From: a virus
DNA: 33,596 nucleotides
IMG/VR virus record: IMGVR_UViG_3300031857_000748
Coordinates: 1 to 33,596 of that record
Direction: 5' to 3' (one strand)
Part shown: positions 1 through 33,596 of the stretch, one piece after another
How positions within the stretch are numbered: position 1 is the stretch's first letter
How the letters are laid out: the number at the start of each line of letters is the position of its first letter
The notes under the pieces: generated by a model
What the model was told of the DNA's origin: nothing
Seen by the model: the letters and a program-made list of their open reading frames with translations, nothing else
Database searches by the model: none
Translations under genes and position numbers: made by a program

Positions 1-1
1 T

Positions 2-1312
2 ACGCTCATCTACCGCATCGAGACGGGCAACACTAAAGAGGATGCCAATCCTCAATACATGTTGCTTCCTCGGGAGTACATGGTTCACATCAAGTCTGAC
101 ATTCCTGATAAGCCAAACCACAGAGGTTTTGGTATCATCGAGAATGCAGGCCGATCATTCAACATGTACGAAAACTCTGAAGAGTATGGCGTACACTTCT
201 ACAAGAACGGCCACAAGAATCAAACATATCTAACCACAGAAAACAGGTTAGCTCCTGATGTTCTGAAACGTGTTGAAAGCTTCTTCGAGTCTCATCCTAA
301 TGCAGCAATGGAAGATGCGTTCAAGACACGTATTCTCGAACAAGGTCTGAAGCCTGTAAATGTTGCTATTCCTATGCAGCAGTTGCAGTTTATCGAAACC
401 AGAGCATTCTCTGTTGAAGACGTATCACGATGGTTCAATGTTCCTCCCGAACTACTCCACTCTCACATGGGCAGCAACGGTAGCAGCAGCGACGTAGGTA
501 AGCTCATCCACCTGTTCATTCAAACTGGCTTACATCCATTCATCAGTAGCTTAGGGAGACAGATTCGCAATGAATTGTTACCTCTCTCAAGTCAACTCCA
601 ATATTCCTTCGAATTCAACCTCATTTACTTATTCCGTACCATCATCAATGAATTCTCGCAAGCCCTGCGAAACTTCTTTGAAATTGGAGTTATGGACAGA
701 ACAGAAATCTGTAACCTACTTGGAATGCAGATAGATCCTACTGATGCTAACAATGCTCTGCGTTATGTACCTGCCAACCTCATGACAGTAGACCACAGCA
801 TTGCTCTGCGTGACAAAGCTCTGTTGGCTAATGACATGATGGATCAGCAGATTCGTAAGCTAACCCTAGACAACGACAACTACATGTCTCCACAGGAAAC
901 TATGGAGCTGCAGCAGACTAAGAAAGAGGAAGAAGTCAAACCACCTTCAGACTCTCTCGATAAGAGTCCTGATGATCAGAACCTCGACAAGAAGCTGCGT
1001 GTAGCAAAGAACGCTTTCATAGCTGTGGTGAATGGTCTGCAGAACTATGAGCGTAAGGTGTACGACCAGAAACAATCAAAATATTCAAACGTAGAAGAGT
1101 TCAAAGCTTCTATGTCTGAGTTCTACACAGACAAGTTCACACACAACCTGACCAGCACATTCAACGAATGGGCAGACATTCTTCCAGATGTATCTCCATT
1201 CGCCACGGTAGACGAATTGATTGATTCATGGCTCTACTCTCCTGTCAATAACATCCTGTCAAGTGAAGACGGGCATACTCGCTTCCTTCAACAAATCGGA
1301 TCAGCACAATGA
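2..1312 (+). CDS. Phage portal protein, 5' end missing
   Basis: The frame is open from the first bases of the window, so the start lies upstream; about 436 residues are visible. The protein would form the dodecameric ring at the capsid vertex through which DNA is packaged and to which the neck attaches. The run from about nt 59 to 600 (LLPREYMVHIK, GFGIIENAGRS, then VEDVSRWFNVPPELL) matches the core of HK97-type portals, where the 'ia..fgvPp.ll' motif is typical. The C-terminal ~130 residues, after a charged KKEEEVKPP linker near nt 930, are helical and acidic and probably face the capsid interior. The stop overlaps the protease start by ATGA. Position before a ClpP-like protease and an HK97 capsid gene supports the call. 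Confidence 0.88.
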   Translation, partial: TLIYRIETGNTKEDANPQYMLLPREYMVHIKSDIPDKPNHRGFGIIENAGRSFNMYENSEEYGVHFYKNGHKNQTYLTTENRLAPDVLKRVESFFESHPNAAMEDAFKTRILEQGLKPVNVAIPMQQLQFIETRAFSVEDVSRWFNVPPELLHSHMGSNGSSSDVGKLIHLFIQTGLHPFISSLGRQIRNELLPLSSQLQYSFEFNLIYLFRTIINEFSQALRNFFEIGVMDRTEICNLLGMQIDPTDANNALRYVPANLMTVDHSIALRDKALLANDMMDQQIRKLTLDNDNYMSPQETMELQQTKKEEEVKPPSDSLDKSPDDQNLDKKLRVAKNAFIAVVNGLQNYERKVYDQKQSKYSNVEEFKASMSEFYTDKFTHNLTSTFNEWADILPDVSPFATVDELIDSWLYSPVNNILSSEDGHTRFLQQIGSAQ

Positions 1313-1998
1313 AATTTGTACTCAATAGAGACGTAAGTAACAAAGTCGAAACTGTTGTTAACGTAAACGGCAACACCATCGAGTTGTACGACTACATCCT
1401 CGCTGAACGATGGTATGAGGATCAGGCTGGTGTCACAGCTAACGAGTTCATCGACGCTCTCAACACGATGAAGGGTGACATCACTGTCCGCATTAACTCT
1501 CGTGGTGGAGAAGTGGGCAACGCTCTCACAATCTACCAGCGACTACTTGAGCACGAAGGTGAAGTGCATTGCATCGTCGATGGCTACGCCTACTCATGTG
1601 CTTCATGGATTCTGCTGGCAGGAGATAAGCGTACTATCAACATGGGCGGTATGGTGATGGTTCATAACCCTCAGATGTTCGCTCCTATCAGTCGAGAAGA
1701 AGATTTCGATGTAGTCCGCAACCAATGGACAGCTCATCGTGATGCCATTCGTTCAATCATCACCAACAGAACAGGTCTGAAAGATGAAGACGTAAAAGAT
1801 ATGATGGATAAGGAAACCTTCATGACAGCTAATCAGGCTATTGAGAAAGGTTTCTGCTCTGGTATTCAGGAAACTATCAAACCGTTCTCTTCGTCAGTAC
1901 GGAATGCGATGCCTGTAGAAGTTATGAACATCTTCCCGGAAGACTGCTCAGACATCTATACCAGAGCACTACAAGCTCGTGCCAAAGCTCTCAAATAA
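1309..1998 (+). CDS. ClpP-like prohead (head maturation) protease
   Basis: 229 residues, a usual length for the S14-type phage prohead proteases. These trim the capsid protein delta domain or scaffold during head maturation. The ClpP fold is read from INSRGGEVGNALTIYQRL (residues 62-79), GYAYSCASWILLAGD (92-106) and GGMVMVHNP (113-121). By alignment with ClpP the nucleophile is Ser96 and the base His119; Asp167 in MDKETFM fits the third triad member. The ATG at 1309 overlaps the portal stop (ATGA), implying translational coupling. The capsid gene follows after a 108-bp gap. No separate scaffold gene is seen; the N-terminal coiled region of the capsid protein probably takes that role. Confidence 0.9.
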   Translation: MKFVLNRDVSNKVETVVNVNGNTIELYDYILAERWYEDQAGVTANEFIDALNTMKGDITVRINSRGGEVGNALTIYQRLLEHEGEVHCIVDGYAYSCASWILLAGDKRTINMGGMVMVHNPQMFAPISREEDFDVVRNQWTAHRDAIRSIITNRTGLKDEDVKDMMDKETFMTANQAIEKGFCSGIQETIKPFSSSVRNAMPVEVMNIFPEDCSDIYTRALQARAKALK

Positions 1999-2002
1999 TT
2001 AT

Positions 2003-2030
2003 TTGACAGATTAGGCTTCTCTGTTAACCT
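2003..2030 (+). promoter_or_regulatory. Candidate promoter for the capsid gene
   Basis: TTGACA (2003-2008), a 16-bp spacer and TAACCT (2025-2030) preceded by TG one base upstream (extended -10). It lies in the 108-bp gap before the capsid gene. The same layout (TTGACT, 16 bp, TG-n-TAAACT) recurs at 17880-17907. Prediction only; the -10 matches the consensus at 3 of 6 positions. Confidence 0.45.
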
Positions 2031-2106
2031 ACGCTCTACAGGCTAAAAGCAAAGCACATAATGCCTGACAACCAATCAATAACAAACTCTCCATAAAGGA
2101 ATTGTC

Positions 2107-3543
2107 ATGGGTAAGCGAACCAAAGAAGACTTCGCTAAGATGTCTTTCAATGAGCTGAAAGATGCTCGCACTGTCCTCACTCCTGTTGTCAATGGTTACT
2201 CTCTTCGTGTTGAAGAAGGTCAGGCACTGAAAGCTGAAGAACGAGAAATCTTCAACACAGCAGTGACTGAACTCGAATTCATCAACGAAGTGATCAACGC
2301 CAGTGACGGTGGTATGGTCGAACGTGCTCACATTGCAACGATGCCTTCAAACGTCGCCAATGTTGCTAACGTATTCCACAACCTCACAGGAAACGTCAAC
2401 GTCAAACCAAATCATGAAAATGATCCTCGGTTTGGTTACGCTCCTGATGAGCAGGGTGGTGGTCGTGAATTCCTGTATGACGTTGCTAACGCATACAAGA
2501 ACGATTGCAATCCAGAAAAAATCAATCCTCGTCTGCGGTCCATCGTTTGTAACGCAGTGGGCGATGACGAGTATGCTCGCGGTAACTGGGGTTCTGCTGG
2601 TGTTCTGATTCCTGATGCGATGATCAATCGTATTCTGTCTCTGACACCAGAAGCTGACTTCCTGACGCCACGGATGACTCAGATTCCTATGGCTGTTCCT
2701 TCTGTCAGTATTCCTGCACGAGTGGATAAAAACCACTCAACCAGCGTTACTGGCGGTACACGAGTCTATCGCACAAGCGAAACTCGTACAGCTGATAAGA
2801 CAAAAGACGTATTCGAGCTGATTAAGCTTGAAGCAACTGAAATCGTTGGTGAGGCTGCTGCAACAGCTGCTATCATGCGTTTCAGTCCTATCAGTATCCC
2901 AGCTCTCATCGAGTCTTCGATGCGATTGGCAGCTGTTGACAAGCGACTGGACGAACTGATCAACGGTCAAGGTAACGGAACTCCTCTGGGCTTCCTGAAC
3001 GCTGCTAACCTTGCTCTGCTTTCAGTTGACCGAACTGCAGGTCAAGCCGACACAGTGATTGTTAGCGGTCGGGACATCGTTCGTATGACTCAGCGTGTTT
3101 GGGGCTACGACAATGCCATCTGGATTGCTAACCACGACATGTACGAGATCCTGTCTCTTGTTTGTCATGAATCGCCAAACAACGCAGGTATCGTCAAGAT
3201 GTTCAGTCCTATGACTGATGGTATTGGTGCTACTCTGTGGGGTCGTCCAATCTTCTTCACAGAATACGCTCCAGGCATCACTTCTGGTCAGGACGGCAAT
3301 CAGATCAGCGAATGGTCTTCTGGTATGTTGAGCTGTGTGAACATGTCTCAGTATCTGTACGGCGAACTCTACACTGAGTTCAATCGTTCGGTACATGTTC
3401 GCTTCTCTGAGCGTGAAGAAGTGTTCCAGTTTGTTACGAGTAATGATGCTCGTCCGTGGTGGAAGACGACTCTCACACCGAAGAAGGGTGTTACGACTCG
3501 CAGTCCGTTCGTTACTCTGACCAACACAGACGTATCCGGCTAA
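2107..3543 (+). CDS. Major capsid protein, HK97 fold
   Basis: 478 residues. This is the shell protein, recognised by its place after portal and protease and by its architecture: an N-terminal helical, charged segment (residues 1-75, KAEEREIFNTAVTELEFINE) fitting a delta/scaffold domain, a linker, then the HK97-like core. RGNWGSAGVLIPDAMINRIL followed by an MTQIPM segment matches the start of the mature core in the phage_capsid family. Later segments AAVDKRLDELINGQGNGTPLGFLN and SREDIV/MTQRVWGYDNAIWIAN-like parts fit the A- and P-domains. The start is preceded by AAGGA six bases upstream, and the 19-nt leader is repeated before the next gene. A candidate promoter lies upstream and a weak hairpin follows. 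Cleavage probably occurs between residues ~75 and ~130, by inference. Confidence 0.92.
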   Translation: MGKRTKEDFAKMSFNELKDARTVLTPVVNGYSLRVEEGQALKAEEREIFNTAVTELEFINEVINASDGGMVERAHIATMPSNVANVANVFHNLTGNVNVKPNHENDPRFGYAPDEQGGGREFLYDVANAYKNDCNPEKINPRLRSIVCNAVGDDEYARGNWGSAGVLIPDAMINRILSLTPEADFLTPRMTQIPMAVPSVSIPARVDKNHSTSVTGGTRVYRTSETRTADKTKDVFELIKLEATEIVGEAAATAAIMRFSPISIPALIESSMRLAAVDKRLDELINGQGNGTPLGFLNAANLALLSVDRTAGQADTVIVSGRDIVRMTQRVWGYDNAIWIANHDMYEILSLVCHESPNNAGIVKMFSPMTDGIGATLWGRPIFFTEYAPGITSGQDGNQISEWSSGMLSCVNMSQYLYGELYTEFNRSVHVRFSEREEVFQFVTSNDARPWWKTTLTPKKGVTTRSPFVTLTNTDVSG

Positions 3544-3572
3544 TAGTTAGTTAGCCTGCTTCCCCGGAGTTT

Positions 3573-3598
3573 ATACGTTCTCCTATAACAAAACGTAT
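3573..3598 (+). terminator. Weak hairpin after capsid gene (attenuator candidate)
   Basis: Arms ATACGTT (3573-3579) and AACGTAT (3592-3598) enclose 12 nt and are followed by the pyrimidine-rich CCTTCTTTTC. Too short for a strong terminator; it may attenuate read-through or protect the capsid mRNA 3' end. Confidence 0.3.
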
Positions 3599-3633
3599 CC
3601 TTCTTTTCAAATCTTCCATAAAGGAATCGTCAT

Positions 3634-4086
3634 ATGACTCTTCGTTACAACCATCTCGGCAGTATGCTGTACATCGAACCGCTCGGTGACATCACCATGA
3701 CTGCTGGTCCAGATACGCTCAAACGTATCAACCTGATCACCTTCGGTCAGATCAAACGTGCAACACTGGTAATCAATGCAGCTACCCTCACAGCAGCTGC
3801 GACAGTGATTGCTTACATCGGTACTACCGGCACAGGCGGTACAGACACAGCAATCGCCACCATCACTTGTCCTATCGTTGCTTCATCTGCAGGTGACTAC
3901 ACTCTCGAAATTCCTGCTGAGCTTATTGCTCACTACGAAGATCGAAACGGTGGTCCGGGCACTGCTAAGTCTCTGGCATTCAAAATCGACGGTGCCAACA
4001 CTGACACGATTCAGGCTGCTATCGTCATTGAACGTCTGCACGCTTACGCTGACCAGACTCCTGCTGACGTAACCGCCACTACCTAA
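3634..4086 (+). CDS. Putative capsid decoration protein
   Basis: 150 residues, rich in Thr, Ala, Gly and short beta-prone stretches (TLVINAATLTAAATVIAYIG, DYTLEIPAEL), with no catalytic motif. It lies directly downstream of the capsid gene and shares the capsid gene's leader almost exactly: 19 nt (3615-3633 versus 2090-2108) with one mismatch, including AAGGA. A small beta-rich protein produced at capsid-like levels in this position is often a decoration or cement protein in siphoviruses, but I do not recognise a named family. The role is inferred from position and composition. An RNA hairpin with a U-rich tail follows. Confidence 0.5.
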   Translation: MTLRYNHLGSMLYIEPLGDITMTAGPDTLKRINLITFGQIKRATLVINAATLTAAATVIAYIGTTGTGGTDTAIATITCPIVASSAGDYTLEIPAELIAHYEDRNGGPGTAKSLAFKIDGANTDTIQAAIVIERLHAYADQTPADVTATT

Positions 4087-4110
4087 TCTGTCAGGGCTTG
4101 CCTTGACAAC

Positions 4111-4153
4111 ACCTGTGTCTGATTCTTGGGGCGTCAGGCACAGGTTATTTCTT
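4111..4153 (+). terminator. Hairpin with U-rich tail after decoration gene
   Basis: ACCTGTGTCTGA (4111-4122) pairs with TCAGGCACAGGT (4134-4145) over 12 positions, one of them a U-G pair in the + strand RNA. The loop is 11 nt and the tail TATTTCTT. The imperfect U-tract suggests partial termination, separating the highly expressed head genes from the connector genes. Confidence 0.5.
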
Positions 4154-4166
4154 CAGGAGAATTTCA

Positions 4167-4844
4167 ATGCCGATGGTGATTGACAGAAGCACTGAGTCAG
4201 CAATATCAACTCTGTTTGATGCTGACTTCATGAAACGCTTAAAGCAATACCTCGGCTTTGATCCTGACACTCCTAAAGACGATCTGCCTCTTGATGTTGA
4301 TGATCTGCTTCGTCAGGCAGTTGGGACGTGTGAAACCGAACAATGGAGGTTCATTCTCCCTAAACAGGTTACGCTCTATCTGCCTTACGAAGCTTTCTGT
4401 GATTGGGACAAAATGGTATTCCTGCCATTCGGCCCTATTGTCCTGCCTCAGTCTGGTAATGCACTACGAACATTCACATTCATCGATAACAACGATGCGA
4501 CACAGACAGTAACACAAACATCTATCCGTCGTTACAACGGAGAACCAATTCGTTTGTGGTGTGATGATTGGGATGCAATTCTCCCAAACATCAAACAGAA
4601 TGATCCATACCCCGTAACCATCACCTACTATGCCGGGTACACCAGCTATGCTCAGGTGCCTTACTCAACAATCAATGCTCTGAAGATATTGTGTTACCAC
4701 TTCAACACCTTCAGGGAAGCAATCGACGGTACAAAAACTGGACTACCAGAAGCGTACAAACACAACAGAGATCACAACCTGCTCAATGACTACAGAGCTA
4801 TTCGTTACATAGCTGACGATTGGAAGAAAGTTAGCAGCAGATGA
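4167..4844 (+). CDS. Head-tail connector (gp6-like adaptor)
   Basis: 225 residues. It would bind under the portal as the first neck ring. The N-terminal ~60 residues are helical (MKRLKQYLGF, VDDLLRQAVGTCETEQWRF) and lead into a beta-rich middle. The C-terminal segment ITYYAGYTSYAQVPYSTINALKILCYHFNTFREA matches the HK97 gp6-like pattern in which Y-x-aGY, a conserved Pro and a final helix ending in RE are typical. AGGAG lies seven bases before the ATG. The stop overlaps the next start by ATGA. Confidence 0.82.
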   Translation: MPMVIDRSTESAISTLFDADFMKRLKQYLGFDPDTPKDDLPLDVDDLLRQAVGTCETEQWRFILPKQVTLYLPYEAFCDWDKMVFLPFGPIVLPQSGNALRTFTFIDNNDATQTVTQTSIRRYNGEPIRLWCDDWDAILPNIKQNDPYPVTITYYAGYTSYAQVPYSTINALKILCYHFNTFREAIDGTKTGLPEAYKHNRDHNLLNDYRAIRYIADDWKKVSSR

Positions 4845-5248
4845 CACGCAAAGAACGTCCCAACATAAACCGTAGATGTCGATTCTACAAATACGGTGTG
4901 GTTCTAAAAGACAGCGAACCTGTCACAAACGAATACGGTGAATTAAAACAAGAGTTCTCTCTCACAGCAATCGGACTGTTTGCAAAAGAGAAGCCTTTTA
5001 AAGCTCAGGAAGCTGAAGAAGGCGACAGAACAATCAACGAACAACGTCACATGTTGACAGGACGTTACACTACTTCTCTCAGTAAAGTTACAGGGGATCA
5101 ATACTGTTACATTCTCTCTGAAAGAAAGTTGTACGCTGTCATAGGTAATGCAACAGATCCTTACGGTAACATGCAGGACATTCAGATTCAGATTGTTGAC
5201 AACGTAACACAGGACATAGCCTCGAAGTTCCCCGGAGCACCAGTGTGA
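4841..5248 (+). CDS. Head closure / head-tail joining protein
   Basis: 135 residues, about the usual size of the SPP1 gp16/HK97 gp7-like joining proteins that seal the portal channel after packaging. The pattern is a small beta barrel: CRFYKYGVVLKDSEPVTNEYGELKQEFSL, then FAKEKPFK, RHMLTGRYTTSLSKVTGDQYCYILSERKLYAVIGNATDPYGNMQDIQIQIV split here only by ordinary loops. Location between the gp6-like adaptor and the gp10-like protein agrees. It overlaps neighbours on both sides (ATGA at the start, GTGTGA at the end). Confidence 0.72.
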   Translation: MTRKERPNINRRCRFYKYGVVLKDSEPVTNEYGELKQEFSLTAIGLFAKEKPFKAQEAEEGDRTINEQRHMLTGRYTTSLSKVTGDQYCYILSERKLYAVIGNATDPYGNMQDIQIQIVDNVTQDIASKFPGAPV

Positions 5249-5937
5249 CCAATGGCTTAATAAAACTCACGATTCCACCTAGTCTTCGACCAGTAATCGA
5301 AGCTCTTGGACGTGAGGCTACAACAGCCATTCGAGCATCAATGCGAGCTGCTATGAGTCCTGCCAGAGCACACATGAAAGCTCTGATCAACACAGACACG
5401 ATGCAGAGTAAACAAAGTACAGGAGCAACCTACAGAGCTGTAGTAAGTAAGCATGGGCAGAGTAAGAAAAACAGAAACGTCTTCTATGCAATGGTGGGTG
5501 TTTCTCGTCGTGTTTCAGAAGAGCACTACCTTCCTTCTCATCCAGCTTCTCAAGGTCAGTCAACAAAGAAGAAACAAGGCAAGGCAACAGGCAGAGGTTT
5601 GTATGCTTTGCAGGCTAAGTTCAAGAAGAACAAACGCCATCCAAGTAAGAATGTAATCAAGACCAAACAGGTGTTCTCTCGGATCAAACAACTTTCTCTC
5701 AGTAGTGCTTCAAAGAAACGTGGATTCATCCGAAGAACACCTAATAAGTATTTCCATCTGCTTGAAAGAGGATTTGTCCACAGAACAGGTGTGATGGCCA
5801 GAGCTTACAGATGGAGAGAACGAACAGCCAACGCAACCAAAGATGAAGTGATCAGTGTGTTCAAGGAACGTCTAAAAGTTGCAATCACAGTAGCAATACT
5901 CAAACACATGCACAGGGCAAGTCGTGACGCCTCATAA
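5245..5937 (+). CDS. Neck/tail-completion protein, HK97 gp10-like
   Basis: 230 residues, longer than the usual ~120-180 for gp10-like proteins and strongly basic (many Lys/Arg from residue 70 to 160). The GTG start at 5245 overlaps the preceding stop. The layout fits the family: an N-terminal helical segment (LRPVIEALGREATTAIRASMRAAMSPARAHMKALI), a central beta region with ATYRAVVSK and a late FHLLERGFVHRTG segment, which resembles the family's 'yleyGT..mpa.P' end. The middle insertion (about residues 95-160) is Lys-rich and unexplained. Assignment rests largely on gene order. Confidence 0.5.
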   Translation: MTNGLIKLTIPPSLRPVIEALGREATTAIRASMRAAMSPARAHMKALINTDTMQSKQSTGATYRAVVSKHGQSKKNRNVFYAMVGVSRRVSEEHYLPSHPASQGQSTKKKQGKATGRGLYALQAKFKKNKRHPSKNVIKTKQVFSRIKQLSLSSASKKRGFIRRTPNKYFHLLERGFVHRTGVMARAYRWRERTANATKDEVISVFKERLKVAITVAILKHMHRASRDAS

Positions 5938-6409
5938 TCTACGTAAATGCCTGAAATCATTCTTCGACACAATCACAGCTGTCAAGAATTATTACATCGA
6001 TGAATGTCCTCCATTCGATGCAGCTCCTAACAAAGAAGGGTTCTTTGTATGGGACACCGAAGAACACATATTTCAGGAATGTTCTGAAGGACTCGGATAC
6101 TCTGGTGTTGTAGGTTCAACGAACACGAACAACTACATCACCATCATGTTTCAGTTGGAAGTTACGTGTTACTCGAATAGATTTGCTATCCGAGCTGATA
6201 TAGCAAATCTTGTTTTTGATCTTCTGTACCCAATCGTCTCAGGTGTCCGAACCCCACTGAGAGGATTAACTGTTACTAACGGGTTCATCAACCACGTTAA
6301 GCACGTCTCTACATCGGAGTTCGATGTTCAGAAGACAGGCCAATCAACTCCAGAAATGTCAGCAGCTGTGCTGACTTTCGATTGTTCATTCTCAGTAAAG
6401 GAACTTTAG
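5924..6409 (+). CDS. Putative tail terminator / tail completion protein
   Basis: 161 residues starting with GTG at 5924, inside the end of the previous gene (14-bp overlap). It lies directly before the tail tube gene, where lambda gpU/HK97 tail terminators are encoded. The mix of an N-terminal helix (LRKCLKSFFDTITAV), central strands (ITIMFQLEVTCYSNRF) and a helix (ADIANLVFDLLYPIV) is compatible with that fold. I see no decisive motif, so this is gene-order inference; a minor neck protein is the alternative. Confidence 0.5.
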   Translation: MTPHNLRKCLKSFFDTITAVKNYYIDECPPFDAAPNKEGFFVWDTEEHIFQECSEGLGYSGVVGSTNTNNYITIMFQLEVTCYSNRFAIRADIANLVFDLLYPIVSGVRTPLRGLTVTNGFINHVKHVSTSEFDVQKTGQSTPEMSAAVLTFDCSFSVKEL

Positions 6410-6410
6410 T

Positions 6411-6908
6411 ATGCCTAGAGACGCTAGTAGACTGCGTGTTCAACTTCCTCTCATCGACGACACAGGGGATGGTACACCGACAACCTCTACAGACACTTAC
6501 GTGTGTGTCACAGGTAATTTATCATGGACTGGTTTCAGTCGTGATGCTGTTCGTTCTGATTGCTCAGAAACTACTCTCGATGCTTTCGGCAACCTCTTCA
6601 AAGCCTACATTGGCGGTAAAGAGATTGAAGGTGGAGAAATCAGCTTTGATGCTGACTTCATGCCGGATGCTCTTACTACAGCTAGTGGTCGTCTGCTTGC
6701 TGCTTTCTACTCTGGGCTTGTTGGTAACTACAAGTTCAAGTACCCAGCAGCTGTTGGCGAAACTGCCGGACCTATCATCACTGTTCCAGCCTGTGTAACA
6801 AAATTTACTCCAATGACAGGCATAATGACGACAGGTGATGAATCTCGTTCTCGTTGTAGCATTACGCTTAAAGTAGCTGGTGCTCCAACAATTACTGCCG
6901 CTACATAA
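6411..6908 (+). CDS. Major tail tube protein
   Basis: 165 residues. It would polymerise as hexameric rings to make the tail tube. The sequence alternates strands and glycine turns (IGGKEIEGGEISFDADFMPD, TTASGRLLAAFYSGLVGNYKFKYP, MTGIMTTGDESRSRCSITLKVAGAP). The ending, a 'sr.s.tlkv.G.p' strand, is typical of tube proteins of siphoviruses. It lies immediately upstream of the frameshifting chaperone pair and tape measure, the classic order. AAAGGA lies upstream of the ATG. Confidence 0.75.
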   Translation: MPRDASRLRVQLPLIDDTGDGTPTTSTDTYVCVTGNLSWTGFSRDAVRSDCSETTLDAFGNLFKAYIGGKEIEGGEISFDADFMPDALTTASGRLLAAFYSGLVGNYKFKYPAAVGETAGPIITVPACVTKFTPMTGIMTTGDESRSRCSITLKVAGAPTITAAT

Positions 6909-6934
6909 CCATTTTTGTTCTAAGGATAGCCCCA

Positions 6935-7363
6935 ATGTCTTTCGATCTGTTCAAAGGTATGTTCAACGTACATCCTCTCGGGAAGTATTGTTTGAAGGAA
7001 CCATCAACTCAGTTGTTCGTTCAAGCAGGACGTAAAGTAAAGCTCATCACAGATGCAGAAGGTACATACCCTGTAAATCTGTGGAGAACAATTTACGTCC
7101 TTGCTTCGATTCACATGTATGACGAAGAGACAGCACAATGTGGCGATTCAATCGCTGCAGTGTTCTACAAGTCTCTTCATCCAGAATCGATTCTCAACAC
7201 AGCAGACCTGATCTTCGACGTTATTCCTGATGATGAATTCGTGAAGTTCTTGGAAGCTGTTGCTGAAGCTATTCCTATCAGTAAAATGTTGGAATGGTCA
7301 GGCATCATCAATGACAAACTCATCATCACTCCAGAGCGTAAGGAAGCAGTAAAAAACTCCTGA
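6935..7363 (+). CDS. Tail assembly chaperone, short (gpG-like) form
   Basis: 142 residues. In lambda-like phages the short chaperone coats the tape measure while the tail tube is built. Identified by position between tube and tape measure and by the frameshift signal at its end. It is mainly helical and acidic (VIPDDEFVKFLEAVAEAIPISKMLEWSGIIND). Translation in the zero frame ends with K-N-S-TGA at 7361-7363, three codons after the slippery AAA. AAGGAT precedes the ATG by nine bases. See the separate entry for the extended product. Confidence 0.8.
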   Translation: MSFDLFKGMFNVHPLGKYCLKEPSTQLFVQAGRKVKLITDAEGTYPVNLWRTIYVLASIHMYDEETAQCGDSIAAVFYKSLHPESILNTADLIFDVIPDDEFVKFLEAVAEAIPISKMLEWSGIINDKLIITPERKEAVKNS

Positions 7364-7686
7364 CCCCCAACAATGACGAGTGGTTTATAATGCACTTGTC
7401 AACCCGTTGGGGGGTTCCGAGCTGGGTGATACGTAACCTGCCTGCTCAAGAATTCATTCGTCAGAAACTCTTTTGGGAAGCTCACTCATGGGGAATGCAG
7501 GATGATCTTGCTGCCATGACAGCTTCCCAAATTCATTCTCAGCGAGTAGGTAAGGTTCCAATCGACACAAGAGAACTGAAGTCGATTGCTACGAATGATT
7601 GTAAATATGTTCCTTACATAGTCGAAGATCCGATGACGTTAAGGAAGCAGATGTTCGGTGCTCTTGAAATGATGGGAATGATCTGA
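6935..7686 (+). CDS. Tail assembly chaperone, -1 frameshift extended (gpGT-like) form
   Basis: Ribosomes slipping back one base on A AAA AAC (7351-7357) leave the 142-residue frame and continue without a stop from base 7357 to the TGA at 7684-7686. This adds 109 residues to the first 141, giving about 250. The added part begins LLTPNNDEWF and contains LPAQEFIRQKLFWEAHSWGMQDDL, the T-like domain that contacts tube protein in lambda. The second frame has an internal ATG at 7390 but no convincing ribosome-binding site, so it is better read as the T extension than as a free 98-residue gene. The stop overlaps the tape-measure start (TGATG). Confidence 0.85.
7351..7413 (+). promoter_or_regulatory. 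Programmed -1 ribosomal frameshift signal
   Basis: The heptamer A AAA AAC sits in the correct phase of the upstream frame (7351-7357). Six bases later CCCCCAAC (7364-7371) pairs perfectly with GTTGGGGG (7406-7413), an 8-bp GC-rich stem with a 34-nt loop. That spacing is typical of stimulatory structures. The -1 frame is open across the junction into the downstream coding segment. Confidence 0.88.
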
Positions 7687-10490
7687 TGGCTGAAAGCATC
7701 CATGATTGGGCAGTGAAGTTGGGGATGGTTGTTGACAACGCATCCATCTCAGCTGCTGAAAAGCTGATGGACAACTTCGCTGCCTCCACCGTCAAGAGCA
7801 ATGAACGTATCAAAGCATCTAACGAAGAACGTGCTAGAGCTGAACAACAAGCTCAGAAGATGCGTGAGGGAGAAAAAATCAGACAGGCTAACCTGTCTAT
7901 GGAAGACTCCACAGAAGAACGTAAGGTAAAGCTGGGCGGATTATTTGCAGCTGGTGCTGTCAGTGCTCAGTTGTTCGTTACCGAACTGAAGAACATCAAC
8001 GCTGAATATCGACAGATGGCCTCTGTTGATACATCAGCTGTTGCTAAGTTCGGAGCAGGTGTGCAAGCTCCGTCATTTGAAGCTGAAGCAGCTAGAGCTT
8101 CTGAGCTTGCCAACCTCAAAGCCGACATCATTGCTCGCAGTCGAATTGCTGCACAACAGGCGGCAGATGAGCAGGTAGCAGCAGACAACGCAGCTCTGCT
8201 CTCCTTCCAAGCAAACGCTATGCGTCGTCTTCAGGACGAACAGCAATCAGCTCAACAGCTGAGAGAGATGCGTGACTACTACAGAGCACAAGAAGTTGAA
8301 GCTGCTCGTACAGCTGCAGATCAGATTGCTGCTGCTGAAAGTGCTGCTGCAGATCGGCAGGCTGCTCGTATTGCTGCGTACAACAGAGAAGTACGTAGAG
8401 AGAATAATGATCGATGGAAAGAGTCTGTCAACGCAGCTGCTACAGCATCTGACAGAGAACGTCAGATTGAAGAAGCGAACGCCGCTGCTTCTCGACAGCA
8501 AGCAACTCGGACAGTTGCTTTTGATAGAGAACAGCGTAGAGCAGCTAACGATAGATGGAAAGAGTCTATTGATGCTGCAGGTAGAGCTTCTGCAGCGGAT
8601 CGTGAAGCAGCTACACAACGTGAAAATCTTGATCGTCAGCAGGCTACCAGAACAGCAGCGTACAACAGGGAACAACGCAGAGCTGCTAATGATACGTGGA
8701 AGTGGCAACAGGATCAGATTGGTTCTAGAGCTGCCAATGCTCGTGCTGCTGCTGCTGAAGCTGCTCAGGTAGCACGAGTTAATAATCTGCTTCAGCAGTA
8801 CGGTAATCATGCCGAGAACGTAGCAGCAGACATTGCTTTCCTTAACGCTGCTCATCAGCGGGGTGCAATCTCTACTCAGCAGCATGGTGTGGCTATTGCA
8901 GAAGCAACACGTCGCATGAATGCTATGCGTGGTGGTGCGGGCAACATGGGCTACGCTATTGGCGAACTTGCTCGTGGTGCTGAAGACTTCATCACAGTAA
9001 TGTCAATCACAGGCTTCAAAGCTGAGTCTGTTGGTATGGCTATGCGTGGAGCAGGCAACAACATCAGTCAGGCTACCAACCTGATTGCCGGTCCTCTTGC
9101 TGGTGCTGCTGTAGGTGTTGCTGCTATTCTCGGTGGGCAGTTAGTGTCCTCTTTGATGAAATCAGAAGAAAAGTTTAACACCAATGAACTCGCTTTACGC
9201 AAACTGATCGACACGTACACAGCGTATAACAAAATTGTTGCAGAATCTTTACAGCAGCAAAGTTCTCTCGGTGCGTTCAATGATAAAGGTTTTGATATCA
9301 AAGCTCTCGAATCAAAAATCAAAGAATCAAAGAACGAACTGCCTAAACTCAAGAATGAGTTAGATACACGCGAGAAAGAACTGAAGGCATGGCAGACTCA
9401 AACATTCGACAGCCTCACAGGCAACAGTAATATTGAAGCTGCTCTGGCTCTTATTCAGAATGATCTGGATGAAAATGGCAACAAAACCAACAAAGACATA
9501 GTCGATGCTCTGCGTAAGTCCAAACAAGACGCCGAAGTAAGGCTGAATGAAAGGCTGGCAGACGGATCATTAAGTCTACCTGCGGCACTGGAAGAGTACG
9601 CAAAAGACATGCGTGAAGTAGAGAGGGCTATAAACAGCCGCAGTACTCTACAGACACCAGAAGGTGAAATAGGTGTTAGATACACTTCCGAAGAACTCAT
9701 AGCTGCCGAAAACCTTCTAAGAGATAAAGAAAAACTCTCAGAGTTTGAAGGTAAACGACTAGACTACTTGGAAAAGATAGTAGGAGCAGAAAAAGATATA
9801 GAGAAAATAAATGCCGAGTTAGTCAGACTTGCAGAACTTCGTTTCGCCAAACAATCTGGATTCTCAGTAGATGCTCTGGAACCAATTTATGAAAAGTTAG
9901 AACTTGCCCACGCAACAAACGAAGCTGAAGAGACAGCCATTGCTCACAAGCATCGACTGAATGAGCTTCAGAAAGAGTATGGTGCTTTAGGTGCGTTTGG
10001 TCTGGATCTGGCCAATAAACAACTTGCTGTCGAGATTGAACTTGAAGAAGCTCTCAAACAGAAAAACTCACTGAAAGAGCAAGAGACAGAGAATGAAAAC
10101 AAACTCAAGTCTTTGAAGAAAGACCTGATGGATGTTGATGAGTTGCGAATGCTCGAACGCATGACAGCCGAAGAGCGTAAAGCTTACGAATGGGCTAAGA
10201 AGCGTGCTGAGATAATGATCACAGGTGCTGCCAGTCCGGGTGAGCTTGAGAATATATTTGCTCAGCAAGCTAACTTCCGAATGGCAGAGATTGATCAGGA
10301 GTTTAAGAAATCTGCTCCAGCATACCAGACAGCAGGGAGTAATTTGGCTCAGACAACAGCCTCTATGAACTCAGAAATTCTCAGAGGCATGGGACAGACA
10401 AAAGACAAAGATATGATTAGTGAGTTGAAAGCAATCAAAGAAGCTCTCACTAATCCTCGTGGTGGTATTAAGTTAGTAGAGGTGGACTAA
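7686..10490 (+). CDS. Tape measure protein
   Basis: 934 residues, by far the longest helical protein in the tail cluster; it sets tail length and is extruded with the DNA. Residues ~20-370 are Ala/Arg/Gln/Glu-rich coiled coil, including three ~47-residue repeats (separate entry). A hydrophobic stretch GPLAGAAVGVAAILGGQLVSSL at about residues 463-486 matches the central membrane-prone segment of tape measures. Residues ~530-860 are again charged coiled coil. The ATG at 7686 overlaps the chaperone stop (TGATG), and the TAA overlaps the next ATG (TAATG). The length would correspond to a tail of roughly 140 nm by the usual 1.5 Å per residue rule, an estimate only. Confidence 0.9.
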   Translation: MAESIHDWAVKLGMVVDNASISAAEKLMDNFAASTVKSNERIKASNEERARAEQQAQKMREGEKIRQANLSMEDSTEERKVKLGGLFAAGAVSAQLFVTELKNINAEYRQMASVDTSAVAKFGAGVQAPSFEAEAARASELANLKADIIARSRIAAQQAADEQVAADNAALLSFQANAMRRLQDEQQSAQQLREMRDYYRAQEVEAARTAADQIAAAESAAADRQAARIAAYNREVRRENNDRWKESVNAAATASDRERQIEEANAAASRQQATRTVAFDREQRRAANDRWKESIDAAGRASAADREAATQRENLDRQQATRTAAYNREQRRAANDTWKWQQDQIGSRAANARAAAAEAAQVARVNNLLQQYGNHAENVAADIAFLNAAHQRGAISTQQHGVAIAEATRRMNAMRGGAGNMGYAIGELARGAEDFITVMSITGFKAESVGMAMRGAGNNISQATNLIAGPLAGAAVGVAAILGGQLVSSLMKSEEKFNTNELALRKLIDTYTAYNKIVAESLQQQSSLGAFNDKGFDIKALESKIKESKNELPKLKNELDTREKELKAWQTQTFDSLTGNSNIEAALALIQNDLDENGNKTNKDIVDALRKSKQDAEVRLNERLADGSLSLPAALEEYAKDMREVERAINSRSTLQTPEGEIGVRYTSEELIAAENLLRDKEKLSEFEGKRLDYLEKIVGAEKDIEKINAELVRLAELRFAKQSGFSVDALEPIYEKLELAHATNEAEETAIAHKHRLNELQKEYGALGAFGLDLANKQLAVEIELEEALKQKNSLKEQETENENKLKSLKKDLMDVDELRMLERMTAEERKAYEWAKKRAEIMITGAASPGELENIFAQQANFRMAEIDQEFKKSAPAYQTAGSNLAQTTASMNSEILRGMGQTKDKDMISELKAIKEALTNPRGGIKLVEVD
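8346..8712 (+). repeat. Three ~47-residue coiled-coil repeats in the tape measure
   Basis: Units begin near nt 8359, 8503 and 8641 (steps of 144 and 138 nt). Each carries a QAxRTxAYNRE-RRAANDRWKES pattern followed by an Ala/Glu-rich spacer. Protein similarity is clear and DNA similarity lower, so the duplication is not very recent. Confidence 0.75.
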
Positions 10491-11533
10491 TGGCTGCAGG
10501 CATTAAGAAGATTCATGGCTTCCTTCAGGAAGAACAGGATATTCGTCCTTTCTTCAATCGCACTGAGATCAAAGAAGTAGTCCGTGTTGAGATGAACACG
10601 ACTAGCTTTGGTCTGCAGGACAATGCGATTGATATGATTGAGTTCCTGCCTTCCTTCGCCTCTGGTCCGGGCGATCCAAGTATCAATCCTCTCGGTATAA
10701 CGTTCACGCTGTACCAATCGCCTCACCCAAAAGCTGCAAGCTTAGTGCTGCTTGAATGTTCCGGTATCAAGCGTGTCTCTGGTAGTGGTACGTTCTATGA
10801 CGTAACATTAAACTATGGCAACTTCATTCCCGGTGAAATCACCACCGTAGAGAACTCCAACAGCCCGAATCCCGGCACACCAATTGTTAGTCCTCTACAA
10901 CAACCCCCTGTATGGTCTTCAAGCAGTAACATTGTCCAGAAGCAGACAATGACTAAACCGAATGGAGATCCTATCATACATGAGAACGGATTAGCTCTTA
11001 CTTCACCTATCACTTACGAAGAATCTCATACAGTCCATACATGGAGCTTTAATGTCAACTACACCAGTATTAACTACAGCAGTGACATTGCCTCTTACGT
11101 TGGTTTTGTAGGTAAAAAAACAAACACATTATTTGGTATTAGAGCTTCCTATTGGAAATTCACCGCAGCTTCGGCTCAAGAAATGCGTGAAAGTTATGGA
11201 ACAGGTAAACAGAGAGTTAAATTCCACTACTTAAAATGCCAAGTAAGTTTTGAATACAATCCAAGTGACTGGGTAAATGATGCAAAACTCTACTCTCGCA
11301 GCACATGTCAAAGAGTCAATGGTGAGCTCATCCCAATTAAAATCAATGACTTAGGAGACAGAGCACAAGAACCGTGGATACTACAGATCAAAGAACCTGA
11401 TGGCGACTGTTTTGCTGTACCTTATAACGTAAACCCCCCCGATACGAGTCTGTACGCTGAACTTAAAACAGGCTACCCACAGACAGCAAACATCGGTATT
11501 GTTCCTTCAACTTATGGATTGAGCATACCATGA
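10490..11533 (+). CDS. Tail protein downstream of tape measure (possible distal tail protein)
   Basis: 347 residues with no family I can name. It is predicted to be mostly beta (SPHPKAASLVLLECSGIKRVSGSG, DVTLNYGNFIPGEITTVE, HTVHTWSFNVNYTSINYSSD). A low-complexity Pro/Ser stretch lies near residue 125-145 (SPNPGTPIVSPLQQPPVWSS). The slot after the tape measure normally holds the distal tail or minor tail protein, the base on which adhesins assemble, so a structural tail role is likely. It is coupled on both sides: TAATG at its start and ATGA at its end. Confidence 0.5.
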   Translation: MAAGIKKIHGFLQEEQDIRPFFNRTEIKEVVRVEMNTTSFGLQDNAIDMIEFLPSFASGPGDPSINPLGITFTLYQSPHPKAASLVLLECSGIKRVSGSGTFYDVTLNYGNFIPGEITTVENSNSPNPGTPIVSPLQQPPVWSSSSNIVQKQTMTKPNGDPIIHENGLALTSPITYEESHTVHTWSFNVNYTSINYSSDIASYVGFVGKKTNTLFGIRASYWKFTAASAQEMRESYGTGKQRVKFHYLKCQVSFEYNPSDWVNDAKLYSRSTCQRVNGELIPIKINDLGDRAQEPWILQIKEPDGDCFAVPYNVNPPDTSLYAELKTGYPQTANIGIVPSTYGLSIP

Positions 11534-11895
11534 CACAAGAATTTGGTGTATATGATCCGGCTACGGCAAAAGAGATCAAACGTCGTGTAATGGGGGACTC
11601 TCGTAGTACAAAGCTCGGGTATGACTCTGAATCCGGACCATTACAGTCAGAGTACTATGGTGTACTAACTGAAAATCTAGCAGCAGCTACGAACCCTTAC
11701 GCTGGTTGGACAAAAGCAAAAGTCAGAATCCTTATGTATTCTGATTATAGTGCTCGTAATATGGTGCCTGCAAGCGGAGATGAAGCGTTGATTGAAGCTA
11801 TAAACAGGTCTACAAGTTTGAGTGCGTCTTCTGGTAAATTCGTTATAATCAAACAGATTATGAATGAATGGGCTTTTATTTGGGTAGATTGCTGA
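11530..11895 (+). CDS. Small tail-cluster protein, unrecognised
   Basis: 121 residues, with no recognised motif. It starts MTQEFGVYDPATAKEIKRRV, has a mixed helix/strand centre, and ends with a strand pair KFVIIKQIMNEWAFIWVDC. The ATG overlaps the previous stop (ATGA). It sits between two tail proteins, so it is probably a structural or assembly component of the tail tip. The stop at 11895 lies just ahead of the likely GTG start of the next gene. Confidence 0.5.
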   Translation: MTQEFGVYDPATAKEIKRRVMGDSRSTKLGYDSESGPLQSEYYGVLTENLAAATNPYAGWTKAKVRILMYSDYSARNMVPASGDEALIEAINRSTSLSASSGKFVIIKQIMNEWAFIWVDC

Positions 11896-11903
11896 GGTGT
11901 ATT

Positions 11904-14900
11904 GTGGGCAGACCTCCTGCGTGTCATTGTATCTGTGGTAGTGAAGGTTGTACAGGTTGTACGCTAAACTCTAGCTTAAATATAGTAGAACTTACTTTTG
12001 ATGGAGCATTCTCGTGGGGAGTAACAGATGCCGAAGAAACAGGGATCGTAATGGAGTACGATCCGGACCCAATCACCTTAGACCCTGTAATTGTAACTGT
12101 CGATATAGTCCAATACGCCAGTGATTTGACCAATCTGAGCGGAACTTTAACGCTATTAAAACGACCCAATAATACAGCTGTAAGTCTGGCTTCATCTCTT
12201 CACTCCCCCAGAAATGCTTGTGAGTGGTATGTAGACTTTCCGAGAGTATTTCAATACTTATACGGAATAGCTTGCTTTGATGACGAAAGTCCTTTCGATG
12301 AGTACAACTTTCCATTAGTAGCTGAGATGCTGCAGGAATACGTACCCGTCAACTCCGATAATGAAGAGTCTTCATGGGATAGAGAACTAATACTCACCAT
12401 AGACGCAACAGGAGAGACACAAACAGTTGAATTCACAGAGTCTACGTTATGGACTATCCCAGAAGACGTACAGACAATTGATGCTGAACTGTGGGGTGGA
12501 GGTGCTTGCGGTGGTGTTCCTGAAACTGAAAGATCATTTCTTCCTTCAGTAGACGTTACAAACATTGGTTTGTGGGTAGCAGAAGGTGCCTCTCCATTAT
12601 GGCAGTGTATCAATGAAGTGCCTGTATCTGACACCGACTACATCTATTCCCCCGCAAGTGCTGTTTGCACTTACGAGACAAAGTTATCGACAAATAGTTT
12701 GTTTCCTTCTCCAGCAGAGAACACACTTACACTACATTACAGAATGTGTAAAAGTGATGCTGATGGTGTCCATTCAATTTCTGCTCAAGTAGAAACTGCC
12801 CGTCCATCAAACAATGTCAACACTGAGTGGGATGTGTTTGCCCATACTAATATCGATGAAACAGTAGAATCCCCCTCTGCTGGTGACGGAAACGTTTGTT
12901 CAACATCCCCACCAGCTGCCTTCATTGTCCGTGCAGCAGACTCCGAACTCGACGAAATAGTTACGCAACCATCAGCCGGAGATGGAACTTATCTAAGTTT
13001 CTCAGACCCACTAGCTCCCAACACCAACGTCTATACATTTGAGTTACAGTCAACAGCAGAAACTTCAATCCCAACTAACATTACAGCTTGGATGTTGCTT
13101 CGCTATGACTCAAACAGTGACGCAGAAATCACACAAGTACGTTTACGCTCTGCTGGAACATTTTACACAGGAACAATTAGTGGATTGCCTGATTCTGGAC
13201 TATGGGCATGGGTAAGAGTTGATTTTTCAGGCACATTCACTAATCCGTCAGTAGCAGACTACGCGATTGAGATAACCACACACTACTACACCATCGATGG
13301 TCGTCTAGATGTGGACGCAGTTTACATTGAATGTGACGGTGGAGAACCTCCATTTACAAGAGTACAACGATGGGGAATGTCTACAATAAATGTTCTTGCA
13401 GTTGTTGATCAATATGACCTATACATTCGCTGGAGGGTAGATGCTGCAAATCTCAGCAGTGTAACATTAGTTCGTGTTCAAATTAACGGTAGTTGGTTTA
13501 CATTCACGATGGACAACATGCCCACCGATAATACTTGGGTATGGGCACGTGGTGTGCGTACTGGTAATTTTGCAGCAGCATCGACAGCAGCATATGTCTT
13601 AGAAGTAACAGCTGTACACAGCAGCACAGTCGGTATAGTTGAAATTGATGCAGCTTATCTTAAAGCAACAATAACTGGTTCACGTATCAGTACCACAGTG
13701 AGTTTGCGAGCAGGAAGTAGTGTTATTCTAAGTAATACTCATGCTCTACCTACGCATCCAACAGACTACGCTATCACACTCACTGATCCTCAAAAAGCCC
13801 TATTAACTTCTTATAACGATTTGAGAGTAAGGTTTGTTACAACTGACTCTGGAGGAGAAACAGGATTTGAACGAGGATGTTCTGTATTTGGGACAAGGCT
13901 AGCTGCCACAACACCCTACGTTGGCACGGGTGGAGGTGGTGGTGGTATGTACGGTAGAAGAGAACGCCTAGGTGTAGGTTTTGGCGGATCAACACTAACC
14001 ATCGTTGTTGGACAGGGGGGAACACCGGAATCTCCAGATGGAGGAACGTCGTACATCAGTGCGATAAATAGTGCTCATGCTGCTGGCGGTAAAACAGCAA
14101 ATGCTTTAGTTGGAGGTCTTGGTGGGACACCTATAACAACAGGCAACACTGTAGTGTTCTCTGGTGGAGATGGCGGCACCGCTAGTCTAACAGGAGGAGG
14201 TGGTGGTAGCTCCGCAGGACCAACCATTAGAGGTAATGATGGAGGGGATGGAGATGGTTTCGGTGTAACAGGTGGTGGAGGGGGTGCTGCTGTTACTGAA
14301 GGTGGAGCTGGTGGGAGAGGTGGTTCCGGTACGCTTGCTGCTACAAATGGTACATTCCCCGGTGGAGGTGGTGGCGGATGTGGTACATACAATAACATTC
14401 CGGGGAATGGTGCTCCGGGAAAAATCAGAATTACGTACACTCCGGGAGGTAGGTGTGGAAAATGTGTTATGCACATACCAGATTTATGTGAACTTCCACC
14501 GGGATCTGGACCGTCCAACGATTTAGCAACCTACCATTGTAGAAATGGAATATTAAATACCGCAGCAATGCTGTATTTAGACTATGGGTATCTTCCCAAT
14601 TCACAGGGACTCTATTTTGTACCGATACCAAACGTAGTTGTTGGTCAGCCAGTAAGAAAATTATATTGGGTATTGGATGTTGAATTCAATATACACAGGG
14701 CGATAAAAGCCGACCAATCAGGGTACTCTTGTAATAGTTATGTACCGGGTGGTATTTCTAATAAGCAACCAGGATTACGTCCGATAAACTTAGGAGGTTT
14801 CTGGAATGTCAGATACACAGATGTGTACGAACCATTTGGGCGAGAAAGCGAACCAAAACTAATAGCGAGGTTTGCAAAAATAGTAGATTGTGAAACAGAT

Positions 14901-15014
14901 TTACCAAACACAGATATCGTTCTTCAATACAACGGCTTAGCTCGTTCAACAGAATGTATAGCTGGCATCTCTGGTTTATCCATTCCTTCTTCAGCGACAA
15001 TCAAAATACTATGA
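11904..15014 (+). CDS. Large tail-tip / adhesin-like protein with split glycine-rich domain
   Basis: 1036 residues from GTG 11904, chosen because GAGG lies six bases upstream. An in-frame ATG at 11868 lacks a ribosome-binding site and would overlap the previous gene. The N terminus is Cys-rich (CHCICGSEGCTGC, residues ~8-20). A TLWTIPEDVQTIDAELWGGGACGG segment at about residues 178-202 looks like the opening of the glycine-rich phage tail domain. That domain resumes only at ~residue 670 and runs to ~850, with repeated GGGGG blocks and the GSTLTIVVGQGG strand. The ~465-residue insertion holds two related beta domains (about residues 390-480 and 510-595). A second Cys pair (GGRCGKC) opens the C-terminal ~185 residues. 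Likely a host-contact protein; the receptor is unknown. Confidence 0.68.
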   Translation: MGRPPACHCICGSEGCTGCTLNSSLNIVELTFDGAFSWGVTDAEETGIVMEYDPDPITLDPVIVTVDIVQYASDLTNLSGTLTLLKRPNNTAVSLASSLHSPRNACEWYVDFPRVFQYLYGIACFDDESPFDEYNFPLVAEMLQEYVPVNSDNEESSWDRELILTIDATGETQTVEFTESTLWTIPEDVQTIDAELWGGGACGGVPETERSFLPSVDVTNIGLWVAEGASPLWQCINEVPVSDTDYIYSPASAVCTYETKLSTNSLFPSPAENTLTLHYRMCKSDADGVHSISAQVETARPSNNVNTEWDVFAHTNIDETVESPSAGDGNVCSTSPPAAFIVRAADSELDEIVTQPSAGDGTYLSFSDPLAPNTNVYTFELQSTAETSIPTNITAWMLLRYDSNSDAEITQVRLRSAGTFYTGTISGLPDSGLWAWVRVDFSGTFTNPSVADYAIEITTHYYTIDGRLDVDAVYIECDGGEPPFTRVQRWGMSTINVLAVVDQYDLYIRWRVDAANLSSVTLVRVQINGSWFTFTMDNMPTDNTWVWARGVRTGNFAAASTAAYVLEVTAVHSSTVGIVEIDAAYLKATITGSRISTTVSLRAGSSVILSNTHALPTHPTDYAITLTDPQKALLTSYNDLRVRFVTTDSGGETGFERGCSVFGTRLAATTPYVGTGGGGGGMYGRRERLGVGFGGSTLTIVVGQGGTPESPDGGTSYISAINSAHAAGGKTANALVGGLGGTPITTGNTVVFSGGDGGTASLTGGGGGSSAGPTIRGNDGGDGDGFGVTGGGGGAAVTEGGAGGRGGSGTLAATNGTFPGGGGGGCGTYNNIPGNGAPGKIRITYTPGGRCGKCVMHIPDLCELPPGSGPSNDLATYHCRNGILNTAAMLYLDYGYLPNSQGLYFVPIPNVVVGQPVRKLYWVLDVEFNIHRAIKADQSGYSCNSYVPGGISNKQPGLRPINLGGFWNVRYTDVYEPFGRESEPKLIARFAKIVDCETDLPNTDIVLQYNGLARSTECIAGISGLSIPSSATIKIL
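13084..13670 (+). repeat. Two tandem ~90-residue beta domains in the tail protein
   Basis: Segment one (ITAWMLLRYD... VDAVYIECDG, about 13084-13340) and segment two (YDLYIRWRVD... IDAAYLKAT, about 13411-13670) share the order R-x-D, VRxRSAGTFYT / VRVQINGSWFT, a W-x-W-x-R strand (WAWVRV / WVWARG), a Y-x-x-E-V/I-T strand and a D-A-V/A-Y end. They look like duplicated jelly-roll-type modules. Confidence 0.65.
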
Positions 15015-15334
15015 CATGCGATTACAACAAGCACGGTATCTGCACTCACCCAGATAAAATTGGGGATAGGAACATCACAGATGATGACTGCGATATCTGT
15101 AAGCTAGTCGATCTGCATAAAAAAACTTCTTGCAGACACAAAGGATCTGCAAGAAGTTGTTGTGTAGATTTGCATATATGTCGTAAATTAAAAAAGGATT
15201 GTGTTGAGTCCTTAATCAAATTTACGCAATACAAATCTGAAACTGATCACCCAGAACTATTTCAAGAACGAATAGTTTGTTGTGAGACATGCGAGTATAA
15301 CACTATATTTCAACTTCCTTCTCAGGAATCCTAA
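15011..15334 (+). CDS. Cys-rich small protein at the end of the tail cluster
   Basis: 107 residues from ATG 15011, which overlaps the previous stop (ATGA). Twelve cysteines occur: residues 3, 11, 27, 30, 41, 50, 51, 57, 64, 90, 91 and 94, several in CxxC or CC pairs (CDIC, CC, CCETC) with nearby histidines. This suggests zinc binding or disulfides. The preceding tail protein also has CxC/CxxC clusters at both ends, so the two may interact. I recognise no family. The last 32 bases overlap the 3' end of the convergent helicase gene, and the helicase terminator hairpin lies within its coding sequence at about codons 38-50. Confidence 0.6.
   Translation: MTCDYNKHGICTHPDKIGDRNITDDDCDICKLVDLHKKTSCRHKGSARSCCVDLHICRKLKKDCVESLIKFTQYKSETDHPELFQERIVCCETCEYNTIFQLPSQES
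15118..15158 (-). terminator. Intrinsic terminator for the leftward helicase transcript
   Basis: AACTTCTTGCAGA (15124-15136) and TCTGCAAGAAGTT (15146-15158) form a perfect 13-bp stem with a 9-nt loop. On the minus strand it runs straight into seven consecutive T bases (complement of 15119-15125). It lies about 145 bp beyond the helicase stop codon, inside the opposing Cys-rich gene. Confidence 0.85.
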
Positions 15335-17759
15335 CGTATACTAATTTATGAATAGCTCTTGTAATAGCTACAAACTTCAGATTCCATTCCTGCTTCTTAG
15401 CCTCAGCTGTCTTAGCTAGGACATGCGGTACGTTCTTAGGATTAAAGAAGTACACATTATCAGCTTCCAATCCTTTAGCTCGATGAATGCTGCTCAGTCG
15501 AATTGACTTCACATCACTATCATTGAAGATTTGCTGAATAAAACTCACAACTTCAGTGCTTGTCTTACAGTTGGTTGCAACAGTGGCGATACAGTCAGCC
15601 TGATCACCGATAGCAATCTGCCGACTCTCAGTGTCGTACTTCTTCGTCTGCAGCAACTTAATCTGCTGGTCTCTCCAATCTTCCAGCAGCTGACACAGCG
15701 TCACAGAATCAACTTCCTGCTTGTCTGTCAGTTTGTTAATGAGCTTAACCAACCCTGCTCCGATGCTGCGTCCTACCACTTGGCAAGGCTTCCCAGCTTT
15801 GACCAACTTCCATGCCAGTGACATGAGTGGAGCATTCACTCTACTCACCAACATGTCCCCTTGCTGCAGGTCCATATCGGCTTCATCCAGATAGACAATC
15901 TCCCCTTCTGGATTTGTGCTGCCAGCATTGATTGCGTCACCTACAATCTTCTGAGCTTCAGCCACAATAGCCTTACCGCAACGGTATGTGTAGCTGAGAG
16001 GCAGCACTTCCACTTCATCCATTGCTTCAGCAATCTTACTGAAGCTGTCTGTCTGTGCTCCTGCAAAAGCAAAGATAGCCTGATTCGGATCACCAACAAA
16101 TACGAATGAAGTGCAATCCTGATTTGCAATGAGTTGAAGCTTACCAGCTGATAGGTCTTGGCAGTTATGCACCAACACCCCATTAGCGTAGAAGTTATGA
16201 CAATCTTCTACAGTTATGTCGTACACATAGTTCTCGCTGATGTACGTACTATCAACCGATATAACTGTAGCAGGCATAGGACAATTCTTACCGTCAGGAC
16301 ATATATCCTGCAATACTCCAGCAAAGTCTCGTGCAATATCTCGATTTTTAAACCGCAATACTTTCCATCCTTGCGACTCCAAGAATTGATCCTTTTTGTC
16401 ATCTATCTCTTTTGCCCCAGCATGAGACGCCCCGTCTATCTCAACTGCGATTCTATACTTAGGGTTAGCTAAATCAATTTTGTAGTGAGTAGGTTTATTA
16501 CCTCTACCATGATTCGGAGCGTCACCAGTTTTGATGACATACTCCATGTACCATCCATCACCTAAAGCATCAAACAGCAACTTCTGCGGTTCCGTTGGAC
16601 CTCTACCATTACCGCCCTTAATTGCGTTAAAGGCTTCTCGGTCTCCACCAACATTACCGATACCTTTCGTATTACCTTGATGTATCTGCGAAAGTTTATC
16701 TCTACCTGCAGCAGAAATCTTTCCTTTCTGTGTTGTTTCCGCCGCAGTCTCTACGATAACGGTTTCGCCTACCTTCAAATCTCCCGCATAAACCCATCCG
16801 TTATTGACGGTCCAGATTTTATGATCGACAGTACACACAACAAAATTATAAGCGTAATTACCATCAGTTCTGTGGTTGTGCTGCACCTTAACCTTAACTA
16901 GAGGTTTCCGATTAGGAATCTTCTGAGTAGCAGTAACTTTACAGTTCTTTGCTCTTCCCGTCGTGACATCGAAGCTTCTAACCACATCTCCAATCTTGAT
17001 GTCTTGAATGGATTTAGACCCTCCAGCCCCTAACATAACAGGAGTCCACCCCGGAAGACACTCATCTACTACAATACAGTCTGCCTTAATCTTCCAACCA
17101 TATCGAGCAGGCAAGTAAATCATATCGTCGAAATCAATCTCCATACCCTTCGCAGGTTTGGCTTTACCAAATGCCGAAGTCCTTCGTTCTTCTCGAACAG
17201 GTAGTGTGCTTCCTTCTTCCAGCACATACTTAACAGGCAGCTCACACGCAGAAGCTGATGAGCTGAATGTATACTCATTATCGATAGCCAATCCTGCCAG
17301 TGATGATTCCGTAATGTCATCCTCGGTCAGTACGGCATCTTTACAATACTTCACCAGTTCTCTCACATCATCAAGAATCGCTCTCTGAGCTTTCGACAAC
17401 TCTTTGACACTCTTCACCTGACAAAACTGCTGATACAAATTTGCTGTCTTCCATGTGTCGGGTCTGCCGATGCGAATTCCATTCTCTCTCATGATGCGGC
17501 AACCCAGAGAATGAATCGTTGTCGCTGTTCCGAATGTCAGACGTTCTTTCAGTTCTGTTGCGATTGCATTCGAGAACGCACACACAACAACTTCGTCTTC
17601 AGAAGTCAACTCAGCCTTCAACCAATTCCAGATAGCCAGCTGCTCTTCTGATGGTTTGTACTTCAGTTGTTTCTTTCCTGCTACCATTGACAGTCCGTCA
17701 ACGATGGTGGTGGTCTTTCCTGATCCAGCTGTAGCATTTACAATCAACGCACGTTTCAT
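15303..17759 (-). CDS. UvrD/Rep-like SF1 helicase interrupted by an intein
   Basis: 818-residue precursor; removing the intein (234-532) leaves a 519-residue ATP-dependent DNA helicase. Motif I is ATAGSGKTT (residues 10-18), Ia VVVCAFSNAIATEL (57-70), Ib TIHSLGCRIMR (81-91) and motif II VVDE-CQD, split by the intein between Glu233 and Cys533. Motif III is FVGDPNQAIFAFAGA (554-568), IV LSYTYRCGKAI (588-598), V SSIHRAKGLEADNV (756-769) and VI VAITRAIHKLVYV (797-809). A Q-motif-like KPSEEQLAIWNW follows rather than precedes motif I. It is the only leftward gene between tail and replication modules, with its own start site (GAAGGAAAG before ATG) and terminator. Likely role: recombination or replication unwinding. 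Confidence 0.9.
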   Translation of the reverse strand: MKRALIVNATAGSGKTTTIVDGLSMVAGKKQLKYKPSEEQLAIWNWLKAELTSEDEVVVCAFSNAIATELKERLTFGTATTIHSLGCRIMRENGIRIGRPDTWKTANLYQQFCQVKSVKELSKAQRAILDDVRELVKYCKDAVLTEDDITESSLAGLAIDNEYTFSSSASACELPVKYVLEEGSTLPVREERRTSAFGKAKPAKGMEIDFDDMIYLPARYGWKIKADCIVVDECLPGWTPVMLGAGGSKSIQDIKIGDVVRSFDVTTGRAKNCKVTATQKIPNRKPLVKVKVQHNHRTDGNYAYNFVVCTVDHKIWTVNNGWVYAGDLKVGETVIVETAAETTQKGKISAAGRDKLSQIHQGNTKGIGNVGGDREAFNAIKGGNGRGPTEPQKLLFDALGDGWYMEYVIKTGDAPNHGRGNKPTHYKIDLANPKYRIAVEIDGASHAGAKEIDDKKDQFLESQGWKVLRFKNRDIARDFAGVLQDICPDGKNCPMPATVISVDSTYISENYVYDITVEDCHNFYANGVLVHNCQDLSAGKLQLIANQDCTSFVFVGDPNQAIFAFAGAQTDSFSKIAEAMDEVEVLPLSYTYRCGKAIVAEAQKIVGDAINAGSTNPEGEIVYLDEADMDLQQGDMLVSRVNAPLMSLAWKLVKAGKPCQVVGRSIGAGLVKLINKLTDKQEVDSVTLCQLLEDWRDQQIKLLQTKKYDTESRQIAIGDQADCIATVATNCKTSTEVVSFIQQIFNDSDVKSIRLSSIHRAKGLEADNVYFFNPKNVPHVLAKTAEAKKQEWNLKFVAITRAIHKLVYVRIPEKEVEI
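16164..17060 (-). mobile_element. Intein with Vsr/EDxHD-like homing endonuclease domain
   Basis: 299 residues in frame at helicase motif II. Splice blocks are clear: Cys1 in CLPGWTPVML, block B VVCTVDHKIW (T-x-x-H), block F YVYDITVEDCHNFYANG, and terminal VLVHN followed by Cys as +1 residue. The insert carries no LAGLIDADG motifs. It has GPTEPQKLLFDAL followed by YRIAVEIDGASHAG, DDKKDQFLESQGWKVLRF, the Glu...Asp-Gly...His...Asp pattern of Vsr-like/DUF559 (EDxHD) nucleases. The endonuclease-like residues are Glu390, Asp442, His446 and Asp453 or 454 by inference. All splicing residues are present, so both splicing and homing look potentially active. Confidence 0.88.
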
Positions 17760-17814
17760 GATTCTTTCCTTCAGTGAATAGATGAATGCAGCTCATTGCT
17801 GCGTCACGCTTTCA

Positions 17815-17840
17815 ATTATACACATTCACTTCTTCAGTGA
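17815..17840 (-). promoter_or_regulatory. Candidate helicase promoter with adjacent inverted repeat
   Basis: On the minus strand a perfect TATAAT lies at 17815-17820, about 55 bp before the helicase ATG. No good -35 is present. The inverted repeat TCACT/AGTGA (17826-17830 and 17836-17840) overlaps the -35 zone and may bind a regulator. Confidence 0.4.
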
Positions 17841-17879
17841 TAGTGTGAAACAATCAGAAAAAATATTTTAAAATAATCA

Positions 17880-17907
17880 TTGACTCTGCTGGACAGTTTG
17901 CTAAACT
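17880..17907 (+). promoter_or_regulatory. Rightward promoter of the replication region
   Basis: TTGACT (17880-17885), 16-bp spacer, TAAACT (17902-17907) with TG one base upstream (extended -10). The predicted start, about 17914, falls four bases before the structured RNA candidate. An AT-rich stretch (17855-17880) precedes it. Confidence 0.55.
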
Positions 17908-17917
17908 CCACCTGTCC
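17891..17917. promoter_or_regulatory. Operator-like palindrome over the -10 element
   Basis: GGACAG (17891-17896) and CTGTCC (17912-17917) are inverted. Between them AGTTT and AAACT (17895-17899, 17903-17907) form a second, tighter inverted repeat over the -10. This nested dyad spanning -10 and the start site is a plausible repressor site. Confidence 0.4.
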
Positions 17918-18112
17918 GCTGGCAAATGTGTTGCGTCAAGGAAAGAAAGTGCTCCTAGTTAATTCTGTCTACGCTTGTCGAAGAGATTTGACAGAACAAA
18001 TACAGGGTGTTGTTTTTGGTCATTTTCGTCAACACTAACTGATATTTCTGAACTGTTGCACATAATACCTCCAAAATCACTGCAACAGTTCTGACGCAAC
18101 ATATTTGCCAGC
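17918..18112 (+). ncRNA. Candidate structured RNA (~195 nt), new family or 5' leader
   Basis: The ends pair over 21 positions: 17918-17938 with 18092-18112, beginning GCTGGCAAAT and ending ATTTGCCAGC. The only non-Watson-Crick position is G17928 with T18102, a G-U pair in + strand RNA. Inside lie TTCTGTC/GACAGAA (17963-17969, 17990-17996), GTGTTG/CAACAC (18007-18012, 18030-18035) and GAACTGTTGCA/TGCAACAGTTC (18050-18060, 18081-18091), the last stacked directly on the closing stem. The result is a multibranch junction. A promoter ends just upstream, and the ParB-like gene begins 36 nt downstream with AGGTG before its ATG. No T-run follows, so it may be an mRNA leader (riboswitch-like) or a processed RNA. 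A DNA role as a replication origin is the main alternative. Confidence 0.62.
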
Positions 18113-18147
18113 TGCTATTCAAATCAGTCCCAAACAAAAGGTGCCCC

Positions 18148-19464
18148 ATGAAACTTATCACAGCTCTAAACAAGAACAAAGTTGCCGACAGCAACATCAA
18201 GTCCGTCACATGTGAGATTGACTCTGAAGCTGCTCTGGAGATCCTCAGCACATTCAACACGAACAACCGGCCTGTTAGCAAATCAAAAGTTAATCTCTAC
18301 GCAAATGAAATGCTGCGTAACAAGTTTGCTCTGAACGGCGAGCCTCTCATCTTTGGTGAAGATGAAGAAGGCAACGAATGTCTCATCAGTGGTCAGCATC
18401 GTCTGCTCGCTCTGGCTCGTGCTCAGGCACTGTACAATACTGATGCCGATAAGTACCCTGATGCCATCAGTCCTCTAACTCTGCACACCGTTGTAATCTA
18501 TGGTGTTGCTTCTGACACAGCTGACACTGTGGACCAGCTCAATCCTCGTTCTCATGGTGACGTACTGTTTCGTGATGATTGGATTAACGAACAGATTGCA
18601 CCAGAATGGAAGACCAACGGTTCAAAGCGAGCTATGTGGTGTAAAGCTCTCGGTGGTGCTGCTCGTCTGGTATGGTTGCGTGCTGGTGGTGCTACGGTGA
18701 GTAGTGCTCCAAAGTTCCTGACCAGTGAGATGCTCGACTTCATCAAGAACAGTCACCCCGATCTGTGCAAATTCGTCAGTGAAGTGCTGACAGCTGCTGA
18801 TGGTAAAGAGAACACTGGTCTGCGAATGTCTCTCCCTTACATCGCAGCTCTGTCTTACATCGCCTGTCTCGAATTCGATGAGAATGATGAGCAGGTAGTC
18901 AATGAAGACAAACATGAAAAGATCAGTCTGTTCATTTCTCAGGTAGCGAGCGGTACAGGTTTTGCAGCAGGCAGCCCTGCCCATGCTATTACGCAGTATT
19001 GGAACAAGCTGACAGCTGAAGCAGGCAGTAAGGATCGTGACCTTGAATGGGTAGCTCCATTCGTTAAGTGCCTCACAGCTCTGGTCACAGGAGCTTCCTG
19101 CAAGCCTTCAGACCTGAAGCTGACAAAGAAGGAAGCTGATAACTACCGCAATGTTCCATGCCTCATGCCGGGATGGGATACAGCGATGTTTGAGTACGCT
19201 GCCTCAGTGTCGGCTATGTCGGCTGAAGAGAAAGTGAAAGAAGCTGAACGGAAGGAAGCTGAGAAAGCAGCAAAAGCTGAAGCCCGAGAAGCTGCTAAGG
19301 TAGCTAAGGCTGAAGCAGCAGAAAAAGCTAAGGCTGAAAAGGCCGAAGCTAAAGCAGCAGAGAAGGAAGCTGACAAACCTACTCCACCTGTAAAAGCCCC
19401 AACAGTTGTCGGTAAGTTTGTAAAGCGTAAGCCAGCTCCTGCTGCATCTACAAAAGCGTCATAA
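18148..19464 (+). CDS. ParB-like nuclease-fold protein with Ala/Lys/Glu-rich tail
   Basis: 438 residues. The N-terminal ~100 residues fit the ParB/Srx fold: RPVSKSKVNLYANEMLRNKF, then GEPLIFGEDEEGNECLISGQHRLLALARA, with the ParB-type G-Q-H-R signature at residues 82-85. These domains bind or cleave DNA or bind CTP; which applies here is unknown. Residues ~100-345 are helical and unrecognised. Residues ~350-425 are a low-complexity Ala/Lys/Glu coiled coil (KEAERKEAEKAAKAEAREAA), followed by a Pro/Lys-rich end. It is the first gene of the rightward replication operon, 36 bp after the structured RNA element, which may control its translation. A regulator or DNA-modification role is possible. Confidence 0.65.
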   Translation: MKLITALNKNKVADSNIKSVTCEIDSEAALEILSTFNTNNRPVSKSKVNLYANEMLRNKFALNGEPLIFGEDEEGNECLISGQHRLLALARAQALYNTDADKYPDAISPLTLHTVVIYGVASDTADTVDQLNPRSHGDVLFRDDWINEQIAPEWKTNGSKRAMWCKALGGAARLVWLRAGGATVSSAPKFLTSEMLDFIKNSHPDLCKFVSEVLTAADGKENTGLRMSLPYIAALSYIACLEFDENDEQVVNEDKHEKISLFISQVASGTGFAAGSPAHAITQYWNKLTAEAGSKDRDLEWVAPFVKCLTALVTGASCKPSDLKLTKKEADNYRNVPCLMPGWDTAMFEYAASVSAMSAEEKVKEAERKEAEKAAKAEAREAAKVAKAEAAEKAKAEKAEAKAAEKEADKPTPPVKAPTVVGKFVKRKPAPAASTKAS

Positions 19465-19480
19465 TCTGCCTCTCGACTGG

Positions 19481-19502
19481 CTACCGATCCTTTCCTCGGT
19501 AG
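19481..19502 (+). other. Intercistronic hairpin
   Basis: CTACCGA (19481-19487) and TCGGTAG (19496-19502) form a 7-bp stem with an 8-nt pyrimidine loop just after the ParB-like gene. No T-tract follows, so it is not a standard terminator; processing or mRNA stability is more likely. Confidence 0.4.
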
Positions 19503-19519
19503 GGAACAAGGAAGACGCA

Positions 19520-19556
19520 CCTTACACAGTTCCGGACTCCCGTAACCGGATTAAGG
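19520..19556 (+). promoter_or_regulatory. Hairpin that could mask the ribosome-binding site of the next gene
   Basis: CCTTA (19520-19524) pairs with TAAGG (19552-19556), and TCCGG (19531-19535) with CCGGA (19546-19550). The TAAGG arm is the Shine-Dalgarno of the gene starting at 19565, so folding would block its translation. Confidence 0.4.
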
Positions 19557-19564
19557 ATAGAAAC

Positions 19565-19828
19565 ATGTTCTGTGAGGCATGGCAGACCTATAGACCGCAC
19601 GAAGGACATGTAGGGGAAGAGGAATGTGACCATACAATGCCTCCACCTTCAGCAGAAGCTGGAGAGTATTGTATAGCTGATTCTTCAGGAATACGTACAC
19701 TCTGCAACAACTTAGTGTACCGACTTCTCCCTTACATGAAAGAAGTTAAACCACCAGAGAAAGTGTGTAGACAGTGTAAACGTAATGGCAAAGCGTGGTG
19801 GATTTTGCGGAACAAGAATAAGAAATGA
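19565..19828 (+). CDS. Small hypothetical protein with CxxC
   Basis: 87 residues, unrecognised. It contains scattered Cys and His (residues 3, 12, 21-23, 36, 47) and a C-terminal CRQCKRNGKAWWILRNKNKK, a CxxC followed by a basic tail that could bind zinc and nucleic acid. TAAGGATAG lies upstream of the ATG and may be masked by a hairpin. The TGA overlaps the next ATG (ATGA), coupling it to the HNH gene. Confidence 0.55.
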   Translation: MFCEAWQTYRPHEGHVGEEECDHTMPPPSAEAGEYCIADSSGIRTLCNNLVYRLLPYMKEVKPPEKVCRQCKRNGKAWWILRNKNKK

Positions 19829-20187
19829 GACGCCCCAAGACTAACAGAGTGGAAAGGACTAGAGCTTCAGGACAATGGACTGAAGCAGCGTTCTTCGGAT
19901 TCCTTCGTTCAGGATTACGACAGTTATCCTTACGTTGGCCTCCAATCCACTCTGTTCTTCTTCGTGTACGAGTTCCCTACGTCGGACCTAACAAGCGTCA
20001 GAAGTGGTCCTACAAATGTGAGTGGTGCAACAGTTTATTCTCCAGAAAGGAAGTACACGTAGACCACATGGAAGAGTGTGGTAGTTTGCGTTCAATGAAA
20101 GACATAGCCCCATTCGTTACAGCCTTGTTTTGCGAAGAGGATAAGCTCCAAGTCCTCTGCCACAAGTGCCACAATTGGAAACATTAA
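19825..20187 (+). CDS. HNH-type endonuclease
   Basis: 120 residues. The C-terminal half shows a zinc-supported HNH (His-Me) pattern: CEWCN (near residue 69-73), EVHVDHMEECGSLRS with the catalytic-type V-D-H, and LQVLCHKCHNWKH with CxxCH. The N-terminal half is basic (RPKTNRVERTRAS), as expected for DNA contact. It starts inside the previous stop (ATGA), and the next gene starts directly after its TAA. Placed among recombination genes rather than next to terminase, it may be a recombination nuclease or a free-standing homing endonuclease; the sequence does not decide. Confidence 0.75.
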   Translation: MRRPKTNRVERTRASGQWTEAAFFGFLRSGLRQLSLRWPPIHSVLLRVRVPYVGPNKRQKWSYKCEWCNSLFSRKEVHVDHMEECGSLRSMKDIAPFVTALFCEEDKLQVLCHKCHNWKH

Positions 20188-21150
20188 ATGGCAAGAGAAG
20201 TGATCAATCCGTTACACAACGGACTCAGCCTGTCAGCTCTGGAACTCTGGTTAAACAATCGTGTTGCTTTCGAACTCAGTTATTTCCGTGACCTAGAAGC
20301 TGTTGAAGAATGGAATAAGAACACAGCTTACGGTAGTTTATTTCAGGCAGGCATTGAAGGATTCATCAAGACCAAAGAACTACGAGGTCACAGCAAGTTC
20401 ATCCAGAATGAGTTTGAGCGTCAAATCAAATCTCATGGAGAAGCCATTGATGAAATACTGTGGTGGTCAGCGTTAGCAGAGAAGCAAGGTAGAATATTCC
20501 TTCAGTATTACGCTGAAGACCTTGCTAAATGGAGCTTCACTAAATCCGAAGCTCGCCACTCTGCAACCATCACTCTACCATCTGGCAGATCAATAAAACT
20601 TATAGGTTACATAGATGGTGAGAATGACACTTGCATTATGGAAAACAAGTGCCGTGCTGATTGGAACCCGGAAAGGATTGCCAATGAAATCGACCTTAAC
20701 CTGCAGTTCAATTACTATTGCCTGATGTGGTACGCCAATCACGATGTGCTACCTGATAAAGTGTGGTATCAGAACATCCGTCGTCCAGGCGGATTCGCTT
20801 ACGCAGGTCCGATGAAGAAGAAGACAGAGTCAAAGGAAGACTACCAGACACGATTGGTTAAGTACATCTCTGAAAATCCTGAGACACACTTCTACCAATT
20901 CGTTGCTCGGCCTCATATGAACAGGTTCACTCGTTTCCTCCACATGTGTCTCTACCCAATGCTGGAAGCGTTCCTCGATTGGTACGAGTACATGACACAC
21001 CCAAAAAGAAAGGATTTAGTTAACAAGTATCATTGGATGACTCCCTACGGACTCTACAATCCGTACATGGAAGGAACAGATGAGCGTTTCCGTAACTACG
21101 CTCTTACAGGAAGTACATTAGGTTTGCGTCCCAAACAAAAGAGGTACTAA
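20188..21150 (+). CDS. RecB/Cas4-like PD-(D/E)XK nuclease
   Basis: 320 residues. The catalytic motif is GYIDGENDTCIMENKCR: Asp143, Glu152 and Lys154 give the D...ExK set of Cas4/RecB-type exonucleases. The N-terminal LSLSALELWLNNRVAFELSYF and AYGSLFQAGIEGFI fit the S-x-l...L..C and G..h regions of the family, although the usual His of motif I is not present. Cas4-type CxxC cysteines are not seen, so an iron-sulfur cluster is unlikely. Just downstream are Sak4-like ATPase and SSB-like genes, so a role in producing single-stranded ends for recombination is inferred. It ends TAATG with the next gene. Confidence 0.75.
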   Translation: MAREVINPLHNGLSLSALELWLNNRVAFELSYFRDLEAVEEWNKNTAYGSLFQAGIEGFIKTKELRGHSKFIQNEFERQIKSHGEAIDEILWWSALAEKQGRIFLQYYAEDLAKWSFTKSEARHSATITLPSGRSIKLIGYIDGENDTCIMENKCRADWNPERIANEIDLNLQFNYYCLMWYANHDVLPDKVWYQNIRRPGGFAYAGPMKKKTESKEDYQTRLVKYISENPETHFYQFVARPHMNRFTRFLHMCLYPMLEAFLDWYEYMTHPKRKDLVNKYHWMTPYGLYNPYMEGTDERFRNYALTGSTLGLRPKQKRY

Positions 21151-21461
21151 TGGATATTCTATCGCGTCAACGAAAAAGCAAAGTAGGCATTTCTCCGCAG
21201 TTCAAGTTTGCTGTTCAATTCCGTGAGTATGATGAAGTACGAACAGTTGAAGTGCTGGCTCGAACAAAGAAGAAAGCTCTTAACTACTTCAGGAAACATT
21301 ACCCCGGATACGATGTTACAGTGATGAGAGTGTACTCCCCAAAAGAAAGAAAGCGTCATGCCCCCGAACTTCAAAAGACCTTCGCTACCGACGAAGCCAA
21401 ACGTATCACCGACGAAATCTTCAGCTCCAACAACGAAAGCTCTGCCCAATCCGTTCAGTGA
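21150..21461 (+). CDS. Small hypothetical protein overlapping the Sak4-like gene
   Basis: 103 residues, basic in the first half (RQRKSKVGISPQFKFAVQFREYDEVRTVEVLARTKKKALNYFRKHYPG when read across short segments). It looks like a small alpha-beta fold with strand-helix-strand order, reminiscent of short phage proteins that modify or accompany recombinases. The start overlaps the nuclease stop (TAATG). Its last 104 bases are shared in another frame with the next gene. I do not recognise the family. Confidence 0.55.
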   Translation: MDILSRQRKSKVGISPQFKFAVQFREYDEVRTVEVLARTKKKALNYFRKHYPGYDVTVMRVYSPKERKRHAPELQKTFATDEAKRITDEIFSSNNESSAQSVQ

Positions 21462-22284
21462 CAGTAGTACGGAGATCAAGAAAGAAGGCAAGTTCATTCT
21501 CATCTACTCCCCTCCCGGAGAAGGTAAGACAACTCTTGCTGCTCAGTTTCCTGATCCTCTATTCATCATCACTCATGGCGAGACAGGTATTCATTCAGCA
21601 AAGCGTAAAGGTGTCGCTGCTAAATCCATTCCAGTGATTGAACTCGAACCTCTTTACTCTCAAACTGAAATACCTATTGGTAAGGGGCATGTAGGTTGGG
21701 ACAAGTGCATCTCTAACGTCGAACAATTTGCTAAAGGCAAGCATGACAGAAGAACCCTTGTCATCGACACAACCAGCGGACTCGAAAGCCTATGCTTTCA
21801 GCATTGTGCTTCTCTTCAGTTTGATGGTGACATGCAGAGTCGTGCTCAGGATTGTTGGAACCATTATGCTGCTGGACCTCGTAAAGCAGCTGAATCGTAT
21901 TGGAATGGAGAACTCCTAACCCACTGCATCAACGCTGTAGGTAATGGTCTGAACGTCGTTATGCTCGGTCATAGTGCTCTACGTCTTCAGGCTAATCCTA
22001 ACGGTCCAGATTATAATGTGTTCAGTCCTGAGTTGCAGAAACAAGTGTTCTTGTATACAAACAAAGTGCTACACCATCTGTGGTTCATGGGACGTTATCA
22101 GGAATTTACAACAGAAAAAGGAACTCGCAAAAGAACAGTAACAAGCAGTGAACGATTTATTGGTGTCCAAACTGAGACGTGGTACACGGCTAAGAATTGG
22201 GACAACATTCAAGAACCTATCATTTGTGGTGATAGTGCTGCGAAGACGTTTGCAGCAATCAACTCAGTAATTCCAATCGATTGA
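21358..22284 (+). CDS. AAA_24 / Sak4-like RecA-fold ATPase
   Basis: 308 residues. Walker A is SPPGEGKTT (residues 51-59); the acidic strand RTLVIDTTSG is the likely Walker B. The order KFILIYSPPGEGKTTLAAQFPDPLFI, THGETG, then VIDT matches the AAA_24 family, whose phage members include Sak4-type single-strand annealing proteins. Members are normally encoded next to an SSB, as here. The first ~43 residues are low-complexity Pro/Ser/Lys and overlap the preceding gene by 104 bases. No in-frame ATG, GTG or TTG gives a shorter protein that keeps Walker A, so this start is kept. Probable role: homologous recombination during replication. Confidence 0.75.
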   Translation: MPPNFKRPSLPTKPNVSPTKSSAPTTKALPNPFSDSSTEIKKEGKFILIYSPPGEGKTTLAAQFPDPLFIITHGETGIHSAKRKGVAAKSIPVIELEPLYSQTEIPIGKGHVGWDKCISNVEQFAKGKHDRRTLVIDTTSGLESLCFQHCASLQFDGDMQSRAQDCWNHYAAGPRKAAESYWNGELLTHCINAVGNGLNVVMLGHSALRLQANPNGPDYNVFSPELQKQVFLYTNKVLHHLWFMGRYQEFTTEKGTRKRTVTSSERFIGVQTETWYTAKNWDNIQEPIICGDSAAKTFAAINSVIPID

Positions 22285-22294
22285 AAGTAATACA

Positions 22295-23077
22295 ATGGCT
22301 GAACAGAAGAGTGGTGGTTTATTTGCAGCGATGAACAAGAACGCTCGTCTGCGTAAGAACATGCAGAAAGCAAAGACAGTACAGGCGAGCAGAGAGTTTT
22401 CTGGTCCTGATGGTGATTATCCTTGCGTCTTCAAACGGTTCTCTACCTATGACAAGGACGGTGTTACTAACGTAGTATTTGAGTTTCGTACCACAGAAGA
22501 CACAGGTGAGTACGCTAACGAGAAGATTACGTTCTTCATTGCTCTGAAGGATGGTCCTATCAGATCAGCTGAAGAAGAGCAGGCACACATGTTCGAGATG
22601 ATCCAGCTCATGGGAGTGGATACAACTCTTGATGATGCTCAGATTGAAGCAGCTTTGAACGATCTGATTGCTTCTGAAACCATCATCACTGTCAGGATGA
22701 AAACCTCAAAGCCAAACAAGGATAAGAGAGTATTCAAGAACCCCAGCATTGTTGGTGTAGCTGCTGAAGGTCAGAAAGACCCTGACTACGCTCCTGCTGG
22801 TGCTCCTGATGATGCCCCAACTGAAGATGAATGGCCTGAAGCTGATGAGTCTCCTATCGCTGCAGAAGAAACAGCAGAAGACGAATGGGGAGACGAAGAA
22901 GCAGCTGAAGAATTCAAACCTTCAGATGCTATTGGTCAGGAATGTCTGTTCAAGGGTAAGAAGTGCATTCTGGTGAATGCTAACAACGAAACAGGCAAGT
23001 GTATCATCGAAGATCCTAAGACAAAGAAACGTCTCACATCAATTGATTGGGACAAGCTTGAATGGCCTGAAGCATAG
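22295..23077 (+). CDS. Single-stranded DNA binding-like protein (DUF669-type)
   Basis: 260 residues. The N-terminal ~155 residues have a basic helix (NKNARLRKNMQKAK) and then strands that fit an OB-like fold (GDYPCVFKRFSTYDKDG, VVFEFRTTEDTGEYANEKITFFIAL, TIITVRMKTSKPNKDKRVFKNPSIV). Residues ~165-215 are an acidic, disordered linker (TEDEWPEADESP, AEDEWGDEEAAEEF). A short C-terminal domain follows (ECLFKGKKCILVNANNETGKCIIEDP). Acidic tails are typical of SSBs and phage DUF669 proteins that recruit partners. Position directly after a Sak4-like gene and before DNA polymerase supports this. A strong terminator follows. Confidence 0.65.
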   Translation: MAEQKSGGLFAAMNKNARLRKNMQKAKTVQASREFSGPDGDYPCVFKRFSTYDKDGVTNVVFEFRTTEDTGEYANEKITFFIALKDGPIRSAEEEQAHMFEMIQLMGVDTTLDDAQIEAALNDLIASETIITVRMKTSKPNKDKRVFKNPSIVGVAAEGQKDPDYAPAGAPDDAPTEDEWPEADESPIAAEETAEDEWGDEEAAEEFKPSDAIGQECLFKGKKCILVNANNETGKCIIEDPKTKKRLTSIDWDKLEWPEA

Positions 23078-23106
23078 CACCACAACTTCAATTTGATAGC
23101 CCCTAT

Positions 23107-23135
23107 CCCTCCTGTAGAAATGCAGGAGGGTTTTT
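23107..23135 (+). terminator. Intrinsic terminator after the SSB-like gene
   Basis: CCCTCCTG (23107-23114) and CAGGAGGG (23123-23130) form a perfect 8-bp stem with an 8-nt loop, followed by TTTTT (23131-23135). It separates the recombination genes from the polymerase gene, which must use read-through or an unseen promoter. Confidence 0.88.
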
Positions 23136-23154
23136 CATCCAATGAGGAATGTTT

Positions 23155-25170
23155 ATGATCAGCATAGACACCGAAACAACAGGACTCTGGTTCAAACATG
23201 GTTGCGAAACATTCGCTGTAGGCATGTACGATGGATCTGAATTCAAGAGTGCCGACGTACCAATCAATCCTCTCACACGAACACGCAAGACACCATTCAG
23301 ACAAGGTGTGATACAGCTCCTTAGGAAGCGTATCACCGATGCTGATTTGGTGTGTATGCACAACAGTAATTTCGATCTGAAAGCTCTCTGCAACATAGGC
23401 GTCATCAATGAGCAAGAACCATCAACACCAGACTTCTGGGAACGTATCGTTGACACAACCATTCTATCACATCTCCACCACAACACAGATGATCGTTCTC
23501 TTAAAGACCTATCTAAACAATACCTCGGTGTAGACTACGCTTCTGAGAAGAAGCTGGACAGCCTAATATCTAAGTGTCGTTCATTCGTTCGTTCCCGTGC
23601 TCCTGAATGGTGGATAGCAGACAAGGTTCGTAGGCATCCATCTCTCATCCCAGCAAGCAAGTCATCACGTTGGGGTAAGATGGATATGTGGTTGCCTGAA
23701 GCTGTACGATCTTCTTTCTCAGTAAAGGAATTGGAAGCCTACTTCTGCTACGATAAGAAGATTCGTAATGACTTCAACATCGATACACTTCGCACAGCAA
23801 TCATTGATTACCTCCGAGAAGACTGTGTCTACACTTACGAACTTGCTCAAGGTATGTTCGCCTCATTAGTTGAGCAGCATGGAGCAGACGTGGAGCAGCT
23901 CATCGAGATCAACAATCAGGTGCGGCATGTCGTCTGGAAGATGGAGACAACAGGACTCACACTGCACAACTCAGAATGGTCTGATGCTGTCGATGTATGC
24001 CGTGCCAACATTTCTCATCTCAGTAAACTTTGTACAGACTCCAGCGGTTTAACAGAGTTCACTCCTAACAATCTGAAGTGGCTTCTCTACGATCAGTGGG
24101 GCATTCCTTGTCCGAAGCAAACTAAGACAGGCGGAGACAGTACAGATGCTGACACGCTAATAAAACTCAAACAAGAATGTGATGACAATGACTTCGAACC
24201 GGGAAGCGTATTCCTTCGTTATTTGTTGGCTCAGAAAAAGTATGTAAAGAAACTAGAGTTTCTTGAGTCGTACAGGCGAGCTTCTGTATCTGGTAAAATA
24301 TACCCATCAATGAATATTGTGGGCACTAAAACAACAAGATTCAGCAGCAGTGATCCTAATGAGCAGAACATCAGTAAAGTACAAAACCCATTCGAAGACA
24401 GCTTTGAAGATGTTTCTGTGCTTCTGGAAGACAGTCCACATTTACGTGGTGTGTTTGGTCCAGCCAATGGTTACTGGTGGCTCAGCAATGACTACAACCA
24501 GTTACAGTTGAGAATAGCTGCTGTTGTAATGCAAGATGAAGAGATGATTGATAAGCTCAACAATGGCTACGATGCCCATGATATTACAGCTCGACGTATT
24601 TTTGAACTATCCGATAAAGCTGCTACATCAAAAGCACAAAGACGTATTGCTAAGAATGTAAACTTTGGTGTACTGTTTGGAGAGTCACCAAAGAACATCG
24701 AGAAGAAAACAGGTATGCCGGGTCTGTGGAATCGCGTTATTGAAATGATGCCAAAAGTACACAATTACATCGAGCAGATTAAACAGGAGATCAAAGACAA
24801 TCCATGTGTGTACACGCTAGGTGGTTACCCTCTAGACGTACCATTGAAAATAAACAAATGGAAAGGTACAATGGAAAAGGCAGCTCACGCAGCTGTGTGC
24901 TACATCATCCAAGGAAGTGAAGGCGTCATTGTCAAACGTGCTATGTGTTTATGCGATGACTATCTCACTCAGTATTATCCTGAAGGCCGAATAGCGATGC
25001 AGGTACACGACGAAATCAACTTCGAGATGCCTGCAAGGTTTCCGCGTAAACACGCTGTAAGGCTTAAAGAACTCATGGAACAGGCAGCTTTAGAATACAA
25101 CGTATCAGCTCCTGTAAATACAGAACTAGTTACTCATTCATGGTCTAAAGGAAAGGAACTTGTGCTTTAG
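23155..25170 (+). CDS. Family A DNA polymerase with 3'-5' exonuclease domain
   Basis: 671 residues from ATG 23155, chosen because GAGGA then lies about seven bases upstream; an ATG at 23149 has no room for it. No 5'-nuclease domain is present, as in most phage family A enzymes. The exonuclease domain opens with ISIDTETTG (Asp5, Glu7). Polymerase motif A is DYNQLQLR (446-453), motif B RRIAKNVNFGVLFG (496-509) and motif C QVHDE (Asp619, Glu620). Catalytic Asp446 and Asp619 are intact. Two usually conserved active-site residues differ: Gln451 where E. coli Pol I has Glu710, and Phe508 where it has Tyr766. Phe504 matches Phe762. It is the replicative polymerase of the phage by context. Confidence 0.95.
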   Translation: MISIDTETTGLWFKHGCETFAVGMYDGSEFKSADVPINPLTRTRKTPFRQGVIQLLRKRITDADLVCMHNSNFDLKALCNIGVINEQEPSTPDFWERIVDTTILSHLHHNTDDRSLKDLSKQYLGVDYASEKKLDSLISKCRSFVRSRAPEWWIADKVRRHPSLIPASKSSRWGKMDMWLPEAVRSSFSVKELEAYFCYDKKIRNDFNIDTLRTAIIDYLREDCVYTYELAQGMFASLVEQHGADVEQLIEINNQVRHVVWKMETTGLTLHNSEWSDAVDVCRANISHLSKLCTDSSGLTEFTPNNLKWLLYDQWGIPCPKQTKTGGDSTDADTLIKLKQECDDNDFEPGSVFLRYLLAQKKYVKKLEFLESYRRASVSGKIYPSMNIVGTKTTRFSSSDPNEQNISKVQNPFEDSFEDVSVLLEDSPHLRGVFGPANGYWWLSNDYNQLQLRIAAVVMQDEEMIDKLNNGYDAHDITARRIFELSDKAATSKAQRRIAKNVNFGVLFGESPKNIEKKTGMPGLWNRVIEMMPKVHNYIEQIKQEIKDNPCVYTLGGYPLDVPLKINKWKGTMEKAAHAAVCYIIQGSEGVIVKRAMCLCDDYLTQYYPEGRIAMQVHDEINFEMPARFPRKHAVRLKELMEQAALEYNVSAPVNTELVTHSWSKGKELVL

Positions 25171-25917
25171 ATGCAATTACTAAATCACCTTAACATCCAA
25201 TACTCCCCCCATAACAAAGACATCAAATGTGAATGTCTCTGGTGTGGTAAAGACTCCTTATCAATCGAAGAGGAAGCTCCACATGTCTTTCAATGCTTCT
25301 CATGTAAAGCGTCAGGTAATGCTTTCACCTTCATCAGAAAGTGGTATGAAAACCTACCAGCCCTCACAAAACAACAAGCCCTCAATCTCTGCAATATTAA
25401 GCAAGGGATCAAGCCAGTTGTACTACGAACACTTGGAGTACGATGTTATGGATCTGTCTACATCATCCCAATATACAATCACAAGAACGACTTAGTAGCT
25501 GTTCACAAATTCGTACCAGACACAAACATAGTTTACAACGGTCCAAAGCCTGTAAGCTATAGTGTCCTCGGTATGCAGAATATTTCTAACAACGATACAG
25601 TGTATATTGCTGAAGGTCATTGGGACTACTTCACGCTCTATCCACTCATTCAGCAAGATGACTACGATTTATTGGGCAGTTGTGGCAGCTACTTCCCTAC
25701 AAACCTTCTTCCTCATTTGAAAGACAAGCATGTCATCATGCTCTTTGACAACGATGAAGCTGGTAAGAATGGTGTGGACTACGTAGCCAAACACATCAAG
25801 ACAACAGGCTTAGTAGTCCGCAGCATCTCATACCTCGACTGGTCAAAAGTAACTATTCCTTCCGGTGCAATACCTGACAAATTTGATGTGAGAGACCTGC
25901 ACAATGTCTTTGCTTAA
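25171..25917 (+). CDS. DNA primase, zinc finger plus Toprim
   Basis: 248 residues, short for a primase but typical of compact phage forms. The zinc-binding site is CLWCG (Cys22, Cys25) with CFSC (Cys42, Cys45), resembling the CHC2/T7 gp4 type finger, followed by KASGNAFTFI. The Toprim core has YIAEGHWDYF (Glu148) and MLFDNDEAGKNG (Asp193, Asp195). No helicase domain is fused; the ATPase encoded next probably supplies it. The ATG follows the polymerase stop directly, and the last 14 bases overlap the ATPase gene. It would make primers at the phage fork. Confidence 0.85.
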   Translation: MQLLNHLNIQYSPHNKDIKCECLWCGKDSLSIEEEAPHVFQCFSCKASGNAFTFIRKWYENLPALTKQQALNLCNIKQGIKPVVLRTLGVRCYGSVYIIPIYNHKNDLVAVHKFVPDTNIVYNGPKPVSYSVLGMQNISNNDTVYIAEGHWDYFTLYPLIQQDDYDLLGSCGSYFPTNLLPHLKDKHVIMLFDNDEAGKNGVDYVAKHIKTTGLVVRSISYLDWSKVTIPSGAIPDKFDVRDLHNVFA

Positions 25918-27274
25918 CATTATCAACAATGCTCTCACTCGCATTGATCTTGATACAGTGGTAACAGTGAAGGCTAAAGCCTGTCACAGATTTGAAGAAC
26001 TCATTTCCGTCTACAAAGAAAACCTTGTCATCACAGACAGCTTTGTAGATTGTCTCGCCATCTGCTGTGCCGTACACATTGCTGTACGCCTAGAAAGTGA
26101 TCCATTATGGATTTATCTAGTTGGTCCCCCCAGCTCGGGCAAGTCTACAATATGCGATTTGTTATCAAGCGACGAACACCACACACGGGCATTAAGCAAG
26201 TTCACAGGCTTAGTGTCTGGAAGTCGACAAGGACAACATTTAATACCTCTACTACAAAACAAGTGCGTCATAGTCAAAGACGGAACGCTTCTATTGGAGT
26301 CTACTCCACAGCAACTGGCGAACGTCTACGGAGAATTACGAGATATCTTTGACGGCAGTTTGGAAGCTCGCTATCGAAACGGTGTATCTGCTTCCTTCAG
26401 TAATATCTCGTTCGGCATGATTATAGGCATCACCGAAAGAATCTACGGTATGAACATGTCTGCTCTCGGTGAACGCTTCCTGCATTGCCGACTTGAGACA
26501 GACAGAAACAATGAAATCCTGCGTAACAACTCAGCTATCACTTCGCTTCTTCAAGGAATAAAACTCAATGTTGCTGAAGGTAATGATGACGGGGACGCTA
26601 GAAGTTTCCCTAAGCAGCGAGCTGTCACTGCCGGATTCCTTAATCATCTCCATAGCAGACTCAGCAACGAATCAATACTCCTGCCGAAGTATAAACCTGA
26701 AGACATTACGCTCATTCAAGCCCTCGCCGATGTCATTGCTTGCAGCAGAGCTTCAGTCCCTCGTCAACGTAATGAAGATATCGCCTACACAAGCCGACCT
26801 GAAGCGTCTACAAGAGTCGCTAAACAACTTACACGATTGGCTGTCTGCCTTTGTTATGTGTACGGAACAAATGGCTTTACAGAAGCAATACGAAACAACC
26901 TCAGAAAAGTAGCTCTGGATACTTCCTTCAGTAAGCAGCATGAGCTGATTCGGTGCGTAGCTCTCTCTGCTAACGGACTCAACAAATCATCTCTGGCTGT
27001 TATGGCTGAGATGAATATTGACACATGCACACGACGCATTGAAGACATGATTAGTCTGGGCATCTTCAACAAAGAGAAGGAAGCCAACAGGAATGGTAGA
27101 GGTCGTAAGCTCCACGTCATCACATGTCCAGATTGGATAGTGTCATCTTTCAGGATTGCATACCATGCCACCAAAAGCTCAAATGATGAGGGTAAACCCA
27201 CCCCGTCACCATCCAAGTCTTCAGTATTTCAACCGAAAGGACAACTCCGGTTTAAGAAAAAAGACACTATCTAG
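25904..27274 (+). CDS. P-loop ATPase, putative replicative helicase
   Basis: 456 residues. Walker A is GPPSSGKST (residues 74-82), preceded by PLWIYLV, which is typical of ATPase domains in phage and plasmid primase-helicases. VIVKDGTLLL near residue 120-130 is the likely Walker B strand region. The segment FGMIIGITERIYGMNMSALGERFLHCRLE contains a probable arginine-finger-like GERF. The C-terminal ~130 residues are a winged-helix-like region (NGLNKSSLAVMAEMNIDTCTRRIEDMISLGIFNK). It overlaps the primase gene by 14 bp, so the two are likely coexpressed and may act as a split primase-helicase. The last ~110 bp overlap the HNH gene. Confidence 0.7.
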   Translation: MSLLNIINNALTRIDLDTVVTVKAKACHRFEELISVYKENLVITDSFVDCLAICCAVHIAVRLESDPLWIYLVGPPSSGKSTICDLLSSDEHHTRALSKFTGLVSGSRQGQHLIPLLQNKCVIVKDGTLLLESTPQQLANVYGELRDIFDGSLEARYRNGVSASFSNISFGMIIGITERIYGMNMSALGERFLHCRLETDRNNEILRNNSAITSLLQGIKLNVAEGNDDGDARSFPKQRAVTAGFLNHLHSRLSNESILLPKYKPEDITLIQALADVIACSRASVPRQRNEDIAYTSRPEASTRVAKQLTRLAVCLCYVYGTNGFTEAIRNNLRKVALDTSFSKQHELIRCVALSANGLNKSSLAVMAEMNIDTCTRRIEDMISLGIFNKEKEANRNGRGRKLHVITCPDWIVSSFRIAYHATKSSNDEGKPTPSPSKSSVFQPKGQLRFKKKDTI

Positions 27275-27443
27275 AGATTTATACATCTGTCAGCATTGTC
27301 ACGAACCGTACCCGGAGTACAATCTTGAATGCGACCACGTAACACCATTGTTACAGGGTGGAGAAGACAACCTCTCCAACACACAAACATTATGCGTCAG
27401 TTGTCACAACACTAAAACAGCGTCAGAAAAGGAAAGAAGTTAA
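27165..27443 (+). CDS. HNH endonuclease, small
   Basis: 92 residues from ATG 27165 (AGGA nine bases upstream); a TTG nine bases earlier is the alternative. The compact HNH domain is complete: YICQHCHEPYP, LECDHVTPLLQGG with the D-H catalytic pair, NLSNTQTLCVSCHNTKT. Two CxxC pairs bind structural zinc. The N-terminal ~37 residues are basic and translated from DNA shared with the ATPase gene. The stop overlaps the next ATG (TAATG). Lying between a helicase-like and a small gene, it may be a free-standing homing endonuclease or a phage recombination nuclease. Confidence 0.82.
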   Translation: MPPKAQMMRVNPPRHHPSLQYFNRKDNSGLRKKTLSRDLYICQHCHEPYPEYNLECDHVTPLLQGGEDNLSNTQTLCVSCHNTKTASEKERS

Positions 27444-27748
27444 TGCTGGTCTGCATCAAAGTAACTATTGTGGACGAAAATGAGAACTATGTAACATCAA
27501 TGCTCAACGAGTATGACCTGCCCTTCTTTCCGACCACAGATACCGAATTTACTACAAGCACCATGACTAACGACAGTATAACTTTCTACCCAGACTTTAC
27601 GCCATGTTACGACTTGAGCAAAAGGGCAGTGATCTGTGTTTGTCGTGTAGAAGATTCTAAAATGACACCTGTGCCGGATCAGATAGCTTTACTAACTTCT
27701 GTTGGGTTTAGAGAACAATTAAGACATAAGGAAAGAAGCTCATGTTGA
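27443..27748 (+). CDS. Hypothetical protein
   Basis: 101 residues, acidic N-terminal half, unrecognised. It begins MLVCIKVTIVDENENYVTSM, has a Thr-rich loop (TTDTEFTTSTMTND) and a strand KRAVICVCRVEDSKMTPVP, and ends in a basic helix. Coupled by TAATG to the HNH gene and overlapping the next small gene by 7 bp, so it belongs to the same transcript. Confidence 0.6.
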   Translation: MLVCIKVTIVDENENYVTSMLNEYDLPFFPTTDTEFTTSTMTNDSITFYPDFTPCYDLSKRAVICVCRVEDSKMTPVPDQIALLTSVGFREQLRHKERSSC

Positions 27749-27918
27749 TGTTTACATTGGGCTTCCTGTCAGGGAGCTACATGTCATTCGTAGTAGCGTC
27801 TTACATCACTATCACTATCATCAACATAGAGTCTTCCGTTTATGATAGAGTGATGGAAAGCATCTTGTGGCCTTACCATTTGTTGTCCATGTTGTTCGGA
27901 AAGGATGAAGAAGAATAA
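27742..27918 (+). CDS. Small membrane protein, 58 residues
   Basis: ATG at 27742 with AAGGAAAG eight bases upstream and TAA at 27916-27918 overlapping the next ATG (TAATG). The N-terminal half is one hydrophobic helix (LGFLSGSYMSFVVASYITITI, residues 6-26), then an amphipathic segment and an acidic DEEE end. It fills the only gap between two genes in an otherwise tightly packed operon, which supports it being real. Function unknown; inner-membrane location is inferred. A holin role is possible but is not supported by neighbouring lysis genes. Confidence 0.65.
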   Translation: MLMFTLGFLSGSYMSFVVASYITITIINIESSVYDRVMESILWPYHLLSMLFGKDEEE

Positions 27919-28934
27919 TGCGTTACATAATCATTCACGATGCTGATCATGACGGCTACGCTTCAGCATGGCTCATGGCACGTCATCTCAATCCAGAAGG
28001 TGTGTACATCACAGCTGAGACACTCACCTATCCTATTCGAGCAGGTAACAATGACTTGCCTGAACTGATGGAAGGTGACCATGTCTACATCCTCGACAGA
28101 TCATATCCTGTCGATGTGCTGCTGACCATGTCCACAAAGGTTGCTCATGTAATGGTTATTGATCATCACAAGACATTCATGGAATCTGCTGCTAATGTGT
28201 TCCGTAACAACGGCAGCATCTACCGTGAAGACTTCCACAACGCATCACCAGTACGAATTGAATGTGGCTCAGAGAATCTGGAAATCATCGTAGACACGAG
28301 ACACGCAGCTTGTCTGCTCACATTAGCTTTCTGTGATACACGATCAGACCGCTACAGGAACATGATTGCTCTTTCAGAAAACTATGATGACCTGTGGTTC
28401 ATCAAATACATTGGAGACAGGGACACATGGAAGTTTGAGCTTCCTATGAGCAAAGAGATCAATGCAGGCATCCACTCATTCAATTTGTCCTTCGATGATC
28501 TGACTAAGATGTACAACGGAGACATAACTATTGAGCAATGTGAAGAACGTGGCATCGGTATTCTCACCTATCAGCAAATGTTCATGTCATCTATGCTCTC
28601 AGTGAGTCATTCAGAGACAGAAAGTGTGTACAACAAAATTGTATGGCATGATGGTGTAGTGGTAGCTCAATGCCCATTCACTCCACTCATCAGCGACTTT
28701 GGTAACTTCCTGCTCGAAGAAACTAAAGCTGTTGTTGCTGTCCTGTGGTATCTCATCCCCAATACCGACCCTCTTACACCTCAGATGTACCACTACAGTA
28801 TTCGCAGCAAGGTTGATACAAGCAAGATTGCTGCAGATCTGGGTGGTGGTGGTCACGCTTTGGCTAATGGGTTTCGTACACACATTCCTCCAACACATAT
28901 AGCAAAGGAATTTACCCATGTCGCAGAAGTTTAA
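27918..28934 (+). CDS. DHH-family phosphoesterase (RecJ/NrnA-like)
   Basis: 338 residues. Motif I is IIHDADHDGYASAW (Asp8, Asp10, Asp12), motif II YILDRSY (Asp60) and motif III VIDHHKT (Asp82, His83, His84), the metal ligands of DHH enzymes. The C-terminal DLGGGGHALANGFRTH (from about residue 308) is the DHHA1 GGGGH substrate-binding motif. Members cleave short oligonucleotides, cyclic dinucleotides or single-stranded DNA. The length fits a stand-alone nanoRNase or cyclic-dinucleotide phosphodiesterase rather than full RecJ. In a phage it could recycle oligonucleotides or degrade a defence signal; the choice is open. Confidence 0.85.
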   Translation: MRYIIIHDADHDGYASAWLMARHLNPEGVYITAETLTYPIRAGNNDLPELMEGDHVYILDRSYPVDVLLTMSTKVAHVMVIDHHKTFMESAANVFRNNGSIYREDFHNASPVRIECGSENLEIIVDTRHAACLLTLAFCDTRSDRYRNMIALSENYDDLWFIKYIGDRDTWKFELPMSKEINAGIHSFNLSFDDLTKMYNGDITIEQCEERGIGILTYQQMFMSSMLSVSHSETESVYNKIVWHDGVVVAQCPFTPLISDFGNFLLEETKAVVAVLWYLIPNTDPLTPQMYHYSIRSKVDTSKIAADLGGGGHALANGFRTHIPPTHIAKEFTHVAEV

Positions 28935-29589
28935 TGTAGGAGACACGGTAAGGTGTATCCGAGACGAAGGATGCAATCTGCACCGCAATACCAGCTACAC
29001 GGTAGTAGAAGTAGGACGACAATTCATATACCTAAATGGTCCGGGATTGTGTGCCGGGAGTAGAAATGGGTACTTAGCAAATAGATTAGAACTATGGACA
29101 GAACCAACAGAAGTACATTCAGGTGGTCCTTACGTCTGCATCTCTGTCTACAACGAATTGAAGAAACAGAATGAAGAACTGAAGGCAGATTTGGAGCATA
29201 TGAGACGCAACTACAGCAATCGTTATATTGAACTCACAGACCTGCAGACAGAGAACGCTGAACTCAACAAAACTGTTAACACAGAATTGGTCAAGATTAA
29301 AGACAGACTGGACCTGTTAGAAGGACTGTCATGGAAAACTACACTCACACATCCACCAGAGAAGTTATTCACTGATGGTTTGGAGGGCAACTATGTTGCT
29401 ATGGACCTCAATGGTGACTGGTTCTCATACATAGATAAACCAGACTGCAATGAATTTCAAGATATGTGGATAGGCAATACTGGAAAGTATTTATTTATCA
29501 ACCCACTCAACTACACCCCCTACATGAGAACATACAACAGACAGAGTTGGACTGAAAGCCTTCACGAAATTAAGAAAGCATCAACATGA
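28918..29589 (+). CDS. Coiled-coil accessory protein with SH3-like N terminus
   Basis: 223 residues. Residues 1-60 (FNVGDTVRCIRDEG, YTVVEVGRQFIYLNGPG) resemble a small SH3/KOW-like barrel. Residues ~75-135 form a coiled coil (NELKKQNEELKADLEHMRRNY, DLQTENAELNKTVNTELVKIKDRLDLL). The C-terminal part contains YVAMDLNGDWFSYIDKPDC, which resembles a segment of the next gene's product. AAGGA precedes the ATG, and the start lies within the DHH gene end (17-bp overlap). Function unknown. Confidence 0.6.
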   Translation: MSQKFNVGDTVRCIRDEGCNLHRNTSYTVVEVGRQFIYLNGPGLCAGSRNGYLANRLELWTEPTEVHSGGPYVCISVYNELKKQNEELKADLEHMRRNYSNRYIELTDLQTENAELNKTVNTELVKIKDRLDLLEGLSWKTTLTHPPEKLFTDGLEGNYVAMDLNGDWFSYIDKPDCNEFQDMWIGNTGKYLFINPLNYTPYMRTYNRQSWTESLHEIKKAST

Positions 29590-29909
29590 ATCTTCAGCAA
29601 GCTCTAACCGAAATAAAATCTCTATTGGATAGACAAGATGTGATTGACTTCATAGCTTCAGGCACGCCTTGTCCAAACATCAATTCAGTACCTGCATTCA
29701 TTCCGCCGCCATATATTAAATCAGGATGGTGGATGTGTATGGATAGTGACGGTAGCTGGTGGATTAGTGAATCAAAACCATTCATTTTTGAAGATGAAGA
29801 TAGTTGGGCAACAGCAGAAGAAGAAGCCTATGAAATCAAAGACGCAAACTACTATATGAGACAGATACCATGTTCACGATGGAAACAGACACTTATTCAA
29901 ATTCCTTGA
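29586..29909 (+). CDS. Small acidic hypothetical protein sharing a domain with its neighbour
   Basis: 107 residues. The central WWMCMDSDGSWWISESKPFIFEDED aligns with the MDLNGDWFSYIDKP part of the preceding protein: M-D-x-x-G-x-W, then K-P and acidic residues. The two may be partial paralogues. It starts within the previous stop (ATGA). The leader before its ATG is repeated exactly before the next gene. Confidence 0.55.
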   Translation: MNLQQALTEIKSLLDRQDVIDFIASGTPCPNINSVPAFIPPPYIKSGWWMCMDSDGSWWISESKPFIFEDEDSWATAEEEAYEIKDANYYMRQIPCSRWKQTLIQIP

Positions 29910-29923
29910 TAGAAAGCATCAAC

Positions 29924-30379
29924 ATGAAATTCTCTGCCATCATCGACAACCACATCAAACTCGTAGCTGAACGAAACAAAGGAACTAATCAAGCTCCTTC
30001 AATTGCTCGTAAAGCTCGTTCTATCATGGATGGTCCCGGTCATCGTGACGATGTACATCTCACAGGCTACCTCACAATAGGACAAGTGTTGAAGCCTCTA
30101 CATCAATTCAAAATCTACCTAAACAACAAACTGGAGACATACAACAAAACCAACCTCATCGTCATCTATCGCATTCACGCTATGCACGAAGAGTACACAT
30201 ACCCGGAACATCCTGAAGAGGACATCCCTAGATGCGTACTCGCTGTATTCAGAGATGTTGAATGTGATCAAATTCTTTCTTCAGTAGGCTTGTATCAGGT
30301 GGTGCCTACAACTACAATATCTCAGCTCATGCTGATAGCGTGTCAGTGCGAGACAGTGGGACGAGTTGATGTGAGCTAA
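29924..30379 (+). CDS. Hypothetical protein, last gene of the rightward operon
   Basis: 151 residues from ATG 29924, chosen because an 18-nt leader identical to that of the previous gene (AGAAAGCATCAACATGAA) ends at this ATG. Upstream in-frame ATGs at 29870 and 29879 would overlap the previous gene and lack a clear site. It has a basic helical N-terminal third (HIKLVAERNKGTNQAPSIARK), then a helix-strand region (KTNLIVIYRIHAMHEEYTYPE; CVLAVFRDVECDQIL). No known motif. Confidence 0.58.
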   Translation: MKFSAIIDNHIKLVAERNKGTNQAPSIARKARSIMDGPGHRDDVHLTGYLTIGQVLKPLHQFKIYLNNKLETYNKTNLIVIYRIHAMHEEYTYPEHPEEDIPRCVLAVFRDVECDQILSSVGLYQVVPTTTISQLMLIACQCETVGRVDVS

Positions 30380-30409
30380 CGAATTGAGGGTGTTAATTTT
30401 TTCTTCAAA

Positions 30410-30455
30410 AAAGCGGAATAGGAACCTCCCCCCTCGGAGATGCCTGTTCCGCTTT
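30410..30455. terminator. Bidirectional terminator closing the phage operon
   Basis: AAAGCGGAATAGG (30410-30422) pairs with CCTGTTCCGCTTT (30443-30455): 13 positions with one U-G, around a 20-nt C-rich loop. On the + strand it is followed by TCTCTATT. On the minus strand the stem runs into six T bases, so leftward termination looks stronger. It sits 30 bp after the last rightward gene. Confidence 0.78.
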
Positions 30456-30984
30456 CTCTATTGATGCCCACCAGCTGAATAAAACTCATAGCCTGAGATG
30501 GATAGCTCATTCACCCTCACAATCAACAGCTTGATACGCTGGCTGGAAAAGGGTGAATTTCAACTAGAGCATATTACCCATTTTTACTGTCATTTTGGCG
30601 TAGTCACTTTGATGACAGCTATGGTGTAATCCGATTGACTACGCCATTACGGCAGTGTCATCAGATTGACGACACACATGCCAGAATGACATTGTCAACA
30701 TGATGACATAGGGGATTCCCCACATCACCATCTGTCAAGATGTTCAGGTATTGGCTGGCCGATGTTCTGCAAACTCATTCGGCTGCCCGTCAATCCCCTT
30801 TAATACTCTTCTCTCAGTAAACCCTTCCCACGTCGATTCTGACAGCGTCAAAACTTCCGGACGATCAATACCATTCCCAGAATTTGACGCTGTCCTGATC
30901 CATCCTATGCGATTTTAAGGCATATGACATTCTGTTCAGTATTTCAAACTAAACGGTTTAGTTTACTTCTTACCACCATTCCCT

Positions 30985-31078
30985 GAAGCTTCTCACAATC
31001 CATTCGGCCAATAGAAAACAGGTTGGTGCATTGTGCACCAACCTATCACGCAAGACCGGAGAAGCTTCTCAGGCCAAT
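30985..31078. repeat. Hairpin flanked by direct repeats
   Basis: GGTTGGTGCA (31021-31030) and TGCACCAACC (31034-31043) form a 10-bp stem with a TTG loop. On each side lie GAAGCTTCTCA (30985-30995, 31061-31071) and GGCCAAT (31006-31012, 31072-31078). The right copy also completes a 12-bp palindrome GAGAAGCTTCTC (31059-31070). Could be a recombination or replication site. Confidence 0.6.
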
Positions 31079-31122
31079 TGAATTGTCGTTCCGTTATTCG
31101 CCGTGCCGTCAGACATGAGCAC

Positions 31123-31190
31123 CAATGTTTTAAGGCTATCCCCGATAAACAGGGATAGCCTTAAAACGTTGATGACACCATCCTGTCATC
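31123..31190. repeat. Long perfect hairpin plus adjacent short hairpin
   Basis: GTTTTAAGGCTATCCC (31127-31142) and GGGATAGCCTTAAAAC (31152-31167) are perfect inverted repeats around a 9-nt loop, extendable to 20 positions with one U-G pair (31123-31171). GATGACA/TGTCATC (31171-31177, 31184-31190) follows. It lies about 40-60 bp beyond the end of the leftward operon. No T-tract exists in either direction, so it may cap the mRNA 3' end rather than terminate it. Confidence 0.65.
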
Positions 31191-31227
31191 CGGATGCCGC
31201 ACAATGTGCAGCAATTGTTTCAGCCGA

Positions 31228-31344
31228 TCAAATATCGTTATCTATGCTCAACCAGTATGTGACCAGCAGCATAAACGTCAACGATACTACAGCTGTCGAT
31301 ACACTCAGAGTCAATAGACAGAATTCACTAATATCGATTGTCAT
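31228..31344 (-). CDS. Small membrane protein, 38 residues
   Basis: ATG at 31344 (minus), TGA ending at 31228. GAGG lies nine bases upstream within the preceding small gene, which it overlaps by 17 bp. The peptide is MTIDISEFCL at the start, then one hydrophobic helix (residues ~10-33, including VVSLTFMLLVTYWL) and an acidic end SIDNDI. The overlap, ribosome-binding site and membrane helix make it credible, but a 38-residue frame can arise by chance. Function unknown; small single-helix proteins occur as toxins, holins or membrane-complex subunits. Confidence 0.42.
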   Translation of the reverse strand: MTIDISEFCLLTLSVSTAVVSLTFMLLVTYWLSIDNDI

Positions 31345-31477
31345 TGTTTTCGTCCTCATCTGGATCGGGCATTGTGAACGCCTGAATTGTTGCTTCACCG
31401 ATTCGATAACTCAGGATAGCGTTTAATTCGTCATATGGGTGTACGTGGACGTACACAGGACAATGAAGCTTTTTCAT
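31328..31477 (-). CDS. Small acidic-tailed protein, 49 residues
   Basis: The start codon at 31477-31475 overlaps the stop of the 484-residue gene (TGATG on the minus strand), a typical coupling signal. The peptide begins MKKLHCPVYVHVHPYDELNA and ends in an acidic PDPDEDENNDNRY. The first half looks like strand-turn-helix, and the His-x-His and Cys could bind metal. No family recognised. Supported mainly by the exact coupling and sensible composition. Confidence 0.48.
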   Translation of the reverse strand: MKKLHCPVYVHVHPYDELNAILSYRIGEATIQAFTMPDPDEDENNDNRY

Positions 31478-32931
31478 CAGTAGAAACCCCCTACACTTGC
31501 GAGCTGAGAAGAGATAGAATTATATGCCGTATCGATAGCTTTTAGGAACAACGTATTTGCTTCCCAATTGCGAGCTTTCCATTTCCTCAGAATTGTCCGT
31601 GCGTCCATGCGAATGGACTCCCAACTATTCGGTAGTGTAATGCCCAAATATTGAATCCCAAATTGCCGTGTCCCCGCGAGGCAATTCCCTGCGTTCTGAC
31701 TGTCAATCATAGTGATGTACTCGATCCTTAAAAGCTTCCTCGCATACGTTGCGATTTCTTTCCGTTTCTGTTCAGCTGTCAGCACAGTGTTTCTGATATA
31801 ACGTATTCGTGACTGTACCCGCTCAATTACTGCTGCATTTTCCATCAGCTCGTCATCATGATACCAGTCAATCGAAGACAGCTGCTCATCGATTCGACGA
31901 TCCCCACATTTCCCCAAATACCACGCATGGCTTTTCCCCTCCCGTTCAGAATAGCAATCAATTCGATAAACAGGAATCATTGTCCCCACAAACTCGACAG
32001 CTCCAATTCTCTCAGGTTTGGATAACGGAACGGAGGAAACATACGGTTTAACGTTCAGTGCTGTCAGCTCAGTAAGCTTCGTCAATGCAGGCGACGATCC
32101 TTCGATGTGCCGCAGCTGCACGTTCATCTGAAACACCGTAAGACGATTGTCTCCGCTGCCAACAATAAGCTTCATTCGATTGGCAAACTTTGGATATGCA
32201 CAATCACGAACACGAAGCCACCGGGAATACTTCTCACGACTATCGATGTACGGCGAATTGCGATAGTTCACCACCTGCTGACCACGTAGCATAGATACAC
32301 GTTCTCCTGCATGTTTCGTTTTCTTGCGTCTACGTTTCAGCAGCTGTATCGCCTTACGTAGTCCGTCAACACAATCGCGATTCAATAAATTGCCATTGAT
32401 GCCACCGTCGTGATGGTAGTCTGATTTCGATCCCTTCCATTTATCATGTGGAATCGACGCTAACAGAATACATTGAGCGGAACGGATGGCCTGATCACGC
32501 GATTTTATACTCAGTAGACTACCGCGAACATCACAGAAAGCTTTCGTCCATTGATCCCACAACGGACGTAGTTCGGAATATTTCCTGCACAGCTCTTTAT
32601 AAGCTTCCAAAACATCCATTGGCACAATGTGGCGAGATGGAATGATGGTAGTCGGAAACTCACAAACCCAGACACATTCAGCGGACTGCGTTGTGCGTCC
32701 AAATCCTCCTCGCCATTGTTTGCGACGTGCATCTTTCTTCACATCCGGTTCTGTAGTCCGATGCATTGCACGTTGTCGTCTCAATACGTCCTCATAAAGC
32801 TCAACAATACCCTTCCATGATGTTCGCAATTCCAGCAATAGCCGTAATGCTGCAGCGAATCTATGAGATTCAGACAGCTGAACGTTTTCTGCACGACGAA
32901 CCAGATTTTCGAATAGATTCAAACTGATCAT
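31477..32931 (-). CDS. Unrecognised 484-residue protein, first gene of a leftward operon
   Basis: 484 residues with GGAG nine bases before the ATG. Basic overall, with a Lys/Arg run near residue 200-210 (LLKRRRKKTKHAGERV). The N-terminal ~140 residues are helical; the middle (DCAYPKFANRMKLIVGSGDNRL, FQMNVQLRHIEG) and later part (MIPVYRIDCYSEREGKSHAWYLG) contain strands. The C-terminal helical part holds ITMIDSQNAGNCLAGTRQFG (near residues 407-424), a motif-like block that I loosely associate with uncharacterised planctomycete proteins, from memory and unverified. No polymerase, integrase, ATPase or nuclease motif is visible. Flanking repeat-rich DNA suggests a replication, recombination or maintenance role, by context only. 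Confidence 0.6.
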   Translation of the reverse strand: MISLNLFENLVRRAENVQLSESHRFAAALRLLLELRTSWKGIVELYEDVLRRQRAMHRTTEPDVKKDARRKQWRGGFGRTTQSAECVWVCEFPTTIIPSRHIVPMDVLEAYKELCRKYSELRPLWDQWTKAFCDVRGSLLSIKSRDQAIRSAQCILLASIPHDKWKGSKSDYHHDGGINGNLLNRDCVDGLRKAIQLLKRRRKKTKHAGERVSMLRGQQVVNYRNSPYIDSREKYSRWLRVRDCAYPKFANRMKLIVGSGDNRLTVFQMNVQLRHIEGSSPALTKLTELTALNVKPYVSSVPLSKPERIGAVEFVGTMIPVYRIDCYSEREGKSHAWYLGKCGDRRIDEQLSSIDWYHDDELMENAAVIERVQSRIRYIRNTVLTAEQKRKEIATYARKLLRIEYITMIDSQNAGNCLAGTRQFGIQYLGITLPNSWESIRMDARTILRKWKARNWEANTLFLKAIDTAYNSISSQLASVGGFY

Positions 32932-32965
32932 TTTACCATGCTCCGAAGTAAAAACAAACGAAAAT

Positions 32966-32988
32966 AGACGTACTACGGTAGTGCGTCT
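32966..32988. promoter_or_regulatory. Operator-like palindrome before the leftward operon
   Basis: AGACGTACTAC (32966-32976) and GTAGTGCGTCT (32978-32988) are mirror halves around a single G, with one mismatch. It lies 35-57 bp upstream of the 484-residue gene's ATG, where an operator would act. Confidence 0.5.
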
Positions 32989-33325
32989 TTCACATCCCCA
33001 CCGAACATGGAAGATATCGTCCGTTCAACACTCGCTGCAATACTCACTGATGCAATTTCACAAGAATGCTGAAAAGAAAATTCATGCCAATCAATGCACC
33101 AATGCGGGTATTACCTACCCTACAACCTGCCATCGCATAAGACAGCGTATAACGCAATCCGACGATCCCACGATAGAACAGTCACACCGATACATCGGAT
33201 AGCGTTATACGCAAAATCGATGTAATCCATCTGTTCACTGGTAGGGATTTCCCTATTCTCATGGTGTTTGGCATGGTCTGTGCATAGTGCCGACGATGCA
33301 CTATGTTTCGTCTATGTACGTTCCT

Positions 33326-33463
33326 GAATCATGATTCATACATCATCATTCAGGAATTGCTATTCACGATGGCACATACACGAATCATTATTCGTACATC
33401 CTGATACGTGATTGTCATTGCACGAATACTTATTCGCGTACCACAATGTACGAATTCCAATTC
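33326..33463. repeat. Phased array of GAAT-N4-ATTC palindromes
   Basis: Five perfect GAAT-NNNN-ATTC sites start at 33326, 33354, 33382, 33424 and 33452: spacings of 28, 28, 42 and 28 bp. Three have longer flanks (CGAAT/ATTCG, two of them ACGAAT/ATTCGT). The four-base centres all differ (CATG, TGCT, CATT, ACTT, TCCA), so the half-sites, not the centres, are conserved. This looks like a cooperative protein-binding array such as iterons or centromere-like sites. Confidence 0.75.
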
Positions 33464-33532
33464 GTGTATCCCACTGCCGGTATCATGATGAGCACATGCA
33501 ATCACATGTGAACACTGTCAAAAAAGTCAGGT

Positions 33533-33578
33533 GGGGCATACCCACATGGACAGAAGGGCATAGGGGTATACCCGCATG
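33533..33578. repeat. Direct repeats GGGGYATACCCRCATG
   Basis: GGGGCATACCCACATG (33533-33548) and GGGGTATACCCGCATG (33563-33578) are 30 bp apart and differ at two positions. A partial GGGCATA (33556-33562) lies between. Further copies may continue past the window end. Confidence 0.55.
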
Positions 33579-33596
33579 ACAAATTGGCACCCATAC

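Follow-up and report, generated by a model that had tools for sequence, protein, structure and literature searches.

What is the 195-nt segment bounded by an inverted repeat that stands between the promoter and the first gene of a replication operon in a 33.6-kb virus contig, and does it act as a new structured RNA, as part of the message that it heads, as a DNA site, or not at all for the phage? An earlier note had proposed a new structured RNA with a long closing stem and three internal hairpins. We analysed the complete contig (33,596 nucleotides, the window) together with related loci. The element occurs in one lineage, which besides the window comprises an identical contig and a third contig (L005) with a 98% identical copy. 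As L005 comes from another metagenome, the element is not an assembly artefact.

Promoter and gene context of the element

A sigma-70-type promoter of the operon led by the ParB-like gene, TTGACT-N16-TAAACT at 17880-17907 on the plus strand, was recovered by the promoter scanner where it had been proposed. Equivalents precede the ParB-like gene in 20 of 20 further related loci whose contigs extend far enough, some of these being near-identical contigs. The promoter is conserved down to about 45-50% identity of the ParB-like protein with its 16-nt spacing mostly kept, and the hexamer TAAACT is common to many of the 20 loci. A strict pattern search of the window found no second promoter of this type. 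Allowing the usual 7-nt distance after the -10 box places the putative transcript start at 17914, and the closing stem begins 4 nt further on, at 17918, in agreement with the start about four bases ahead of the segment that had been predicted. The predicted RNA would thus begin with four unpaired nucleotides, GUCC (17914-17917, plus strand), within a stretch (GTCCGCTGGCA) that recurs unchanged at the equivalent position of the related locus L006. An inverted repeat, GGACAG ... CTGTCC (17890-17917), flanks the -10 box, is kept in L005 and is a possible operator.

Downstream of the stem the leader continues for 35 nt (18113-18147, plus strand), with AAAAGG before the ATG; this remainder is similar in length to the whole leaders of relatives. 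The ParB-like protein, encoded at 18148-19464 on the plus strand, is the first product of the replication operon (phrog_5931, E 1.6e-26; phrog_1033, ParB-like, E 6e-5), so that the segment does stand ahead of a ParB-like gene, as described. The apparent operon continues with an HNH nuclease, a PD-(D/E)XK nuclease, an AAA ATPase, SSB, DNA polymerase A and a Toprim primase-like protein, and a divergent UvrD-type helicase gene (15303-17759, minus strand) lies on the other side of the element. Since the element directly adjoins the conserved promoter on its downstream side, it very probably forms the 5' leader of the replication-operon mRNA.

Several further features of this neighbourhood were observed. 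The UvrD-type helicase (15303-17759, minus strand) contains an intein, with a splicing domain at amino acids 242-532 together with a DUF559-type domain; its orthologues in L005 and L006 carry no such interruption. The ParB-like family (phrog_5931) has an invariant SGQHRL motif, gives no Pfam or NCBIfam match and is found beside replication genes across a whole group of uncultured phages. In the loci L024 and L026-L040 the ParB-like leaders end in ACCCC or ACCCCCT right before the ATG, and many of them are without a clear nearby Shine-Dalgarno sequence, which suggests that the start site lies in an unusual context. Several long imperfect hairpins (30586-30656, 31120-31174, 33145-33212 and 33376-33469) cluster at the window's right end around a minus-strand ORF at 31477-32931.

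Folding of the element and its interior

The two arms of the closing stem, 17918-17938 and 18092-18112 on the plus strand, form a 21-nt inverted repeat that is complementary at 20 of 21 positions (95%) and has a lone G-U in the rightward RNA, matching the long stem with one imperfect position that had been described. Both arms pair with an ensemble probability of about 1. The segment 17914-18112 on the plus strand folds with a minimum free energy of -74.3 kcal/mol (z -7.7), which none of 200 dinucleotide shuffles equalled, and an independent script gave z -7.2 with 0 of 300 shuffles as stable; the comparison with shuffled controls proposed in the earlier note thus came out in favour of a strong fold. 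The leftward strand of the same segment folds nearly as stably (z -6.9). With 21 pairs, and 20 in L005, the closing stem reaches the length of about two helical turns of an RNase III substrate or an IVS-like insert.

Within the stem, an 11-bp hairpin at 18050-18091 (18050-18060 paired with 18081-18091, plus strand; a 14-nt inverted repeat, one pair of which is broken in L005) stacks directly on the closing stem, as the reading of the sequence had suggested. Its 20-nt loop contains ACCUCC (18067-18072), an anti-Shine-Dalgarno sequence. The remaining interior (17939-18047, plus strand) holds 4-bp, 7-bp and 6/7-bp helices that are not above chance. Taken alone, the complete interior (17939-18091) has z -1.7, with 17 of 300 shuffles as good; after removal of the 11-bp hairpin (17939-18046) it has z 0.0, with 148 of 300 shuffles as good. 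The 7-, 6/7- and 11-bp helices exist as described, but the hairpins of 7 and 6 bp are no more than chance would give, and the above-chance parts of the fold are the closing stem and the 11-bp hairpin only. The 195-nt element is a real, lineage-specific inverted-repeat structure whose interior is unremarkable. This calls for caution, as a single inverted repeat and a single hairpin can together produce a very negative folding z-score, which need not indicate a conserved multi-hairpin RNA.

Open reading frames within the insert were considered as well. That the element serves as a cassette carrying a leftward gene of 34 codons behind a perfect Shine-Dalgarno sequence appears highly improbable. 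The frame (17959-18063, minus strand), of doubtful reality, has GGAGGT 3 nt before its ATG and is open in both the window and L005, which differ in it by one silent and one missense change, but it finds no homologue in the phage collection, a scan of 17300-18700 found no leftward promoter for it, it is absent from L006, and by our own estimate such an ORF arises by chance at a few per cent. On the rightward strand a frame of 29 codons starts at GTG 17949 in the window. L005 turns both downstream stops into sense codons and the frame would there extend to 88 codons, crossing the ParB-like start; owing to the loss of both stops a leader-peptide attenuator based on this ORF is unlikely.

Leader states and sequence changes among relatives

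We compared leader lengths, taken from the inferred start to the ATG, and found three states. In 18 homologous loci, some of them near-identical contigs, the leader measures 35-49 nt, shows little predicted structure and is without the insert. In L006/L007, whose ParB-like protein is 68% identical to that of the window, it measures 83 nt (5+39+39), the central 39 nt forming a predicted hairpin, GCUGGCAG...UUGUCAGC, that ends in TTTGTCAGC. In the lineage of the window (window, L001/L004 and L005) it measures 234 nt (4+195+35). The 11 nt at the putative start, GUCCGCUGGCA, are identical in L006 and the window. Comparing the paired ends of L006 with those of the window, all eight pairs are kept, six of them unchanged and two becoming G.U in the rightward RNA. 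We estimate that a chance 8-bp complement to the conserved 5' arm, with G-U allowed, would occur in the short L006 leader at about 1%. These three states show the element of the window to be inserted at +5 of a short leader, the ends of the insert being conserved and its contents not; in L006 this position is occupied by a smaller insert that shares these ends. A 12-nt match, CATTTTCGTCAA, links the L006 leader just past its hairpin to the interior of the window element and allows for two histories: the larger element may have shrunk by deletion to the L006 form, or the small hairpin may have expanded to the window form.

The kept end pairing also bears on a function at the level of DNA, i.e. 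an operator, a cruciform or a portion of a replication origin located between the divergent replication genes. The inverted repeats adjoin an AT-rich stretch (17857-17880) between the divergent helicase gene and the replication operon, and the palindrome GGACAG/CTGTCC lies around the -10 box. However, the arms are spaced by 153 nt in the window versus about 20 nt in L006, both end pairs that are altered in L006 break the DNA palindrome while keeping the RNA pairing, and a 1-kb profile is without a strong GC-skew switch at the element. We consider a DNA site improbable.

Constraint on the fold could be assessed from the window and L005 only, which are 98% identical here and differ by five substitutions, giving very low power. 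Three of these five fall on paired bases and all three break the pairing (18036, G.U to G.A; 18085, A-U to U.U; 18092, A-U to A.C), compared with zero compensatory changes between the two full-length variants. Three out of five is the chance expectation given that 122 of 199 positions are paired. As the hits on paired bases match chance and none is compensated, there is, at this low power, no sign of maintained internal helices. The closing stem of L005 retains 20 of its 21 pairs, the innermost (17938/18092) being lost.

The earlier note had argued from the single G-U in the long stem that the element functions as RNA in the rightward orientation. The two further G.U pairs in L006 support this argument, whereas the T to C change at 18092 in L005, which gives A.C in the rightward RNA and G.U in the leftward one, favours the opposite strand, and the leftward sequence folds almost equally well. 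With a tally of three G.U versus one A.C for the rightward RNA, the evidence from the stem is not decisive.

Database searches gave a similarly restricted distribution. Rfam returned nothing at the gathering threshold and just one non-credible match (E=2) at a relaxed threshold, in keeping with the view that the element belongs to no recognised riboswitch family; neither a tRNA nor an Rfam family was detected anywhere in the window. A covariance model built from the window and L005 was run on 27 sources and 12 records of related phages and matched nothing beyond the source lineage; its leftward matches were the same inverted repeat read from the opposite strand. The search for compensatory changes in related phages that the earlier note had suggested thus led back to the source lineage only and revealed none. 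Both arms searched as a gapped pattern in IMG/VR were likewise found in the source lineage only. When one arm was searched as an exact 17-18-nt pattern, from which divergent copies escape, in IMG/VR and in the genomes of 84,980 species (one per species), the matches were isolated, with no partner arm outside the lineage. DNA similarity searches of phage and plasmid collections yielded at most short, weak matches that lie upstream of the element, no ParB-like relatives were found in GTDB genomes, and a helicase-based search for further relatives yielded no contigs beyond those already found.

These results weigh on the originally proposed new structured RNA, here read as a noncoding RNA or riboregulator whose entire multi-hairpin fold is the functional unit, in trans or as a sensor. 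The strong fold, the absence of a match to any known family and the anti-Shine-Dalgarno sequence presented by the loop of the 11-bp hairpin speak for it. Against it, no part of the structure but the closing stem and a single hairpin exceeds chance, and the element is confined to one lineage, has three uncompensated breaks and zero compensatory changes, and neither contains an internal terminator nor affects the accessibility of the start. Loss of the structure with the protein context kept, which the earlier note had named as counter-evidence, is seen in part, since 18 homologous loci lack the element. What stands of the proposal is a very probable operon leader without credible Rfam match and with a small same-ended hairpin in L006; conservation of the complete fold as a functional RNA is not supported, and we regard a new RNA of this kind as rather unlikely. 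Like GOLLD, ROOL and other large phage or ornate RNAs the element is a phage-borne structured segment, but it is far smaller, as had been stated, matches no Rfam family, occurs in a single lineage and has an interior that is not conserved.

A putative 5'-terminal clamp on the operon mRNA

Our preferred reading, to which we assign a probability of roughly 45%, is that the element acts in cis as a 5'-terminal clamp, i.e. a predicted stem that would protect the mRNA and/or be processed by RNase III. Transcription would start at the conserved promoter of the ParB-like-led operon with the 195-nt insert beginning at about +5, and the ends of the insert would pair in the RNA to place a 21-bp stem at the 5' terminus. 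Such a stem close to the 5' end could hinder 5'-end-dependent decay of the RppH/RNase E or RNase J type, and as two helical turns of double-stranded RNA it would offer a plausible RNase III site. After cleavage there, about 35 nt of leader with a portion of a stem arm attached would remain, resembling the leaders of relatives, and the interior would be freed. The contents of the stem would largely be filler, its ends and position being what is kept.

We favour the clamp because a hairpin at +5 with fixed ends is conserved between lineages and because hairpin, RNase III and intervening-sequence precedents are available. Hairpins at the 5' end stabilise bacterial mRNA and impede RppH, that is, the conversion of the 5' end, and the B. 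subtilis RppH needs at least 2 unpaired 5' nucleotides and prefers at least 3 (PMC3997798). Phage T7 mRNAs are matured by RNase III processing and the lambda N mRNA is regulated by RNase III (PMC8708148). In 23S rRNA, inserts bounded by a stem take the place of earlier small hairpin loops, and RNase III removes them by cutting inside the stem (PMC4990558); the window element looks similar in its relation to the L006 hairpin.

The element resembles each of these systems in part. Like the stabilising stem-loops of ompA, papA and the B. subtilis aprE leader it would lie within a few nucleotides of the putative 5' end and upstream of an accessible start site, yet its stem is much longer (21 bp), closes a 153-nt interior and leaves 4 unpaired 5' nucleotides. 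With RNase III-processed phage messages, such as the lambda N leader and T7 sites such as R1.1, it shares a long predicted stem ahead of a gene, whereas its sequence is unrelated and the stem closes a large multibranch interior and not a simple hairpin. It is comparable to the intervening sequences (IVS) of 23S rRNA as an insert with a 20-30-bp bounding stem and little conserved contents where relatives have a small hairpin; in contrast to these it is located in the mRNA leader of a phage operon and measures 195 nt.

Several observations argue against the clamp. The four unpaired 5' nucleotides may suffice for attack on the 5' end, the distinct sequences known number three, L005 has lost the innermost pair of the closing stem, the strand evidence in the stem amounts to just 3 G.U versus 1 A.C, and most relatives do without any hairpin. 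An extended form of this reading, in which excision of the leader by RNase III gives the message a new 5' end and also sets free an RNA of about 150 nt showing the anti-Shine-Dalgarno loop, seems very improbable. To our knowledge, programmed leader excision of the IVS-like, stem-clamped type has no example in phages.

Other modes of leader action were also considered. The mean unpaired probability predicted for the start region is 0.67 both with and without the element; as these values are equal, the element does not act by hiding the start, and sequestration of the start site by a riboswitch or thermometer is unlikely. Attenuation is also unlikely, the scanner having found no intrinsic terminator within the element.

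The main rival to the clamp is a neutral or selfish insertion with terminal inverted repeats, a MITE-like or decayed mobile element that does nothing for the phage and of which L006 would hold a deletion remnant. The clean insert relative to 18 homologous leaders, the 21-nt terminal inverted repeat, the unconserved contents folding at chance and the uncompensated substitutions in L005 are what such an origin would leave. The element is indeed short and intergenic like MITEs and other terminal-inverted-repeat elements, with inverted repeats matching at 20 of 21 positions, but differs from them in that neither an apparent target-site duplication nor other copies nor a partner transposase were found. 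The end sequence together with its partner arm occurs nowhere else in 84,980 species genomes, IMG/VR, phages and plasmids, and by inspection the flanks, GTCC and TGCTATTC, show no apparent target-site duplication. Moreover, the same +5 position and the kept end pairing in L006 are unexpected for a decaying remnant. We consider a neutral insertion possible though unlikely. In sum, the element is a lineage-specific add-on that more likely serves the mRNA as a cap or processing stem than represents a new, widespread class of RNA.

If the clamp reading is true, these phages would provide a clean natural experiment on how a phage tunes the first message of its replication operon. Under one promoter, about 20 phage contigs present three states, namely a bare 35-49-nt leader in most, a 39-nt hairpin at +5, and a 195-nt insert at the same place.
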